Position numbers and translations under genes: made by a program. From Clostridium sp. (GTDB lineage Bacteria > Bacteroidota > Bacteroidia > Bacteroidales > Muribaculaceae), in assembly GCA_023666615.1 (NCBI GenBank), contig JAMPBQ010000004.1, positions 18,402 to 82,401 of the forward strand: DNA of 64,000 nt, given 5' to 3'. Under the pieces are notes generated by a model, which was not told where the DNA came from, made no database searches, and saw only the letters and a list, made by a program, of their open reading frames with translations. Of this stretch, positions 1 through 64,000 are shown in pieces. Position 1 is the first letter of the stretch; every line of letters begins with the position of its first letter.

Positions 1-210
1 ATGACGGCAGTGTCAGTGAGCTATATCCTGTACGCTCCGCGAGAAGGGCTAGGGATGAACTACACTTTATCCGTGACGTTGGGCGCATGCGCGGGAATAG
101 CCTGCCTGATAATATTCCTGGCAAGCCTTCCAAAGCTTAAGGGAAAGGGCTCATCGTCGATAAAGCCCACAGCGAAAGATGAATCAAAGCTTGTGACAAA
201 AGAAAAATAA
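1..210 (+). CDS. C-terminal end of a membrane protein (partial)
   Basis: The reading frame is open from base 1 to a TAA at 208-210. It holds one strongly hydrophobic segment (about residues 20-43, Gly/Ala/Leu/Ile rich) followed by a short basic, hydrophilic tail rich in Lys and Ser. This is what the last transmembrane helix and cytoplasmic tail of a multi-pass transporter look like. The ATG at base 1 is probably internal, since the window edge cuts the gene. It ends 10 nt before the PHP phosphatase gene, so the two are likely cotranscribed. The family cannot be named from this fragment. Confidence 0.5.
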   Translation: MTAVSVSYILYAPREGLGMNYTLSVTLGACAGIACLIIFLASLPKLKGKGSSSIKPTAKDESKLVTKEK

Positions 211-220
211 AGAGGCAGAT

Positions 221-1090
221 ATGGCGAAGATTGATTTGATTGAAGCGATTGAGGGAACACAGCTGTACACGCTGCATTCGCATACGCAATACTGCGACGG
301 GCGCGCCGATATGGGTGCCTTCGTCAGAGCGGCGTCAGAGATGCATTTCGCCGTGTATGGATTTACGCCCCATTCGCCGGTGCCGATTGAATCAAGCTGC
401 AACATGCGAAAAGAGGATGTGGCGGAATACCTGGCCGAAGCAGAGAGACTGCAGAAAGACTATCCTGACATTAGAATCCTTCGCGGCATGGAGATTGACT
501 ATTTAGGGCCAGAATGGGGGCCGGCAAATGAATATTTCCAAGAGATGGGCCTTGACTACAGCATCGGGTCGGTGCATTTCATACCATCACAAGAGGGAGA
601 ATATGTGGACATAGACGGAAGATTTGAGAGCTTTAAGGGGAAGATGGAGAAACATTTCCACAATGACATACGTTATGTGACAGAGACATTTTTCTCGCAA
701 TCTCAAGCTATGCTGGAAGAAGGGGGATTTGACATAATAGGCCATTTTGACAAGATCAAGCACAATGCGGGGCTTTATGCGCCGGGGCTTGAAGAGACCG
801 AATGGTATGGAAGGCTTGTGAATGACCTTATAGATACGATACTTGACAAAGGCGTGATTGTAGAGGTGAACACCAAGGCATGGAAAGAGCACCGACAGCT
901 ATTTCCCGACCAAATGCATTGGAAGCGGCTTCTGCGCGCCGGGTGCAAACTGGTGGTGAACAGCGACGCGCATTATCCGAGGCTGATCAATGCCGGGAGG
1001 ATGGAGGCGCTGCATGCGCTGGAGTATTTGAGGAGGAAAGGAAATCATGAGGAAGCTTGTGGAGACTTTGGGAAGCATGAGGGATCATGA
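221..1090 (+). CDS. PHP-domain phosphatase, histidinol-phosphatase type
   Basis: This 289-residue protein is a single PHP (polymerase and histidinol phosphatase) metal-dependent hydrolase domain. Metal-binding motifs appear in the expected order: HSHTQYCDGR near residues 19-28, a central acidic EIDYL, SVHF, GHFDKIK and a C-terminal NSDAH. Length and motif order match the HisK-type monofunctional histidinol-phosphatases that dephosphorylate L-histidinol phosphate in histidine synthesis. No other his genes are nearby, so the substrate is assigned by family only; related PHP enzymes act on other phosphate esters. It follows the truncated membrane-protein gene by 10 nt and ends before a small hairpin repeat. 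Confidence 0.8.
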   Translation: MAKIDLIEAIEGTQLYTLHSHTQYCDGRADMGAFVRAASEMHFAVYGFTPHSPVPIESSCNMRKEDVAEYLAEAERLQKDYPDIRILRGMEIDYLGPEWGPANEYFQEMGLDYSIGSVHFIPSQEGEYVDIDGRFESFKGKMEKHFHNDIRYVTETFFSQSQAMLEEGGFDIIGHFDKIKHNAGLYAPGLEETEWYGRLVNDLIDTILDKGVIVEVNTKAWKEHRQLFPDQMHWKRLLRAGCKLVVNSDAHYPRLINAGRMEALHALEYLRRKGNHEEACGDFGKHEGS

Positions 1091-1106
1091 GGGATTGTTT
1101 GGAATC

Positions 1107-1134
1107 GGATGCACCAGGGTGCATCCCTACAATT
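1107..1134 (+). repeat. Small hairpin repeat with TCCCTACAATT tail, copy 1
   Basis: A perfect 8-bp stem (GGATGCAC and GTGCATCC around CAGG, 1107-1126) is followed by CTACAATT. The tail TCCCTACAATT recurs after a different hairpin at 3264-3306, so this is a repeat family rather than a lone terminator. It lies just after the PHP gene and may help end its transcript, but there is no T-run. Confidence 0.55.
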
Positions 1135-1205
1135 GGATGAAATTTGATGTTTAGCCAAAATATGATTAATGAGAATTGATAAACAGCCAATAAAAATATA
1201 TAACC

Positions 1206-3197
1206 ATGAAGCCAAATTTAAGTAAGCTTATCAAGCTGGACCGCATTCCGGAGCGTTATTACGCGCCTCACAACGAGATTGACCGAGCCGCGCTGAGCCG
1301 CGAAGAAAAGGTGTACGTAGAAATCTACGAGTCAGTGAACGACGCCGCCGCCAAAGAGGCTCGCCGCCTGGCTGACATCATCAACAAATCGATTGAGGCC
1401 AAGGGAAAATGCGTGCTCGCCTTGGGCGCGGGCAATGGCACACATCCCATCTACCAACAGCTCATTGAGCTCAACCGCAAGGGCAAAGTGAGCTTCCGCA
1501 ACGTGCTTGTGTTCAACATCAGCGAATTCTACGGCGACAAAGAAGGCGAAGAGCTGCCAAGCACGATAGAGAGGCTGCACAAGGTGCTGCTGGACCATGT
1601 AGACATAATCCCGGCCAACATACACAGCATGGACGCCGGCGTGGAGCGCACGAATGTGCATCAAATGTGCAAGAACTATGAGCTGAGCATAGAGCGGGCA
1701 GGAGGGATTGACATCCTGCTTTGCGAAATCGGCGCCAACGGCTCGCTTGCGTTCAACGAGCCCGGCACGAAATACGGCAGCGGATGCCGGCTGGTGCTTC
1801 TTAGCAATACGGCGCGCCACGCCATAGCAAGCGACTACAAATGCGAAGAGGCCCCGCTTTCGGCAGTGACGCTTGGCATCTCAAACATACTTAACAGCCG
1901 CCATATCTGCTGCATGGCCTGGGGCGAAAACTACGCGCCGGTGCTGGCGAAGACCATAGAAGGGCCGATCACCGACGCCCTGCCATCGTCGTACCTCCAG
2001 ACACACTCACACGCCACGATCGTGACCGACCTTGGCGGCGCAGACGACCTGACCCGCATAGCCGAGCCGTGGAAGGTGACCTCCTGCGATTGGAACGACA
2101 TGCTCACACGGCGCGCGATCGTATGGCTATGCAAAATGACAGGCAAACCCATCCTCAAGCTCACAGACAACGACTACAATGACTGGGGACTTGGCGAGCT
2201 TTTGGCCATCTATGGGAGCGCGTACAATGTGAACATAAAAATATTCAACGACCTGCAGCACACCATCACAGGCTGGCCCGGCGGCAAGCCAAACGCCGAC
2301 GACAGCACAAGGCCCGAGCGGGCGAACCCTTACCCCAAGCGAGTGATCGTGTTCTCGCCGCACCCCGACGACGACGTAATCTCAATGGGCGGCACGCTGA
2401 AACGCCTTGTGGACCAGAAGCACGACGTGCATGTGGCTTATGAGACATCGGGCAACATCGCAGTGGGCGACGAAGACATGATGCGCTATGTGATGCTGAT
2501 GGACGGCATCGCCGACAAATTCGGATTTGACAACGAGGCCTTCAGGGAGAAGACCAAGGAAATCACCGAATACGTGCATGGCAAGAAATCGGGCGACGTG
2601 GATTCAGCGGACATCCGCACGCTAAAGACCGTGATACGCCAGTGCGAGGCGCGCACAGCATGCCAATACATAGGGGTCAAGCCCGACCGCGTGCATTTCC
2701 TGGGCTTGCCATTCTATGAGACAGGCACGATAAAGAAGGGTGACTTGGGCCAGGCCGACGTAGACATAGTGAAGAAGCTGCTGCAGGAGGTGAAGCCCCA
2801 CGAAATTTTCGTGGCCGGCGACCTTGCCGACCCGCATGGCACACACCGCGTATGCCTTGACGCAGTGCTGGCTGCGATAGACGAGCTGAAGGATGAGGCG
2901 TGGATGAAAGAATGCTACATCTGGATGTACCGCGGCGCATGGGCGGAATGGGAAATCGACCACATAGAGATGGCCGTGCCATTGAGCCCCGAAGAGCTGA
3001 GGTTCAAGCGCAACTCAATCCTGAAGCACCAATCTCAGATGGAGAACGCCCCATATTTGGGCGACGACGACCGCCTCTTCTGGCAAAGGGCGGAAGAGCG
3101 CAACCGCGCAACGGCGAAGCTGTACGAAAGCCTTGGCCTTGCGGCCTACGAGGCCATTGAGGCCTTTGTGCGGTTTAGGCCCGAGTCGATAGAGTGA
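1206..3197 (+). CDS. NagB-like domain fused to PIG-L/LmbE deacetylase
   Basis: This 663-residue two-domain protein has a glucosamine-6-phosphate isomerase/deaminase (NagB) fold region at residues 30-290 and a PIG-L/LmbE zinc deacetylase at about 375-610. The NagB half keeps the phosphate loop (GAGNGTHP, 74-81) and FNEPG (183-187). In E. coli NagB numbering it has Ser for catalytic Asp72 (FNISEF), Asn for Asp141 and Ser for His143 (GANGSLAFNEPG). The PIG-L half keeps its metal motifs: SPHPDDD near 384-390 and HGTHR near 543-547. Similar fusions are usually annotated NagB in Bacteroidales, but on sequence the first half looks like a sugar-phosphate sensor or pseudoenzyme and the second like an active N-deacetylase. 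The substrate, perhaps an N-acetylated amino sugar, is an inference. Confidence 0.8.
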   Translation: MKPNLSKLIKLDRIPERYYAPHNEIDRAALSREEKVYVEIYESVNDAAAKEARRLADIINKSIEAKGKCVLALGAGNGTHPIYQQLIELNRKGKVSFRNVLVFNISEFYGDKEGEELPSTIERLHKVLLDHVDIIPANIHSMDAGVERTNVHQMCKNYELSIERAGGIDILLCEIGANGSLAFNEPGTKYGSGCRLVLLSNTARHAIASDYKCEEAPLSAVTLGISNILNSRHICCMAWGENYAPVLAKTIEGPITDALPSSYLQTHSHATIVTDLGGADDLTRIAEPWKVTSCDWNDMLTRRAIVWLCKMTGKPILKLTDNDYNDWGLGELLAIYGSAYNVNIKIFNDLQHTITGWPGGKPNADDSTRPERANPYPKRVIVFSPHPDDDVISMGGTLKRLVDQKHDVHVAYETSGNIAVGDEDMMRYVMLMDGIADKFGFDNEAFREKTKEITEYVHGKKSGDVDSADIRTLKTVIRQCEARTACQYIGVKPDRVHFLGLPFYETGTIKKGDLGQADVDIVKKLLQEVKPHEIFVAGDLADPHGTHRVCLDAVLAAIDELKDEAWMKECYIWMYRGAWAEWEIDHIEMAVPLSPEELRFKRNSILKHQSQMENAPYLGDDDRLFWQRAEERNRATAKLYESLGLAAYEAIEAFVRFRPESIE

Positions 3198-3216
3198 TGC
3201 TTTCGATGGCGCAATA

Positions 3217-3254
3217 TCACGGATTAACACGGATTTTACGGATTACACGGATTT
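3217..3254 (+). repeat. ACGGATT direct-repeat cluster, copy 1
   Basis: Four copies of ACGGATT at 3219, 3229, 3238 and 3247, spaced 9-10 nt, lie just downstream of the PIG-L fusion gene. A degenerate second cluster (3927-3962) lies on the other side of the next gene. Confidence 0.6.
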
Positions 3255-3263
3255 TTTTATTGG

Positions 3264-3306
3264 GGACGTGCATAGGTTAACGTGCCGAAGGCACGTCCCT
3301 ACAATT
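3264..3306 (+). repeat. Small hairpin repeat with TCCCTACAATT tail, copy 2
   Basis: GGACGTGC (3264-3271) pairs with GCACGTCC (3291-3298). An alternative tighter hairpin is CGTGCC-GAA-GGCACG (3281-3295). The element ends in TCCCTACAATT, the same tail as the hairpin at 1107-1134, and is followed by a T-run that could make it act as a terminator. Confidence 0.55.
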
Positions 3307-3311
3307 TTTTT

Positions 3312-3363
3312 TGGAGAAGATAATTGAGACACACATTTTATGGAAAAGATAATTGAGACACAC
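3312..3363 (+). repeat. Tandem duplication of a gene start
   Basis: A 23-nt segment at 3312-3334 is repeated with one mismatch at 3341-3363, with a 29-nt period. The second copy is the start of the following gene; the first lies in its leader with TTG in place of the ATG and out of frame with it. This looks like a recent short tandem duplication. Confidence 0.8.
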
Positions 3364-3918
3364 CCTTGGGAGCCGTTTTTGCCGGAGAACGCTAAAATAT
3401 TGATTATGGGGACATTTCCACCGGGAGAGAAGAGGTGGTCGATGGATTTTTACTATCCCAATCCGATAAATGATTTTTGGAGGATAATGGGGTTGATATT
3501 CCTCGGAAACAAGGATGCGCTTTGGGATGGGGCAACTAAGACGTTCAGATTGCCGGAGATCAAGGCGCTGATGAGGGAAAAGGGGATTGCGCTAAACGAC
3601 ACGGCGCGCAAAGTGTGCAGGCTGAAGGGGAACGCCTCTGACAAATATTTGGAGATTCTGGAGCCCGCGCCGCTGTACGAGCTATTGGGGAAGATGCCGC
3701 TTTGCCACAATGTGGCGACGACCGGAGAGAAGGCCGCGCAAGTCGTGGCGGGGCTCACATCGACCGCAGTGCCCAAGATGGGAGAATATGTGACGACCGA
3801 TGAGGGGCTTAGGATATGGAGAATGCCTTCAACGTCGAGGGCGTATCCGATGAAGCTGGAGAAGAAGGCTGAGTATTATAGGCGCATGCTGGAGGATGCT
3901 CTTGGAGAAACCAACTAA
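3340..3918 (+). CDS. Uracil-DNA glycosylase superfamily protein
   Basis: This 192-residue cytosolic protein has the layout of small UDG-superfamily glycosylases: an N-terminal GTFPPGEKR loop in the motif-1 position, then FYYPNPINDFWRIMG, an ALNDTAR segment, and a C-terminal MPSTSRAYPM segment where motif-2-like residues contact DNA. Mug/TDG-like members remove uracil or mismatched bases; the exact lesion here is unknown. The ATG at 3340 gives the start expected for the family, and its first 23 nt are duplicated in the leader. The gene is flanked on both sides by ACGGATT repeat clusters and has no operon partner, which suggests it moves or duplicates as a unit. Confidence 0.75.
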   Translation: MEKIIETHPWEPFLPENAKILIMGTFPPGEKRWSMDFYYPNPINDFWRIMGLIFLGNKDALWDGATKTFRLPEIKALMREKGIALNDTARKVCRLKGNASDKYLEILEPAPLYELLGKMPLCHNVATTGEKAAQVVAGLTSTAVPKMGEYVTTDEGLRIWRMPSTSRAYPMKLEKKAEYYRRMLEDALGETN

Positions 3919-3926
3919 CGCAAGAG

Positions 3927-3962
3927 CACGAATTTTCACGGATTAGTCAGATTCCACGGAAT
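3927..3962 (+). repeat. ACGGATT direct-repeat cluster, degenerate copy 2
   Basis: ACGAATT, ACGGATT and ACGGAATT occur in a row just after the UDG-like gene, resembling the cluster at 3217-3254 just before it. Confidence 0.45.
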
Positions 3963-3976
3963 TAATTTTCCCGCTT

Positions 3977-4672
3977 TTAGCTTTTGGATTTGTTGAAGCG
4001 GGAGATGCGGTCGGTGATGAATACGGTGAACAGGGGTAGCATCAACATGCCGAGGATTGGGAGGATTACGGATATTATTTTGCCTGCGGGGGTGACGGCA
4101 GAGAAATAACAGCCGACTGTTGTCATATTCATGGCGGACCAATATAGGGCGTCCCAAAAGTTAGTGACGTGGGTGTTTACGCCATACTCTTGGTAGTAAA
4201 ACAGGAGAGCCAGGATGTAGACGGAGGCTGTAAGGATCGCAGTATATTGTGTGAGGAGAGATGCGGCACGGTTGGCAGAGAAATAGCCCACAACGATGGC
4301 AAGGGAGTAGGCGCCCCGAATCAAGGGGATGAATCGGAGGTAATATACGATATCTGAAGGTATGTATATGTCGAAGTAGTTGATGATGTTAAGGTATGGA
4401 ATTGAAATCAGGAGGAAGAACCACCGCGTCTTAAAGTAGCTTTTACGATTGTCGGCGAGAAAGAGGCCAATGAAGAAATCAATTATGAACACGATGCAGA
4501 CGAAGAGCTGGAAGGACATATAATAGCCGTTGCTCAGATAGGGAATCTGCATGAACGTATCGTAGGATATGTAGACAATTAGCAGGAGAGAGAGCACCAG
4601 CTCAAGAGTGTTGGTGATCGACTGCGCTATTTTTTTCGTCCTTGAAAGATCGGGTGAAGATGATAGGGCCAT
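3977..4672 (-). CDS. Ion channel, voltage-gated potassium-channel-like
   Basis: This is a multi-pass membrane protein of about 231 residues with several hydrophobic helices, an arginine-containing helix (YLRFIPLIRGAYS) in the S4-like position, and a pore helix plus filter in YWSAMNMTTVGCYF followed by a last hydrophobic helix. The overall order fits a six-helix tetrameric cation channel. The potassium signature TVGYG is replaced by TVGCYF, so ion selectivity is uncertain. An upstream in-frame TTG would add 16 residues; ATG at 4672 is preferred because it precedes a normal hydrophilic N-terminus. It converges on the UDG-like gene and diverges from the phosphatase gene at 4800. Confidence 0.7.
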   Translation of the reverse strand: MALSSSPDLSRTKKIAQSITNTLELVLSLLLIVYISYDTFMQIPYLSNGYYMSFQLFVCIVFIIDFFIGLFLADNRKSYFKTRWFFLLISIPYLNIINYFDIYIPSDIVYYLRFIPLIRGAYSLAIVVGYFSANRAASLLTQYTAILTASVYILALLFYYQEYGVNTHVTNFWDALYWSAMNMTTVGCYFSAVTPAGKIISVILPILGMLMLPLFTVFITDRISRFNKSKS

Positions 4673-4760
4673 TACTGATGCATTTGAGTTGAAACATGCG
4701 AGATATACTTTAATAACCAAACAAAATAAAAAATGGATTAAAAATTTGTGTGATTTTTCG

Positions 4761-4768
4761 TAACTTTG
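4761..4768 (+). promoter_or_regulatory. Bacteroidetes -7 element for the phosphatase gene
   Basis: TAACTTTG, followed by C, matches TAnnTTTG and sits 32 nt before the ATG at 4800. No TTTG is seen at the best distance upstream; one lies at 4745-4748, which is closer than usual. Confidence 0.5.
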
Positions 4769-4799
4769 CCGCGTGAAAAAGACAAAAAGATTTCAATAA

Positions 4800-5297
4800 A
4801 TGATGGAGAATAAAGGAAAGGAGTACAAGATACTGTTTGTTTGCTTGGGGAATATCTGCAGGTCGCCCGCGGCAGAGGGCGTGCTCAAGGCCAAGCTAAG
4901 GGAGAGCGGAATTGAATGGGCGGAGGTGGATTCGGCCGGCACCGGCGATTACCATATCGGGGATTTGCCAGATATCCGCATGCGCCGAGCGGCAGCGGAT
5001 AGGGGAATAATGCTTGACCACAGATGCCGGCAGGCCAAGGCATGGGATTTTGAGGAATTTGACATGATAATAGGGATGGACGCAAACAATATGCGCAATC
5101 TTCGGCGGCTGGCCCCAACAGCTGAGGCGGAAAAGAAGCTGCATTCGATAGGGGAATGGCTGCCCGAGGGATGCGGATATGACCATGTGCCCGACCCGTA
5201 TTATGAGGGCAGGGAAGGGTTTGAGCTGGCCCTGGATTTGCTGGAGATGGCCTGCGATGGGATTGTTGATGATTTGCGCAGGGTTGATATAGGCTAG
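4800..5297 (+). CDS. Low-molecular-weight protein-tyrosine phosphatase
   Basis: This 165-residue protein carries the LMW-PTP P-loop CLGNICRSP (CX5RS, near residues 15-23) at the N-terminus and the general-acid motif DPYYEG near the C-terminus (around residue 137). It hydrolyses phosphotyrosine through a cysteinyl-phosphate intermediate and is cytosolic. In bacteria such enzymes often partner with tyrosine kinases of polysaccharide export, but no kinase is nearby and the gene stands alone with its own promoter, so the target is unknown. Two in-frame ATGs (4800 and 4803) open the frame; either would serve. Confidence 0.9.
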   Translation: MMENKGKEYKILFVCLGNICRSPAAEGVLKAKLRESGIEWAEVDSAGTGDYHIGDLPDIRMRRAAADRGIMLDHRCRQAKAWDFEEFDMIIGMDANNMRNLRRLAPTAEAEKKLHSIGEWLPEGCGYDHVPDPYYEGREGFELALDLLEMACDGIVDDLRRVDIG

Positions 5298-5326
5298 AAG
5301 GAGGGACACATGCTTTAACCACAACG

Positions 5327-5415
5327 CCACCTCTACGAGGCTTACATTATTGGTTATCATATAACCCCAGGCTGTGCCTGGGGTTACTCACAATATAGCC
5401 TCTACGAGGCTTTGC
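5327..5415. repeat. Three-hairpin intergenic repeat
   Basis: CCTCTACGAGGCT occurs at 5330-5342 and again at 5399-5411; each is itself a small hairpin (GCCTC-TAC-GAGGC type). Between them lies a strong hairpin, AACCCCAGGC and GCCTGGGGTT, at 5363-5385. The modular layout suggests a dispersed non-coding repeat. It lies between convergent genes and may also end transcripts; a T-run follows at 5420. Confidence 0.6.
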
Positions 5416-5455
5416 CTGATTTTTTTCAACATTGTCCACACGTTTGGGCGAGGGG

Positions 5456-6286
5456 TTAGATGACGGCGTGCTTTTGGAGTAGGGTCGCCATTTCGGATGC
5501 AAGGGCTTGAGCCTTTTCGGCCGCTTTTTCTGCGAAATCAGCCTCGGAGGAGGCGAAGATGATGCCGCGAGAGGAATTTACGAGAAGGCCGCACTCATCG
5601 ATCATGCCGTACTGGGCCACTTCTTCAAGGCTTCCGCCCTGGGCACCCACGCCCGGCACGAGGAGGAAATTGCGGGGAGCAACTTTGCGCACATCGGCGA
5701 TGTACTGGCCTTGAGTGGCGCCCACGACGAACATAAGGTTTGTGGGATTGCCCCATCGCTGAGCGCGCTTTAGCACACGCTCAAAAAGGCGGTGGCCGTT
5801 TTCGTCCTTAATCATTTGGAAATCCTGACTACCCTTGTTGGATGTAAGGGCGAGGAGGATAGTCCATTTATCGGGATATTCAAGGAAGGGGACAACACTG
5901 TCCTCGCCCATGTACGGGGCTACAGTGACGGCGTCGACACCGGCGTGGTCGAAAAGAGCGCGGGCATACATCTTGGCCGTGTTGCCAATGTCGCCCCGCT
6001 TAGCGTCGGCAATGATGAAAATTTCGGGATATTTCTCTTGAATATATTTTACCGTGCCTTCAAACGCCGCCATTCCTTTGGCGCCTTCACATTCGTAGAA
6101 TGCTAAGTTTGGCTTGTAGGCGACGGCATAGGGAGCGGTGGCGTCAACAATGGCCTTGTTGAACTCGAGGATTGGATTTTCGGCATCGAGGAGATGCTTA
6201 GGGAGCTTGTTGATGTCGGGGTCGAGACCTACGCAAAGGAATGATTTTTTCAGGCAGATTTGGTCGATTAGCTCTAGGCGTTTCAT
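5456..6286 (-). CDS. pyrF: Orotidine 5'-phosphate decarboxylase
   Basis: This 276-residue protein is the longer type of OMP decarboxylase. It has FLCVGLDPD at the start, a Lys in VAYKPN, and the catalytic motif [11 protein letters not shown] near residue 93, followed by [10 protein letters not shown] and a C-terminal phosphate-binding VPGVGAQGG. It converts OMP to UMP, the last step of de novo pyrimidine synthesis; pyrD and pyrK lie 16 kb away in this window. It is downstream of prfA on the same strand, separated by a 146-nt degenerate repeat tract. Confidence 0.95.
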
Positions 6287-6297
6287 GATTTTGTATT

Positions 6298-6425
6298 TTT
6301 TGGGGTGGGGGGATTTGATTTATCTTGATTTTGCTTGATTGATCTTGATTAATCTTGGGGCAGCTTGTGGAATCTTGATTTAGCTTGTGAAATCTTGATT
6401 TAGCTTGGGGGCCTTGATTTTTTCT
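6298..6425 (-). repeat. Degenerate AATCAAG repeat tract
   Basis: The gap between prfA and pyrF is filled by imperfect copies of a short unit. On the minus strand it reads as repeated AATCAAG and CAAGCTAAATCAAGATT, with at least two good long copies and several short ones. This looks like slippage-prone tandem sequence and occupies the pyrF leader. Confidence 0.6.
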
Positions 6426-6432
6426 TTATTTA

Positions 6433-7542
6433 TTAGAGCTCGCTGGCTTTTAGCTTTTCGGCGTTTTCGGCCACGATTAGGTGGTCGATGCAATCTTGGA
6501 TGTCGCCGTCAACGAAGGCTTGGAGGTTATAGATTGTGTAGTTGATGCGGTGGTCAGTGATTCGACCTTGCGGGTAGTTGTAGGTGCGAATCTTCGCTGA
6601 GCGGTCGCCGGTTGAGACGAGGGTCTTGCGACGTGAGGCAATGTCGTCAACGTATTTTTGGTGCTCCTTATCGTAGATGAAAGTGCGAAGGCGGGAGAGG
6701 GCCCGTTCCTTGTTTTTGGGCTGGTCACGCGTCTCGGTGCATTCAATAAGAATTTCCTCGGAAACGCCAGTGACGGGATTTTTCCACATATATCGGAGGC
6801 GAACGCCAGACTCAACCTTGTTTACATTCTGGCCGCCGGCGCCGCCTGAGCGGAAAGTATCCCATTTGATTTCACCCTCATTAATCTCAACGTCGAAGGC
6901 GTCGGCCTCAGGGAGAACGGCTACAGTGGCGGCAGAAGTGTGTACACGCCCTTGCGTCTCCGTGGCCGGCACGCGCTGCACACGGTGGACGCCCGACTCA
7001 TATTTCAGCGTGCCGTAGACGCCATCGCCAGTGACGGTGATTACAATTTCCTTGAAGCCGCCGACAGCACCCTCGCTGACAGAAGAAACGGCAGTGGACC
7101 ATCCCTTAGATTCACAATACTTCATATACATCTTATAAAGGTCACCCGCGAAGAGGGCGGCCTCGTCACCACCTGTGCCCGCGCGAATCTCAATGATAGC
7201 GTTTTTAGAATCCTCGGGGTCGGCCGGAATAAGCAAAAGCTTGATTTCCTCCTCAAGGCCGGGTATTGCGGCCTGGGACTCCTCAAGCTGCTCCTTGGCC
7301 ATTTCACGCAGGTCAGGATCGCTCTCAGCCTCAAGCGTCTCTTTCGCTTCCTGAAGGCCGGCAAGAAGATTGCGGTAACGCCGGGTAGTGGCGACGAGCT
7401 TTTCCAGGTCCTTGTATTCTTTTGTAAGACGCACGTACCGCTTCATGTCGGCAATGACATCGGGGTCAGTGATGAGGGTTGCCACTTCCTGATAGCGGGC
7501 CTCAATGCCGTCAAGGCGGTCAAGCAAAGATGATTCAGACAT
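6433..7542 (-). CDS. prfA: Peptide chain release factor 1
   Basis: This 369-residue class I release factor has the universal GGQ motif in SGGAGGQNVNKVESG (around residue 233) that triggers peptidyl-tRNA hydrolysis. An N-terminal helical domain, the codon-recognition domain and the C-terminal RTYNYPQGRITDHR typical of RF1 rather than RF2 are present, so it should read UAA and UAG. It lies 6 nt from rmuC, forming a lepA-rmuC-prfA set on the minus strand. Confidence 0.95.
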   Translation of the reverse strand: MSESSLLDRLDGIEARYQEVATLITDPDVIADMKRYVRLTKEYKDLEKLVATTRRYRNLLAGLQEAKETLEAESDPDLREMAKEQLEESQAAIPGLEEEIKLLLIPADPEDSKNAIIEIRAGTGGDEAALFAGDLYKMYMKYCESKGWSTAVSSVSEGAVGGFKEIVITVTGDGVYGTLKYESGVHRVQRVPATETQGRVHTSAATVAVLPEADAFDVEINEGEIKWDTFRSGGAGGQNVNKVESGVRLRYMWKNPVTGVSEEILIECTETRDQPKNKERALSRLRTFIYDKEHQKYVDDIASRRKTLVSTGDRSAKIRTYNYPQGRITDHRINYTIYNLQAFVDGDIQDCIDHLIVAENAEKLKASEL

Positions 7543-7548
7543 AATATA

Positions 7549-8655
7549 TTATAGAGATTCAATTGTCGAAGATTCAGAAGAGGGGATTTTTTTTGAGGCC
7601 TTAGCGCCAAGCTGCTGCAGCTTTTCGGCGCGGCTGAGTACGCCGCCACGGCCATTCAGCTTGGCCATAGCCGCGTCGTAGGCCCTTTGCGCCGTGCCAA
7701 GCGAGGCGGATATGCGCTGCATATCGACAAGGAAGGCGGAAAGCTTATCAAGCAACTTGCCCCCCTCGGCGGCAATCTCCATGGCGTTGCGATTTTGGCG
7801 GTCGGCAAGCCAAGCCTGCTCCACAAGCTTTACGACAGAAAGGAGATGTGTGGGGGAAACAATCACCACTCGGCAATCGTAGGCGTATTGCCAAAGGGCA
7901 TCGTCGGCCTGCATTGCAGCCAGATAGGCTCCTTCGTTAGGGATGAACATAAGCACGAAATCAGCGCGCTCCTTGCCAACATAATTTTGATAATTTTTGT
8001 CGCGCAGCTCATTGATATGATTCTTCACCGAAGCGACGTGCATTTTAGAAAGGGCCTTTGCTTGGTCCTCGTCCCGACAATCCACCATGCGCAGGTACGC
8101 TGTCAGCGAGACCTTGGAATCAATGACCAGCTTGCGGCCATCGGGGAAAGACAGAACAGCATCGGGGCGCAGCCTGTCGCCATCGGCATTCGCCGTAGAG
8201 GCCTGCAGGGCATATTCCTGGTCCTTTCGGAGGCCTGACTTTTCGAGGATGTTCTGAAGAATCATTTCGCCCCACTGGCCCTGCACGCGGGTATTTCCCT
8301 TTAGCGCAGAGGTTAGGGCGCGCGTCTCATTGCGAATGACGTCGTTCTGCGACATCATCATTTTGATTTGCTCCTGCAGAGAGAAACGTTCGCGGGCTTC
8401 GCGATTGTAGCTTTCGACGAAGGACTTGCGGAAATCATTCAAATTCTCGCGCAGGGGAGAAAGCAATTCAGAAATGCGACGCTCACTGTCGTCGCGCAGT
8501 CGGCGGGAATTTTCATTGAAAATATCGTTGGCCAAAAGGCGAAAGCGCTCCTCATCATCCTTGGAATGGCCAGAGGACTTTAGGCGCAGGCAAAGCACAA
8601 TGATGGCGACAATCGCCACCAGCAAAAGCAGAGCCAACAGCGATTGCATCATCAT
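7549..8655 (-). CDS. rmuC: DNA recombination protein RmuC homologue
   Basis: This protein of about 368 residues has an N-terminal membrane anchor (MMMQSLLALLLLVAIVAIIV), a charged coiled-coil stretch, and the RmuC core with VQGQWGEMIL, RPDAVLSFPDG and VIDSKVSL, the last two resembling a nuclease-like acidic/lysine arrangement. RmuC limits inversions at short inverted repeats in E. coli. The ATG at 8655 is chosen over a TTG at 8664 because it follows the lepA stop (8657-8659) directly. It shares a transcript with lepA and prfA. Confidence 0.9.
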   Translation of the reverse strand: MMMQSLLALLLLVAIVAIIVLCLRLKSSGHSKDDEERFRLLANDIFNENSRRLRDDSERRISELLSPLRENLNDFRKSFVESYNREARERFSLQEQIKMMMSQNDVIRNETRALTSALKGNTRVQGQWGEMILQNILEKSGLRKDQEYALQASTANADGDRLRPDAVLSFPDGRKLVIDSKVSLTAYLRMVDCRDEDQAKALSKMHVASVKNHINELRDKNYQNYVGKERADFVLMFIPNEGAYLAAMQADDALWQYAYDCRVVIVSPTHLLSVVKLVEQAWLADRQNRNAMEIAAEGGKLLDKLSAFLVDMQRISASLGTAQRAYDAAMAKLNGRGGVLSRAEKLQQLGAKASKKIPSSESSTIESL

Positions 8656-8656
8656 A

Positions 8657-10444
8657 TCAGTCAAGCTTAAGGACGGCGAGGAAAGCCTTTTGGGGAACCT
8701 CCACAGAACCGATTTGCTTCATTCTCTTCTTGCCGGCCTTCTGCTTTTCAAGCAATTTGCGCTTACGGGAAACGTCGCCGCCGTAGCACTTGGCGGTCAC
8801 ATCCTTGCGCACGGCCTTGATAGTCTCGCGGGCAATGATTTTTCCGCCGATGGCTGCCTGGATGGCAATGTCGAACTGATGCCTTGGGATAAGCTCCTTC
8901 AGCTTCTCGCACATCCGGCGGCCGAATGTGGCGGCATTGTCAATGTGTGTGAGAGTGGATAGGGCATCGACGCTCTCACCGTTAAGAAGAATATCGAGCT
9001 TAACGAGCTTAGACTCGCGGAACTCGTGGATGTGATAGTCGAACGAGGCATAGCCTTTGGAGATGCTCTTGAGCTTATCGTAGAAGTCAATCACAATTTC
9101 GCCGAGAGGCATATCAAAAGTCAGCTCCATGCGATTGCCGGAAATATACTCCTGCTTCACTAGCTCGCCGCGCTTGGAGAGGCACAGGGTCATTATCGGG
9201 CCGATAAAATCAGCGGCCGTGATGATAGAGGCGCGGATGTATGGCTCCTCAATATGGTCGATGAGAGTGGGGTCGGGAAGTCCGCTTGGGTTGTGGACCT
9301 CAGTCATAACGCCCTTCTTGTCGTAGACCTTATAGGAAACGTTAGGGACGGTGGTGATAACGTCCATGTCGAATTCGCGGCCGAGCCTCTCCTGAATGAT
9401 TTCCATATGCAGAAGACCGAGGAAGCCGCATCGGAAACCGAAGCCGAGAGCCGCGGAGGACTCGGGCACGAAGGTGAGCGAAGCGTCGTTGAGCTGCAAC
9501 TTCTCCAACGAAGAGCGGAGATTCTCAAACTCTTCGGTGACAATGGGGTAAACGCCGGCGAAGACCATAGGCTTAACCTCCTGGAAACCCTCAATGGCCT
9601 TCTGGCAAGGCCTTTCCACATGCGTGATGGTATCGCCAACGCGCACCTCCTTTGAGGTCTTGATGCCAGAGATGATATAGCCGACATTTCCGGCGGAAAG
9701 CTCCTCGCGGGGCGACATCTGCAGCTTCAGGACACCAATTTCATCGGCATGGTATTCCTTTCCGGTGCTGACGAACTTCACGAAATCATTTTTGCGTATG
9801 GTGCCGTTTACTATCTTGAAATAAGCAATGATGCCGCGGAAGGGATTGAAAACCGAGTCGAAAATCAAAGCTTGAAGTGGCGCCGAGGGGTCGCCCTTTG
9901 GGGCGGGAATCCTTTCAACTATCGCCTTGAGAATTTCGGGGATGCCTTGGCCGGTCTTGCCGCTGGCGCGGATGATTTCCTCACGCTTGCACCCAAGGAG
10001 GTCAATAATTTGGTCCTCCACTTCGTCAGGCTTTGCGGAATCAAGATCGCACTTATTTATGACAGGGATAATCTCCAGGTCATTGTCGATTGCCATATAG
10101 AGGTTGGAGATAGTCTGCGCCTGGATGCCTTGCGAGGCGTCAACAATCAGGAGCGCGCCTTCGCAGGCGGCGATAGACCTTGAGACCTCATATGAAAAGT
10201 CGACGTGCCCGGGAGTATCAATGAGATTTAGAGTGTATCGAACACCGTCGATTTCATGCTCCATCTGTATGGCATGGCTCTTAATGGTGATGCCGCGCTC
10301 GCGCTCGAGGTCCATGTCGTCGAGCACCTGATTTTCCATTTCGCTGGCGGCGACGGTGTTTGTGTATTCAAGGAGTCGGTCGGCCAAAGTGGACTTGCCG
10401 TGGTCGATGTGCGCTATGATGCAAAAATTGCGTATATGTTTCAT
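8657..10444 (-). CDS. lepA: Elongation factor 4 (LepA) GTPase
   Basis: This 595-residue translational GTPase has G1 [10 protein letters not shown]2 RERGITI, G3 DTPGH and G4 NKCD, all intact, followed by EF-G-like domains II, III and V and the LepA-specific C-terminal domain ending in [19 protein letters not shown]4 acts on stalled or mispositioned ribosomes and in 30S biogenesis. It is the first gene of a lepA-rmuC-prfA run. A -7-like TAATTTTG lies about 90 nt upstream. Confidence 0.97.
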
Positions 10445-10531
10445 GTCAAAAGTGGGTGTGGGCTAGCTTAAACGTAATCCATTCTGATGAAGATATACGG
10501 CCAAAAAATGAGGCCGGGAATAAACCTTTTG

Positions 10532-10539
10532 CAAAATTA
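10532..10539 (-). promoter_or_regulatory. Possible -7 element for lepA
   Basis: On the minus strand TAATTTTG, followed by C, matches TAnnTTTG and lies 88 nt before the lepA ATG. No TTTG is seen at the standard distance, so support is modest. Confidence 0.35.
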
Positions 10540-10568
10540 CTAAATTTTGCTTGAATGCGTTTAATGCT

Positions 10569-11363
10569 TCAGCGGATTTTGAGGATAAAATCGTCGGCGT
10601 CGCGGCTTACGGGCATTGTTTCCCTAAATTTTTGGAGAGAATTTTTGGATAGGCGGGCGTGAAGGCAAGAATCATTTTCCTCGCCAACGGACATTCCACG
10701 AAAATCAATGATGCGTGATGTGCGGCCATAATCTCCGAAGCTGTCAGAGCCACTGCGGTTGGCGCCTATGACGTATGACTGGTTTTCTATGGCGCGCGCA
10801 ATAAGAAGATGTTCCCAGGCGTAGGATCGCGCTTCAGGCCAATTCGCGGGGATGAGCATAAGGTCGTATTTATAGTCGACATTTCTCATCCAAGCGGGGA
10901 ATCGGAGGTCATAGCAAACGCATATTGCGATGTTCCAGCCGCGAAACCTAACTACGGGAGGCACGGCTTCGCCCTTGGAAAGGACATCGCTTTCACGGCC
11001 GATGCTGAAGGTGTGGCGCTTATCGTAGAAGACAGCATCGCCTGTAGGCTCAACGAAGAAGGCGCGGTTGAAGAGGCGGCCTCCTTCCTTTGCGAGGAAG
11101 CTGCCGGCGATTGCCGCTCCGGTGACATGGGCCGTGCGCTTCGCCCAGGACATTGTGGGGCCGTCATTCTCTTCGGCAAGGGATAGGCATAGCTGTCGGT
11201 CGGGGATGAAGGCCGTGGTGAAAAGCTCGGGGAACACGACGAGGTCAGCGCCCGCGGGAATGCGCGCGATTGACTTTGACGCCTGCAGAAGGTTTTCTTC
11301 CTTGTTTACAGAGGCTATATCCAAGGGAATCGCGGCGACGGAAAGATTGGTGTATAGGGGCAT
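10569..11363 (-). CDS. Nitrilase-superfamily amidohydrolase (omega-amidase-like)
   Basis: This protein of about 264 residues keeps the nitrilase triad: Glu46 in VVFPELF, Lys115 in YDKRHTFS and Cys150 in CYDLRFP. The motif spacing and C-Y-D-L-R-F-P context fit the omega-amidase/YafV branch that hydrolyses 2-oxoglutaramate-like amides. The long frame extends 70 residues further upstream, but those residues overlap the acyltransferase gene and have no family match, so ATG at 11363 is used. It follows the acyltransferase stop by 4 nt, in one operon with thrC. Confidence 0.85.
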   Translation of the reverse strand: MPLYTNLSVAAIPLDIASVNKEENLLQASKSIARIPAGADLVVFPELFTTAFIPDRQLCLSLAEENDGPTMSWAKRTAHVTGAAIAGSFLAKEGGRLFNRAFFVEPTGDAVFYDKRHTFSIGRESDVLSKGEAVPPVVRFRGWNIAICVCYDLRFPAWMRNVDYKYDLMLIPANWPEARSYAWEHLLIARAIENQSYVIGANRSGSDSFGDYGRTSRIIDFRGMSVGEENDSCLHARLSKNSLQKFRETMPVSRDADDFILKIR

Positions 11364-11367
11364 ATTG

Positions 11368-11910
11368 TCAGTCGGTTGAGAAGTTTTCAGGATGCTTTCC
11401 AATGAATTGGCTGTAATAATCCTTGATTTGGCGCATGTCTGCATCGACATCGCCTGTGGGGTAGAATGTACGCTCGATGAGGGCTTGCTTTTTAGAGAAA
11501 TCAATGGCGGCGAGCACGCAAGGGACGTGGGCTTGCAGGGCAATCTGCAGGAATCCAGTGCGCCATTTTTCAACCCGCTTTCGCGTGCCTTCGGGGGTGA
11601 TGGCTATTACCATTCTGTCGGACTCATTGAACTTGCGCACAATTTCGTCAACCATCGAGCCAGCCTTGCCGGAACGGTCAACCGGTATGCCCCCCATGGC
11701 GCGGAAAATAATTCCAAGAGGGAAGAAGAACCATGATTTTTTCATCAAAAATCCGGTTTTTCGGCCGGTGGAGGCATAGGCCAGCTTTCCAATGATAAAA
11801 TCCCAATTGCTAGTGTGAGGGGCTACGCAAATGACGCATTTTGGATAGTCTGGCACGGTGTCCTTGACTTTCCAGCCGAAGCATTTGAGGATAAAAGCGC
11901 TGAAGTTCAT
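11368..11910 (-). CDS. 1-acyl-glycerol-3-phosphate acyltransferase family protein
   Basis: This short acyltransferase of about 180 residues carries the catalytic HX4D motif in APHTSNWDF and the phosphate-binding EGTRKR, with GGIPVDRS between them. The family transfers acyl chains to lysophospholipids; small members like this occur in Bacteroidetes and their exact acceptor is unknown. A hydrophobic stretch, WFFFPLGIIFRAMGG, suggests membrane association. The ATG at 11910 overlaps the thrC stop by 4 nt, implying translational coupling. Confidence 0.8.
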   Translation of the reverse strand: MNFSAFILKCFGWKVKDTVPDYPKCVICVAPHTSNWDFIIGKLAYASTGRKTGFLMKKSWFFFPLGIIFRAMGGIPVDRSGKAGSMVDEIVRKFNESDRMVIAITPEGTRKRVEKWRTGFLQIALQAHVPCVLAAIDFSKKQALIERTFYPTGDVDADMRQIKDYYSQFIGKHPENFSTD

Positions 11911-13238
11911 TTTCCAGATAATATTTTTTTCAATGCCGGAAATGTGGCGGCTATGGGTTTGACACTGTTGAGGGCTGCAAGCTGGGCGTAGGAAAGAGGG
12001 GCGGCCGAGGTTGACGAAGGGCAACGCGACGCCATAACGATACCCTTTGCTCCGGATGGCATGGACTGGGAGAGGCATCGGTAGGCCACGGCGCTGTGCG
12101 GGTCCAGCTCATAGCCATGCCTATCCTTCACTTCGGCTATCGTCTCCAAAATTTGGGCATCAGAGACAGAGCCGGCGCAAATTTTGCCCTTGAACTTAGA
12201 CAGATCGTTATTGCATATGGCAAGGAACCTGGGGATGTTGGAGGGGCATGAAGAATCCATGGCGAATGCGAGGGTGCGCTTGGTGGCGCGGCGGTCAGAG
12301 CATGAGCAGAATCTGTGATAGTGGCCTCCGCAAGCGGGGGTTGAAGGAGATGAACCGCCTGCGCAAACCTCGCCATCGGCGAAGAATCTACGCATGGCAT
12401 CGTTGGAATTGCAAGACGCCACAAGCCTATCGACGGGAAGCCCCATCAGCATTGACATGTAGCCGGCCAGCAGGCCGCCGCCATTTCCGCAAGGGACACC
12501 AATCCAAATGGGGGCATTCTTAACGGCTAGGCGCTTGGCTTGCGCCCAGGCGTAGAAATAATATATGATTTGGGGCAGGACGACGCCAATGTTGAAGGCA
12601 TTGGCCGAGGTAAGGTTAATTTTAGAATTCAGTTGCCTGTCGTCCATAGCGGCCGCGATCATTGACCGGCAATCATCTATGGAACCGTCAACGGGAATGG
12701 CTTGAAGCCGGGGGTTTTGCCCGACAATATTCCTAATTAGCTCCGGCCGGGTATCCTTTGGATAAAGGATGTGGAACATCACACCGGGGAGTTCGGAAAT
12801 GGCCTTTGCGATAGCGCTTCCGGAATTGCCGTTGGTGGCAACGAGGACGTGCTGATTTGCGGCGGAGCCGGAGCCAAAGTAGGAAAGAAGGCGCACAAAG
12901 AATCGCGCGCAGACGTCTTTAATTGTAGCTGTAGGGCCGTGGAAAAGCTCCATCGCATACATGTCATCAGATATTTTCACCAATGGCATTGGGAAATTTA
13001 GGGCATCTTCCCCGATCTTCTTCAAGGCGGCCGAAGGGATATCGGGGGAGAAGAGAGCGTTGGCGACAAAATAAGATATGTCGGAGAGCGACATGTCGGG
13101 AAGATTATTGAATATTGCGCCCGGGATCTTTGGTAGGCCTTGCGGCATATATAGGCCGCCATCCGGGGCCTCGCTGTGGAGAATTGCCTCGGAAAGGGAA
13201 GCCAAGGGCGCTTGCTGTCGGGTGCTGTAGTATTTCAC
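11907..13238 (-). CDS. thrC: Divergent threonine synthase
   Basis: This 443-residue fold-type II PLP enzyme starts at GTG with MKYYSTRQQAPLASL, as other ThrC proteins do. The Schiff-base lysine is kept at residue 107 (FHGPTATIKD). Several normally rigid motifs differ: GDTG is GNSG (ATNGNSGSA, about 134-142), GNFGN is GNGGG (251-255), and the C-terminal ETAHPAKF is replaced by ASRCPSST. A Cys/His-rich insertion of about 23 residues sits near 282-305, with C282, C293, H296, H298, C301 and C303. It would convert O-phosphohomoserine to threonine; whether it still does is open. No thrA or thrB is nearby. It starts the thrC-acyltransferase-amidase operon from a perfect promoter. Confidence 0.8.
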   Translation of the reverse strand: MKYYSTRQQAPLASLSEAILHSEAPDGGLYMPQGLPKIPGAIFNNLPDMSLSDISYFVANALFSPDIPSAALKKIGEDALNFPMPLVKISDDMYAMELFHGPTATIKDVCARFFVRLLSYFGSGSAANQHVLVATNGNSGSAIAKAISELPGVMFHILYPKDTRPELIRNIVGQNPRLQAIPVDGSIDDCRSMIAAAMDDRQLNSKINLTSANAFNIGVVLPQIIYYFYAWAQAKRLAVKNAPIWIGVPCGNGGGLLAGYMSMLMGLPVDRLVASCNSNDAMRRFFADGEVCAGGSSPSTPACGGHYHRFCSCSDRRATKRTLAFAMDSSCPSNIPRFLAICNNDLSKFKGKICAGSVSDAQILETIAEVKDRHGYELDPHSAVAYRCLSQSMPSGAKGIVMASRCPSSTSAAPLSYAQLAALNSVKPIAATFPALKKILSGK

Positions 13239-13297
13239 TTATCAGATGTGTTAATTGACGCTTAATGAGATATGCCAACATTAGCTATTTAACCAAT

Positions 13298-13330
13298 GCA
13301 AACTTACGAATTAAAAGCAAAAGCACCAAA
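13298..13330 (-). promoter_or_regulatory. Promoter for thrC operon
   Basis: On the minus strand TTTG (13330-13327), 20 nt, then TAAGTTTG (13306-13299) matches the Bacteroidetes sigma-ABfr consensus exactly in both boxes and spacing. It lies about 60 nt before the GTG start. Confidence 0.75.
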
Positions 13331-13475
13331 TCCGCAGCATTAAAAAAATTAAAAAGAGCGTCGGGATGCCAGGATGGCGATTGCGCTTTACCTTGGCGGC
13401 GACCGAAAACCGCCTTTTCATATTAGTTTGCAAATTTTCACTTAAAAGGCTAATATGCGGATGGAATATTTTTGT

Positions 13476-13483
13476 TAATTTTG
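13476..13483 (+). promoter_or_regulatory. Possible -7 element for the DUF3737 gene
   Basis: TAATTTTG matches TAnnTTTG and lies about 60 nt before the ATG at 13544. The -33 box is not evident. A nearby 8-bp inverted repeat, CATATTAG (13419-13426) and CTAATATG (13450-13457), could be an operator. The rest of the 305-nt divergent gap shows nothing else. Confidence 0.4.
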
Positions 13484-13543
13484 TGAGATTTTTCCACCAT
13501 TTCGCATGAATGTGGGAATGTCGAGACTAAAAATTTATGTATC

Positions 13544-14389
13544 ATGGAAATAATTAAAGATAAGAAATTCCAGGGCGAACGCCCTCTGTTTGACCGCCAC
13601 GGCCTGCAGATTGAAGATGTGACAATAGGCGCGGGAGAGTCCGCGTTGAAGAGGTGTTCTTCAATCGTGGCAAAGAATTGCCGATTTGAGGGGAAGTATC
13701 CCTTTTGGCATACCGACGGGTTTGAGATCCAGGATTGCGAATTCACCGAGGGCGCCCGCGCGGCCATATGGTACTCCAAGGGATGCGTGATGCGCCGCTG
13801 CAAGGTGGAGGCTCCGAAAATGTTCAGAATGATGGACGGGGTGGAGGTTTACGACACCGACTTCCCCAATGGTGAGGAAATGATATGGGACTGCGACCAT
13901 GTGAAGCTGCGCAATGTGAAGATAGACAATTGCAACTATATCTTTACGCATACAAACAACATTGACATAGACCACTATGTGCAGCATGGCAACTATACAT
14001 TCCAGTATGGGGTGAACGCTACAATCCGCCACGCTGAGATACACTCAAAGGACGCATTTTGGAATACGAAGAACTTCACGGTGATTGACTCGGAGCTGCA
14101 TGGGGAATATTTCGCATGGTACTCTGAGGGGCTTACCTTGATTAATTGCCACATAACCGGCACCCAGCCGCTATGCTACTGCAAGAACCTTACGCTGATC
14201 AACTGCACTTTCGGCGAGGATTGCGATTTGGCGTTTGAGGAGAGCGACGTAAGGGCAGAGGTAGCCTCGCATATCGTCAGCGTGAAGAATCCGCGCAGCG
14301 GCATCATCAAGGCGCAGTCCATCGGAGAAGTCATTCTCGATGGGCACCAAATGCCTGATTCGCAGTGCAAGATAATCACCAAGGAGTGA
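13544..14389 (+). CDS. DUF3737 family protein, right-handed beta-helix
   Basis: This 281-residue protein consists of short repeated strands with regularly placed small, Asn and Cys residues, the look of a right-handed parallel beta helix, and matches the DUF3737 family from its start (KKFQGERPLF) to its end. No signal peptide is present, so it is cytosolic. Function is unknown. Its stop lies 3 nt before a MATE exporter gene and that in turn is 12 nt from a PatB-type lyase gene, so the three form one operon. Confidence 0.8.
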   Translation: MEIIKDKKFQGERPLFDRHGLQIEDVTIGAGESALKRCSSIVAKNCRFEGKYPFWHTDGFEIQDCEFTEGARAAIWYSKGCVMRRCKVEAPKMFRMMDGVEVYDTDFPNGEEMIWDCDHVKLRNVKIDNCNYIFTHTNNIDIDHYVQHGNYTFQYGVNATIRHAEIHSKDAFWNTKNFTVIDSELHGEYFAWYSEGLTLINCHITGTQPLCYCKNLTLINCTFGEDCDLAFEESDVRAEVASHIVSVKNPRSGIIKAQSIGEVILDGHQMPDSQCKIITKE

Positions 14390-14392
14390 TAA

Positions 14393-15850
14393 ATGTCACA
14401 GGGCGCTGACTTATCGACGGTGCTGCGCAGCAGCGGGCCATTGACATTTGGCCGCCAGGCACGCATGGCGGCATCGCTGTCATGGCCGGCCATCATGGCC
14501 CAGCTGTCATCGATATTGATGGAATACATCGATGCGTCGATGGTTGGCAGCCTTGGCGCCGCTCCAGCCGCGTCGATAGGCCTTGTTGCCACCACTACGT
14601 GGCTGTTCTGGGGCTTGGGGGGAGCTTTGTCCACGGGTTTTTCCGTGCAGGTGGCGCACCTTGTAGGGGCGGGCAATGCCGACCAGGCGCGCAATGTATT
14701 CCGCCAAGCTGTTGTATCGGTGATCTCCCTTGGACTTTTGCTTGCGATAGTCGGCGCCTCCATCAGCAGGCCATTGCCCCATTGGCTCGGAGGCAATGGC
14801 GAAATCAATCAGGGAGCTAGCGGATATTTCTTAATCGTGGCGCTGGGGATGCCTTTTGGATACATGGCTTTTATGGCAAGCTCCATGCTGAGATGCGCGG
14901 GCAATATGATCATTCCCGGGGTGATGAACGTACTGATGTGCGTACTGGACGTTGCCTTCAACTTTATGTTGATATTTGAAAGCAGGGAAATCGCCGGCAT
15001 CCACGTGCCCGGGGCGGGGCTCGGAGTAATGGGCGCGGCCATTGGCACGGCCATGGCCCAAGCTTTGACCGGAGGCTTCCTCCTGTGGTACATACTCCGA
15101 CGTTCGCCTTATCTGAATTTCAGAGGGAAAAAATTCTCTTTTGGACTAAATAAGCAGACCATAAAAAGGGCATTGGGCATCAGCGCCCCAATAGCAACGG
15201 AGCGCGTGGTGATGTGCGGAGCTCAGATATTGAGCACTGTAATCGTGGCGCCGCTAGGCACCGCCTCAATCGCCGCCAATGCCTTCGCCATCACGGCTGA
15301 AAGCCTTTGCTACATGCCGGGGTATGGAGTGGCCGACGCGGCGACAACCCTCGTGGGGCAGAGCCTTGGAGCAGGGCGCAAGGATCTGGCGCGAAGCTTT
15401 GGCAGGATCACCATAATCATGGGCATGGCCGTTATGACTATTATGGGCATAATCATGTGGCTTGCCGCCCCGCTGATGATGAGCCTTTTCACGCCAGATG
15501 AAACAGTGCGCCAGCTTGGAGCTGAGGCTCTGCGAATAGAGGCATGGGCCGAACCAATGTTTGCGGCCTCCATTGTGGCATACGGCGTGATGGTGGGGGC
15601 CGGATTTACGGTTACGCCCGCATGCATCAACCTTATTTCCATTTGGGCCGTGCGCCTCTCCCTCGCAGCTCTACTCGCTCCGGTCATGGGGCTCAAAGGC
15701 GTATGGCTGGCCATGTGCATAGAGCTTTGCGTCAGGGGCACGGCATTCCTGATTACCTTCTCGAAGGTGAACTGGATGAAGAAGGCAAACATCATGCCGG
15801 CGGCGGAAATAGAGGAGATTGACAATGAGGAAAAACCTTACGTAGATTAA
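14393..15850 (+). CDS. MATE family efflux transporter
   Basis: This 485-residue protein has about 12 hydrophobic helices arranged as two related halves, with MATE-type signatures such as YIDASMVGSLG in the first helix region and LGTASIAANAFAI in the second half. MATE proteins export cationic or drug-like compounds in exchange for Na+ or H+ across the inner membrane. The substrate is unknown; its operon partners (DUF3737 and a C-S lyase) point to a specific metabolite rather than general drug efflux, which is inference. Confidence 0.9.
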   Translation: MSQGADLSTVLRSSGPLTFGRQARMAASLSWPAIMAQLSSILMEYIDASMVGSLGAAPAASIGLVATTTWLFWGLGGALSTGFSVQVAHLVGAGNADQARNVFRQAVVSVISLGLLLAIVGASISRPLPHWLGGNGEINQGASGYFLIVALGMPFGYMAFMASSMLRCAGNMIIPGVMNVLMCVLDVAFNFMLIFESREIAGIHVPGAGLGVMGAAIGTAMAQALTGGFLLWYILRRSPYLNFRGKKFSFGLNKQTIKRALGISAPIATERVVMCGAQILSTVIVAPLGTASIAANAFAITAESLCYMPGYGVADAATTLVGQSLGAGRKDLARSFGRITIIMGMAVMTIMGIIMWLAAPLMMSLFTPDETVRQLGAEALRIEAWAEPMFAASIVAYGVMVGAGFTVTPACINLISIWAVRLSLAALLAPVMGLKGVWLAMCIELCVRGTAFLITFSKVNWMKKANIMPAAEIEEIDNEEKPYVD

Positions 15851-15862
15851 AACCATAAATCG

Positions 15863-17035
15863 ATGAAATATAATTTTGATGAATTGATAGACAGGCGGGG
15901 CACAAACTCCTACAAATGGGATTCAAGGCCTGACGTGCCGGAGGATACCATACCCCTTTGGGTCGCTGATATGGATTTCCGTGCCGCCCCGGCCATCATA
16001 GAAGCACTGCAGCGCAGGATAGACATGGGCGTGTTCGGCTATACCTTTGTGCCTGACAGCTATTACAAGGCCCTATGCGGATGGTTTGCCAAATGGCACG
16101 GGTGGAATATCGACAAAGACATGGTGATATACACGTCGGGCGTAGTGCCTGCCATTTCGGCAATCATAAAGGCGTTGACAAAGCCTGGCTACAAGGTGCT
16201 GGTGCAGACTCCGGTCTACAACTGTTTCTTCTCATCAATTCGCAACAATGGATGCACAGCCCTTGAGAACAACCTAATCCTTGAAGGAGAGAATTATCGC
16301 ATTGACTTTGACGACCTTCAAGTGAAGGCCGCTGACCCGCAATGCACCTTGATGCTTTTGTGCAATCCCCACAATCCCGCCGGAAGGGTGTGGACAAAAG
16401 AAGAGCTGGAGCGAATAGACGAAATATGCCGGGCCAACGGCGTAATAGTGGTTTCGGATGAAATACATTGCGAACTGGTATTTCCCGGATATAAATATAC
16501 ACCTTACGCGACGGTGGCTAGCGAACGCTGGATCAGCTGCGTTTCTCCCTCGAAGGCATTCAACATCGCAGGCTTGCAAATAGCGAACATCGTATGCTCT
16601 GACGCGGAGCTGCGCGCAAAGGTTGACCGCGCAATCAATGACAATGAAGTTTGCGATGTGAACCCATTTGGCATTGACGCCCTGATTGCGGCCTACGACC
16701 ACAGCCGCGACTGGCTGGAGCAGCTCTTGGCTTACATCCATGAAAACTACCGGATGCTTCGCGAAATGGCGAAGAAGATGATTCCGGAATTTCCCCTGAT
16801 AAATCTTGAAGGAACATACCTGGCTTGGCTGGACTGCCGCCAACTTGGCATCCCATCCGAGGAATTGGAGGAGATGCTGATTCGCGATGCGCATGTATGG
16901 GTAAATGCCGGAAAGATGTACGGCGAGGCCGGAGAGGGATTCCTGCGAATCAACCTGGCTTGCCCAAGAGCGAGGCTGCGCACCGGACTGGAACGCATGT
17001 TCAAAACACTGAAGGAATATTCCAATAAACAATAG
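15863..17035 (+). CDS. MalY/PatB family PLP-dependent C-S lyase
   Basis: This 390-residue fold-type I aminotransferase-like enzyme has the N-terminal WDSRPDVP and PLWVADMDF segments typical of MalY/PatB, the Tyr/Asn PLP-binding region LLCNPHNPAGR, SDEIHCEL and the Schiff-base lysine in SPSKAFNIAGLQ. The family cleaves cystathionine and similar thioethers to homocysteine, pyruvate and ammonia. It is last in the DUF3737-MATE-PatB operon. Confidence 0.9.
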   Translation: MKYNFDELIDRRGTNSYKWDSRPDVPEDTIPLWVADMDFRAAPAIIEALQRRIDMGVFGYTFVPDSYYKALCGWFAKWHGWNIDKDMVIYTSGVVPAISAIIKALTKPGYKVLVQTPVYNCFFSSIRNNGCTALENNLILEGENYRIDFDDLQVKAADPQCTLMLLCNPHNPAGRVWTKEELERIDEICRANGVIVVSDEIHCELVFPGYKYTPYATVASERWISCVSPSKAFNIAGLQIANIVCSDAELRAKVDRAINDNEVCDVNPFGIDALIAAYDHSRDWLEQLLAYIHENYRMLREMAKKMIPEFPLINLEGTYLAWLDCRQLGIPSEELEEMLIRDAHVWVNAGKMYGEAGEGFLRINLACPRARLRTGLERMFKTLKEYSNKQ

Positions 17036-17040
17036 CTAAT

Positions 17041-17088
17041 GCATAACGATATAACGAAATATCGGCATAACGAATTAACGAAATATTG
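17041..17088 (+). repeat. 24-bp tandem repeat, two copies
   Basis: GCATAACGATATAACGAAAT continues to 17064 and is followed directly by a second 24-nt copy (17065-17088) with three differences. It lies in the gap before menB. Confidence 0.75.
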
Positions 17089-17123
17089 AAATACGGTAAT
17101 TTTTTTCTATAAAATACTATCTC

Positions 17124-17945
17124 ATGTCTTATCCCTGGAAGCCTATAAAGGAATACACCGACATCCTGTTTGATTTCTACGACGGAATCGCCCGCATATC
17201 AATCAACCGACCAAAAGTATACAACGCCTTCCGACCCCTCACCAACCACGAAATGCTCGACGCAATGCAATATTGCCGCGACCACAAAGAAGTGAAGGTG
17301 ATAGTGATTACCGGGGTTGGAGACAAGGCCTTTTGCTCAGGCGGCGACCAAAACTATAAGAGCCTTGGCGGATACCGCGATGAAGACGGAACACCGCGCC
17401 TCAACGTACTGGAAATGCACAAGGCCATCCGCTCAATCACCAAGCCGGTGATTGCCATGGTCAACGGCTATGCCATTGGCGGCGGAAATGTGCTGCAGGT
17501 AGTGTGCGACTTATCCATCGCCAGCGAAAACGCCATTTTCGGGCAAACCGGCCCGAAAGTGGGCAGCTTTGACGCCGGATTCGGTTCATCTTATCTTGCC
17601 AGGTGCGTTGGGCAAAAGAAGGCTAGGGAAATATGGTTCTTGTGCCGCCAATATTCTGCCCAGGAGGCTCTTGAGATGGGCATGGTGAACAAAGTGGTGC
17701 CATTTGACAAGCTTGAGGACGAGGTGGTGGATTGGTGCCGCACGATAATGAAGCGCAGCCCGTTTGCAATACGCATGATCAAGCGCGCGCTCAATGCCGA
17801 GCTGGACGGCCAGCATGGGCTTATGGAATTTGCCGGCGACGCCACCTTGATGTACTATCTGATGGATGAGGCGCAAGAGGGCAAAAACGCCTTCTTGGAA
17901 AAACGCGACCCCGACTTCGACAAATTTCCCCAATTCCCCGGCTAA
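17124..17945 (+). CDS. menB: 1,4-dihydroxy-2-naphthoyl-CoA synthase
   Basis: This 273-residue crotonase-fold enzyme has the MenB signatures: [12 protein letters not shown], an oxyanion-hole region in [23 protein letters not shown], and a [14 protein letters not shown] segment. It cyclises o-succinylbenzoyl-CoA in menaquinone synthesis. It begins a menB-menC-menE run with 9- and 39-nt gaps. The usual upstream menF and menD are absent here. Confidence 0.95.
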
Positions 17946-17954
17946 ACGCAGCGC

Positions 17955-19007
17955 ATGCTAAAAGCGAGATACCACAAGCTCACTCTTAAATTCAAGTTTC
18001 TCGCCCGCACATCGAGGGAAGCCATGAATGAGCGAGAGACCTATTTCCTCCACGTTTGGGACGATGATAATCCCGGCGTGGAGGGAATAGGAGAGTGCAA
18101 CCTTTTTAGAGGGTTAAGCGCTGAGGATGGGCCAGACTATGAGACTCGGCTACAAAGGATGTGCGAGAATATCGATTCGGCAGACTGCATCGATGCTGTG
18201 TCCGACTGTTCCTCTATTTTATTTGGTTTGGAGACCGCCATGGCCGATTTCCGGAATGGTGGAAAACGCAGGCCATTTCCAGGAAAATGGTCAAAAGGGG
18301 AGACCTCCATACCAATCAACGGCCTGGTTTGGATGGGGGATAAAGCCACAATGTCCCAACGCATAAAAGAGAAGCTTGACGCCGGATTCTCATGCCTGAA
18401 GCTTAAGATTGGAGGCATTGACTTCTGCCAAGAACTGGAATTGCTTAATATGGTGAGATCGGCATTTGGCGAAGACGAATTGCAGATACGCCTCGACGCC
18501 AATGGCGCATTCGCTCCGGGCGAGGCGCTTGAAAAGCTTTCACGCCTGAGCGAATACGGCATCCACTCGATTGAACAGCCAATAAAGGCCGGACAATGGG
18601 AAGAAATGGCTAGCCTGTGCCGCCATTCTCCAATCGACATCGCTTTGGATGAGGAACTGATTGGCGTTTCAGACGATGCAAAGAAAGAGCGTCTGCTTGA
18701 TGCCATCAAGCCTCAATATATAATCCTTAAACCCGCTTTGAGCGGAGGCTTTTCCCATGCCGGCCAATGGATATCAAAGGCCAGAGAGAAGGGGATAGGA
18801 TGGTGGGCGACTTCTGCGTTGGAATCAAATGTTGGCCTAAATGCCATAGCCCAGTGGCTCGATGGAGAACTTGACACGGAGGATGCGGAAATGAGACAAG
18901 GATTAGGCACAGGCGGACTTTATTGCAATAACATTGCGTCACCACTATATCTTGATGGTGACCACCTGCGTCTTGATCCGAACAGAGAATGGGGGGATAT
19001 TCCCTGA
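17955..19007 (+). CDS. menC: o-Succinylbenzoate synthase
   Basis: This 350-residue enolase-superfamily enzyme shows the KxK acid/base motif in CLKLKIGG, metal ligands in RLDANGAF, IEQPIK and LDEELIG, and the second catalytic lysine in IILKPALSGG. It dehydrates SHCHC to o-succinylbenzoate in menaquinone synthesis. It lies between menB and menE, as in Bacteroidetes menaquinone operons. Confidence 0.92.
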   Translation: MLKARYHKLTLKFKFLARTSREAMNERETYFLHVWDDDNPGVEGIGECNLFRGLSAEDGPDYETRLQRMCENIDSADCIDAVSDCSSILFGLETAMADFRNGGKRRPFPGKWSKGETSIPINGLVWMGDKATMSQRIKEKLDAGFSCLKLKIGGIDFCQELELLNMVRSAFGEDELQIRLDANGAFAPGEALEKLSRLSEYGIHSIEQPIKAGQWEEMASLCRHSPIDIALDEELIGVSDDAKKERLLDAIKPQYIILKPALSGGFSHAGQWISKAREKGIGWWATSALESNVGLNAIAQWLDGELDTEDAEMRQGLGTGGLYCNNIASPLYLDGDHLRLDPNREWGDIP

Positions 19008-19046
19008 TTATTTCGCGACATTTGTTGATTATGTTAAATAGAAAGC

Positions 19047-19976
19047 ATGACTTACGAAGAATTTGAGAGGAAATGGGCCGATGAGTCGCCATGCATTATA
19101 GCCCACACTTCAGGCTCAACGGGCACACCAAAAGAAATACGCCTGCTAAAGGCGGATATGTTGGCCTCAGCCAAGGCCACAAACGCGCGTTTTGGCATAA
19201 CAAAAGAATCCGTATTGGGCATACCTTTGTCATGTGACTATATTGCGGGCAAAATGATGGCTGTGAGAGCTTATGCCGCCGGCTGCAAGCTGAAGGTTAT
19301 CCCGCCAAAGAATGATTTTGAAATTGGCGTAGGGCGCATCGATTTGCTCTCCATTGTGCCATCTCAAGCGGATTGCCTGATTCGCCATCCAGAATGGTCC
19401 AACCGCATCGGCGCGGTCATTGTAGGCGGCGCGGCTTTAAGCCAAGAAAAGTGGGAGGCTTTAGCGCGAACGGGATATAAAGCGTACGCGTCTTATGGCA
19501 TGACCGAAACATGCAGCCATGTAGCCCTTGCGGAAATGGGCGGCCCATTCACAGCCATGCCAGGCATAACCTTTGGCATAGACGCGAGAGGATGCCTCAC
19601 GATAAATATACCGACTATGTCAATTGGACAAGTGACGACAAACGACATTGTTGATCTTTTGGATGAGCGCAGCTTTATATGGCAGGGGCGTTACGACAAT
19701 GTGATTAATTCTGGCGGGATAAAAATCTTTCCTGAGCAATTAGAGAAGGAAATCGCCAAATACTTAAATATTGACTTTTATATTGTAGGCATCCCGGATG
19801 AAAAATGGGGAGAGGCTACGCAAATGGTAGCGCAGGGGAACGAATCCATGCGTCCCGCCATTGAAGAAGCCCTAAAAAACTCGCTTGACCATAAAAATTT
19901 GCCTAAAAACATCCATTTTGTCAGGATGTTGCCTCGCACTGCTAACGGAAAATTGTTGCGAAAAGCTTATTATTAA
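19047..19976 (+). CDS. menE: o-Succinylbenzoate-CoA ligase, short form
   Basis: This 309-residue protein is an acyl-adenylate-forming enzyme lacking the usual long N-terminal part. The P-loop-like HTSGSTGTPKE opens the protein, followed by ASYGMTETCSH, a core WQGRYDNVINSGG hinge, and the C-terminal catalytic lysine in RTANGKLLRK. It activates o-succinylbenzoate with ATP and CoA. Compact MenE proteins are usual in Bacteroidetes. It closes the menBCE run. Confidence 0.9.
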   Translation: MTYEEFERKWADESPCIIAHTSGSTGTPKEIRLLKADMLASAKATNARFGITKESVLGIPLSCDYIAGKMMAVRAYAAGCKLKVIPPKNDFEIGVGRIDLLSIVPSQADCLIRHPEWSNRIGAVIVGGAALSQEKWEALARTGYKAYASYGMTETCSHVALAEMGGPFTAMPGITFGIDARGCLTINIPTMSIGQVTTNDIVDLLDERSFIWQGRYDNVINSGGIKIFPEQLEKEIAKYLNIDFYIVGIPDEKWGEATQMVAQGNESMRPAIEEALKNSLDHKNLPKNIHFVRMLPRTANGKLLRKAYY

Positions 19977-20114
19977 TAAGTTAACATTGATTTTACGATT
20001 TGAGATTTCAATATTTGCGATTGCATCGCCTTTCGTCCGTAAATTTTAAAAAGAAACACTGCTGAGAAATCCATGTCCGCATTCCATGAGAGTAGAGTCA
20101 AGAGTGGGAATCCA

Positions 20115-20615
20115 TCAGCGCTGGGAAGGTGTAAATATCTCAAAGCTATTGTCGGTATAGAACACCATTATGGTCTGAATTTTTTTGTTAGTGTCAGGCG
20201 CCAGTGATATTTGGGGATTCTGACGCTTTTCAGGTCGGCAATTCCTTTGCGGTTCATCTTTAACTGCATCTAAGTTCGTCAGAGGCGTTTGATTCATGGC
20301 AATGGCAGAAGCCGGAGTATCAATATTTGGAATTGCCGCAGAGGGGGTGATATTCGACTGTTCTTTTCGCACAGTAACAGCAGGGGCAGAAACGCCTTTG
20401 CGAAGCATTTCACCATCCCCAAAAAGCAGCCATGCCACATTAAGGTCGGGAAAAGCGTCGTGAAGCTTCTCCAGCACCTCGTTACTTATTTTTTTGTTTC
20501 TGCCACTAAGTATCTGTGAAAGGGTAGGACGGGGGATAAGAGCAGTATCCGCGAACTGCGAAATAGGCAATCCGGTATGCTCCATGTATATTTTAAGGCG
20601 ATCAACCAAATTCAT
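20115..20615 (-). CDS. XRE-family helix-turn-helix regulator
   Basis: This protein of about 166 residues has an N-terminal HTH: ISQFADTALIPRPTLSQILS followed by a dimer-helix region ending NVAWLLFGDGEM. A Pro/Thr/Ser-rich linker and a short C-terminal segment (IMVFYTDNSFEIFTPS) follow, the layout of small Bacteroidales XRE regulators. The start is set at the ATG at 20615; a further in-frame start at 20657 would add 14 basic residues lying over the promoter region. Its own promoter contains an operator-like repeat also found elsewhere in the adjacent gap, suggesting self-repression. The target genes are unknown. Confidence 0.75.
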   Translation of the reverse strand: MNLVDRLKIYMEHTGLPISQFADTALIPRPTLSQILSGRNKKISNEVLEKLHDAFPDLNVAWLLFGDGEMLRKGVSAPAVTVRKEQSNITPSAAIPNIDTPASAIAMNQTPLTNLDAVKDEPQRNCRPEKRQNPQISLAPDTNKKIQTIMVFYTDNSFEIFTPSQR

Positions 20616-20654
20616 AAGAAATTTTCTTGATTTTGTGCGCAAATTTGAGATATG

Positions 20655-20686
20655 CAAATGTAATCATTATATTTGTAAACACCAAA
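20655..20686 (-). promoter_or_regulatory. Promoter of the XRE regulator with embedded operator-like site
   Basis: On the minus strand TTTG (20686-20683), 20 nt, then TACATTTG (20662-20655) is a perfect consensus. The spacer contains ATATTTGTAAACAC (20669-20682, plus-strand reading), which recurs exactly at 21139-21152. Confidence 0.7.
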
Positions 20687-21152
20687 TTTTCTTTTGAAAA
20701 TATCCGGAGTTTATTTAAATTCGTAAATTTTCAATTCTAAATTAACAGATGCATTTGTTGCTTGAATTTGTGTTTACATACCGGAACACGTACGGACGAC
20801 GGCAAACTTGTACCTTAACTTTAATTGACAACTATACATTCATTCAGACACATACGCCATTTCGTTTCCTATGTGCCTAAGGATGCGAAGTAAAACCCAA
20901 AATCTAAAGTGTAAATGATGTAGTTTTGCATAAGATATAGATTTTCATAATTATATATGTATTGCAAAAATATGTTTATATCATAAATTTACATTGCCAC
21001 GCCGTTTGCAAGTTGAAATTCGCGAATAAATCTGCGGCAGACATTCAACTCTACGTTTTGAATCGTAAACAATTCTTATATGTCAGATGCATTGTTTCTA
21101 TCCCAATAACATAAATACGAATACAAATTCAGTTGGAAATATTTGTAAACAC
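20669..21152. repeat. TTTGTAAACAC operator-like repeats
   Basis: ATATTTGTAAACAC occurs exactly at 20669-20682 and 21139-21152, and the core TGTAAACAC occurs inverted at 20770-20778. The first copy lies inside the XRE promoter. The rest of the 20,687-21,300 stretch is AT-rich with no open reading frame that I can support. Confidence 0.5.
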
Positions 21153-21312
21153 AGTGTCAGGAAATATTCCCTTACATCTAATTCTTAATTTTCTCCGCCA
21201 ATTTTATGGCTTTCCCTCTTATTGTATTATATAAACGTATTTAACATGCCGAATTGTTCGCGTTAAAACCAAATTAGCATTATGAAAAACAATGAATTAT
21301 CGCTAAAATTCC

Positions 21313-21561
21313 TAATTTTGGCCCAATGAGATTTCAATTTTCATAAAAATCCCATCAACTTCCCGTGATTTTTTCATCCACGGGCGAATTGCCAACAGTG
21401 GATTCGTCCCTGATGACATGTATAAAAGAAAAGCAAGGATGATAGATAATGCCTATTATGTTAAATAGGGGTGGGACGACCCCTATTTATAAGGATAGAT
21501 CTTATAGGAAATGCGCTTGACATTATCCAGAATTAATGTCAAGCGCATTTCCTATTTTTTT
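21313..21561 (+). ncRNA. Possible structured non-coding RNA
   Basis: A -7-like TAATTTTG at 21313-21320 is followed by several hairpins: CCCGTG/CACGGG (21362-21384), CGAAT/ATTCG (21385-21406), an 11-bp stem TAAATAGGGGT/ACCCCTATTTA (about 21461-21488) and a 22-bp terminator stem (21504-21555) with a T-run. No reading frame is present. The -33 box is missing and no known RNA family is recognised, so this is tentative. Confidence 0.3.
21504..21561 (+). terminator. Strong plus-strand terminator with no upstream gene
   Basis: ATAGGAAATGCGCTTGACAT extends to 21525 as the left arm of a perfect 22-bp stem; the loop is 8 nt and the right arm ends at 21555, followed by TTTTTT on the plus strand only. 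It may also serve pyrD from the other side, but the T-run points to a plus-strand transcript. Confidence 0.7.
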
Positions 21562-21565
21562 AGAT

Positions 21566-22474
21566 TTATATGATGCCGCGGATCTCGGCGATGTCTTTCA
21601 GGCCGTTTTCTTCGCAGTATGCGTTTAGCCCTTCCGCGATTTCTTGCGATATGCGGGGATTTATGAAATTGGCGGTGCCAACTTGAATTGCCGTCGCGCC
21701 AGCCATTATGAACTGTAATGCGTCGTCTGTCGAGGCAATTCCGCCAAGCCCTACCACGGGAATGTTTACGGCATGAGCCACTTGCCACACCATGCGCACA
21801 GCCACGGGTCGAACCGCGGGCCCTGAAAGGCCGCCAGTTATTGTAGACAGGTACGGGCGGCGCCTTTTCACGTCTATAGCCATGCCCATCAGAGTGTTGA
21901 TAAGCGATACGCTGTCTGCGCCTTCGGCCTCTGCGGCCTTGGCAATGTCCACAATCGACGTAACATTGGGAGAAAGCTTCATTATCAATGTTTTCGGCCA
22001 TTTAGCCCTTACAGCGCGGGTTACCTCCCCCGCTCCCTCACAGGTTGTGCCAAAGGCCATGCCGCCCTGCTTTACGTTAGGGCACGAAATATTAACTTCG
22101 ATGGCGCGTATTCTTGGCAACGGAGCAAGCTTTTCGCAGACTTCAACATAATCCGACACGCATGATCCGGCCACATTAACTATTATTTCCGAGGTGTACT
22201 TCTCTGAAATGCGTGGATAAATGCGCTCAATGAAATAATCGACGCCCTTGTTTTGAAGTCCTACGGCATTCAGCATGCCCGAAGGAGTTTCCGCCATGCG
22301 GGGCGCCGGATTGCCTTGACGCGGATGCAGGGTCGTGCCCTTTACTATGATTCCTCCGAGGGAATTGATGTCCATCAGTTCCTCAAACTCCTCGCCATAT
22401 CCAAATGTGCCGGAGGCCGTGAGCACGGGATTCTGCAGACGCAGATTGCCTATATTGACGCTTAGATTTGCCAT
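21566..22474 (-). CDS. pyrD: Dihydroorotate dehydrogenase B, catalytic subunit
   Basis: This class 1B enzyme of about 302 residues (FMN-binding TIM barrel) has LQNPVLTASGTFGYG at the N-terminus, the active-site segment EVNISCPNVKQGG with the catalytic Cys and Asn, KLSPNV, and the FMN phosphate loop GLGGIAS. It oxidises dihydroorotate to orotate and passes electrons to PyrK. The ATG at 22474 is chosen; it overlaps the pyrK stop by 13 nt, consistent with coupled translation of the two subunits. Confidence 0.95.
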   Translation of the reverse strand: MANLSVNIGNLRLQNPVLTASGTFGYGEEFEELMDINSLGGIIVKGTTLHPRQGNPAPRMAETPSGMLNAVGLQNKGVDYFIERIYPRISEKYTSEIIVNVAGSCVSDYVEVCEKLAPLPRIRAIEVNISCPNVKQGGMAFGTTCEGAGEVTRAVRAKWPKTLIMKLSPNVTSIVDIAKAAEAEGADSVSLINTLMGMAIDVKRRRPYLSTITGGLSGPAVRPVAVRMVWQVAHAVNIPVVGLGGIASTDDALQFIMAGATAIQVGTANFINPRISQEIAEGLNAYCEENGLKDIAEIRGII

Positions 22475-23253
22475 TTCAGTTGATTTATGTTGAATACAGG
22501 GCCGTTTTTGCATACGCACACATTGCCATCCTTCGTGTCCTCAACGCAGCACAAGCATGCGCCAAGCCCGCAGGCCATAACATTTTCGAGAGACACCTCA
22601 CAATCAATGCCTCGGCCGGCGGCGATCTTAGCCACAGCCTTCATCATTGGCGTAGGACCGCAGCAGGCAATTCGTTTGAAGTTTGTGTTAAAGACTGAGT
22701 TTGTGGTGATTAGCCCCTTTTCGCCTGCAGAGCCATCCTCAGTAGAAACATGCACAGGTCCATACTTGCTAAATTCATCAATGAGAAGGAGGTCGGAGGC
22801 AGAACGCGCGCCAAGGGCGAATACAGGCTTCAATCCTTTTTCCCACAACTTTTTGCCATAATAAAGAAGGGGAGCGACCCCCACTCCGCCTCCCACAAGC
22901 AGAATGCCTTCCTCTTTTGGAACACTGAATCCATGCCCAAGGGGAAGCACCACATTATAGATGTCGCCCACAGCGGAGGCAATCAGAGTTTCCGTTCCCT
23001 TGCCGGCATTGCGCACAAGAAGCCAAATTTCGTTGCTGCCGCAATCGGCCATGCATATCGATATTGGGCGGCGCAAAAATGTACTCTTTGATTTAGGTAT
23101 CTCTATCTGCACGAATTGCCCCGGCTGGATGCCGCACGGCAAAGCGTCCTTGACCGGCGTGAGCTTGATGAGGGCGTATGCGGCGGAAATACGGTTTACT
23201 TCCGTCACCCTCATGTCCGGCATTTGCATTTCACATGATTTTTCCATTGGCAT
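22462..23253 (-). CDS. pyrK: Dihydroorotate dehydrogenase electron-transfer subunit
   Basis: This 263-residue protein has an FAD-binding ferredoxin-reductase-like domain (FLRRPISICMAD), an NAD-binding LVGGGVGVAPLLYYGKKL, and a C-terminal 2Fe-2S site with the cysteine pattern of CGLGACLCC and a later Cys near KNGPVF. It transfers electrons from PyrD FMN to NAD+. It is the first gene of pyrK-pyrD. Confidence 0.95.
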   Translation of the reverse strand: MPMEKSCEMQMPDMRVTEVNRISAAYALIKLTPVKDALPCGIQPGQFVQIEIPKSKSTFLRRPISICMADCGSNEIWLLVRNAGKGTETLIASAVGDIYNVVLPLGHGFSVPKEEGILLVGGGVGVAPLLYYGKKLWEKGLKPVFALGARSASDLLLIDEFSKYGPVHVSTEDGSAGEKGLITTNSVFNTNFKRIACCGPTPMMKAVAKIAAGRGIDCEVSLENVMACGLGACLCCVEDTKDGNVCVCKNGPVFNINQLKWQI

Positions 23254-23365
23254 TGCGGATTGGTTTTATGCGCAAAATTACGGAAAAAACGCGATATTTC
23301 GCGGCCATTAAGATAAAAAGCCCGCAATTTGGCTCCAATTGGGCCAATTTCTGACAAAAAATCGC

Positions 23366-23373
23366 TAATTTTG
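23366..23373 (+). promoter_or_regulatory. -7 element for fabG
   Basis: TAATTTTG, followed by C, matches TAnnTTTG about 40 nt before the fabG ATG; a TTGG at 23339-23342 is a near-match -33 at 23-nt spacing. Confidence 0.5.
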
Positions 23374-23412
23374 CATATCGATTTTGAAATCAATCAATAT
23401 CAAAGAGATAAA

Positions 23413-24159
23413 ATGAAATTACTTGAAGGAAAGACCGCGCTAATCACCGGCGCGGCTCGCGGCATCGGCAAGGCCCTTGCCTTGAAATTCGCCCAAGAGG
23501 GCGCCAACATCGCTTTCACCGACCTTGTGATTGACGAAAACGGCAAGGCCACAGAGGAAGAGATCGCAGCGCTTGGCGTAAAGGCCAAAGGCTATGCGTC
23601 AAACGCAGCCAAATTCGACGAGACTGAGGCTGTAGTGGCTGAAGTGCTGAAGGATTTCGGACGCATCGACATCCTTGTTAACAATGCCGGAATCACAAAG
23701 GACAAGCTTATGCTGCGCATGGGCGAATCGGACTGGGACGCCGTGATCGCCGTCAACCTCAAAAGCGCATTCAATTTCATCCACGCAGTGCTTCCCATCA
23801 TGATGAAGCAGCGCCAGGGCTCAATCATCAACATGGCATCTGTTGTAGGCGTACACGGCAACGCAGGCCAGGCCAACTATGCCGCATCAAAGGCCGGCCT
23901 AATCGCATTGGTCAAGAGCATAGCCCAGGAAGTGGGCTCACGCAACATCCGCGCCAACGCCATAGCTCCCGGATTCATTGAGACCGCCATGACCGCAGCC
24001 CTCCCCGACGAAGTGCGCGCTGAATGGTGCAAGAAGATACCTTTGCGCCGCGGCGGCCAGGTTGAGGACATCGCCAATGTGGCCACTTTCCTCGCTTCAG
24101 ACATGTCAAGCTATGTCACAGGCCAGGTTATCCAAGTGGACGGCGGCATGAATATGTAA
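23413..24159 (+). CDS. fabG: 3-oxoacyl-[acyl-carrier-protein] reductase
   Basis: This 248-residue short-chain dehydrogenase starts at MKLLEGKTALITGAARGIGK, with the NADPH-binding TGxxxGIG. It has NNAGITKD, the catalytic Ser in INMASVVG, the YAASKAG Tyr/Lys pair, and the usual C-terminal YVTGQVIQVDGGMNM. It reduces 3-ketoacyl-ACP in fatty acid elongation. An upstream ATG at 23329 is rejected because it lies before the promoter and lacks homology. The gene stands alone and ends at a double terminator. Confidence 0.95.
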   Translation: MKLLEGKTALITGAARGIGKALALKFAQEGANIAFTDLVIDENGKATEEEIAALGVKAKGYASNAAKFDETEAVVAEVLKDFGRIDILVNNAGITKDKLMLRMGESDWDAVIAVNLKSAFNFIHAVLPIMMKQRQGSIINMASVVGVHGNAGQANYAASKAGLIALVKSIAQEVGSRNIRANAIAPGFIETAMTAALPDEVRAEWCKKIPLRRGGQVEDIANVATFLASDMSSYVTGQVIQVDGGMNM

Positions 24160-24187
24160 ACGCCCCCTATCCCAACCGATAAATGCA

Positions 24188-24271
24188 AAGCCGGAAAAGC
24201 GACATCGCTTTTCCGGCTTAATTTTTCCTTGAAAAAAACGCGTTTCATGATTCGTGAAACGCGTTTTTTTA
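24188..24271. terminator. Double hairpin terminator between convergent genes
   Basis: The first hairpin, AAGCCGGAAAAGCG/CGCTTTTCCGGCTT (24188-24219), is followed by TTTTTCCTT and serves fabG. A second one, AAACGCGTTTCA/TGAAACGCGTTT (24232-24270), has A and T runs on both sides and can work for both strands. Confidence 0.85.
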
Positions 24272-24290
24272 TCTAAATGCTCTGAGGCAA

Positions 24291-24626
24291 TCAATCCATG
24301 TTTGGCTTGTCCTTTGAGGGCGCGCGGAAATGGATTTTGTGCTCGGTATATTCTTGAGCCGCAATCAGAGTGGGCTTGGGGAGCTTCTCGTAATATTTAG
24401 ATATCTCAATCTGCTCACGGTTTTCGGAGACTTCCTCCATTGTGTCGTTGAGGGATGCGAATTCCTGCAGCTTCTTCTCAAGGTCGTATTTCATTTCTGC
24501 AGCGATCTGGTTGGCTCGCTTGGCGATGATGCAGACGGTCTCATAGACGTTGCCTGTGTCCTCAGAGAGCTGAATCATGTCACGAGTGACAGTGTTGAGC
24601 GGGGCGTTGGTCTTCTTGTAATCCAT
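24291..24626 (-). CDS. rpoZ: RNA polymerase omega subunit, Bacteroidetes type
   Basis: This 111-residue protein matches the Bacteroidetes omega/Rpb6-like family: an early TVTRDMIQLSEDTGNVYETV and a central IIAKRANQIAAEMK carrying the omega core, then an acidic helical region and a charged tail. It helps RNA polymerase assembly. It follows bamD by 46 nt on the minus strand, a common arrangement in this order. Confidence 0.85.
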   Translation of the reverse strand: MDYKKTNAPLNTVTRDMIQLSEDTGNVYETVCIIAKRANQIAAEMKYDLEKKLQEFASLNDTMEEVSENREQIEISKYYEKLPKPTLIAAQEYTEHKIHFRAPSKDKPNMD

Positions 24627-24672
24627 CGTTTGGTTTATTTTGATTTTCGTTTATTCCTTATTTCAATGACGT

Positions 24673-25476
24673 TCAGTCCTTCACATATTTTTGGGCTATC
24701 TTCAGGATATTGTTGGCCTCTTCCGTATATTTGCTTTCCGGATAATTGTTGGTGAAGCTATAGTACTCATCCAGCACATCGCGGAATCGGTCTACCTTCC
24801 TCTCTTCGATGCTGAGGTTTGCCTCCTGAAATTTTGACTTAAGCACAATCATCTCCAGGTCTTCCTTATATTTTGAATAAGGATAATCCTTTATGGCGTT
24901 TTGAGCCACAATGATCGCGCTCTCGTAATTATTGCCCATGTATGTGCCGAGGTTGTAGTACAGCTGGGCGTTTTGGAGCTGTTTGAGCGTGAGTTTGTCT
25001 TGAAGGTCGAAATAGGCCTGCTGAGCCTGACCAACGCGGTCGCTGGAAGGGAAATAATCCAAAAATCCCTTCAGTTCCTCAATTGCCAAGAGCGTTTCGC
25101 TCTGGTCCAGCTGCGGGTCCGGCGACTCAAGATAGTGTCCATAGCCGCTGTAGAACCTCGCCAGCTCAGCGTACTTGCCTCTTGGATAGCGCGTATAATA
25201 CATTTTGAAATATGTGCTGGCGCTCATATAGTCCTTGTTTTCGTATTCACTCAAGCCAAGGAGATATAGGCATTCCTCGGCCTTTTCGGTGCCCTTGAAC
25301 ACTGTTTGACATTCCTTGAACAGGGTGGACGCCTGCCCGTAACGCTTTTGGTCGAACGCCTTCTTCGCGTACTCAAATTTATAGTCATAATCACGGCTTT
25401 TCTGCGCCTTTTGGTATTCGCCGCAAGAGCACAGGGCAGCCAGCATAAGAACGTATATAAATTTCTTCAACTTCAT
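24673..25476 (-). CDS. bamD: Outer-membrane assembly lipoprotein BamD
   Basis: This 267-residue lipoprotein has a signal peptide ending in the lipobox region LAALCSC, with Cys18 the likely lipidated residue, followed by TPR-like helical repeats (KAFDQKRYGQASTLFKECQ and YPRGKYAELARFY). Family members bind BamA and help fold outer-membrane proteins. A -7 element TAACTTTG lies about 20 nt upstream. The gene is followed by rpoZ. Confidence 0.92.
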   Translation of the reverse strand: MKLKKFIYVLMLAALCSCGEYQKAQKSRDYDYKFEYAKKAFDQKRYGQASTLFKECQTVFKGTEKAEECLYLLGLSEYENKDYMSASTYFKMYYTRYPRGKYAELARFYSGYGHYLESPDPQLDQSETLLAIEELKGFLDYFPSSDRVGQAQQAYFDLQDKLTLKQLQNAQLYYNLGTYMGNNYESAIIVAQNAIKDYPYSKYKEDLEMIVLKSKFQEANLSIEERKVDRFRDVLDEYYSFTNNYPESKYTEEANNILKIAQKYVKD

Positions 25477-25495
25477 AGTTAGTCCTAATATCTTG

Positions 25496-25503
25496 CAAAG
25501 TTA
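25496..25503 (-). promoter_or_regulatory. -7 element for bamD
   Basis: The minus strand reads TAACTTTG, followed by C, matching TAnnTTTG, 20 nt before the bamD ATG. The -33 box is weak. Confidence 0.5.
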
Positions 25504-25586
25504 CGCATTTTTGGCGGAAATATCTCAACAAACCTCTACAAAATATGACCCGCGAATGCAAAAGATTTTGAAAAAAGGCACAGAAA

Positions 25587-25617
25587 GGCCGGATTCCTCC
25601 ACGCGGGGAATCCGGCC
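25587..25617 (-). terminator. Terminator after hpf
   Basis: GGCCGGATTCC (25587-25597) pairs with GGAATCCGGCC (25607-25617) in a perfect 11-bp stem, and the minus strand continues TTTCTGTGCCTTTTTT. It ends the xerC-hpf transcript. Confidence 0.8.
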
Positions 25618-25636
25618 ATCTAAGCCGCTGATGGCT

Positions 25637-25930
25637 TTATTCCTTATCCTTGTGCCTCTCCAACTGGTGATCAATAGCGTCGATGCAAACATCGATAGCC
25701 TCCTCGAAGGTATCGGCGAACTTGCATGCTATGATGTTGCCGCCGGAGGATTTAGTCACCTTTATTGAGGCCTGCTTGTTCATGATAGTTTCAGGCCTTA
25801 CCACCCTCAGCGTTACGTCTACAGTGGAAAGGATGTTGTTGTGGCGTGCCAGGCGTTCTACCTTCTTAGTGATGAAGGCTTCCAGGCGGTCGCTGGCGTC
25901 AAAGTGGATTGATTCAATGTTAATTTCCAT
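25637..25930 (-). CDS. hpf: Ribosome hibernation-promoting factor, short form
   Basis: This 97-residue protein matches the HPF/RaiA family, starting MEINIESIHFDAS and containing FITKKVERLARHNN and a basic C-terminal helix (DVCIDAIDHQLERHKDKE). Short HPF binds 30S decoding sites and supports 100S dimer formation in stationary phase. It overlaps the xerC start by 11 nt, so both are cotranscribed, a common pairing in Bacteroidales. Confidence 0.92.
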   Translation of the reverse strand: MEINIESIHFDASDRLEAFITKKVERLARHNNILSTVDVTLRVVRPETIMNKQASIKVTKSSGGNIIACKFADTFEEAIDVCIDAIDHQLERHKDKE

Positions 25931-26834
25931 ATTGTCCTCCTTTTTTTAGGGCGCGTGGATGCGCGTGTTCGTAATTATGTTTCAATTCACTCATAGATAT
26001 ATGCGTGTATATCTGTGTCGTTTGCAATGATGAATGCCCCAAGAGCTCCTTTACGCTGTTGAGCTCAGCTCCGGCGTTGAGCATGTCGGTGGCGAAAGAA
26101 TGCCGCAGAACGTGGGGCGTCCTCTTGGCCGCAGTCACTCTGCCGTCAAGAGCCTGATGCACAGCGCGGAGCACAGTCTGGTAGTCTATGCCGTCGCCTT
26201 TGGCTCCCACAAAGAAATGCTCAGGGCTAAGCTCAGGCCAAATCCTTGAGCGCAGTTCCCTGTATTCCTCAATCTGACGAGCCAACGAATCGCCAAAAGG
26301 AATGGCGCGCTCCTTGCTGCGCTTTCCCACCACCCTCAGCGTCCTTGCCGAGGCGTTGACCTGCGCGTCCTTCAGGCCCGCTATCTCCGAAGCGCGCATC
26401 CCCGTCTCGTAAATCATATCTACGATGAGATAATCGCGCACCTGCTTAAAGTCATCCACTTCGGGCGTTTCGGATAGCACAGCCTTCGTTTGGGATTGTC
26501 TTATTACCGAGGGGAGATTCTTTTCAGGCCGTGCCAACTGCAAGCCCTCTGCGGGATTCTGGCCAAGACCATGCCGCTTCATCATGAATTTGAAGAAAGA
26601 CCTTACAGCCGACGCCTTGCGGCGGATGGACCTAGCCCCCGCCCCCGAAGAGCTGAGCCAAGCCACCCATTGGCGCAAATCAGCGGTGGAAGTATCCTCA
26701 ACGCTCAATTGCCGGCGCCCCTCGGATGTGGCGAAGGCCTCCCACTGACGCAGGTCGCCCTCGTATGCCTTGACGGTCAGATCCGCCAGGGCAAGCTCAT
26801 TCTTGAGGTAAGATATGAATTCCTTAATCAGCAT
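25920..26834 (-). CDS. xerC: Tyrosine recombinase XerC-like
   Basis: This 304-residue protein has an N-terminal core-binding (SAM-like) domain and a C-terminal catalytic domain with the tyrosine recombinase residues: Arg in YETGMRASEIAGL, His-x-x-Arg in HVLRHSFATDM, His in LGHSSLQTTQIYTH and the nucleophilic Tyr in IYTH. It most likely resolves chromosome dimers at dif. Its 3' end overlaps hpf, so it is not part of a mobile element. A perfect promoter lies 30-60 nt upstream. Confidence 0.92.
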   Translation of the reverse strand: MLIKEFISYLKNELALADLTVKAYEGDLRQWEAFATSEGRRQLSVEDTSTADLRQWVAWLSSSGAGARSIRRKASAVRSFFKFMMKRHGLGQNPAEGLQLARPEKNLPSVIRQSQTKAVLSETPEVDDFKQVRDYLIVDMIYETGMRASEIAGLKDAQVNASARTLRVVGKRSKERAIPFGDSLARQIEEYRELRSRIWPELSPEHFFVGAKGDGIDYQTVLRAVHQALDGRVTAAKRTPHVLRHSFATDMLNAGAELNSVKELLGHSSLQTTQIYTHISMSELKHNYEHAHPRALKKGGQYGN

Positions 26835-26860
26835 TGGCTAATTGTCTTTCTTATTAAATT

Positions 26861-26892
26861 CAAAATTACCCCAAATTGTTTAGATTTCCAAA
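26861..26892 (-). promoter_or_regulatory. Promoter for xerC-hpf
   Basis: The minus strand reads TTTG (26892-26889), 20 nt, TAATTTTG (26868-26861), a perfect match to the consensus. Confidence 0.75.
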
Positions 26893-26998
26893 TAATTTTA
26901 ATAAAATTTTTGCAAAAGCGCAAATTTAGTATTTAAAGCTCGCAAAGGGCCTTTTTTCCGCCACCAACCTTTTGCGAAAATCGGCCGTTGAATCAAGA

Positions 26999-27030
26999 TT
27001 TGGTGGATTGGCGTTTTTTTCGTAACTTTG
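26999..27030 (+). promoter_or_regulatory. Promoter for the Crp-like regulator
   Basis: TTTG (26999-27002), 20 nt, then TAACTTTG (27023-27030) matches the consensus exactly; the ATG follows at 27065. Confidence 0.75.
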
Positions 27031-27064
27031 CATTCCAATAGGCACAATTTCATTAAAAAGGTTC

Positions 27065-27763
27065 ATGATTAGGAAAGCAATCGAGAAGGTGATTAGAGAA
27101 GACATGTCGGGCATTTGGTCCATACTTTCTCAAGACGAGAAAAGAATCATTGTCGACAATTTCACCATCCACAATTTCAAGAAGAACGAACTAATCTACA
27201 CTGAAAACGAAGAGCCGGAGTATCTTTGGTGCTTGCTCAAGGGAAAGGTGAAGATGTTTAAGAACGGCATTGGCGGCCGCCAACAGATACTTCGCCTCAT
27301 TCGTCCGGTGCAGTATTTCGGATATCGCGCCTATTTTGCCCGCGAACCGTATGTCTCCAGCACCCAAGCCTTTGAGACCTCTGTGCTGGGGGCTCTCCCC
27401 ATGCATGTCGTCGCCGATTTGATTTCCAACAATATCCGCATAGCCTGGTTCTTCATACACGAGCTTTCCCGCAACCTCGGCAATTCAGATTCACGCATCG
27501 TGAACCTCACGCAGAAACACATACGCGGACGCCTGGCTGAGGCTCTGATGGTGCTTCGCGACAGCTATGGGTACGAGGACGACAACATGACTTTGAAGAT
27601 ATATATGTCGCGCGAGGACCTTGCCAATCTTTCCAATATGACCACCTCCAATGCCATACGCACCCTTTCGGGATTTGTCGACGACAAGCTCATCGTTGTC
27701 GATGGCCGAAACATCCGCATACTTAACGAACACCTCTTGCGCAAAATAAGCAAATTCGGATAA
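27065..27763 (+). CDS. Crp/Fnr-family transcriptional regulator
   Basis: This 232-residue protein has a cNMP-binding-type beta roll in its N-terminal half ([20 protein letters not shown] through [11 protein letters not shown]), a long dimer helix, and a C-terminal winged HTH with [20 protein letters not shown] as the recognition region. There are no Fe-S cysteines of the FNR type. The ligand is unknown. It may correspond to the Bacteroides carbon-starvation regulator Cur, which activates EF-G2 there, but that link is a hypothesis; the EF-G2 gene lies 2 kb downstream. It is 20 nt from prfC, so probably cotranscribed with it. Confidence 0.85.
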
Positions 27764-27783
27764 TCCCTATTCCACATATTCCT

Positions 27784-29364
27784 ATGTCAACCCTTACAGA
27801 CGAAATATCACGCCGACGCACTTTCGCTATTATTTCCCACCCTGATGCCGGAAAGACCACCCTCACTGAAAAGCTTCTCCTTTTCGGCGGTGCCATTCAC
27901 GTGGCGGGCGCCGTGAAGAGCAATAAAATTAAGAAGACCGCCACGAGCGACTGGATGGAAATCGAGAAGCAGCGCGGCATCTCTGTTGCCACTTCCGTTA
28001 TGGGATTTAATTACGGCGACTATAAAATCAATATTCTCGACACTCCCGGCCACCAGGACTTTGCGGAAGACACTTACCGAACGCTTACGGCCGTAGACTC
28101 CGTCATCATTGTGGTCGACGTGGCCAAGGGCGTGGAGCAGCAGACAAGAAAGCTTATGGAAGTCTGCCGCATGAGAAACACTCCGGTGATCATTTTCGTA
28201 AACAAGCTTGACCGAGAAGGACGCGATCCATTTGAAATTCTTGATGAGCTGGAGGCGGAGCTGAAAATCAGCGTGCGTCCCCTATCCTGGCCTATCAACA
28301 TTGGCGCCAAATTCAAGGGGGTCTACAATATATTCGAACATACGCTTGACCTCTTCACCCCCAACAAGCAGCGAGTATCGGAGCGCGTGGAGATAGACAA
28401 TGTCGACGACCCGCGTGTCGACCAGGCTGTAGGCGAGGCTGATGCGGCAAAGCTGCGAGAGGACCTTGAGCTCATCGAAGGCGTTTATCCTGAATTCAAC
28501 CCTGAGGAATACCTTGAAGGCAAGCTTGCGCCGGTGTTCTTCGGTTCCGCCCTTAACACTTTCGGCGTAAAAGAACTTTTGGATTGCTTCGTGCAGATTG
28601 CTCCCGCCCCCAAGCCTGTGCAGGCTGAAGAGCGTGTGATCAAGCCGGATGAAGAGCCTTTCACCGGCTTTGTGTTCAAGATTCACGCCAACATGGACCC
28701 CAACCACCGCAGCTGCATAGCTTTCGTCAAAGTGTGCTCCGGCAAGTTTGAGCGCAACGCCAACTATAAGCATGTCCGCTCAGGCAAGTTCATGCGATTC
28801 GCATCCCCCACAGCCTTTATGGCTCAAAAGAAGAGCATCGTCGACGAGGCCTATCCCGGCGATATCGTCGGCATCCCCGACACTGGCAACTTCAAAATTG
28901 GCGATACGCTCACCACCGGCGAAAACATACACTTCAAAGGCCTGCCCAGCTTCTCTCCTGAAATGTTTAAATACATAGAGAACACTGACCCCTTGAAGTC
29001 AAAGCAGCTTGAGAAGGGCATACAGCAGCTTATGGACGAAGGCGTGGCTCAGCTATTTGTCAACCAATTCAACGGCCGCAAGCTCATCGGCACCGTGGGC
29101 CAACTGCAATTTGAGGTTATACAGTATCGCCTTTTGCATGAATATGGCGCGCAATGCCGCTGGGAGCCTATTTCCCTATACAAAGCTTGCTGGATAGAGA
29201 GCGACGACGCGGCCGCTCTTGAAGCATTCAAAAAGCGCAAGCACCAGTTCATGGCCATAGACCGCGAGGGACGTGACGTATTCCTTGCTGATTCAGGCTA
29301 TGTGCTGCAGATGGCACAGACGGATTTCCCGAAAATCCGATTCCATTTCTCCAGCGAATACTGA
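27784..29364 (+). CDS. prfC: Peptide chain release factor 3
   Basis: This 526-residue translational GTPase has G1 SHPDAGKTT, the RF3-typical [20 protein letters not shown] with RGISV, G3 DTPGHQDF and G4 [10 protein letters not shown], all intact. Domains II and III follow, ending in the RF3 C-terminal region. It uses GTP to remove RF1/RF2 from the ribosome after peptide release. It sits 20 nt behind the Crp-like regulator and converges on EF-G2. Confidence 0.95.
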
Positions 29365-29371
29365 TAGGAAC

Positions 29372-29440
29372 ACCTTAATCCCCTTAAGGTCATGGCAATG
29401 TACAAAATAACAGCCGCCAAAGTATTGGCGGCTGTTATTT
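29372..29440. terminator. Bidirectional terminator between prfC and EF-G2
   Basis: A 14-bp stem, ATAACAGCCGCCAA/TTGGCGGCTGTTAT (29408-29438), is followed on the plus strand by TTTGTTGTT and preceded by an A-rich stretch. A smaller hairpin, ACCTTAA/TTAAGGT, lies at 29372-29390. It separates convergent genes. Confidence 0.8.
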
Positions 29441-29476
29441 TGTTGTTCGAGTGCCGCCATAAGGCGACGCTCGTCA

Positions 29477-31633
29477 TCATTCGTCTTGATGCTTTTCGGC
29501 GTATTCCTTGAGAAGTTTTTCCTGAACGTCGCCGGGCACTAGTTCGTATGAAGAGAACTTCATTGTGAAGGATGAGCGTCCGCCGGTGATTGAGCTCAGA
29601 GCGGTTGAGTAGGAAGCCATTTCTTTCAATGGCACCTTTGCGGATATCTTTTCGAAGCCATTCTCCGAAGACATGCCCATAATTATCGCTCGGCGGCCCT
29701 GCAGGTCGCTCATCACGTCGCCCATCACGTCGGCGGGAACCATTACGTCTACGTCATAGACCGGCTCAAGCACCTTGGGATTGGCGTTGCGGAACGCCTC
29801 TGAGAATGCGTTACGGCCGGCAAGGCGGAAGGAGATTTCATTGGAATCAACCGGGTGCATTTTGCCGTCATAGATGCATACTCGCACGTCGCGGGCGTAA
29901 GATCCCGTTAGCGGGCCTTGCTCCATGCGGTCCATCAAGCCCTTTACGATTGCCGGGATGAAGCGAGCGTCGATAGCACCGCCAACGATGCAATTGCAGA
30001 TGACGAGCTTGCCACCCCATGCCAAAGGAATTTCCTGCGTGTCGCGCACGCTCATCTTGAATTCCTGGTTGCCAAACTTGTAGGTGTCCGGCGCGGGCAT
30101 GCCCTCATAGTAGGGCTCAACGATCAGATGCACTTCGCCAAACTGTCCTGCGCCGCCCGACTGCTTCTTGTGACGATAGTCGGCGCGGGACGCCTTCGTT
30201 ATAGTCTCGCGGTAAGGAATCTTGGGCTCTTCGAATACAATGGGCAGCTTGTCGTTGTTTTCAACTCGCCATTTCAAAGTGCGGAGGTGGAATTCGCCCT
30301 GGCCCTTGAGCAAGGTCTGTTTGAGCTCCTTCGACTGCTCAATCACCCATGTGGGGTCTTCCTCGTGCATGCGGGTGAGGATTTGGTTGAGCTTCTCAGC
30401 GTCGCTTTCAGTCACGGGCTTCACGGCGCGTATGTACTTGGGAGCGGGATATTTGATGAAGTCAAATTCGTATGTGCAACCCTTCTCATCCAGGGTGTTG
30501 CCTGTGCGCACATCCTTAAGCTTAACCGTTGCGCCTATGTCGCCGGCCTTAAGCTCGTCTACTTGAGTCTTGATCTGGCCGCATACGCAGAATATCTGGG
30601 CTATGCGCTCCTTTGATCCGCGGCTTACGTTGTCAAGGTCAACGCCTGCCTTCAGGGTGCCTGACATTACCTTGAAGTAGCTTACTTCGCCAATGTGCGG
30701 CTCTACTGTAGTCTTGAACATGAACAGGCTGAGCGGGCCGTTTGCGTCGGGCTTTACTTCTGTTCCATCAGTCGCTACGGGTGCGGGCATCTCATCTACG
30801 AAAGGCACTACATTGCCAAGGAATTCCATCATGCGGCGAACTCCCATGTCCTTTGCGGCGCTCACGCAGAACACCGGAAGGATGTCTTGGTTGATAAGGC
30901 CCTTGCGAATGCCCTCGCGAAGCTCATCTTCTGTCAGGTGGTCTGACTCAAAGAATTTCTCCATTAGAGTCTCATCATTCTCGGCGGCTGCCTCCACCAA
31001 TGCGCGGTGCAGTTCCTGAGCCTTATCAAGCTGGTCGGCGGGTATTTCCTCTACTGTAGGAACGCCTCCGTCCGGACCCCATGAATACTTCTTCATCAAA
31101 AGCACGTCAATGAAGGAGTTGAATCCGGCGCCGCATGCTATGGGGTATTGGATTGCGATTACTTTCGGCCCGAAGATTTCCTTCATCTGCTCAATCACAT
31201 TGTCGTAGTCGGCCTTCTCTCCATCGAGCTGATTGATGGCGAAGATCACAGGCTTGTTCACGCTTGCGCATGTGCGGAAGATATTCTGTGTGCCCACTTC
31301 CACGCCATATTGTCCATTCACCAGAATCACGCCGGTGTCGGTCATGTTCAGCGCCGTAATGGCGTTGCCAACGAAGTCATCCGCTCCGGGGCAGTCGATT
31401 ACGTTCAGCTTCTTGCCACCGAACTCCGCGAACAGCACTGTCGAGAATACAGACGAACCGTATTCCTTCTCAACGGGGAAATAGTCGCTCACCGTGTTGT
31501 TGGCCTCGACTGTGCCGCGGCGTTTTATCACTCCACACTCGTAGAGCATTGCCTCCGCGAGCGTGGTTTTGCCCGAGCCTTTGCTGCCAAGCAAGGCTAT
31601 GTTTTTGATTTCGTTGGAATTATATACTTTCAT
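29477..31633 (-). CDS. fusA2: EF-G paralogue with altered GTPase site (EF-G2 type)
   Basis: This 718-residue protein has the five EF-G domains. The P-loop GSKGSGKTT (16-24) is kept, but the G3 motif is DCPGADDF (80-87) where canonical EF-G has DTPGHVDF, so the catalytic His is Ala84. G4 is NQLD rather than NKMD, and switch I is unlike the standard GITI form. In Bacteroides a paralogue called EF-G2 has been reported to support translocation without GTP hydrolysis and to matter for gut colonisation; this protein fits. The ATG at 31633 is used; a TTG at 31660 would add nine residues. The leader to rsgA holds a 22-bp inverted repeat. Confidence 0.88.
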   Translation of the reverse strand: MKVYNSNEIKNIALLGSKGSGKTTLAEAMLYECGVIKRRGTVEANNTVSDYFPVEKEYGSSVFSTVLFAEFGGKKLNVIDCPGADDFVGNAITALNMTDTGVILVNGQYGVEVGTQNIFRTCASVNKPVIFAINQLDGEKADYDNVIEQMKEIFGPKVIAIQYPIACGAGFNSFIDVLLMKKYSWGPDGGVPTVEEIPADQLDKAQELHRALVEAAAENDETLMEKFFESDHLTEDELREGIRKGLINQDILPVFCVSAAKDMGVRRMMEFLGNVVPFVDEMPAPVATDGTEVKPDANGPLSLFMFKTTVEPHIGEVSYFKVMSGTLKAGVDLDNVSRGSKERIAQIFCVCGQIKTQVDELKAGDIGATVKLKDVRTGNTLDEKGCTYEFDFIKYPAPKYIRAVKPVTESDAEKLNQILTRMHEEDPTWVIEQSKELKQTLLKGQGEFHLRTLKWRVENNDKLPIVFEEPKIPYRETITKASRADYRHKKQSGGAGQFGEVHLIVEPYYEGMPAPDTYKFGNQEFKMSVRDTQEIPLAWGGKLVICNCIVGGAIDARFIPAIVKGLMDRMEQGPLTGSYARDVRVCIYDGKMHPVDSNEISFRLAGRNAFSEAFRNANPKVLEPVYDVDVMVPADVMGDVMSDLQGRRAIIMGMSSENGFEKISAKVPLKEMASYSTALSSITGGRSSFTMKFSSYELVPGDVQEKLLKEYAEKHQDE

Positions 31634-31744
31634 ATTTTTTGAAATATTAGGGTTTCTCAATGATATTTCTAAAGCGAATGCAATTTAATAAAAAATTTTT
31701 GAAACAAACCACTTTTTTCTCCAAAAACTTTCGCGAATTTAGCT

Positions 31745-31766
31745 AAATATGTTATAAAACATATTT
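31745..31766. promoter_or_regulatory. 22-bp inverted repeat between EF-G2 and rsgA
   Basis: AAATATGTT (31745-31753), ATAA, AACATATTT (31758-31766) is a perfect 9-bp dyad in the divergent intergenic region, about 110 nt from each start. It is a candidate operator for a dimeric regulator. Confidence 0.45.
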
Positions 31767-31851
31767 TCCACACTGCGCCTCTCAAATAGCCATACCTAAA
31801 ATTTGATGCCTAATTCTGCCGATTGGATTCTATGTTTAAGGAAATTATTAT

Positions 31852-31859
31852 TAACTTTG
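31852..31859 (+). promoter_or_regulatory. -7 element for rsgA
   Basis: TAACTTTG, followed by C, matches TAnnTTTG about 24 nt before the rsgA ATG. No well-spaced TTTG is seen upstream. Confidence 0.5.
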
Positions 31860-31882
31860 CGCATATTTATTCATAGATTTTG

Positions 31883-32815
31883 ATGTTGATAGGAAGAGTA
31901 ATTCGTAATACTGGCTCACATTACGTTGTGGAGACGCAGGGCGGTGCGGAGATTCCTTGCAAGGCCAAAGGCAATTTCCGCATAAAGGGCATTCGCACCA
32001 CCAATCCCGTGGCCGTAGGCGACAATGTAGAAATAGGAGCGCCCGGTCCGGATGGCGTGGCGTTCATCACCAAGGTGCTACCCCGCTCCAATTACATTAT
32101 TCGGCGCGCCAGCAACCTTTCAAAGGAAGCTCACATTCTTGCCGCAAACATTGACCAGGCTATGCTTGTGGTCTCCCTTGTGCATCCAACCACATCAACT
32201 ACATTCGTCGATCGTTTTTTGGCCACCGCCCAAGCCTATGGCATTGAAGCCGTTATAGCCATAAACAAGATTGATCTCCTTGACGATGAAGATGGTGCAG
32301 AACTCCTTGACGCTTTTAAATATCTCTATGAATCTATTGGATATAGAGTTATACCTGTATGCGCGAAATCAGGAAAAGGCCTTGACGCATTGGCCGGTGA
32401 GCTTAATGGCAAGATCACTCTGCTTTCCGGCAACAGCGGCGTAGGCAAAAGCACTCTAATCAATGACCTTGTGCCCGGCGTTAACGCTAAAACCGCTGAA
32501 ATTTCAGCCGCCCATGACCAAGGACAGCACACCACAACCTTCTCGCAAATGTACAAATTGCCTGGAGGCGGCGCAATCATCGACACCCCCGGCATTCGAG
32601 GCTTCGGCACCATAGAATTTAAGAAAAACGAAGTGGCGCATTACTTCCCTGAAATTTTCAGGGAAAGCGCCAACTGCAGATTTGGTGACTGCACTCACAC
32701 GCATGAGCCTGGATGCTCCGTATTAAAAGCGGTGGAGGAATCGCGGATTTCTCAATCACGCTATTCCTCCTACCTAAGCATTCTCGATGATGCCGATGAG
32801 GGCAAGTATCGCTGA
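31883..32815 (+). CDS. rsgA: Ribosome small-subunit-dependent GTPase A
   Basis: This protein of about 310 residues has an N-terminal OB fold (IGRVIRNTGSHYVVET), a circularly permuted G domain with G4 (INKIDLLD) before G1 (GNSGVGKSTL) and G3 (DTPGIRGF), and a C-terminal zinc knuckle (CRFGDCTHTHEPGC). RsgA acts in late 30S maturation and responds to (p)ppGpp. The ATG at 31883 is used rather than a TTG at 31880. Confidence 0.95.
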   Translation: MLIGRVIRNTGSHYVVETQGGAEIPCKAKGNFRIKGIRTTNPVAVGDNVEIGAPGPDGVAFITKVLPRSNYIIRRASNLSKEAHILAANIDQAMLVVSLVHPTTSTTFVDRFLATAQAYGIEAVIAINKIDLLDDEDGAELLDAFKYLYESIGYRVIPVCAKSGKGLDALAGELNGKITLLSGNSGVGKSTLINDLVPGVNAKTAEISAAHDQGQHTTTFSQMYKLPGGGAIIDTPGIRGFGTIEFKKNEVAHYFPEIFRESANCRFGDCTHTHEPGCSVLKAVEESRISQSRYSSYLSILDDADEGKYR

Positions 32816-32820
32816 TACCC

Positions 32821-34848
32821 TTATTGCTTGCGGGCCAATATCAAGGCCGATGTTCCCGGCACGCTGGTTTTTCCGCCCTTAACAGTACCCATGCCCTGTG
32901 AATTTATTTTCCCGTCCTTGGCTATTACGGTCCAATTTCCCGTGGGAATATCCACTGTAACGGGAGTATCATTTCCGTTGAACACCAGCTTTATTTCCTT
33001 CCACTCATCGCCATTGGCGTTGTCAATCAGCGAATAAGAAATTACATTGTCCTGCTCAATCTCGTCAAAGACAAGGTGATTGGCCACATCCTCAGCCGTT
33101 GTCATCCTGAAGGCGGGATGCTCCTTGCGCAGCTTGATCAACTCCTTATAATAATTGAATTGCTCTGCATTCTTATGCTTCAGCGACCAATCAATGGCAT
33201 TAATCGAATCAGGCGATTTGTACGAATTATGCACTCCCTTCTTGTCGCGGAACACTTCTTCGCCGGCAAACATAAACGGCGTGCCTTGCGAAGTAAAGAC
33301 TATGGTCTGCGCCAGCCGCGCGGCCCTTTGCCTCTGCGCCTCTGTGCTTCCCGGCATTGACTTGGCCAGCTTGTCTGTAAGCGTAAGGTCGTCATGGCAT
33401 GACACATAATTTATCACTTGCGTAGGCGCATTCGCATAAGCCTGCTTTGAGTTGTTGCCCTTGGAGTAATCCACTTGCGGATGCGACGTGGCGCCCACAA
33501 TGCCAATCTTTACGGTTTCTTCATTTCCGGCCTTCCCCGTGGCGAATCCCCTATCTTCGGCATTGCTGTAATGGCCTTTTATGGCGTCGCGAATGTCATC
33601 GCTGAATACGGCCACCTGCGGCATCTCGCCCACATTGTCCTTCAGGGCCCTCTGCTCCACCGGCAGGGGCGAATCGCCTGCAGTCCATCCCTCGCCATAT
33701 ACAAATATGTCAGGATTGATTTCCTTCAGCGCGGCGGCCACTTCATTCATCGTCTCTATGTCGTGAATGGCCATCAAGTCAAAGCGGAATCCGTCAATGT
33801 GGTATTCATCAGCCCAATATTTTGTTGAGTTTATGATATAGTCCCTCATCATAGGCTTTTCGCTCGCCGTCTCATTTCCGCATCCCGAGGCGTCGCTGTA
33901 TGTGCCATCCTCGCGATAGCGATAGAAATATCCGGGCGCTGTGAGCGAAAAGTTGGAATCGTCATTATTCGCCGTATGGTTGTACACAACATCCATTATC
34001 ACTCCAATGCCATTGTCATGCAGCGACTTCACCATCTCCTTCATTTCACGCACGCGGGTTGCCGGGTCATGCGGATTCGTTGAGTAGGAGCCCTCGGGAG
34101 CGTTGTAGTTGAATGGGTCATACCCCCAATTGTATTGAGGCGTGTCCAATTTCGTCTCATCCACGGAGTTGTAGTCGTATGACGGCAAAATATGCACATG
34201 CGTAATGCCCAATTCCTTCAGGTGGTCAATACCAGTGGGGTCGCCGAGCAGAGATTTCGTGCCCTCCTCCGTCAACGCCAGGAATTTCCCCTTATGCTCA
34301 ATGCCTGACGTGGAATCCACGGAAAAGTCGCGGTGGTGCATCTCGTATATCACTGCGTCGGTGATGTTGGCCAGCGCCGGGCCTTTGTCAGCGTCCCATC
34401 CTTCCGGATCTGTGGCGTCCATGTCTATTATTGCGGCGCGCATGCCGTTGGCGCCAACCGCCTTTGCGTAAATGCCCGGCGTTTCAGCCAGCCATTTGCC
34501 GTCATATTTGATGCGGAATGTATAGAATTTCCCGTAAAGCTTTTCTGGAAGCGATGCGCGCCATACTCCCTTGTCGCCCTTCTTCATGTCAAGGGTTTGG
34601 ATTGCCTCTGAATTGAGGTCTTGATCGTAGATCTGCACCTGCGCGGCGTCAGCCTCGGGGCTCCAAAGGGCAAAATGCGTGCCTTGGTCGTTAACTGTCA
34701 ATTCCAAGTCATCGCCCTCGTACACAGGGAATTTGTCTTCCCCTTTGCCGCCTGAGCAGTTTAAGCACAGCAAGGCCACTGCCGCCGCGCCTGTCAGCTT
34801 TAGATTGCTGAATCTGAATTTTGATTTTAACATAGTTTTCAAGTACAT
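32821..34848 (-). CDS. pulA: Type I pullulanase, lipoprotein
   Basis: This protein of about 675 residues is a GH13 debranching enzyme. After a signal peptide ending LLCLNC, with the lipid Cys followed by SGGKGEDK, come a CBM48-like N-terminal module (QGTHFALWSPEA) and the catalytic barrel. Type I pullulanase signature YNWGYDP, DVVYNHT, the nucleophile region GFRFDLMAIHD, the acid region YGEGW and SCHDDLT are present. It cleaves alpha-1,6 branches of pullulan or glycogen-like glucans. An ATG at 34833 is an alternative start. No SusC/SusD pair lies nearby. It is last in the serB-reductase-pullulanase run, with a LacI-type dyad just before it. Confidence 0.92.
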   Translation of the reverse strand: MYLKTMLKSKFRFSNLKLTGAAAVALLCLNCSGGKGEDKFPVYEGDDLELTVNDQGTHFALWSPEADAAQVQIYDQDLNSEAIQTLDMKKGDKGVWRASLPEKLYGKFYTFRIKYDGKWLAETPGIYAKAVGANGMRAAIIDMDATDPEGWDADKGPALANITDAVIYEMHHRDFSVDSTSGIEHKGKFLALTEEGTKSLLGDPTGIDHLKELGITHVHILPSYDYNSVDETKLDTPQYNWGYDPFNYNAPEGSYSTNPHDPATRVREMKEMVKSLHDNGIGVIMDVVYNHTANNDDSNFSLTAPGYFYRYREDGTYSDASGCGNETASEKPMMRDYIINSTKYWADEYHIDGFRFDLMAIHDIETMNEVAAALKEINPDIFVYGEGWTAGDSPLPVEQRALKDNVGEMPQVAVFSDDIRDAIKGHYSNAEDRGFATGKAGNEETVKIGIVGATSHPQVDYSKGNNSKQAYANAPTQVINYVSCHDDLTLTDKLAKSMPGSTEAQRQRAARLAQTIVFTSQGTPFMFAGEEVFRDKKGVHNSYKSPDSINAIDWSLKHKNAEQFNYYKELIKLRKEHPAFRMTTAEDVANHLVFDEIEQDNVISYSLIDNANGDEWKEIKLVFNGNDTPVTVDIPTGNWTVIAKDGKINSQGMGTVKGGKTSVPGTSALILARKQ

Positions 34849-34864
34849 TACAAACGTTTGCAAC
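34849..34864 (-). promoter_or_regulatory. LacI-type operator-like dyad before the pullulanase
   Basis: TTACAAACGTTTGCAA is a near-perfect 16-bp dyad with the central AACGTT typical of LacI-family operators. It abuts the pullulanase start, where a bound repressor could block transcription or initiation. Confidence 0.4.
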
Positions 34865-34896
34865 TCTACATTAAACGCTCAGCCGGCTTAAAAGGT

Positions 34897-36297
34897 TCAC
34901 GCCATCCCCGCTCGCAGCCTCGTCACATACTCGTCTATCTTCTCCAATCGCTTGGGTATGTCAATCTCCTGCGGACAATGCTTCAGGCATTCTCCGCAAC
35001 CGATGCATCTCGACGCCTGGCGCTGCCGCGGCAGCTTGCGGTCATACCCCACAAGGAAAGCTCTCCTGGCTTTCTCATAATTCGGGTCTCTAGCGTCTCG
35101 CGGCACATTGTCATCGTTGATGCACTTATTGTAATGCGCGAAAATGGCCGGTATGTCCAGCCCGTATGGGCAAGGCATGCAGTACTTGCAATCTGTACAC
35201 GGAACCAAATTGTTTGACAGATACTCCAGCGCACACCTGCGCAGGAAATCCCGCTCCTCCTCGCTGCAAGCCTCAAGCGGCGAATATGTGCCTATATTGT
35301 CCTGCAAATGCTCCATATAGGTCATGCCGCTAAGTACGGTCAAAATCCCCTTTGGCGTCCCGGCAAAGCGGAAGGCCCACGATGCGGCGCTGTCGTCCGG
35401 CCTGCGCTCCTTGAATTTTTTCTTAATGGGGTCAGGCACATTGGCGAGGCGCCCGCCAAGCAGCGGCTCCATGATCACAGCGGGGATGCCGCGCTTCTCC
35501 AGCTCGGTGTAAAGATATTTGGCGTCGGTGGCATGGCGGCGGGGATCGTCATCCACATTGCTGTTCCAGTCAATGTAATTCAGCTGTATCTGCACGAAAT
35601 CCCAATGACATTTGCCTTCATCTTGCCATTTCAGCATCGTGTCGAACACCTCCACGTCACCGTGGTAGGAGAATCCAAGATTCTTTATTCTTCCCTCCTC
35701 TTTTTGTTGCTTCAGGTAGTCAAATATACCATTGTCAATGAATCTATTGCGGAAATTGTCCATCCCGCCTCCGCCTATTGAATGCAGCAAGAGATAGTCG
35801 ATGTAGTCAGTCTGAAGGTACTTCAATGAGTTTTCAAACATCTTGATTGACTCCTCCCTAGGCCAAGTCTGCGGGGAAAAGTTGGACAGTTTTGTGGCTA
35901 TGAAATATTTGTCGCGCGGGTATCGCGAAAGGGCTATTCCCGTGGCCTCCTCTGATTTGCCTTGGCAATATACAGGCGATGTGTCGTAATAGTTCACACC
36001 ATGCTCCATGGCATAGTCCACGAGCTTATTCACCATCTCTTGGTCAATAACCTCTTTCTCATTCACCCCGTCCACAATCTTTTGCGTAGGGAGCCGCATC
36101 ATGCCATAGCCGAGGATAGATACTTCATCTCCCGAGTTCGGATTGATCCGCGTCGTCATCTTTCCTCCCTCAGCCTTGGTATCCGGCGTCTTGTTTTCGT
36201 TCATTTTCACTCCGCACGAGGCGGCGGCGCCCGCCAACGCGGCAAGCCCCAACCCCTTTAGGAACCTTCTCCTCGTTACTGCTTTCGACTCATTCAT
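34897..36297 (-). CDS. Aldo/keto reductase with C-terminal ferredoxin domain, Tat-exported
   Basis: This 466-residue protein begins with a twin-arginine signal (TRRRFLKGLGLAALAGAAASC) in which the Cys may be lipidated. An aldo/keto reductase barrel follows (VNYYDTSPVYCQG, DYLLLHSIGGGG), and the C-terminus has two 4Fe-4S motifs, CTDCKYCMPCPYGLDIP and CIGCGECLKHCP. Such proteins are widespread in gut Bacteroidales with unknown substrates; electrons may come from ferredoxin-like partners rather than NADPH. It lies 11 nt after serB. Confidence 0.85.
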   Translation of the reverse strand: MNESKAVTRRRFLKGLGLAALAGAAASCGVKMNENKTPDTKAEGGKMTTRINPNSGDEVSILGYGMMRLPTQKIVDGVNEKEVIDQEMVNKLVDYAMEHGVNYYDTSPVYCQGKSEEATGIALSRYPRDKYFIATKLSNFSPQTWPREESIKMFENSLKYLQTDYIDYLLLHSIGGGGMDNFRNRFIDNGIFDYLKQQKEEGRIKNLGFSYHGDVEVFDTMLKWQDEGKCHWDFVQIQLNYIDWNSNVDDDPRRHATDAKYLYTELEKRGIPAVIMEPLLGGRLANVPDPIKKKFKERRPDDSAASWAFRFAGTPKGILTVLSGMTYMEHLQDNIGTYSPLEACSEEERDFLRRCALEYLSNNLVPCTDCKYCMPCPYGLDIPAIFAHYNKCINDDNVPRDARDPNYEKARRAFLVGYDRKLPRQRQASRCIGCGECLKHCPQEIDIPKRLEKIDEYVTRLRAGMA

Positions 36298-36308
36298 AAT
36301 ATGATAGC

Positions 36309-37529
36309 CTATCTATTTCTGTCCTCAATGAAGCTGTCTTTAAATCCTATGAAATACAGAAGCCCGTCGATGCCTATGGTGGATATCGACTGCTCAGCCG
36401 TAGCCTTCACCTTTGGCTTGGCGTGAAAGGCGATGCCAAGGCCAGCCGCGCTGAGCATGGGCAAGTCGTTGGCGCCGTCACCTACGGCTATGGTCTGCGC
36501 TATGTTGATGTTCTCAACTTGCGCGATTAGCCTCAGCAATTCCGCCTTTCGCTTGCCGTCGACTACATCGCCTACATATCTTCCGGTGAGTTTGCCGTCC
36601 TTCACTTCCAGCTCATTCGCGTAGACGTAATCAAAGCCATATTTGCGCTTAAGGTATTCGCCAAAGTACGTAAAGCCGCCTGATAGAATCGCCGTCTTGT
36701 AGCCCGCAAGCTTCAGAACCTGCATCATCCTCTCCACGCCTTCAGTGATTGGCAAGTTTTCAGCTATTTCCTGCATCACGCTCACGTCCAATCCCTTCAG
36801 TAGCGCCACTCTCCGCGTAAAGCTTTCCGTAAAGTCAATCTCCCCGCGCATGGCGCTCTCGGTTATGGCCTTCACCTGGTCGCCGACTCCGGCACGCATG
36901 GCCAATTCGTCGATTACCTCTGTCTCAATAAGGGTCGAATCCATGTCGAAGCAAACCAGCCTGCGAGTGCGGCGGAATATCGTGTCTTCCTGCAGAGATA
37001 CGTCAAATCCCTCATCCGTGGATATTTGCATAAATCGCGACCTCATGCCTTCCAATTCTGCCGGTGTCCCGCGCACCGAAAATTCTACGCATGATTTTGA
37101 TTTGGGCTCTTCATCGTCCAGCGGCTGGCGCCCTGTGAGGCGCTGTATGCTGTCGATATTGAGCCCTTGCCTGGCTATTTCCTCAGATATCAAGGCTATG
37201 TTCCTGGCCGAAAGCTTTCTTCCGAGAATCGTTATAATCCATCGGTTCTTTCCTTGCCTGCCCACCCATTCGTTGTACCCTTCTTCGCTAACCGGCGAAA
37301 ACCTTACGTTGACGTTGAGCTCCGTGGCCTTGAAGAGTATCTCCTTCATCATATTGCCCGAGGCGTCGCTGTCAGCCTTCACCAAAAATCCCAGCGATAA
37401 TGTGTGGTGAATGTCCGCCTGGCCAATGTCAAGAATCCCGGCATTGTATCGTGCCAGGATTTCTGTAAGAGCGCTCGTTACCCCGGGGCGGTCAGCTCCG
37501 GAAATGTTTATCAAAATCAGTTCGAACAT
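36309..37529 (-). CDS. serB: Phosphoserine phosphatase with N-terminal ACT region
   Basis: This 406-residue protein has an N-terminal ACT-type region of about 170 residues (ISGADRPGVTSALTEIL, then a second copy around IITILGRKLSARNIA) and a C-terminal HAD phosphatase with DMDSTLIETE, LSGGFTYF and GDGANDLPML. It dephosphorylates O-phosphoserine in serine synthesis. The ACT region suggests amino-acid control. It lies 82 nt below the SGNH hydrolase and starts the run with the reductase and pullulanase. Confidence 0.93.
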   Translation of the reverse strand: MFELILINISGADRPGVTSALTEILARYNAGILDIGQADIHHTLSLGFLVKADSDASGNMMKEILFKATELNVNVRFSPVSEEGYNEWVGRQGKNRWIITILGRKLSARNIALISEEIARQGLNIDSIQRLTGRQPLDDEEPKSKSCVEFSVRGTPAELEGMRSRFMQISTDEGFDVSLQEDTIFRRTRRLVCFDMDSTLIETEVIDELAMRAGVGDQVKAITESAMRGEIDFTESFTRRVALLKGLDVSVMQEIAENLPITEGVERMMQVLKLAGYKTAILSGGFTYFGEYLKRKYGFDYVYANELEVKDGKLTGRYVGDVVDGKRKAELLRLIAQVENINIAQTIAVGDGANDLPMLSAAGLGIAFHAKPKVKATAEQSISTIGIDGLLYFIGFKDSFIEDRNR

Positions 37530-37611
37530 ATTCCTCTAATTATAAGACCTATACGATTTATAAGAATTATAGGCTTTATGCGGATTAGTCGATTCGTTCC
37601 TCCTATCCTGC

Positions 37612-38307
37612 CTATTGTTCGAGCACATAAGGCATGATGCACTCGCGCCATTGCAGATACCCCGGGGCGAGCAGATGCAGGCCATCATTAGTGTATTCCC
37701 GCTTCATATGCCCCTCTTCATCTATAAATGATGAATAAAGGTCAATCCACGCAAATCCTTTCTCTTCGGCCTTTGCCTTTACCTTTTCGTTTACGTCGCG
37801 GATCTCCTGGTCTCTCCCCGTCATGCCCTTGTACATGCCAAAGGATATGTTGATGGGCAAGCAGCTCTGCACGTACAGCTTCGTTTCCGGCAATTCAGCG
37901 CGTATGTGGTCTATTAGCTTCAGGTATGCCGTAGATATGGAATCCGCGCCAAGGTCATGGCTGATGTCATTCACCCCGATCATTAGGAAAATCTTGGCGG
38001 GCTTGCCATTGATTATGGAACCAAGCCTATCGTCAACGCCCTGGATAACATCGCTCGATATGCCGCGGTTCTTGACATTGGGCATCCCCAGCAGTTCGTG
38101 CCATTCGCATCCGTTGGTCAGTGAATTGCCCAGCATGATTATGTCGCCTGAATCCACCGGCAGAGTGTCAAACAGCGACGCCCTTTGATAATAGAACACG
38201 CCATACTCATATTTCTCCGGCTTTGCTCCAGCCTGATTGGCCGTCTGCGCCCTCGCGCCGGATAGCGCCAGGACCGCAGTAGCCAAAATCATTAATGTCC
38301 GTTTCAT
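37612..38307 (-). CDS. Secreted SGNH/GDSL-type hydrolase
   Basis: This 231-residue protein has a signal peptide (MKRTLMILATAVLALSGARA) and an SGNH fold: block I GNSLT with the nucleophilic Ser, the Gly of NRGISSD, the Asn in MIGVNDIS, and the C-terminal Asp/His pair in NDGLHL. The family includes acetyl-xylan, lipid and peptidoglycan O-acetyl esterases. It lies 19 nt after murQ in the MurNAc salvage block, which suggests removal of O-acetyl groups from MurNAc or its oligomers in the periplasm; that role is inference. Confidence 0.85.
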   Translation of the reverse strand: MKRTLMILATAVLALSGARAQTANQAGAKPEKYEYGVFYYQRASLFDTLPVDSGDIIMLGNSLTNGCEWHELLGMPNVKNRGISSDVIQGVDDRLGSIINGKPAKIFLMIGVNDISHDLGADSISTAYLKLIDHIRAELPETKLYVQSCLPINISFGMYKGMTGRDQEIRDVNEKVKAKAEEKGFAWIDLYSSFIDEEGHMKREYTNDGLHLLAPGYLQWRECIMPYVLEQ

Positions 38308-38326
38308 TGCCCTAAAGATAGCCCGT

Positions 38327-39142
38327 TCATTTCATATGTTCGGACGCCGCCTTTACCGACCCGTGCAGAAGAAGCAGCCTCTTTGCTTCTTCGTAGCTCA
38401 GCTTGCCCTCACTCTCTTCCATAAGCATGCGGGTGCCGCGGTCTATCAGCTTGGCGTTGGTGAGCTGCATGTTCACCATCTTGTTGCCCTTTACCCTGCC
38501 AAGCAGAATCATAGTGGAGGTAGTAATCATGTTGAGCACCATCTTCTGGGCCGTGCCTGATTTCATGCGTGAGCTGCCGGTGACAAATTCCGGGCCTACG
38601 ATAGTTTCAATTGGAATCTCAGCGGCGGCTGAAATTGGCGCGTCGGGGTTGGATGTGATGGATGCGGTGAGAATCCCGCGCTTGCGGGCCTCTTCAAGAG
38701 CGCCTATCACATAAGGCGTAGTGCCCGAAGCGGCGATGCCCACAAGGATGTCTTTTTCCCTGATGCCGGCCTCCATCAAATCGCGCCAGCCCTGCATCTT
38801 GTCGTCTTCAGCGTTCTCCACGGGATGGCGCAGAGCGTAGTCGCCGCCTGCTATCAGGCCCACCACCCATGACGGATCCATGCCGAATGTAGGCGGTATC
38901 TCCGACGCATCAAGCACGCCAAGGCGGCCGGACGTGCCGGCGCCGATATAGAAGATGCGGCCGCCCTGCTTCATGCGGCCTACGATTCCCTCCACCAGCT
39001 TTGTGATTTGCGGAATGGCCTTCTCCACTGCGTCGGCCACCTTCTTATCTTCCTGGTTGATGCAGCGCAGAAGCTCTTCCGCGCTCTTCTTTTCAAGATT
39101 GTCATAAAGCGAGTCTTGCTCGCTGATCTTTACGAATGCCAT
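38327..39142 (-). CDS. murQ: N-acetylmuramic acid 6-phosphate etherase
   Basis: This 271-residue SIS-fold protein has the MurQ sequence pattern: FYIGAGTSGRLGVLDASE, IPPTFGMDP, the glycine-rich IAAGGDYALRHPVENAEDD region (here LIAGGDYALRHP) and SSRMKSGTAQKMVLNM. It cleaves the D-lactyl ether of MurNAc-6-phosphate to give GlcNAc-6-phosphate and D-lactate in the cytoplasm. It follows the murK-type kinase by 96 nt and precedes the SGNH hydrolase by 19 nt. Confidence 0.95.
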   Translation of the reverse strand: MAFVKISEQDSLYDNLEKKSAEELLRCINQEDKKVADAVEKAIPQITKLVEGIVGRMKQGGRIFYIGAGTSGRLGVLDASEIPPTFGMDPSWVVGLIAGGDYALRHPVENAEDDKMQGWRDLMEAGIREKDILVGIAASGTTPYVIGALEEARKRGILTASITSNPDAPISAAAEIPIETIVGPEFVTGSSRMKSGTAQKMVLNMITTSTMILLGRVKGNKMVNMQLTNAKLIDRGTRMLMEESEGKLSYEEAKRLLLLHGSVKAASEHMK

Positions 39143-39238
39143 GAATCTATTTTTTCTTTCGCTGCGGCAATATTTGCCTCATAAGACTCCACCGCCGCTG
39201 TTTTGTTGTCTTTTGCAATCTACATGCGATTATTCTTA

Positions 39239-40114
39239 TCACCACATTTGCGTATGGTAGCGCAGCAATCCCTCCATAGGGCTCTTTATCACTGCTCCAA
39301 GCTCATATCCGCATGATGCCGCCGCCTGCGCCAGCTGCTTGCGGTAATGGAAGGCGATTGACCCCACGAAATTCACTGCCGCACCTTCCCCTTGCATGCC
39401 GTCATAGTTTGATATGTTGCGGATGAAGAACTGCCTGAAGGCCTCAACCGCCATGTCCTTTATCTCCGGCCGGTCGATGTTCTCTTTGATGAAGGGTGAC
39501 AGCGAGGCGAGGAATTTGTTTGCCCCCGGCTTGCGGTATACATTCTCAATTATCTTCATGCGGTCAAGCCCGTATTGCGCCAAAAATTTCTCGCAGAGGT
39601 CCTCTGGCAGCTGATTCTTCAGCACATTTCCCACCAACAGCTTGCCCAGCACCGCGCCGCTGCCTTCGTCGCCAAGGATATATCCAAGGGGCGATACGTT
39701 TGACTTGATGCTCTCGCCATCGTAGTAGCATGAGTTTGAGCCGGTGCCAAGAATGCAGGCTATCCCGGCTTCCCTTCCGCAGAGGGCGCGAGCCGCGGCA
39801 AGAAGGTCTGTGTCGACTTCCACAGCCGCATTGGGCATAATTGCCTTCAGCGCGTCGGCAACGTTGCCGCACACCGACGGGGATATGCAGCCTGCCCCGT
39901 AAAAGTAGACGTTGTCAACCTTTTCCGCATAAGGCGAAATCACTGGAGCCAGCTCTGCGTCAAGGCGTTGGCGTATCTCTTCGGTGGTGAGCATGACAGC
40001 GTTGAGCCCGGGGGTCTCAAATCTCTTCTCTATCATGACTGTGCCGTTGGAGCCATCTTTCGTTATCAGGCACCAGTCGATCTTCGTGCTGCCGCAATCT
40101 GCTATGAGTTTCAT
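39239..40114 (-). CDS. murK: BadF/BadG-type sugar kinase, MurK-like
   Basis: This 291-residue ASKHA-fold kinase has DCGSTKIDW as phosphate 1 loop, GTGSNSCYYDG and GDEGSGAVLGK, as in BadF-type N-acetylhexosamine kinases. In Tannerella forsythia a related kinase, MurK, phosphorylates MurNAc and is encoded beside murQ and a transporter gene; the same neighbours here support a MurNAc (and perhaps GlcNAc) kinase. A -7 element, TAACTTTG, lies about 26 nt upstream, so it can be transcribed separately from the dehydrogenase gene before it. Confidence 0.85.
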   Translation of the reverse strand: MKLIADCGSTKIDWCLITKDGSNGTVMIEKRFETPGLNAVMLTTEEIRQRLDAELAPVISPYAEKVDNVYFYGAGCISPSVCGNVADALKAIMPNAAVEVDTDLLAAARALCGREAGIACILGTGSNSCYYDGESIKSNVSPLGYILGDEGSGAVLGKLLVGNVLKNQLPEDLCEKFLAQYGLDRMKIIENVYRKPGANKFLASLSPFIKENIDRPEIKDMAVEAFRQFFIRNISNYDGMQGEGAAVNFVGSIAFHYRKQLAQAAASCGYELGAVIKSPMEGLLRYHTQMW

Positions 40115-40139
40115 ATTTTTGGTTTTATTATTCCGCTTA

Positions 40140-40147
40140 CAAAGTTA
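40140..40147 (-). promoter_or_regulatory. -7 element for the kinase-murQ unit
   Basis: The minus strand reads TAACTTTG, an exact TAnnTTTG, 26 nt before the kinase ATG. The -33 box is not clear. Confidence 0.5.
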
Positions 40148-40194
40148 ACGGAAATTTATGTATTATTCGCTCTTTTTGCCTAATTTTTCCTTTT

Positions 40195-42996
40195 TTAAGC
40201 ATTTCCCGGCCTTGTGGCTTCTTCTACAAGGTACGCGATGGATTCATACGGAACGCCTGAATGTGTGGTGAGACCTATTTCGCATGTGCGTGAGTTGCTG
40301 TAGCCCCTGCGCGCTCCCGCGGCCTCTATCTGCGGCCTTAGCTTGCGCAATCCCCATGCGTTGAGCTCGGGATGCATAAAGCCTTTGTCCCCGGCGAATC
40401 CGCAGCATCCCACTTCCGCCGGCACCACAACCTTTTTGGCGCATTTCATGGCCAAGCCTATCAATTTGTCATTAAGCCCCATCAGGCGCGTCGAGCACGT
40501 AATGTGTACGGCCACGGTCTCATCTATCTGCGTAAATTTCAAGTGGGGCGCCAAAATGTCGGCTATGAATTCCGCCGGTTCGTAAAGCTTGAGGCTCTTT
40601 ATGTGCTGTCTCATCCTGTGCAGGCACGGGCTTTGGTCGCACAACACCGGGTACCTGCCCTTTTTCGACGCCTCCAGCAACGCCGTTTCCAGTTCTGCGG
40701 TTTTCTCGTCGGCTATCTTCGGCATGCCTTTGCTCTCCCAAATCATGCCGCAGCACAGGTCGCGCATCCGCTCTGGAAAGACAACCTCAAACCCCGCCCT
40801 GTGGCATAGTTCCACCATTGTCTCTATCAGCGGAACCTTTGGCTTCTTGCCGTCCTTCACCGACAGTCCCATTGTCTGGTTTATGCACGATGGGAAATAC
40901 ACGATTTTCCCGTTCGGATATTTTTCCGCGTCTGTCCGCGCGGGCTTGTATTCTTTTCTTGGCTCGGGCAATGAGGATGTCCACAATGGCAATCCCGCTT
41001 TGTGAAATACCTTGCCTAAAGCGTCGACTCCCTTGTCGCCAAGCGCTTTGTGCCCAACTGACGCCAGCCATAGCATTCCTCGCATGTTGCCTTCTACGCC
41101 GCTTAAGTGATCTGCCGCGTATCGGCCTATCTTCTCATCTATGGAGCCGGGCTTCTTTTGCTGTTCGCGGATCTTATGCGTCAGGTCCGCAGTATTGATT
41201 CCCATCGGACATGACGTGCTGCAAAGGCCGTCCGCAGCGCATGTCTCGTCGCCAAGGTATTTGTATTCTTTCTCCAGCGTGGCTAGCCTCTCGGGATTCT
41301 CCCCGCTCTCCCTTAAGCTGGATATTTCTCTTCTGGCCACAATCCTCTCCCTTGCCGACATGGTCAATCCGCAGCTTATGCAGTTCACCTCGCAGAATCC
41401 GCACTCAATGCACTTGTCTACCAACGGATCGGTCAGCGGCAGTGGCTTCAGGTTTTTGAGATAGCACTGTGGATCATCGTTGAAGATTACGCCGGGATTG
41501 AGCAGACCCTCCGGGTCAAAAGCCGCCTTCACTTTTCTCATCATTTCAAAGGCCTTGGCGCCCCATTCTTTCTCAACGAATGGCGCCATGTTGCGCCCGG
41601 TGCCGTGCTCAGCCTTTAGAGATCCGTCGTATTTGTCCACCACAAGGTCCACCACCGCCTCAATCAGCCCTTGGTATTTTGCTATGTCGGCGTCGTCATT
41701 AAACGCCTGCGCAATGATAAAGTGGTAATTGCCCTCAAATGCATGCCCATAGATGCATGCGTCGTCATATCCTGCCTCTTCTATCAGGCGGGCCATGTCG
41801 GCCGTAGCCTGCGGAAGATGGTCTATCGGGAAAGCGATGTCTTCAATCAGCGAGGTTGTGCCCGGCGGACGCGTGCCGCCCACAGTCGGGAATATGCCTG
41901 ACCTCATCTTCCACATAGCCCCGGTCTTTGTGGGGTCTGCCGTAAATTCCGCCGGCTTGTAAAGATTGAATTCCGACAATATGCCCTCAATCTTTTTGGT
42001 GTTCTCCTTAAGCTCATTCTCTGTCTGCGCGCGCGTCTCAATCAGCAATGCGGTCAGCCCTTCTCCCGTTTCGTCATGCACGGATGCCAGAGATTTTTTG
42101 TCCAAAAGCTCACAGCTATACACTTCCGGCGCATCTTTCTTCAGCCTCACCACGGCTCGGCAAGCCTCTGTTATCTCCGAAAAATATGCCATGCATGATG
42201 CGGTAAGGGGCAATAGCGGGGCCGTAAGCATTGTGCATTCGCTCATGAATCCCAATGTCCCTTCGGAGCCCACCATAAGGTGCGCCAATATCTCACGGGG
42301 ATTATCGTATGCCACAAATGGCCGCAGATTCAGCCCCGTCACATTCTTTATCCTGTATTTCTTTTCTATGCGTTCGGCCAGTTCTTTGTCGCCGCGTATC
42401 TCATCGCGGATGGTCGCGATGTCTTTCAGAAGCTTCTTTTCTCGCTCTGAATCCCCGGGCTTCGCGGTGTCCACAACTGTGCCGTCTGACAGCACTATGC
42501 GCATCGACAGCATCATCTTGTCGCTGTTGGCGTGCGTCCCGCAGTTCATGCCCGAAGCATTGTTTATCACTATGCCGCCCACCATTGCCGACGCCTTCGA
42601 GGCCGGGTCGGGCGTAAAGAGCTTGCCGTAAGGCGCGAGAAGTTCATTCACTCTGTTGCCTATAATGCCGGGCTGCAATGTTATTGTTTCGGCATCCTTC
42701 CCAATTGTGTATTTTTCCCACCCCTTTCCGGCCACTATCAGCACGGAGTCTGTGATGGATTGCCCTGAAAGGCTCGTGCCCGCCGCGCGGAATGTAGCGG
42801 GGATTCCCATCTCTGAGGCCAAAGCCAGCAGACGCGACATTTGCTCCTCGTTTTCAGGCATCGCCACAGCTTTGGGTATCAGGCGGTAGAATCCCGCGTC
42901 GGTGCCCCAGGCGAGCCGCAATAGCTCGCCTGTCAGCACCTTGTCTTTGGGGACAATCTTTTTGGCCCGTTTTACAAATCCATCGTAATCCTTCAT
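40195..42996 (-). CDS. FAD- and Fe-S-dependent D-lactate dehydrogenase
   Basis: This 933-residue protein is a fusion of a GlcD-like FAD domain and a GlcF-like Fe-S domain. The FAD part has FRAAGTSLSGQSITDS, GIVINNASGMNCGT, VGSEGTLGFMSE and KAEHGTGRNMAPFVEKEWG. The Fe-S part has CIECGFCEVNC near residue 528, CAADGLCSTSCPMGI, and two CCG motifs (CCGMIWES near 747, GCCGFAGDKGF near 865). Length and motif wording closely follow the membrane-linked Pseudomonas Fe-S D-lactate dehydrogenases, which pass electrons to the quinone pool. Located between namZ and the MurK kinase, it would oxidise D-lactate released by MurQ. D-2-hydroxyglutarate or glycolate are other possible substrates. Confidence 0.88.
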   Translation of the reverse strand: MKDYDGFVKRAKKIVPKDKVLTGELLRLAWGTDAGFYRLIPKAVAMPENEEQMSRLLALASEMGIPATFRAAGTSLSGQSITDSVLIVAGKGWEKYTIGKDAETITLQPGIIGNRVNELLAPYGKLFTPDPASKASAMVGGIVINNASGMNCGTHANSDKMMLSMRIVLSDGTVVDTAKPGDSEREKKLLKDIATIRDEIRGDKELAERIEKKYRIKNVTGLNLRPFVAYDNPREILAHLMVGSEGTLGFMSECTMLTAPLLPLTASCMAYFSEITEACRAVVRLKKDAPEVYSCELLDKKSLASVHDETGEGLTALLIETRAQTENELKENTKKIEGILSEFNLYKPAEFTADPTKTGAMWKMRSGIFPTVGGTRPPGTTSLIEDIAFPIDHLPQATADMARLIEEAGYDDACIYGHAFEGNYHFIIAQAFNDDADIAKYQGLIEAVVDLVVDKYDGSLKAEHGTGRNMAPFVEKEWGAKAFEMMRKVKAAFDPEGLLNPGVIFNDDPQCYLKNLKPLPLTDPLVDKCIECGFCEVNCISCGLTMSARERIVARREISSLRESGENPERLATLEKEYKYLGDETCAADGLCSTSCPMGINTADLTHKIREQQKKPGSIDEKIGRYAADHLSGVEGNMRGMLWLASVGHKALGDKGVDALGKVFHKAGLPLWTSSLPEPRKEYKPARTDAEKYPNGKIVYFPSCINQTMGLSVKDGKKPKVPLIETMVELCHRAGFEVVFPERMRDLCCGMIWESKGMPKIADEKTAELETALLEASKKGRYPVLCDQSPCLHRMRQHIKSLKLYEPAEFIADILAPHLKFTQIDETVAVHITCSTRLMGLNDKLIGLAMKCAKKVVVPAEVGCCGFAGDKGFMHPELNAWGLRKLRPQIEAAGARRGYSNSRTCEIGLTTHSGVPYESIAYLVEEATRPGNA

Positions 42997-43023
42997 ATCG
43001 ATAAGGTTTGTTTTCCGATTCTA

Positions 43024-44253
43024 TTACTTATAAAGCATGTATTTCTCTGATGCCTTGCGGAATGCCTCGGCGTCCTTGTTCCAATAGCCCTCCATATCTG
43101 CCACTTTATAGTTTTTCCCGAACAGCTCGCGTATCTTCTTGCTGCCGGTCACCTTGTCAAACATGCCGAACCTCTTTGCGTCGCCAATCGCGAATGCGGC
43201 CTTGTCGGGATACATGTCCGCAAGCTCCTGCATCACATAGAATTGAACCAGCGTAAGCGGGGCCTTGTCCTTGTCTGTGACGTAAAATTCCACTCCCTGC
43301 ATGTTTTCTCCCTTGCCGAAGCCATAGAAGGGCTTGATGTGGATGGGGCGGAATTTCACGCCGGGGATATCCAGTCCGTTTAGCCTTTTAGACAGCTCGT
43401 CGGCGTCAACCCATGTGGCGCAGAATAGCTTGAACGGTAGAGTATATCCTACGCCTATGTTCATATACCCAAGCTCGCCCAAAATGCCCGAGGCGGGATA
43501 AAGCAATGCGGATTCGGCGTTAGGCTGGTGCGGCGAGGGGAGCACCCATGGCATCCCCGTTTCCTGGAACGACATATCGCGCGTCCACCCTTCCATCGGC
43601 ACCACGGTTAGCTTGGCCTTGGCGCCGTCTTTCAGCAAGCCTTCTTCATTAAGGTATTGCGCCAATTCACCCGGAGTTAGCCCATATAGGTATGGTATAG
43701 GAAATTGGCTCACAAACGAGTAGCAGCCATCTTCCACCAAATTGCCCTCTATCTTATTGCCGCCTACTGGGTTAGGACGATCAAGCACCATGAATTCCTT
43801 GCCTTGCTCCGCGCAGGCCTCCATGGCCTTGCCCATTGAGGAGATAAACGTAAACGACCTGCAGCCATTGTCCTGTATGTCATAGAGCAGCACATCCACG
43901 TCCTTAAGCATTTCGGGAGTGGGCTTGTGAGTCTTGCCGTAGATTGAGTACACCGTCACCCCTGTCGCCGGATCCACGTATGTATCCACCACGTCGCCGG
44001 CATGCACATCGCCGCGTACGCCATGCTCGGGGGAATATAGCCCCACCAGCTCCACGCCTGGAGCCTCATGCAGTATGTCAATCGTTGACTTCAGGTTGTT
44101 GTCTACGCCGGACGGATTGGTGATCAAACCTACGCGCTTGCCCTGAAGCTGCGCGAATCCGTTGTCGCGAAGCACCTCGATGCCGGGCTTTACCTGCGCC
44201 GACGCTATCAATGCCACTGTGGCAAAAGCCATCAGAAAATTATTTCTTTTCAT
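43024..44253 (-). CDS. namZ: Exo-beta-N-acetylmuramidase NamZ family (DUF1343)
   Basis: This 409-residue protein has a signal peptide (MKRNNFLMAFATVALIASAQ) and a DUF1343 body with LITNPSGVDNNL, GLYSPEHGVRGD, YDIQDNGCRSFTFIS and LDRPNPVGG. DUF1343 proteins of Bacillus subtilis and Tannerella forsythia are NamZ enzymes that remove terminal MurNAc from peptidoglycan-derived chains. It should act in the periplasm and feed MurNAc to the AmpG-like importer encoded 74 nt upstream. It lies 27 nt before the D-lactate dehydrogenase gene. Confidence 0.92.
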   Translation of the reverse strand: MKRNNFLMAFATVALIASAQVKPGIEVLRDNGFAQLQGKRVGLITNPSGVDNNLKSTIDILHEAPGVELVGLYSPEHGVRGDVHAGDVVDTYVDPATGVTVYSIYGKTHKPTPEMLKDVDVLLYDIQDNGCRSFTFISSMGKAMEACAEQGKEFMVLDRPNPVGGNKIEGNLVEDGCYSFVSQFPIPYLYGLTPGELAQYLNEEGLLKDGAKAKLTVVPMEGWTRDMSFQETGMPWVLPSPHQPNAESALLYPASGILGELGYMNIGVGYTLPFKLFCATWVDADELSKRLNGLDIPGVKFRPIHIKPFYGFGKGENMQGVEFYVTDKDKAPLTLVQFYVMQELADMYPDKAAFAIGDAKRFGMFDKVTGSKKIRELFGKNYKVADMEGYWNKDAEAFRKASEKYMLYK

Positions 44254-44283
44254 ATATTCAAATTTTTTCTATTTCAAATTCCA

Positions 44284-44330
44284 AAACCCTTAAACACCTT
44301 AAAACCCTTAAAGCACTTAAAGCCGCCTTA
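44284..44330 (-). repeat. Degenerate ACCCTTAAA repeat tract
   Basis: AAACCCTTAAACACCTTAAA and following near-copies of a 9-12 nt unit fill the gap between namZ and the importer gene, reaching the importer stop codon. Confidence 0.5.
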
Positions 44331-46196
44331 AGCGCCCTGCTTCTTCTTTCCGAATGACGGATCCACCTTCACTATCATTGCCACCACAATGGTCGCGATG
44401 CAGCAAATCATTGTCCATACAAAGAAATGCTTGTAGCCGATGGTCTCTTGCACCCAGCCCGCTATCATGCCGGTCATCATCGACAGAGCCATCAGTCCGG
44501 TACAGATCGCATAGTGCGAGGTCTTGAATTTGCCTTCTGAATAGTAGATGAGATAGAGCATGTAAGCCGTAAAGCCAAAGCCGTAGCCAAATTGCTCAAT
44601 GAATACACAAATGTTCACCGTAAGCAGCGAATGGTCCTGGAAATAGCTTAGGTACACAAACGTTAGGCAGGTCAGCGACATGCTCCACGCCATAGGCTGA
44701 AGCCATTTCTTCAAGCCGCCCTTGGCCGCCACCATGCCGCCGATGATGCCGCCGATGGTCAAGCCGATGATGCCTATGGTGCCGTACACTAGGCCTACTT
44801 CGCCTGTGCTCAGTCCAAGCCCTCCCTTGTCTATCGGGTCAAGAAGGAAGGGCTGGATGATCTTTGTGAGCTGCGCCTCGGGGAAGCGATAGAGCAGCAT
44901 AAACACTATGGCGGCGATTGTTTGCTTCAGCGGGAATTTGGTGAAGAATGTGCGGAAGGCGTCAAGGAATCCCATTATTATGCCCTTGGCCGATGCCTCG
45001 CCGTTGGCGCCGTCGCTTGCAGGCCTGGGCAATGCCCAATTATGATAAATTACGACAATGAAAAAAAATGCCGAAAGCACTATGAACACCACCGACCATG
45101 CCATCGGTATGTTGCCTGATGTGCCGCTGAAAGTCGCGGCGGTCCTCTCCTTGATCTTGGGGTCGATCGTGTAGTAGAGATATGCTGGCTGGTCCCAGTT
45201 TTCGGCGTTGAACACAAGGCGCTGGTCGCTTGCAAGCTTTATGCTTTGGTCGCCCTCCTTGAAATTGAATATCAGCACGATTTCCTCTCCCTCGGCGGGC
45301 GCTTGGGTGAGGCGCACGCTTGAAATGGCGAAATTGCTGTTGGGCGATGCCGTTTCTCCGCGGTCTTCGCCAAATTTCTCTCGTATCCATGTGCGGAATG
45401 CCCCCCACTCTGATTTTTTCACTGAGGCCGCAGCTGTTTCCTCTGCCGCCACAAATCCATTGGCGATGTTGCTTTCGCCTACCTTTTGCTTCATCATCGC
45501 CGAATACTCGGGGAAGGCCATTGCATCCCCTTCATATTCCACCATGTCCGCAACGCCAACGGATATCGTCTGCAGCGGCGACACTATGAATTTCTGACCC
45601 GATTGCTCCGACATTTCTTCTTGCGGAGGCAGCGCAGCTATGGTCGCCGGCTCGTCTGGGTCGACAATCAATTGCGTCTCTATAGGCTCAAGCCCGGTGT
45701 TCATTTCTATCAGGCCGGCCAACACCACAAGCAAGCCTTGGCCCACCACGGTGGCCACGCGATAGAAAGTTGAGCGTATGCCCACATAGAAAGATTGCTC
45801 ATGCTCAGTCAACGCCAGCATATAGAAGCCGTCGGCCGCAATGTCATGCGTGGCCGAGGCGAATCCCATCAGCATGAATATGGCAAGGGTGAATTGCACA
45901 TAGAATTGGGTTGGGATTGTAAAAGCTATGCCCGCCAGGGCGAAGGCCACAATCCATTGCATGGTCAGCGTCCACCAGCGCTTTGTGCGGATTAGGTCTA
46001 CGAAGGGGCTCCAGAAAGGTTTGATCACCCAGGGCAAGCCTAGCCAGCCGGTATAGATGGCTATGTCGGTGTTGCTCATGCCTAGCCTCTTGTACATGAT
46101 CACAGAGATGGTCATTACAGCCACATATGGCAGTCCCTGTGCGAAATACAACGTCGGAATCCAGTACCACGGATTGCGTTTCTTTGTTTTTTCCAT
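44328..46196 (-). CDS. AmpG/MurT-like MFS importer with extra periplasmic domain
   Basis: This 622-residue MFS protein starts with the AmpG-like PTLYFAQGLPYVAV and GWLGLPWVIKPFWSPFVD, and has ASATHDIAADG, a hallmark of muropeptide/anhydromuropeptide permeases. About 195 residues (166-362) interrupt the helices between predicted TM5 and TM6, on the periplasmic side; the end of this insert (290-346) has the wording of a Calx-beta-like strand repeat (LVFNAENWDQPAYLYYTID). It likely carries MurNAc or muropeptides across the inner membrane. It is the first gene of the salvage block and has a perfect promoter. Confidence 0.88.
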   Translation of the reverse strand: MEKTKKRNPWYWIPTLYFAQGLPYVAVMTISVIMYKRLGMSNTDIAIYTGWLGLPWVIKPFWSPFVDLIRTKRWWTLTMQWIVAFALAGIAFTIPTQFYVQFTLAIFMLMGFASATHDIAADGFYMLALTEHEQSFYVGIRSTFYRVATVVGQGLLVVLAGLIEMNTGLEPIETQLIVDPDEPATIAALPPQEEMSEQSGQKFIVSPLQTISVGVADMVEYEGDAMAFPEYSAMMKQKVGESNIANGFVAAEETAAASVKKSEWGAFRTWIREKFGEDRGETASPNSNFAISSVRLTQAPAEGEEIVLIFNFKEGDQSIKLASDQRLVFNAENWDQPAYLYYTIDPKIKERTAATFSGTSGNIPMAWSVVFIVLSAFFFIVVIYHNWALPRPASDGANGEASAKGIIMGFLDAFRTFFTKFPLKQTIAAIVFMLLYRFPEAQLTKIIQPFLLDPIDKGGLGLSTGEVGLVYGTIGIIGLTIGGIIGGMVAAKGGLKKWLQPMAWSMSLTCLTFVYLSYFQDHSLLTVNICVFIEQFGYGFGFTAYMLYLIYYSEGKFKTSHYAICTGLMALSMMTGMIAGWVQETIGYKHFFVWTMICCIATIVVAMIVKVDPSFGKKKQGA

Positions 46197-46261
46197 GCGA
46201 TATAGATTGTTTATATTCTTTTGCTTATGCCCTTCGCCTTGAATTATGGCTATGCGTTTAG

Positions 46262-46293
46262 CAAATTTACTGAATTATCGGAGAAATTCCAAA
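46262..46293 (-). promoter_or_regulatory. Promoter of the MurNAc salvage block
   Basis: The minus strand reads TTTG (46293-46290), 20 nt, TAAATTTG (46269-46262), a perfect consensus, 65 nt before the importer ATG. Confidence 0.75.
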
Positions 46294-46319
46294 TATTGCC
46301 TCCTGTTTTTTTGCGAAAA

Positions 46320-46354
46320 AAAGGCGCCTCGGATTCTTTTCCATAGGCGCCTTT
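46320..46354 (-). terminator. Terminator after the D-2-hydroxyacid dehydrogenase gene
   Basis: AAAGGCGCCT (46320-46329) pairs with AGGCGCCTTT (46345-46354), and the minus strand continues with a run of seven T. It isolates the salvage block from the gene above it. Confidence 0.8.
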
Positions 46355-46363
46355 CTTGTCTTG

Positions 46364-47317
46364 TCAGTTAACAACGTTCACGTGCTTCCCCTCAAGGAAA
46401 TGCCTTAGGTTTGACGCGGATATGTCAATCAGTACCTTGCGCGCCGCATCGCTTTGCCATGCTATGTGCGGCGTGATGCGGCACCTCTCGCATTCCAGCA
46501 GCGGCTCTTCCACCGTAGGCGGCTCTTGAGCCAGCACGTCAACGCCAGCCGCATAGATTCCGCCCTCGCTCAGGGCCCTGGCCAATGCATATGAATCAAT
46601 CAGTCCGCCTCTGGCGGCGTTGATGATGATCGCCGTTGGCTTCATAAGCCCCAGCGTTTCATCGTTCACGAAATGCTTGTTCTCCGCCGTAAGCGGTGCG
46701 GCTAGCACAAGCACATCGCTTTTCGAAAAAAGTTCATCTTTTTCCACTGGCGATATGTATCCCGGCAGCTGCCATGGCACTTTTGAAGTATAGGCTACTA
46801 CATTCATCCCAAAGGCATGGGCTATCTTTGCCACCTCGCCGCCTATGTGGCCAAGGCCGTAGATGCCCATAGTCAGACCTGCGAGCTCTATCACGGGGGT
46901 CAGCCTATAGCTGAAGTCGGGGCAGGCGGACCAGGCGCCGTTCTTCACCGATTGCGAATGCCTCTCGGTCTCATTGCATATGTTGAGCAGATGCCCAAAT
47001 ATGTTCTGCGCAACGGAGTGCGTGCTGTAGGCCGGCACATTGCAAACGGTGATTCCGGCTCGCCTTGCGGCTATTACGTCAACATTGTTGTAGCCTGTTG
47101 CCAATACGCCTATGAATCGCAATCCCGGCAAGGCGGATATTATGTCACGGTCTATGACCACTTTGTTGGTGAACACTGCGTCTGCACCCTTGGCTCTCTC
47201 CACCACCAATTCCTGGGGAGTGCGGTCGTAGACTGTCAGCTCGCCAAGCTCTTCTAATGGAGCCCAGCTCATGTCGCCATTGTTGGCTACATATCCGTCT
47301 AGGATTACGATTTTCAT
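46364..47317 (-). CDS. NAD-dependent D-2-hydroxyacid dehydrogenase
   Basis: This 317-residue protein has the Rossmann motif GLGHIGGEVAKIA near residue 154 and the catalytic Arg (NAARGG), Glu (AQEPP) and His (TPHIAW). The pattern is closest to hydroxypyruvate/glyoxylate reductases, although D-lactate dehydrogenase activity is possible. It has its own terminator separating it from the MurNAc salvage block, so a direct role there is uncertain. Confidence 0.88.
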   Translation of the reverse strand: MKIVILDGYVANNGDMSWAPLEELGELTVYDRTPQELVVERAKGADAVFTNKVVIDRDIISALPGLRFIGVLATGYNNVDVIAARRAGITVCNVPAYSTHSVAQNIFGHLLNICNETERHSQSVKNGAWSACPDFSYRLTPVIELAGLTMGIYGLGHIGGEVAKIAHAFGMNVVAYTSKVPWQLPGYISPVEKDELFSKSDVLVLAAPLTAENKHFVNDETLGLMKPTAIIINAARGGLIDSYALARALSEGGIYAAGVDVLAQEPPTVEEPLLECERCRITPHIAWQSDAARKVLIDISASNLRHFLEGKHVNVVN

Positions 47318-47338
47318 GGTTCTATATTTAATTTAAAC

Positions 47339-47393
47339 TTTCGCAGGCTCAAGCCGCTGGCATGGTTTGCCCATAGCAACCGAGCCTGCGAAA
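47339..47393 (-). terminator. Long-loop hairpin after the carboxyltransferase gene
   Basis: TTTCGCAGGCTC (47339-47350) pairs with GAGCCTGCGAAA (47382-47393) in a perfect 12-bp stem with a 31-nt loop. The following minus-strand sequence is AT-rich but lacks a clean T-run. Confidence 0.45.
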
Positions 47394-47402
47394 CTTACTT
47401 TT

Positions 47403-49283
47403 TCAATCTTCAAACTCTACGAGCACTGCATCGGTGCCTACTATCTGGTCTGGCTTTACGAAGACTCTCTTTATGACTCCCTCTTTTGGAGCGGTCACGT
47501 CATTTTCCATCTTCATCGCTTCATACACAAGGAGCACCTTATCCTTATCTACCTTGTCGCCCGCCTTTACATTCACCTCTATCACTCGCCCTCCCATGGG
47601 AGCGGTGATGGTATAGCCGGTTATGGGAGCCTCCTCGACCTTTTCTTCTGCCGCGGCTTCTTCCACTGCCGGCTTGCTGGCCTCATATTCTTCTTGGCGG
47701 CGCTTGCGCAGGAATCCCTTGGCTACTGTGGGCAATAGCTCAAGCAGAAGCTCTTCTTCCTTGTTTGTTGCAAGCTTCACCCCGCCAAGGTCGTCAAGCG
47801 TTGGGTTTTCGGGTGCCTTGTAGGATGTCACATCGTACGCTTTTTCCTCTGGGCTGCCGGTGATTTTTTCGCGGAAGGCGGGGTCTACGGGCACGGGGGT
47901 ATGGCCGTATTCGCCCTTTACCAGTGAAATGAACTGGTTGGATGGATTTGAATAATCCGGGTTGCCCTTCTTGCGGTCAAGGGCCACGCTCACCGCCTGT
48001 GAGCCTACAATCTGGCTGGTGGGGGTTACAAGCGGCACCAGGCCTGCGTCGCGCCGCACCATCGGTATAAGCCTCATCGCGTCGTCAAGAAGCTCTTCCG
48101 CATGAAGCTGCTTGAGCTGAGCCACCATGTTGGAGTACATGCCTCCGGGCACTTCGGCCTCTTTCACAAGTTCGTTGGGCTTGGGGAAGCCAAAGTAAGC
48201 TTCAATGGCGTGGCATGCATCAAGAAGTGTTTCTTCATCACCAGCCTTGGCTGCGGCCACTGCCTTGTCAACCATTGCCTCTACCTCTGCGGGAAGCTTG
48301 TCGTTGAGCGGGTCAAAGGGCTTGGGCATCTTGTCCTTGTTGAGGTCATAGTCGGCAAGCGATTTGCGGGCGTCAAGGAGCTTGTCGCGGATTGCTCCCA
48401 CTGCCTTCATGTCCACATCCAGCTCTACTCCAAGCTTGTCGGCGAAGAGGTATACCAGCTCGATGGCGGGCGCTGCTGAACCTCCGCCAAACCACCATAT
48501 GTTGGTGTCCAGAATGTCCACGCCGTTAAGTATGGCCATAATCGATGATGCAAGGCCATAGCCGGGGGTGCAATGGGTGTGGAAATCTACGGGCACGCTC
48601 ACATTGGCCTTAAGCTGGGATATGATGTCTGCCGCGCGGTTCGGGCTGACAAGGCCAGCCATATCCTTCAAGGTTATAATCTTTGCGCCAAGAGCCTCCA
48701 TCGCCTTTGCCTTTTCCACAAAGTACTGCGTCGTGAATATCTTCTCGGGCTCGGCGGACTTGGTCTTGCTTCCGAATAGGCGAGCGAAGAACCCCTTGGG
48801 CTTTTCTTCCTCTTGCGCTGCGTTCTTGGGGTCTACGGTGTAGCATACTGCTCCATCGGCTATGCCCCCAAGCTCGTTGATCATCTTGATTGAATCCTTT
48901 ACGTTGTCTATATCGTTCAGGGCGTCAAAGATGCGCATAACATTCAGTCCGTTCTTGATCGCCTCTTTGTAGAAGCCCTCAAGCACGCTGTTGGGATAAG
49001 GCACATAGCCGAATAGGTTGCGGCCGCGTGATAGGGCCGAAAGATATGATTTTCCCTTCATCACCTTCGACACGCTGCGCAGGCGTTCCCACGGCGATTC
49101 ATCAAGGAAGCGCATTACGGAATCTGGCACTGCGCCGCCCCATACTTCCATGATGTAGAAGCCGGCGTTTTCATATAACGGCAGAAGCTTGTCGATTTCT
49201 GCTTGGCTTAAGCGGGTTGCGAATAGTGATTGTTGGCCATCACGCAAGGTGAGGTCGCGAAGTTTCAGTTTGCGTTTTTCCAT
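47403..49283 (-). CDS. Biotin-dependent carboxyltransferase (oxaloacetate decarboxylase alpha/pyruvate carboxylase B type)
   Basis: This 626-residue protein has an N-terminal carboxyltransferase barrel with LRDLTLRDGQQSLFATRL, FDALNDI and the carboxylated-lysine region ITLKDMAGL, a conserved PYC/OADA domain, an Ala/Glu-rich linker, and a C-terminal biotinyl domain with VYEAMKMEN. It transfers CO2 between pyruvate/oxaloacetate and biotin. The biotin carboxylase or sodium-pump partners are not in the window. The promoter and terminator around it suggest it is a single-gene unit. Confidence 0.9.
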   Translation of the reverse strand: MEKRKLKLRDLTLRDGQQSLFATRLSQAEIDKLLPLYENAGFYIMEVWGGAVPDSVMRFLDESPWERLRSVSKVMKGKSYLSALSRGRNLFGYVPYPNSVLEGFYKEAIKNGLNVMRIFDALNDIDNVKDSIKMINELGGIADGAVCYTVDPKNAAQEEEKPKGFFARLFGSKTKSAEPEKIFTTQYFVEKAKAMEALGAKIITLKDMAGLVSPNRAADIISQLKANVSVPVDFHTHCTPGYGLASSIMAILNGVDILDTNIWWFGGGSAAPAIELVYLFADKLGVELDVDMKAVGAIRDKLLDARKSLADYDLNKDKMPKPFDPLNDKLPAEVEAMVDKAVAAAKAGDEETLLDACHAIEAYFGFPKPNELVKEAEVPGGMYSNMVAQLKQLHAEELLDDAMRLIPMVRRDAGLVPLVTPTSQIVGSQAVSVALDRKKGNPDYSNPSNQFISLVKGEYGHTPVPVDPAFREKITGSPEEKAYDVTSYKAPENPTLDDLGGVKLATNKEEELLLELLPTVAKGFLRKRRQEEYEASKPAVEEAAAEEKVEEAPITGYTITAPMGGRVIEVNVKAGDKVDKDKVLLVYEAMKMENDVTAPKEGVIKRVFVKPDQIVGTDAVLVEFED

Positions 49284-49317
49284 GTTGCTGCATGTGATTA
49301 TGTTTGTATATGCGTCA

Positions 49318-49349
49318 CAAATTTAAGCATTTTTTTTCACCCGGACAAT
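49318..49349 (-). promoter_or_regulatory. Promoter for the carboxyltransferase gene
   Basis: The minus strand reads ATTG (49349-49346), 20 nt, TAAATTTG (49325-49318), one mismatch from the consensus, 35 nt before the ATG. Confidence 0.6.
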
Positions 49350-49400
49350 TTTTGCGCTAATTTTAGCTCCAAAATGCCGTTGGCATCCCCATTATAAGGC

Positions 49401-49829
49401 TTAGCGCAGGCGGTCGTAGCTGCGAAGGAGCTTGTAGTCGCGCTTCATCGCCGCCCATGCCATCACGGTAAGGAAGAAGGATGCGAGGGAAACGACAGAT
49501 GGCCAAAGCCACGAGGCGGTAAAGTTCTCCGGCATTACAAGGGCCATCACTGATGCCACTACAAACATTGATGCCCAAACCAGTACGCAGCAGCATAGCG
49601 TGCTGTTCATCTGGAATTTCAGGTTTTTGTACAGAAAGATTGTCACGAACTGCATAACTGCCGTCACAAGGCAAATTATCATCATGCTCATGTCTGAGCA
49701 TACCTTCACCTCCATAGCCTGCTCTTCGCCGGCTATGGATAGTTGGCCCAATGGTATTGCAAAGGTGAGTACAAACATCAATGCGCTCGCCAATAGCAAA
49801 TAAACACTTTGAATTCTTTGGATTACCAT
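49401..49829 (-). CDS. DUF4293 membrane protein
   Basis: This 142-residue protein has four predicted transmembrane helices and starts MVIQRIQSVYLLLAS, as DUF4293 members do (conserved N-terminal IQR-Q-S/T-YLL). Function is unknown; the family is restricted to Bacteroidetes. It follows the large TPR gene by 21 nt and is probably cotranscribed with it. Confidence 0.85.
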   Translation of the reverse strand: MVIQRIQSVYLLLASALMFVLTFAIPLGQLSIAGEEQAMEVKVCSDMSMMIICLVTAVMQFVTIFLYKNLKFQMNSTLCCCVLVWASMFVVASVMALVMPENFTASWLWPSVVSLASFFLTVMAWAAMKRDYKLLRSYDRLR

Positions 49830-49850
49830 AATTATTTATTCGTTTTTATT

Positions 49851-52073
49851 TCAATTAAAATCCAAGTTGTAGCATACGGCGTCTATCACCAACGGCAGCG
49901 TTGCGGTGTCAACCCCGGCCTTTTTCAGAGCCTCTGAGTCGTCCTCAATGGCCTTTTGCAGCGTCTCTGCATTGGCTCCGGCCGATACGTTCTGCAGATA
50001 CAGCCCATAATGGTTGATTGCCGACCTCGTGTCTCCCGCGGCAAGCGCCACATGGCCCATATTCAGATAATCCGCTGCATTGGGAGAGTTCTGCAGTATC
50101 TTGCCATAATATTTCCGCGCTCCGCCAAAATCGCCGGTCTGAAACAGTGTCCAGGCCAAGGCCCGCCATGCCTTCGTGGATTTCTCATCAAGAAATTCCA
50201 CTTTGTAGAATTGCTTTATGGCCTTTTGCAAATCGTCGTTTTCTATATAGGCGTAGCCCAGGAGAAGGGCCGCCTGCAGGTCGCTGGGGTCTTGCTCGGC
50301 AAGCCGGCTGTAGCATTCTATCGCTTTTTCTTTGTTGCCAAGCTGGCGATAGCAGGCCCCAAGCCTGCGGTGCGTCCATCGGCTGTCTGCGTCAAGAAGC
50401 TCTGCGCGCAGGTAATACTCCACGGCCTCTTCTGTGCGGCCTAATTTTTCGCTGCAATAGCCCATCTTTTGGTAGCGCTGCGAGTCGCCAGGCACGATGT
50501 CCTCCATGTGCTTGAACACGCCAAGGGCGTCGTCCCAATATTTTAGCTTGAAGTAAAATTCAGCCACCACCTGCAGCAAGTCTAGATCCACAAACTCCGC
50601 GCCTAAAGCCGGCACGGCTATCAAGTTGATTCCCGACTGGAACGGATCAAAGAATTCATCTTTGCGGCGGAAAAGCTTGTAGAATCTATACAGATTCTGC
50701 ATCTGCAGATTCACCTCTTTGCGCCTGGCCTCTGGCCTGCTGGCTGCCGCGTTTTCACGCATGGCGTCATAGATGCTGTCGCTCTGCGCCATAAATTGGG
50801 AGGTCATCATTTGGCGCTGCGACTGCGGCACCATCTTCAAGGCCAACACAAATGAGTACTTGTCGCCGTCGCAGAAGAATTTCGCCTTTTCTATCATGTC
50901 GGAAACAACGCCAAGCGACGCAGCCTCTTCTTCCACTGCCGTATGGCTGGAATCATAGGGCAAAAACCAATTGCCTATCTCATTGAAGAACGGAAATTGT
51001 TTCAGGTGGGCAAAAGTGCTCATCATCACGTCGCCGCCCTCCATCTGTATCTCTGTAAGTTCCTTAAGCTTGTCTGATATGCCGTTCTTATCCAAAAGGT
51101 CTTGCCATTCGGGATTCTCCTGCAGTGATGCCAAGTCTTGCTTCTCCGAGGACAGCCCCTTGAATTTGTCCATGATTTGCGGACGCAAGTTCATCATGTC
51201 AGGGATTACTTCATCCCTTATCTTGCGGTTGATGCGCTCGGTGTCCCTGGCGCGGATCATCTCCACAAAGGCAAGCCTCAAATCGCTGAGCCACCCTTCT
51301 TTTTCTTTCGCCGAGTCCAATGCCGCGGCCACTTTGGGCGCCAGAGGGCGGTCACGGTACATCCAAAGTCCCAAAAGCATGCCTATCAGCGCCGCCGACG
51401 TTACTCGCATGTCAATGTCCGACATGTATGTGGTGATCAGAAGGAGCATGCGTTTCTTGTCATACTTCGCCATCAAGCCCATAGTCAACGCCCATACGAT
51501 ATTCGTCTTGGCGTTGGGGGAAATCTCTCCGCCGGAAAGAGCCGCCGAAAGAGTGTCATAGTCTGCGTTGGAGAGGTTGGGCGTAGCCCATATCGAAACG
51601 AACAAATCGGAAAGTAGTCGCTCTGCATGCTGCCGCTTTGTCTTTTCGTCAACACTGCCGCCAGTTGACAGCATCTCGAAGATTGACCCTTCTGACGACG
51701 CTTTGGCGTATTGGCTAAGAAGCGTAGGGATCTCCATTTGAGCCCCTCTCAGCCCCCTAAGCCTCAATGTGCTGTAGTACAGTGATGGATTGTCGGCCTT
51801 CTCCATTTGCATGGATAGGTCGTCAAGAGCGCCGTAGAGGTCATTTACTATCCCGTCATACACCTTGTCTCTTTCCGGATCAGCGGCGCCGTCTGCCATA
51901 TAGCGAAGCATATAGGCGTAGTTTTGCTCCGTCTTTTCAAGCTTGTCGGCCACTGACCACGCCTGCTCGCGGCGTGCCGTTTCCGCCATCTCTTTTGCAG
52001 CCTGCCTGAGCCTTCTTTGGCCCAGTAGCCTGTCCACCCTTTCTTTGAATTTCTTTATATCCTGTAGCGTCAT
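49851..52073 (-). CDS. Large cytosolic TPR/alpha-solenoid protein
   Basis: This protein of about 740 residues has no signal peptide. The N-terminal 470 residues look helical and are not recognised; the C-terminal part (about 490-690) carries consecutive TPR units such as GRTEEAVEYYLRAELLDADS, GNKEKAIECYSRLAEQDPSD and GDFGGARKYYGKILQNSPN. TPR proteins form binding scaffolds, but the partner is unknown. The ATG at 52073 is used rather than a TTG at 52088. It is transcribed from a good promoter at 52119-52150 together with the DUF4293 gene. Confidence 0.8.
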   Translation of the reverse strand: MTLQDIKKFKERVDRLLGQRRLRQAAKEMAETARREQAWSVADKLEKTEQNYAYMLRYMADGAADPERDKVYDGIVNDLYGALDDLSMQMEKADNPSLYYSTLRLRGLRGAQMEIPTLLSQYAKASSEGSIFEMLSTGGSVDEKTKRQHAERLLSDLFVSIWATPNLSNADYDTLSAALSGGEISPNAKTNIVWALTMGLMAKYDKKRMLLLITTYMSDIDMRVTSAALIGMLLGLWMYRDRPLAPKVAAALDSAKEKEGWLSDLRLAFVEMIRARDTERINRKIRDEVIPDMMNLRPQIMDKFKGLSSEKQDLASLQENPEWQDLLDKNGISDKLKELTEIQMEGGDVMMSTFAHLKQFPFFNEIGNWFLPYDSSHTAVEEEAASLGVVSDMIEKAKFFCDGDKYSFVLALKMVPQSQRQMMTSQFMAQSDSIYDAMRENAAASRPEARRKEVNLQMQNLYRFYKLFRRKDEFFDPFQSGINLIAVPALGAEFVDLDLLQVVAEFYFKLKYWDDALGVFKHMEDIVPGDSQRYQKMGYCSEKLGRTEEAVEYYLRAELLDADSRWTHRRLGACYRQLGNKEKAIECYSRLAEQDPSDLQAALLLGYAYIENDDLQKAIKQFYKVEFLDEKSTKAWRALAWTLFQTGDFGGARKYYGKILQNSPNAADYLNMGHVALAAGDTRSAINHYGLYLQNVSAGANAETLQKAIEDDSEALKKAGVDTATLPLVIDAVCYNLDFN

Positions 52074-52118
52074 TTCCGTTGATTGCAAACAAATACTCTA
52101 ATATAACAATCTATCTAA

Positions 52119-52150
52119 CAAAAATAGCGCCATTTTATGCTAATTTCAAC
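52119..52150 (-). promoter_or_regulatory. Promoter for the TPR-DUF4293 unit
   Basis: The minus strand reads GTTG (52150-52147), 20 nt, TATTTTTG (52126-52119), matching the -7 box exactly and the -33 box with one change. It lies 46 nt before the ATG. Confidence 0.6.
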
Positions 52151-52202
52151 ATTTAGCCAGAATTCTTAATTCATTTTGCCGAAACAAAACCTTATATTCA
52201 TA

Positions 52203-52273
52203 TTTAAGCGAATCCGTATCAATGATTTTTTAGGCCATGAATCCTACTTAAGCGAATCTATGTCAATAATTTT
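52203..52273 (-). repeat. Duplicated 3' end of the hemerythrin-LuxR gene
   Basis: The last nine codons of the regulator gene (52247-52273, KIIDIDSLK) are repeated 44 nt downstream at 52203-52229 with 22 of 27 bases identical; the copy would encode KIIDTDSLK. It may be the remnant of a deleted tandem paralogue or a short duplication. Confidence 0.6.
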
Positions 52274-53179
52274 GTTGAGCACCGCGTAAATGGCCAATGC
52301 CGCCGGGGAATGGATCTGCAGCTTTTGGGCTAGGTTGCGCCGATGCGTGGTGACTGTATTCACTGAAATGCTGAGCGCCTCGGCTATCTCTTTGTTCGAC
52401 ATGCCCTTTGCAACGCACGCTATGATCTCCCTCTCTCGAAGGCTAAGGGGTGTGGAGTAATTGTCATTGGCCTCGACTGCCGGCTCTGTGCGTGGCCGTG
52501 ATTCCAGTTCAGCCTCAGTCTTTAAGGCCACGGGCACAAACAGCTTGTCCTCAACCAGGCAGTGCGCTATCAAATCTTGCTCGCAGTTGATGATGTCAAA
52601 CAGCACCGCGTTGAGCAAATTGTTCTCCTTCTGCGGCAAATAGCGGATTATAATGTCTTTTAGTTCTTTAAGTTTGCTGTGTATGCTGTGATGCCCTGAT
52701 GCGAAAGCCGATACGCTGTAGTTGCCGTCAAGCTGCCCCTGAAGCATGGATTTTACGTACTTGAAAACGGTAGCATCCTCAAAATGCATGTGCCGGCTCA
52801 CTTCATCCACGTATTCATCGTAGAATTTAAGGATTAACATCGCCAATTCGTCCCTGCCGCTGCAGTCAATAGCCTCAATAAGCTTTCTGCGTATCAAAGG
52901 CAAATTGAAGTCAAGGAAATAAGTGTGCGCATGCTCCAAGTAGTACATCAGCGAGCTCAAGTCTACGTTCGCCGTATCTATCGATCCAAATGAAATAAAA
53001 TTGGCCACCGCCAAAAATGTAGGACAGTCGACTCCCTGGTCATCGCATATCTGCTGCACAGTAGCATCTCCAAAACCAAGGCTTATCCCGAAACGGCTCA
53101 TTGCCATTATCAACAATGGATTAGCGTTGATCAACGCGCTCATTTTGTCTGTCGGCTTGTAATGTCCTAATTTATCCAT
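52244..53179 (-). CDS. Hemerythrin-domain LuxR-type regulator
   Basis: This 311-residue protein fuses a RIC/YtfE-like di-iron domain to a LuxR/FixJ HTH. An N-terminal segment (about 1-65) is reminiscent of the RIC lead domain. Hemerythrin-type ligands follow: H83/H85 in LEHAHTYF, H130-x3-E134 in HMHFED, H163/H164/H167 in GHHSIHSKL and H206-x3-E210 in HCLVED. Residues 244-302 are the LuxR HTH (SLREREIIACVAKGMSNKEI). There is no receiver domain. The protein probably senses oxygen, NO, redox state or iron through the di-iron site and regulates genes; targets are unknown. It is monocistronic with its own promoter. Confidence 0.85.
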   Translation of the reverse strand: MDKLGHYKPTDKMSALINANPLLIMAMSRFGISLGFGDATVQQICDDQGVDCPTFLAVANFISFGSIDTANVDLSSLMYYLEHAHTYFLDFNLPLIRRKLIEAIDCSGRDELAMLILKFYDEYVDEVSRHMHFEDATVFKYVKSMLQGQLDGNYSVSAFASGHHSIHSKLKELKDIIIRYLPQKENNLLNAVLFDIINCEQDLIAHCLVEDKLFVPVALKTEAELESRPRTEPAVEANDNYSTPLSLREREIIACVAKGMSNKEIAEALSISVNTVTTHRRNLAQKLQIHSPAALAIYAVLNKIIDIDSLK

Positions 53180-53196
53180 TTCCTCAATTTTTTATG

Positions 53197-53227
53197 CAAA
53201 GTTAGCGAAAAGTATTGACTTTTCAAT
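53197..53227 (-). promoter_or_regulatory. Promoter for the hemerythrin-LuxR regulator
   Basis: The minus strand reads ATTG (53227-53224), 19 nt, TAACTTTG (53204-53197), close to the consensus, 18 nt before the ATG, implying a very short leader. Confidence 0.6.
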
Positions 53228-53253
53228 ACTCAATTTGCGATGCCGCAGCCAGC

Positions 53254-54030
53254 TTACGTCTGCTTTAACCCGGGAAAAAGCGAATATGCGTTGTCTGTTG
53301 TGGCATCTTCCACCTCACGCATAGGTACGCCTAAATATTCAGATATGTGCTTGGCCACCAAAGGAAGATATGCGCTTTCATTGCGTTTGCCCCGATTGGG
53401 CACGGGAGCCAAATACGGGGAATCAGTCTCTAAAAGAATCCTGTCAAGGGTAATTTCCGGCAATGTTTCCCTCACCTTGCAATTCTTGAAGGTCACAATC
53501 CCGTTTATCCCGAAACAATAGTCGCCCACTCTGCGTATGCGGTCCACATCTTCGGCCGTGCCACCAAAGCTATGAAACACCGCCCTCACACGCGGATGCC
53601 CCTGAAGCACCTCCAAGGCCTGGTCCAGCCCCTCCCGGCAATGAATTATCACCGGCAGATCCATCTCTTCTGCCTTACCAGCCTGCATATCGAAAGCGCG
53701 CATCTGCTCTTCCGCATATGTTTTGTCCCAATAAAGGTCGATTCCTACCTCGCCTACAGCCACATATCGCCCTTTGCCTAATTCTTCCAAGCAAACCGCT
53801 GCGGCATCGCTCCACCCATCATTCACTTCTGTTGGATGCAGCCCCATAGCCATGCTCACGCTGTCTCGAAATTTTTCCGCCAATGCCTTCATTGGCTCTA
53901 TTGTGGCGAGTTCAACATTGGGAAAAATCATCTTTTCTACCCCGGCCTCGATAGCGCGGCGCACCGCCGCCTCGCCGCCTCCCCCTTCTTCAAATTCCGG
54001 CAAATAAAGATGCGTATGCGTATCTATCAT
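53254..54030 (-). CDS. tatD: TatD-family metal-dependent DNase
   Basis: This 258-residue amidohydrolase-fold protein has metal ligands in MIDTHTHLYLPEF, GEVGIDLYWD, PVIIHCREG, FHSFGG and LLETDSPYLAPVPNRGKRNE. TatD proteins are 3'-5' exonucleases or DNA-repair nucleases. It ends next to the hemerythrin-LuxR gene and lies 72 nt below the prenyl synthase gene on the same strand. Confidence 0.93.
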   Translation of the reverse strand: MIDTHTHLYLPEFEEGGGGEAAVRRAIEAGVEKMIFPNVELATIEPMKALAEKFRDSVSMAMGLHPTEVNDGWSDAAAVCLEELGKGRYVAVGEVGIDLYWDKTYAEEQMRAFDMQAGKAEEMDLPVIIHCREGLDQALEVLQGHPRVRAVFHSFGGTAEDVDRIRRVGDYCFGINGIVTFKNCKVRETLPEITLDRILLETDSPYLAPVPNRGKRNESAYLPLVAKHISEYLGVPMREVEDATTDNAYSLFPGLKQT

Positions 54031-54102
54031 CTCTCTTTTTTCTTTGTGGTCCAGTAGTTTGTGTGCAATTCCTTATCTTTTGCGCCCCAACAGGCTTCTC
54101 TC

Positions 54103-55062
54103 TTATTTTTTGCGTCCCAATAGTCCGTGGGCAAAATCCTCAAACCATTGGCGCTCTTCCGCTCCAAGCGAGGTCTGCAATAAGCACTCAAGCGCGTCCT
54201 CAGTGTATTGCTTCACCAGCTTCTCTCCTTGCGTCTTTAGATCTAAGGCATCATATAGCCCGGTCACCTTCGCTATCTTCTCCTCATCGGGAATATCTGA
54301 CTTGATCACGGAGGTGAAATTCTCTCCCATCTTGTCTTTCGCCATTATGTACAGCCAGGTCTTCTTCCCATTCAGTATGTCGCCTCCAATTGCCTTGCCA
54401 AAGGTCTTTGGGTCGCCATACACGTCTAGCAGGTCATCCTGCATTTGGAAGGCTATGCCCAAGTTAAGGCCATAATTGAACATCAAGTCTATGTCTTGCT
54501 GGTCTGCGCCAGAGATGAGGGATCCAATGGCGCACGGATATGAAATCAACGCGGAGGTCTTGCCTATGATCATCTGCATATATTGGACAAACGTCACTTC
54601 GTCAACTCTCTCAAAGTCAGCGTCAATCTGTTGCCCTTCATACACTTTCATTGTCATTAAGCCAAAACGGTCAATCACCTCCGGCAAGAACATTGGCGGG
54701 CAGCCCGCAATGCACTTGTACGCCATGCTCACCATCGCGTCGCCGCTCAATATCGCCGTGTTTACATCCCATTTCTTCCAAACAGTCGGCCTCCCCCTGC
54801 GCACATCCGCATTGTCCATTACATCGTCATGCACAAGGGTAAAGTTGTGGAAAATCTCAACTCCTACTGCCGGCCATATTGCTTGCCCGGAATCACCCCC
54901 GAACGCGTCATTGCATGCCAATAGCAAAGTTGGCCTTAATCGTTTCCCTCCGGCCTCCATTGCATATTTGATCGGCTCATAAAGACCGCTCGGATAAGCA
55001 GGATATTCTATCTTTGAGATGCATTGCTCTATAAGCTTGGCATATTCGCTGGATGTCAACAT
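54103..55062 (-). CDS. Polyprenyl (farnesyl/geranylgeranyl-type) diphosphate synthase
   Basis: This trans-prenyltransferase of about 319 residues has GGKRLRPTLLLA, the first Asp-rich motif DDVMDNADVRRG, GQQIDADF and the second Asp-rich motif QMQDDLLDVYGD. It chain-extends IPP to C15-C20 products for quinone and undecaprenol synthesis. The ATG at 55062 is used; the upstream extension to 55128 is not conserved in the family. It precedes tatD and follows galM on the minus strand. Confidence 0.92.
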   Translation of the reverse strand: MLTSSEYAKLIEQCISKIEYPAYPSGLYEPIKYAMEAGGKRLRPTLLLACNDAFGGDSGQAIWPAVGVEIFHNFTLVHDDVMDNADVRRGRPTVWKKWDVNTAILSGDAMVSMAYKCIAGCPPMFLPEVIDRFGLMTMKVYEGQQIDADFERVDEVTFVQYMQMIIGKTSALISYPCAIGSLISGADQQDIDLMFNYGLNLGIAFQMQDDLLDVYGDPKTFGKAIGGDILNGKKTWLYIMAKDKMGENFTSVIKSDIPDEEKIAKVTGLYDALDLKTQGEKLVKQYTEDALECLLQTSLGAEERQWFEDFAHGLLGRKK

Positions 55063-55154
55063 TTTGGGTCTGTGTTTATTAGGATATGATTTTAGAACAA
55101 TAGTGAATAGCGCGCCTGCGCCATTCACTATTGCATATATTTCTGTAAAATACG

Positions 55155-56204
55155 TTATTCAGCTGAAAATTTGAACTTTATCACACGGCTGTATTCCTCG
55201 CCGGCCTTTATGAATGGCGATGGAAAATCCGCATGATGCACAGCGTCGGGGAAACCTTGGCATTCGAGCGCCACGGCGTCATAGTCCTCATAGCTGCGGC
55301 CGGATTTGCCCATCGGGCAGCCTGCCAGCCAATTGCCTGTGTAGACCTGCACGCCGGGCTGGTCTGTGAATACCTCCAGCTTGCGACCGCTCTTGGGGTC
55401 TACAAGCACAGCGGCTTCCTGCACCTTCCCCGGCTCATAGTTGTCTAGCACGAAGCAATGGTCATAACCTTTGCCGTAAACAAGGGGCTGGAAATCGCTC
55501 TTGCCGTTGCCGTCGCGTCCTATGGCGTGCATTTCGGTGAAATCCATCGGCGTGCCTGCCACGGGAGCCTTTTCGCCTGTGGGGATTAGCGTCTCGTCTG
55601 TAGGCAAGAATCTTGACGCGTTCAGCTTGAGCAGGTGGTCGTTTACGCAGCCTGAGCTCTCTCCCGCCAAATTGAAATAAGCGTGATTCGTAAGATTGGC
55701 CACTGTGTCCGCATCGCTCACGGCCTTGAGCTCAAGAATCAACTCGTTGTCGTCAGTCCATGTATAAGTCGCCGTCACCTTCATATTGCCCGGATAGTTC
55801 TCTTCCCCATCCTTTGCGTTGTAAGTGAACACCACCTTGTTGCCCTGCGCATCGGCCTCCCAAATTTGGTTCTGAAACCCTTCGGGGCCGCCGTGAAGCG
55901 CATTCGGCCCATTATTGATGGCCAGCTGATATTTCTTGCCGTCAACAACGAGGTCGCCCTTGGCTATGCGGTTGGCGAATCTGCCGGGCACCTTGCCTGC
56001 GCATGGCCCGTCATAAAAGTACGATTTCGCCTCGGGATAGCCTATCACAACGTCGGCCAGCTTGCCTTCGCGGTCAGGCACAATCACCGACTGAATGGCA
56101 GCGCCTATGCTGCACAGCGTAACGCTTGCGCCCGACGCGTTGGTGAGGGTTATGAAAGCCGCGGGCCCTTTTGAGGTGGGCTGCGTTTCTATGCTGCTCT
56201 TCAT
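55155..56204 (-). CDS. galM: Aldose 1-epimerase (mutarotase)
   Basis: This protein of about 349 residues has galactose mutarotase signatures: VIGYPEAKSYFYDGP, GRFANRIAKGD, NGPNALHGGPEGF, the catalytic His in NLTNHAYFNLAG, and a Glu near AVALECQGFPDAVH. It interconverts alpha and beta galactose for the Leloir pathway. ATG at 56204 is chosen, 1 nt after the galK stop, so it is translationally coupled with galK. Confidence 0.95.
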   Translation of the reverse strand: MKSSIETQPTSKGPAAFITLTNASGASVTLCSIGAAIQSVIVPDREGKLADVVIGYPEAKSYFYDGPCAGKVPGRFANRIAKGDLVVDGKKYQLAINNGPNALHGGPEGFQNQIWEADAQGNKVVFTYNAKDGEENYPGNMKVTATYTWTDDNELILELKAVSDADTVANLTNHAYFNLAGESSGCVNDHLLKLNASRFLPTDETLIPTGEKAPVAGTPMDFTEMHAIGRDGNGKSDFQPLVYGKGYDHCFVLDNYEPGKVQEAAVLVDPKSGRKLEVFTDQPGVQVYTGNWLAGCPMGKSGRSYEDYDAVALECQGFPDAVHHADFPSPFIKAGEEYSRVIKFKFSAE

Positions 56205-56205
56205 A

Positions 56206-57336
56206 TTAGTCTTCAAGCTTGCGGGCTCCGTCTGAAAGGATTACGTCGTAAACCTTGGGCTCTACGCCGTATTTCTCCTGGAATTTCTTCTTTGCGGTCT
56301 CAATGAACTTGTCATGCAGCTCGTCCTTAACGAGGTTGATGGTGCAGCCGCCAAAGCCGCCGCCCATGATGCGCGAGCCGGTCACGCCGCATTCCTTTGC
56401 TATGTCGTTGAGGTAGTCAAGCTCTTCGCATGAAACTTCGTACTCCTTGGAGAGTCCTTCGTGCGTCTCGTACATGCGTTCGCCCACAGTCTTCAGGTCG
56501 CCCTTCAGGAGTGCGTCGCAAACATCAAGCACGCGCTGCTTCTCGCCAATCACATAGTGGGCGCGCATATAGTCCTCAGCCGTGATTTCGGGCTTGATCT
56601 TCTCAAGGTCTTCAAACGATGCGTCGCGCAGCGTCTCTACGCCAAGCTTTTTGGCTACGCGCTCGCATGACTCGCGGCGCTTGTTGTAGGGGGAGTCTAC
56701 GAGCTCATGCTTTACGCAGCTGTTAACGAGTACCAGAGTGTAGCCGTCAAGCTTCATGGGGAAGTACTCGTAGTCGAGCGAGCGGCAGTCGAGGCGAATC
56801 AGATGGTCCTTCTTGCCGAATACTGACGCGAACTGGTCCATAATGCCGCAGTTAACGCCGCAATAGTTGTGCTCTGTGCTTTGGCCTATCTTGGCAAGCT
56901 CCATCTTGGGGAAGGTGTTGTTGTTGAACAGGTCATTGATCGCATACGCGAAGCAGCTTTCAAGGGCGGCCGACGAAGACAGGCCAGCGCCAAGGGGCAC
57001 ATCGCCCGCGAAGACTGTGTCAAAGCCTTCCACCTTGCCTCCGCGCTTGATGAACTCACGGCATACGCCGAAGATGTAGCGTGCCCACTGCTGTTCGGGG
57101 GCGTCCTCCTCATTGAGGCCGAACTCGCAATATTCGTTTATGTCGATTGAGAAGACGCGCACCTTGTTAAGGCCGTTGGGCTTCACTTCTGCCATAATCA
57201 CCTTGTCGATGGCGCCGGGGAACACGAATCCACCGTTGTAGTCGGTGTGTTCGCCGATGAGGTTGATACGGCCTGCCGATGCGTACATCGTGCCGGGGAA
57301 GTGCTTGTTGAACTCTTCTTTGATTTGGTTTTCCAT
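56206..57336 (-). CDS. galK: Galactokinase
   Basis: This 376-residue GHMP kinase has the galactokinase signature GRINLIGEHTDYNGG, the ATP-binding PLGAGLSSSAALE and the C-terminal GGGFGGCTINLV. It phosphorylates galactose at C1. It begins the galK-galM operon from a perfect promoter. Confidence 0.97.
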   Translation of the reverse strand: MENQIKEEFNKHFPGTMYASAGRINLIGEHTDYNGGFVFPGAIDKVIMAEVKPNGLNKVRVFSIDINEYCEFGLNEEDAPEQQWARYIFGVCREFIKRGGKVEGFDTVFAGDVPLGAGLSSSAALESCFAYAINDLFNNNTFPKMELAKIGQSTEHNYCGVNCGIMDQFASVFGKKDHLIRLDCRSLDYEYFPMKLDGYTLVLVNSCVKHELVDSPYNKRRESCERVAKKLGVETLRDASFEDLEKIKPEITAEDYMRAHYVIGEKQRVLDVCDALLKGDLKTVGERMYETHEGLSKEYEVSCEELDYLNDIAKECGVTGSRIMGGGFGGCTINLVKDELHDKFIETAKKKFQEKYGVEPKVYDVILSDGARKLED

Positions 57337-57388
57337 TGTTCGATATGTATTTAGGGTAAAAATTTGTTGCGTCCAATGCTTATAGGCA

Positions 57389-57420
57389 CAAAATTAATGA
57401 TTTTTGCATAAATTCCCAAA
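57389..57420 (-). promoter_or_regulatory. Promoter for galK-galM
   Basis: The minus strand reads TTTG (57420-57417), 20 nt, TAATTTTG (57396-57389), a perfect consensus, 53 nt before the galK ATG. Confidence 0.75.
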
Positions 57421-57437
57421 TAAAAATCCGCAAATTT

Positions 57438-58331
57438 TTAATTCATTGCCTTGGCCTTGGCGCGATATTGCATCGCCTTGGCCGCATCTCCCTTCTTGTC
57501 AAGGCAATCCGCGGCCAAATTCAGGGCCTCCTTGTATATGTCGGCGTATTCTCCCGTATATTTCTCGTTGTCTATAAGAATGGAAAGATACGTCAATGCC
57601 GAATCGTATTCTCCTTTCTCCGCATACAGCTTGGCTATCTTGTAGTTGGCTGAGGTGATAGTCTGGAAGTCCTTCTCTTTTGCAGATGCCGCGTTTTGGA
57701 ATCCTTCATTGTAGAAGGAGATTGCCTTGTCGGGCATTTCCGCCATGGCTAGGGCGTCGCCCAGCGACATAAGAAGCTCTACGTTCTTCGGATCCACTTC
57801 CATCGCCTCCACGCCAAGCTGCACAGCCCCGTTAGGTTGGTTTGCGTCAAGAAATAACCTGATAGCCTGGTTGTATGACGCTATCGACATTTTCTTGTCT
57901 CCTTTGGCCGTCATGCGGGCAATCGTCACGTAAGGCCTGGCAAACCCCGGATTCAAGTCAATGCATTTCCCCAGCCAGGACATGGCCATTGTTTTGTCGC
58001 CGGCCTGAAGGTATAGGTCGCCAAGGGCCTGGCATCCAAGATAATCATTGGGATTGGCGCGCATGTATTCATTCAAGCGGTCTATGCCTTTCTGCAGCTC
58101 GCCTGTGCCGGCAAGGGAATAAGCGTATGTGACTTCAAGCTCGGATATGTCCTCTCCCGCGTCAACAAGTCTTTGAATTAGGGCCTTAGCCAAGGCTTGG
58201 TCGCCTGATTGGCTAGCCTGCATGATTTGCGGATACAGTTTGTCCACCATTTCCGTTGACGCCTCGTCCTGTGCATATGCCGCGAATAGCGCGGAAAGGG
58301 CCAAAGCCATTGTTAGAATTTTTTTCATCAT
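57438..58331 (-). CDS. Secreted TPR protein
   Basis: This 297-residue protein has a signal peptide (MMKKILTMALALSALFAAYA) with no lipobox, so it is likely periplasmic. TPR units follow: GTGELQKGIDRLNEYMRANP, AGDKTMAMSWLGKCIDLNPG and MPDKAISFYNEGFQ, with a final AADCLDKKGDAAKAMQYRAK. It lies 24 nt after the TonB-dependent receptor gene and is probably cotranscribed with it. Confidence 0.8.
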   Translation of the reverse strand: MMKKILTMALALSALFAAYAQDEASTEMVDKLYPQIMQASQSGDQALAKALIQRLVDAGEDISELEVTYAYSLAGTGELQKGIDRLNEYMRANPNDYLGCQALGDLYLQAGDKTMAMSWLGKCIDLNPGFARPYVTIARMTAKGDKKMSIASYNQAIRLFLDANQPNGAVQLGVEAMEVDPKNVELLMSLGDALAMAEMPDKAISFYNEGFQNAASAKEKDFQTITSANYKIAKLYAEKGEYDSALTYLSILIDNEKYTGEYADIYKEALNLAADCLDKKGDAAKAMQYRAKAKAMN

Positions 58332-58355
58332 ATTTCCTTGATTAATTTTGATTAT

Positions 58356-60560
58356 TCAAATGTTTATTCTCAAAGTGGCGCCCGCGCTCCATGGCGCTGC
58401 CCTTTGCACGAAGGCATGCCCTATTGATACGAAATAAAAAGTATTGTACTTCGTGTTTGTAATATTTTCCGCCCAAAGCCTTACGCTCCATTTTTCGTGG
58501 TCGAGCGCCAGCGACGCGGACAATGTCGCATAAAATGGCTGGCGCACAGTGTTGGCCTCATCCCAATATATATCTCCGACGCCGCGCACGCTTGCGCACA
58601 CCGATGGCACCACTCCAAGGATAGTCCGCGGCAAGGAATAATTGACCGAAGCAAAAAGCGTATTGCTTGGAGCATAGGGCAATCGCTTGCCCCTGAAATC
58701 CTCTTTGCCGTTGAAATATCTGCGGAATGTGGCATTGGTGTATCCATAGCTGCCGTATAGCTGCAATTGATCAGTGGGCGACCATGTCACGGTAGCCTCT
58801 GCACCGTAGGATCGCGTGCGGCCCGCATTTGTCATAATGCGGCCCGTGGTCATGCCATCGGGAAATGTAGTGAGCTGCTGGTCTGTGCATGAAATATAGA
58901 ATAAGGTGCCTGAATAGTCTAACCTGCCCGCTGTGCCTTTGACTCCCAGTTCGTAGTTCCAGCTCTTCTCCGGCTTGTAACTGACTATCTCGTCCACATC
59001 GTATTTCATCGTCAAGCCCATAAGCTCCATTATGCGCTGCTGAAGCACATCACTGAACATTTGCGAATTATACCCGCCGGCCTTATATGCCTTCGACACA
59101 TTGGCGTAGACGCGTGCATTTCCAAAATCATAGCCTACGGCCAGCTTTGGCAGCAATTCGCCAAAGTTCTGCGATAGATGCCCATGGTCGTGGATATCCA
59201 CCGGCGAATGTCCGTACACTTCTTTGGTGCCGTCAGGCAGAACATGCCATGTAGTGTAGCCAGTGCTGCAATCGCTGTTATACATCAGTGATGCCCACTC
59301 CAAATCCCAACGAAGGCCAAATTCGAAATCCCATGCTCCAAGCTGATACTTGCTTTGCTGATACAAGGCCACGCCTTTCGCGATATTGAGAAAAGCGCTC
59401 CCGAGCACGAATTGCCTTGTGTCCCATGAAATCGGATATGACGGATTCATCTGATTTGGATGAGCCTCTATAAGCTTGCTGATGCCGGTATCCTTAAAGG
59501 TTACAGGCGCGTTCATGTCATTATGCTTATAGAATCCGAATACGCCGGCCAGCCAGTTGTATTTGCCCCTTCGGCCTCTTGCGTACAAGTCCTCGGTCAG
59601 CGCCCATTCTTTGCTCTTCTGCGTTAGGGTAAAGTATGGCTCTGGCGTGAAGTCTTGGTCGAGCGTCATATTGTCGTCAATGTACTGCACGGAAGTAACA
59701 GAGGTGACAACCACGCGTTTGCTCGACCATCCCACCGTAAGCCCGTCGGCGAATGAGAATCGGCGATAAAAGCATGTGTCGTTGTACGCCAGCTTGCCTG
59801 TGGCATAATCCTCATAAGGATACCCGCCCTGCCGCGTTATTCCGGCCGATGCGGCATTAGTCACGGATAGACGGCTCGACGGATGCCACGAAAGTTTCCA
59901 CCTGAGTGATCCGGATTTGTCAGTGTCAAGCCGGCCGTGGTTGTATTCATTGCGGAAATATCCGTCTGTCATTGCGTAATAGCCGGTTATGGAGGTCGCA
60001 AGCTTGTCATTGACCCTTGCGTAGTAGCTAATGGCCGCCTTTGCGCTATTGGCGCGCCCGTACTCAGCCATCAGCTTCAGCCCCTGGTATGCCCAAGGCG
60101 AAAGAGTGCTGATGTTGACTTGCCCGCACATTGTGTTGCGCCCATTGAGGATGGACTGCGCGCCGCGAAAAACCTCAATTTTCCCTATATCTAATATGTC
60201 GAAATCGTAATTGTTCTTATTGAGGAACGGAACACCATCGACGCTTAGGCCCACTGCCGGCTGGTCTATTCTGGCGCCCAAGCCTCGCACATATATTGAT
60301 GAGGTCATGCGCGACCCATAAGCCGGAAGGAAAAAATTGGGAGCAATCTCCCCTATCCCGCGCATCGACCGCACATTCTCCCTTTGCAGCATCGACTGGC
60401 TGATAGTGGTCACCGCCGACATTTCACTGCTGGCGTTTTGCTTTTCTCCCACTATCGCCACCTCATTGAGCATAGTGGTGACAACTGTGTCTTGCTGCCC
60501 CATTGCCAATGAGGCAGCCTGCAAAAGAAGAGCAGCAAGTGTGATTTTAAGAATTTTCAA
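58356..60560 (-). CDS. TonB-dependent outer-membrane receptor
   Basis: This 734-residue protein starts at TTG; no in-frame ATG fits, as a stop lies a few codons upstream. A signal peptide (ITLAALLLQAASLAMGQ), a plug domain (SSIYVRGLGARIDQPAVGLS, FRGAQSILNGRNTMCGQVNI) and a long beta barrel ending in a C-terminal aromatic/hydrophobic strand follow. It lacks the SusC N-terminal carboxypeptidase-like domain and has no SusD partner, so it resembles siderophore or vitamin receptors of the FyuA type. The substrate is unknown. It follows folB by 21 nt and precedes the TPR gene. Confidence 0.88.
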   Translation of the reverse strand: MKILKITLAALLLQAASLAMGQQDTVVTTMLNEVAIVGEKQNASSEMSAVTTISQSMLQRENVRSMRGIGEIAPNFFLPAYGSRMTSSIYVRGLGARIDQPAVGLSVDGVPFLNKNNYDFDILDIGKIEVFRGAQSILNGRNTMCGQVNISTLSPWAYQGLKLMAEYGRANSAKAAISYYARVNDKLATSITGYYAMTDGYFRNEYNHGRLDTDKSGSLRWKLSWHPSSRLSVTNAASAGITRQGGYPYEDYATGKLAYNDTCFYRRFSFADGLTVGWSSKRVVVTSVTSVQYIDDNMTLDQDFTPEPYFTLTQKSKEWALTEDLYARGRRGKYNWLAGVFGFYKHNDMNAPVTFKDTGISKLIEAHPNQMNPSYPISWDTRQFVLGSAFLNIAKGVALYQQSKYQLGAWDFEFGLRWDLEWASLMYNSDCSTGYTTWHVLPDGTKEVYGHSPVDIHDHGHLSQNFGELLPKLAVGYDFGNARVYANVSKAYKAGGYNSQMFSDVLQQRIMELMGLTMKYDVDEIVSYKPEKSWNYELGVKGTAGRLDYSGTLFYISCTDQQLTTFPDGMTTGRIMTNAGRTRSYGAEATVTWSPTDQLQLYGSYGYTNATFRRYFNGKEDFRGKRLPYAPSNTLFASVNYSLPRTILGVVPSVCASVRGVGDIYWDEANTVRQPFYATLSASLALDHEKWSVRLWAENITNTKYNTFYFVSIGHAFVQRAAPWSAGATLRINI

Positions 60561-60581
60561 TGGATCAGCTTTCAGTGTGAA

Positions 60582-60938
60582 TCAGAATGAATATGTGTAA
60601 GATACCAACTCAAGTTCCGCCGGTACGGGCGGAGCCAGCTTGGCCACAGTCACCGAGCCTGAAGCCACCTTGTCGGCATATCGCTCCTTGATGGCGCGGG
60701 CTATGCGAAAGGCCACGGCCTCAATAAGCTTTGATGGCTGCCGCATCTCCCGCTTCACTAGCTCAATCACTTCCGCATAGTTTACTGTCATGTCCAAATT
60801 ATCTCCGGCCGCGGCCTCGTCGGCCTGCGGCACGGATATATGTATGTCTATTTCAAACACGTTTCCCACTCGCCTTTCTTGGTCAAGGACTCCGTGATGG
60901 CCCGTCATCCGCAGGCCCTTAATGGTTATTTCTCCCAT
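60582..60938 (-). CDS. folB: Dihydroneopterin aldolase
   Basis: This 118-residue protein fits the FolB family: GLRMTGHHGVLDQERRVG with the conserved Tyr/His-Gly-type active-site segment, FEIDIHI, VNYAEVIELV and a core LIEAVAFRIA. It converts dihydroneopterin to 6-hydroxymethyldihydropterin in folate synthesis. The ATG at 60938 is 2 nt after the rnr stop, so the two are coupled; the long frame to 60944 uses a TTG. Confidence 0.9.
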   Translation of the reverse strand: MGEITIKGLRMTGHHGVLDQERRVGNVFEIDIHISVPQADEAAAGDNLDMTVNYAEVIELVKREMRQPSKLIEAVAFRIARAIKERYADKVASGSVTVAKLAPPVPAELELVSYTYSF

Positions 60939-60940
60939 AT

Positions 60941-63190
60941 TCAATGTCCTCTTCTGGCTTTTTGCTTTGGCCCGCGCCCGCGGCTTTTCTTCTGCGGATG
61001 CGACGCGGCTTCTCTCTGCTTGGCGTTGGCGCGCTGCTGCGGATCGCGGCCTTGGTCGTCCAAAAGGGCGAAGTCAAGCTGCTTCTTGTCAAGGTTTGCC
61101 CTAGCCACTTTCACATGCACGCGGTCGCCTAGCCTATAGCGGTTGTTGTGCCGGCGCCCTACAAGGCTATAGTTCTTTTCATCGAATTCATAATAGTCAT
61201 CGGCCAAATCCCTTACCGGCACGAGGCCTTCGCATTTGTTCTCTTCAAGTTCTACGTAAAGCCCCCATTCTGTCACGCCGGAGATAATGCCTGAATACAC
61301 TTGCCCTAGCCTCTCTGACATGAATTCCACTTGCTTAAACTTGATGGACGCCCTTTCTGCGTTGGCGGCAAGCTGCTCCATTTGGGAGGAGTGCTTGCAT
61401 TCTTCCTCAAGCTTCTCGCGGTCTACGCTCCGTCCTCCCTTCAGGTAACGATCTAGCAAACGGTGAACCATCATATCTGGATACCTGCGTATTGGCGAAG
61501 TAAAATGTGTGTAAAAGTCAAATCCAAGTCCATAGTGGCCTATATTCTCCGTGGAATACTCGGCCTTGGCCATTGAGCGTATCGCCAAGGTTGACAGGAA
61601 GTTTTCCTCGCCTTTGCCCTTTACGTCGGCCAGCATGCGGTTGATGGACTTGTTCACTTCCTTTGCCGGGCCCGCCGGCTTTATTTTGTATCCGAACGTG
61701 CTTGAAAGGGCTGCCAGGTCTGACAGCTTGCCCGGGTCTGGCATGTCATGAATCCGATACACAAAGCTTTTGGCCTTTTTCTTTGTGCCCTTTACGTTGC
61801 CTATGTAGGAGGCCACTGTGCGGTTGGCCAAAAGCATGAATTCTTCGATAAGCTTGTTGGCCTCTTTTGATTCCTTGAAATAAACAGATACGGGCTTGCC
61901 GGTCTCGTCTATGTCAAATCTTACTTCTACTCGGTCAAATTCCACCGAACCGTTGTCGTATCTCTCTTTGCGCAGGACTTGGGCCAATTTGTTGAGAATT
62001 GAAAGCTCTTCAGCGTAGTCTCCTTCTCCTTTTTCTATTATTTCCTGAGCCTCCTCATAGGTGAATCTGCGATTGCTGCGGATCACCGTGCGGGCTATCT
62101 CCGAAGACACGACTTTCCCTCCGGGCGTCATTTCAAAGATGGCGGAGAATGTCAGCTTGTCCTCGTCGGGGCGCAGCGAGCATATACCATTGCTCAAGTG
62201 TTCGGGCAGCATGGGCACCACTCGGTCTACCAAGTACACCGATGTAGCCCTTTTCTGCGCTTCGTGGTCGATGATGGTGTTGGGCTTTACATAATGCGTT
62301 ACGTCGGCTATATGCACGCCTATGCGGTAGTTGCCGTTTGGCATCTTCTCAAACGAAAGTGCGTCGTCAAAGTCCTTGGCGTCTTTCGGGTCGATGGTAA
62401 AGGTGGTAACGTTGCGCATGTCAAGCCTCTTTTCCACTTCTTGGCTTGTTATCCCGGCGCCTATCTTGTCAGCGGCCTTCTCCACTGCCTCGGGATAGCG
62501 GTATGGCAAGCCAAATTCAGCCAATATGGCATGGATTTCAGCCGTATTCTCGCCCGTCTTGCCCAAAATGTCAATCACCTCGCCCTTGGGATTCTTTTGG
62601 TCGTCGGGCCATTCGGTGATTTGCACTATGGCCTTGTCGCCGGTCTGCCCTCCCTTCAGCTTTGCCTTCGGGATAAAAATGTCTGACGCGAGGAATTTCG
62701 AGTCGGTAAGGAGATATGCGAAGTGCTTGTCCACCTGCAGCGTGCCGATGAACACTTGTTCGTTTTTCTCTATGATTTCTATAACTTCCGCCTCTGGCTC
62801 GGCGCCTCGCCGCCTTGCGGCTATTGATACCCTTACCCGGTCGCCGTTAAGCGCGTGCATGGAGTTGCGCTCGGCCACTGATATAACTTCGCCATCCTCT
62901 TCGGTGGTGACGCTGTTCTTCCCATTGCTTCGCCTTGAGAATACGCCCGTTGCAACGACACTGCGCATTATTGGCTTGTACCGTCCCGGCTGCACTTCAT
63001 TGATTTCTCCATCAAACGCCAGTTCGGCCAAGGCCATCGCCACAGCCTTTTGATGCGCGGCCGACGTGTATTGCAGCGCGGCGGCCACTTGGTGGTAATT
63101 CAGCACCTTATCTTTTTGGCTCTCTACATAGTCCAGCACCTGAGCTCGCATTACCTTGCCGGGCACTGATTTCCTTGATTGCTTTGCCAT
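60941..63190 (-). CDS. rnr: Ribonuclease R
   Basis: This 749-residue RNB-family exoribonuclease has an N-terminal HTH-like segment, cold-shock domains (around VATGVFSRRSNGK and VFIGTLQVDKHF), the RNB catalytic core TIDPKDAKDFDDALSFE with its Asp cluster, HYGLGFDFYTHFTSPIRRYPD and an S1 domain, ending in a basic tail (KKSRGRGPKQKARRG). It degrades structured RNA 3' to 5'. It lies upstream of folB in the same transcript. Confidence 0.95.
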   Translation of the reverse strand: MAKQSRKSVPGKVMRAQVLDYVESQKDKVLNYHQVAAALQYTSAAHQKAVAMALAELAFDGEINEVQPGRYKPIMRSVVATGVFSRRSNGKNSVTTEEDGEVISVAERNSMHALNGDRVRVSIAARRRGAEPEAEVIEIIEKNEQVFIGTLQVDKHFAYLLTDSKFLASDIFIPKAKLKGGQTGDKAIVQITEWPDDQKNPKGEVIDILGKTGENTAEIHAILAEFGLPYRYPEAVEKAADKIGAGITSQEVEKRLDMRNVTTFTIDPKDAKDFDDALSFEKMPNGNYRIGVHIADVTHYVKPNTIIDHEAQKRATSVYLVDRVVPMLPEHLSNGICSLRPDEDKLTFSAIFEMTPGGKVVSSEIARTVIRSNRRFTYEEAQEIIEKGEGDYAEELSILNKLAQVLRKERYDNGSVEFDRVEVRFDIDETGKPVSVYFKESKEANKLIEEFMLLANRTVASYIGNVKGTKKKAKSFVYRIHDMPDPGKLSDLAALSSTFGYKIKPAGPAKEVNKSINRMLADVKGKGEENFLSTLAIRSMAKAEYSTENIGHYGLGFDFYTHFTSPIRRYPDMMVHRLLDRYLKGGRSVDREKLEEECKHSSQMEQLAANAERASIKFKQVEFMSERLGQVYSGIISGVTEWGLYVELEENKCEGLVPVRDLADDYYEFDEKNYSLVGRRHNNRYRLGDRVHVKVARANLDKKQLDFALLDDQGRDPQQRANAKQREAASHPQKKSRGRGPKQKARRGH

Positions 63191-63258
63191 GTGTTCTGCT
63201 TATAAGTTGAAAACGTTGTCGGGGCGTTCCTTGCTTCTTTTCCCCTTAAAAACTAAAA

Positions 63259-63293
63259 CGCTTGCCCGCTGATTTTGTTTATTCGGGCAAGCG
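63259..63293 (-). terminator. Terminator after gyrB
   Basis: CGCTTGCCCG (63259-63268) pairs with CGGGCAAGCG (63284-63293) in a perfect 10-bp stem, with TTTTAGTTTTTAAGG following on the minus strand. Confidence 0.85.
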
Positions 63294-63309
63294 CTTTATG
63301 CGATTTTTC

Positions 63310-64000
63310 TTATGCGTCGATGTTCGCGTAGTTGGCGTTTTCTTCAATAAAGTCACGGCGCGGGCCCACGTCCTCACCCATTAGCATTGAGAAGATGCGG
63401 TCTGCCTCGGCGGCATCGCTGATGGTCACTTGCTTCAGCATGCGCTGGTCTTTGTCCATGGTGGTGTCGCGAAGCTCCTGGAAGCTCATCTCGCCAAGAC
63501 CCTTGTAGCGCTGCACCGTCGTGCCTTGCTGGCCAAAACGCATCATAAACTGCTGCACTTGCTGATCTGTCCAGCAATATTCCTCGTTCTTTCCCTTCTT
63601 GCATTTGTACAGCGGCGGAGTGGCAAGGTAAAGGTAGCCTTGCTCTATCACCGGGCGTATGCGGCGGAAGAAGAAAGTCATAAGCAGGGTGGCGATGTGC
63701 GCTCCATCGACATCGGCATCGGTCATGATGATGATCTTGTGATATGCCAGGCGGCTGAGGTTCGCCTCCTTGGGGTCATCCTCTGTGCCAATGGTTACTC
63801 GCAACGCGCGGAAGAGGTTGGAGATTTCTTCGTTGTCAAGAATCTTGTGCTCCATAGCCTTCTCTACGTTGAGGATTTTGCCTCGCAGCGGCAGCACGGC
63901 CTGATGCTCTCGGTCGCGCGCCTGCTTTGCGGTGCCGCCTGCGGAATCGCCCTCGACGATGAAGAGCTCGCAGTCCTCGGCCGTGCGGCTTGAACAGTCG
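63310..64000 (-). CDS. gyrB: DNA gyrase subunit B, C-terminal part (partial)
   Basis: The minus-strand frame is open from the window edge to 63310. It begins inside the TOPRIM domain with CELFIVEGDSAGG, continues with LPLRGKILNVEKA, the metal-binding DADVDGAHI, QRYKGLGEM and ends NANYANIDA. These wordings fit GyrB rather than ParE in Bacteroidetes. It supercoils DNA with GyrA. The internal ATG-like start at 63897 is not real; the gene continues beyond 64000. Confidence 0.95.
   Translation of the reverse strand, partial: DCSSRTAEDCELFIVEGDSAGGTAKQARDREHQAVLPLRGKILNVEKAMEHKILDNEEISNLFRALRVTIGTEDDPKEANLSRLAYHKIIIMTDADVDGAHIATLLMTFFFRRIRPVIEQGYLYLATPPLYKCKKGKNEEYCWTDQQVQQFMMRFGQQGTTVQRYKGLGEMSFQELRDTTMDKDQRMLKQVTISDAAEADRIFSMLMGEDVGPRRDFIEENANYANIDA

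Follow-up and report, generated by a model that had tools for sequence, protein, structure and literature searches.

Do six adjacent genes on one strand of a Muribaculaceae genome form a single route for the use of MurNAc, and how does this route relate to the one known from Tannerella forsythia? In the window, i.e. the 64,000 nucleotides of contig sequence analysed here, an ORF check confirmed all six reading frames on the minus strand (Table 1). Their positions, as well as the gaps at 40115-40194 and 42997-43023, match those given in an earlier note on this DNA, and the families named there agree with our matches apart from the name of the importer. Compared with the sister species G226, each of the six ORFs evolves under purifying selection (dN/dS 0.035-0.066), at a dS of 1.1-2.6, which is near saturation. 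With a probability of roughly three in four, the sequence evidence describes a Tannerella-kind ampG-namZ-murTKQ block for MurNAc catabolism, extended by a D-lactate dehydrogenase (DLDH) and a sugar O-acetylesterase. The block appears to be a broader form of the pathway known from the mouth bacterium.

Table 1. Features of the MurNAc block and its surroundings (window coordinates).
Feature	Position	Strand	Remarks
Secreted SGNH esterase, proposed amino-sugar O-acetylesterase	37612..38307	-	231 aa
MurQ, MurNAc-6-phosphate etherase	38327..39142	-	271 aa; TIGR00274
MurK-type MurNAc kinase (predicted)	39239..40114	-	291 aa
Gap; relatives have a ~1.2 kb MurT/NagX-like gene here	40115..40194	.	Locus comparison
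TAACTTTG, promoter -7-like, just before murK	40140..40147	-	Surrounding tttccgttaactttgta kept in sister G226
FAD/Fe-S 2-hydroxyacid dehydrogenase, proposed DLDH	40195..42996	-	933 aa
NamZ, exo-beta-N-acetylmuramidase family	43024..44253	-	409 aa; both NamZ domains
AmpG-like MFS permease, long form	44328..46196	-	622 aa
AmpG insert, residues about 165-362	45111..45704	-	~200 residues, between two hydrophobic segments
Promoter-like TTTG-N20-TAAATTTG before ampG	46262..46293	-	Core kept in sister G226
Terminator-like repeat AGGCGCCT ... AGGCGCCT then T run, upstream of block	46316..46352	-	By eye

Conservation and organisation of the block

As the earlier note had proposed, gene order was compared with relatives, and the block is co-conserved, contrary to the outcome that the note had named as refuting its reading. 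Its order is repeated in the relatives' loci (best 80 of 119 relatives), and the window genes flanking it are seldom kept. Since relatives keep the same set, the block appears to represent a real pathway. Among 118 family genomes a close DLDH is found in all 48 that carry MurQ versus 1 of the 70 without, with P values that ignore the relatedness of the genomes. The resulting 49 DLDH genomes leave out three distant DLDH rows (G177, G246 and G187, 36-37% identity, no MurQ match); counting these, DLDH occurs in 4 of the 70 MurQ-less genomes. DLDH and MurQ lie on the same contig and strand, 1.1-2.3 kb apart, in 42 of the 48. At the level of the order, MurQ is present in 15 of 16 DLDH genomes and 17 of 32 MurQ genomes have no DLDH match at 1e-60, thus DLDH is not required everywhere. 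Two genomes (G002, G170) have DLDH and no MurQ match, two loci (L034, L035) have it without block genes on the contig examined, and in three genomes (G037, G007, G114) it adjoins NamZ outside the block. Loci such as L086 consist of DLDH-MurT-MurK-MurQ without AmpG-NamZ, which ties DLDH to the MurTKQ core. The idea of one logical MurNAc route is therefore borne out. DLDH is a true member of it, conserved together with the other genes, and the esterase, present in 34 of 55 eligible loci, is a frequent one.

The locus was previously described as complete, which it is not. In 47 of 49 family genomes the gene immediately after DLDH is MurT/NagX-like (13 more distant MurT rows were left out of this tally), whereas the block has no such gene in the window genome and in the sister species. 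Both keep such a gene elsewhere, in the window genome on another contig (G000:C11). In relatives, the gene that separates DLDH from MurK resembles HGSNAT_cat (23.8 bits, cut-off 22); no member of this NagX/TfMurT family lies in the window. In the parts of PMC5790795 available, TfMurT is assigned to the 'sodium symporter superfamily' in one place and to the major facilitators in another. The HGSNAT-like character of the murT-position gene argues against a sodium symporter, in agreement with the accessible text of PMC9007349, where NagX is described as distantly related to TfMurT. The gene may be taken as a TfMurT orthologue from its position and from this statement, rather than from an alignment with TfMurT.

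According to the portions of PMC5388701 available, the T. forsythia operon (Tanf_08345-Tanf_08385) contains ampG, ybbC (NamZ), murT, murK and murQ in one transcript. AmpG, NamZ, MurK and MurQ of the window are adjacent on one strand in the same order. As ampG and ybbC already share an operon with murTKQ there, the claim that the window block is broader than the T. forsythia set holds for DLDH and the SGNH esterase only. Conversely, the window locus lacks the MurT-type gene and the upstream genes. Ahead of AmpG, 47 to 52 of the 80 related loci (best 80 of 119 relatives) have kinds of genes that the window lacks, and the gene kinds upstream in the T. forsythia operon are likewise seen in relatives of the window (PMC5388701). 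Unlike the E. coli MurP-MurQ pathway, the window block has a kinase and a permease instead of a PTS, and includes a putative dehydrogenase for lactate.

The conserved promoter-like elements before ampG and murK suggest that the block comprises two transcripts, in contrast to the one of T. forsythia. Sites of the type found before ampG occur 7 times in the window versus 0.70 expected. A single transcript is doubtful because the -7-like element just before murK is kept in the sister species. This element has no TTTG partner at -33 in the window scan, and the 55 occurrences of TANNTTTG in the window versus 31.6 expected are weak evidence alone. Sigma-70-type promoters and terminators show no excess over shuffles in the window scan. 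The loop of the AGGCGCCT repeat is too long for the terminator scan, which is why it is unlisted there, and the alignment with the sister species contains no matching repeat.

Predicted functions of the permease, hydrolases and kinase

NamZ and MurQ are readily assigned. The former matches NamZ_N (276 bits) and NamZ_C (133 bits), both above cut-off, has a solved relative in 4k05 (5.9e-166), and its N-terminus, judged by eye, resembles a signal peptide. The latter scores 314 bits with the equivalog model TIGR00274 (cut-off 302). The kinase has no Pfam match and aligns with six kinase-like sequences of solved structure (E-values 1.9e-59 to 8.2e-86). From the residue numbers we take 8oqw to be MurK and 8oqk to be K1058. 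A kinase of the slower K1058 type is ruled out by score (273 vs 206 bits) and by the pocket residues. The catalytic Asp and the T, S, P and L of the MurNAc pocket are all present, T102, D103, S141, P142 and L143 corresponding to T94, D95, S133, P134 and L135 of T. forsythia MurK (residues as given in the available part of PMC10465942). The further sets of 99 and 28 kinases compared for the pocket residues include genes counted twice. The window protein is predicted to be a MurK-type kinase with MurNAc as substrate.

The importer had been called AmpG/MurT-like, of which only the first half stands. A profile of 34 permease sequences finds the solved AmpG 8zgz at 2.8e-23, and MurT is ruled out as the importer of the block since the MurT-type gene sits at another locus. 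The AmpG models TIGR00901 (163 bits, curated cut-off 350) and NF008238 (77 bits, cut-off 756) score below threshold, and their match to the permease is split around an insert. Based on the MFS fold this insert is probably located in the periplasm. It has no Pfam match at E values up to 10 and no credible PDB match across its length in a profile search, which rules out a known domain from these collections. Its dN/dS of 0.077 was determined against the sister species.

The SGNH protein matches Lipase_GDSL_2 with 78 bits and has the catalytic blocks GNS, NRG, GVND and NDGLH (S, G, N, D..H). It could be a sialate O-acetylesterase placed in the block by chance, a reading that we consider doubtful. 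The protein shares fold family, catalytic blocks and 54% identity over 196 residues with the sialic acid acetylesterase of P. vulgatus (PvSAE/EstA; 6njc/7pzg), the gene is missing from 21 of the 55 eligible loci, and in the tree two block esterases (L091 and L120) are placed on the same side as PvSAE. However, 50 block esterases (47 distinct, as some genes are counted twice) form a separate clade tied to murQ which excludes PvSAE and nine tested stand-alone copies (support 0.956). The SGNH protein of the window falls outside the PvSAE clade, and may still be an O-acetylesterase.

Substrate of the flavoenzyme

The proposed DLDH contains FAD_binding_4, FAD-oxidase_C, 4Fe-4S and CCG domains, with CCG and two of the four matching 4Fe-4S models above the gathering cut-off. 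As to its substrate, no equivalog model exceeds its cut-off (glcD 208 of 568 bits, YdiJ 152 of 1350). GlcD is the top-scoring NCBIfam model, and by E-value the best solved match is a glycolate oxidase (9.1e-32), followed by a mitochondrial D-lactate dehydrogenase (1.1e-31). The GlcD and glycolate oxidase matches would fit an enzyme for glycolate, D-2-hydroxyglutarate or another 2-hydroxyacid, with a MurQ neighbourhood unrelated to D-lactate. We regard this as improbable given the co-occurrence of the flavoenzyme with MurQ, whose reaction sets free one D-lactate per MurNAc. Lactate builds up in engineered C. glutamicum growing on MurNAc with MurQ, and more Dld is proposed in the section of PMC6165865 available. 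Our searches of open-licence papers, in listings and excerpts, showed no account of the fate of MurQ-derived D-lactate in gut Bacteroidales.

Proposed working of the block and its meaning

In the periplasm, O-acetyl groups would be taken off by the SGNH esterase, its most useful target being the 6-O-acetyl of MurNAc, a group that would stand in the way of phosphorylation at O6, and MurNAc would be cut from fragment ends by NamZ. Larger muropeptides would be imported via AmpG, and free MurNAc would enter through the MurT-type protein encoded elsewhere. The Fe-S flavoenzyme would oxidize D-lactate to pyruvate and hand the electrons on to a presumed acceptor; by this step the lactyl carbons would be used and D-lactate would not build up.

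AmpG and MurQ act in recycling in other bacteria (PMC5388701, PMC5790795), and T. forsythia also sends MurNAc into wall synthesis (PMC5790795), as stated in the excerpts at hand. It is conceivable, though less likely, that the block mainly recovers the cell's own wall for new peptidoglycan instead of foreign fragments and that DLDH clears a by-product only. Yet the N-termini of NamZ and the SGNH protein look secreted, the block's MurQ step is a catabolic one, and 70 of the 118 family genomes have no MurQ match.

Catabolism of MurNAc by the extended block acquires a further aspect from MurA, for which no match was found in the window's assembly (94.6% complete), a lead to MurNAc dependence. Among the literature matches listed, judged by title, no paper is on point for MurA-less gut Bacteroidales (PMC4936053, seen in part). 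A speculative and rather unlikely extension is that this gut Bacteroidales lineage, without MurA, cannot make MurNAc and lives on that of its neighbours, with a Tannerella-type operon refined to full use. In this reading a new clade of MurNAc O-acetylesterase would free O6 for MurK, AmpG would have gained a periplasmic domain for the binding of fragments, and a D-lactate dehydrogenase dedicated to the pathway would give energy from the lactyl group.

The block singles out two candidate parts, the esterase clade and the AmpG insert. The retention of DLDH with MurQ throughout the MurQ genomes of the family sample provides a testable answer on the fate of D-lactate, and the block also serves as a marker for gut bacteria which may live off the walls of neighbouring cells.

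Conservation of the block and its link to the dehydrogenase

Domain and family models confirm six minus-strand ORFs of the families that the earlier note named: an AmpG-like permease, NamZ, a 933-aa FAD/Fe-S dehydrogenase proposed to act on D-lactate (DLDH), MurK, MurQ and an SGNH esterase. Solved relatives were found for the kinase, NamZ, the esterase and the flavin half of the dehydrogenase, and all six ORFs are under purifying selection relative to the sister species G226, at dS near saturation. We scanned for related loci with the 933-aa dehydrogenase, keeping the best 80 of 119 relatives and counting each gene only where the contig reaches far enough. Among these eligible loci NamZ (61/73) and AmpG (57/67) lie upstream of DLDH, with MurT (73/75), MurK (69/70), MurQ (60/63) and SGNH (34/55) downstream. 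As control we used the genes flanking the block in the window: SerB occurs downstream in 8/54 eligible loci, HADH (0/64) and PycB (0/58) are never found upstream, AKR is absent (0/44), and a single locus, L041, carries an HADH-like gene on the downstream side. As the flanking controls are rare and the block genes frequent, it is the block that is kept and not the surrounding region, which bears out the proposed co-conservation. In L086, a related locus lacking AmpG and NamZ, the ORFs of DLDH, MurT, MurK and MurQ show 4-base overlaps when starts are chosen mechanically.

The strongest point of the case is the link between DLDH and MurQ. Among 118 genomes of the family, MurQ occurs in 48 and a close DLDH (identity at least 57%) in 49, namely all 48 and G170, where a contig ends close to DLDH and MurT (Fisher P 2e-32, relatedness ignored). 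The two genes share contig and strand in 42 of the 48, 1,056 to 2,309 bp apart, and lie on different contigs of draft assemblies in 6. In the order sample of 148 genomes, DLDH is present in 16, MurQ in 32 and both in 15 (P 6e-11). Genome G099 holds all six block genes plus MurT, G145 the block without SGNH, and G053 lacks DLDH. Counting against a strict link are 17 MurQ genomes of the order sample without a DLDH match and two loci, L034 and L035, with DLDH apart from the block; the stretch covered around DLDH in L034 contains no block genes. DLDH adjoins NamZ outside the block in G037, G007 and G114. Locus L130 carries AmpG-NamZ-MurK without MurQ, for which its genome (G125) gave no match.

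The domains of DLDH fit a FAD/Fe-S dehydrogenase; none of the equivalog models searched matched at its cut-off. The accessible part of one report describes an engineered C. glutamicum that has MurQ: on MurNAc it accumulates lactate, and the authors propose increasing Dld (PMC6165865). This shows why a D-lactate enzyme would help.

Features of the window and of related loci
Feature	Position	Remark
AmpG insert, ~200 residues	window 45111-45704	long form
Promoter-like TTTG-N20-TAAATTTG	before ampG	7 such sites in window vs 0.70 expected
Terminator-like repeat	upstream of promoter-like element before ampG	by eye
Two promoter-like TTTG-N20-TAnnTTTG sites	window 20644-20686	opposite strands, overlapping
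MurK and MurQ in one ORF	L148:4130-5785 (G007)	552 codons, natural fusion
MurK and MurQ in one ORF	L149 (G114)	natural fusion
DLDH beside DXS/transketolase-like gene	L034:9965-14724	69% identical to window's DLDH; neighbour by eye
MurT-type protein, 576 aa	L104:12795-14525	repeat-like insert near C-terminus, Sel1-like by eye only

Kinase, permease and esterase

The closest solved chains to the kinase are Q8A1P1 and PG1100, which we take to be B. thetaiotaomicron and P. gingivalis proteins; next come T. forsythia MurK at 273 bits and K1058 at 206 bits. All MurNAc-pocket residues of PMC10465942 are present in the window's kinase. These residues are retained in 99 MurQ-linked kinases as D 99, L 98, P 90, S 85 and T 51 (S 45 there), and in 28 kinases not linked to MurQ as D 28, L 23, P 22, S 15 and T 4. 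The window's genome encodes a close NamZ copy in the block and a distant one on contig C11.

AmpG of the named loci falls into a short class (425-475 aa, 32) and a long class (at least 615 aa, 24) occupying the same place in the block; a further six rows, odd or partial, come from L037, L065 and L100 and fit neither class. The insert of the long class matched no known family and is 74% identical to that of the sister, vs 97% for the remaining AmpG; despite this divergence it is constrained (dN/dS 0.077).

The SGNH protein shares 54% identity with the P. vulgatus sialic acid acetylesterase. In the tree, 50 block esterases (47 distinct) form a clade separate from this reference (support 0.956); the block esterases of L091 and L120 fall on the side of the reference. 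The enzyme might strip 6-O-acetyl groups and so make MurK action possible; we regard it as an accessory of the block whose substrate is uncertain.

The MurA model TIGR01072 gave no match in the window's genome and was positive in 14/14 control genomes, over cut-off in 10. Because the assembly is 94.6% complete, a gap may be the cause, and the absence is a lead rather than a result.

Probable displacement of MurT and the T. forsythia operon

MurK lies downstream of DLDH in 72/80 loci (best 80 of 119 relatives), every one with an intervening ORF of 378-576 aa, and a MurT match is found in 77/80. The intervening protein is HGSNAT/NagX-like and, since NagX is distantly related to TfMurT according to part of PMC9007349, probably represents MurT. 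It directly follows DLDH in 47/49 family genomes, the exceptions being the window's genome and G226, so that, contrary to the earlier claim, the block is not complete at the window's locus. Both genomes carry a MurT copy elsewhere (contigs C11 and C37, respectively). The two copies group as a pair (support 1.0), and their placement within the block MurTs is less well supported, at 0.40-0.81; MurT has thus probably moved. In both species tttccgttaactttgta is conserved in the gap before murK, within otherwise diverged sequence. We infer two likely transcripts, ampG-namZ-DLDH and murK-murQ-SGNH.

As described in the available portion of PMC5388701, T. forsythia Tanf_08345-08385 form one transcript, in the order xanthan lyase, two gtf, lytB, ampG, ybbC, murT, murK, murQ; compared with this operon, the window adds DLDH and SGNH. 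Families like the T. forsythia kinds occur upstream of AmpG among the best 80 of 119 relatives (Golvesin_C in 47 loci, GT2 in 50, DUF4922/SpoIID in 52); an Amidase_3 match in the Golvesin_C proteins is under its cut-off. As these three families give no match within the window or the 14-kb sister stretch, we read the window as carrying a reduced and rearranged version of a broader Bacteroidales operon. Overall, the MurNAc block is real and co-conserved, and it represents a variant of the type found in T. forsythia.
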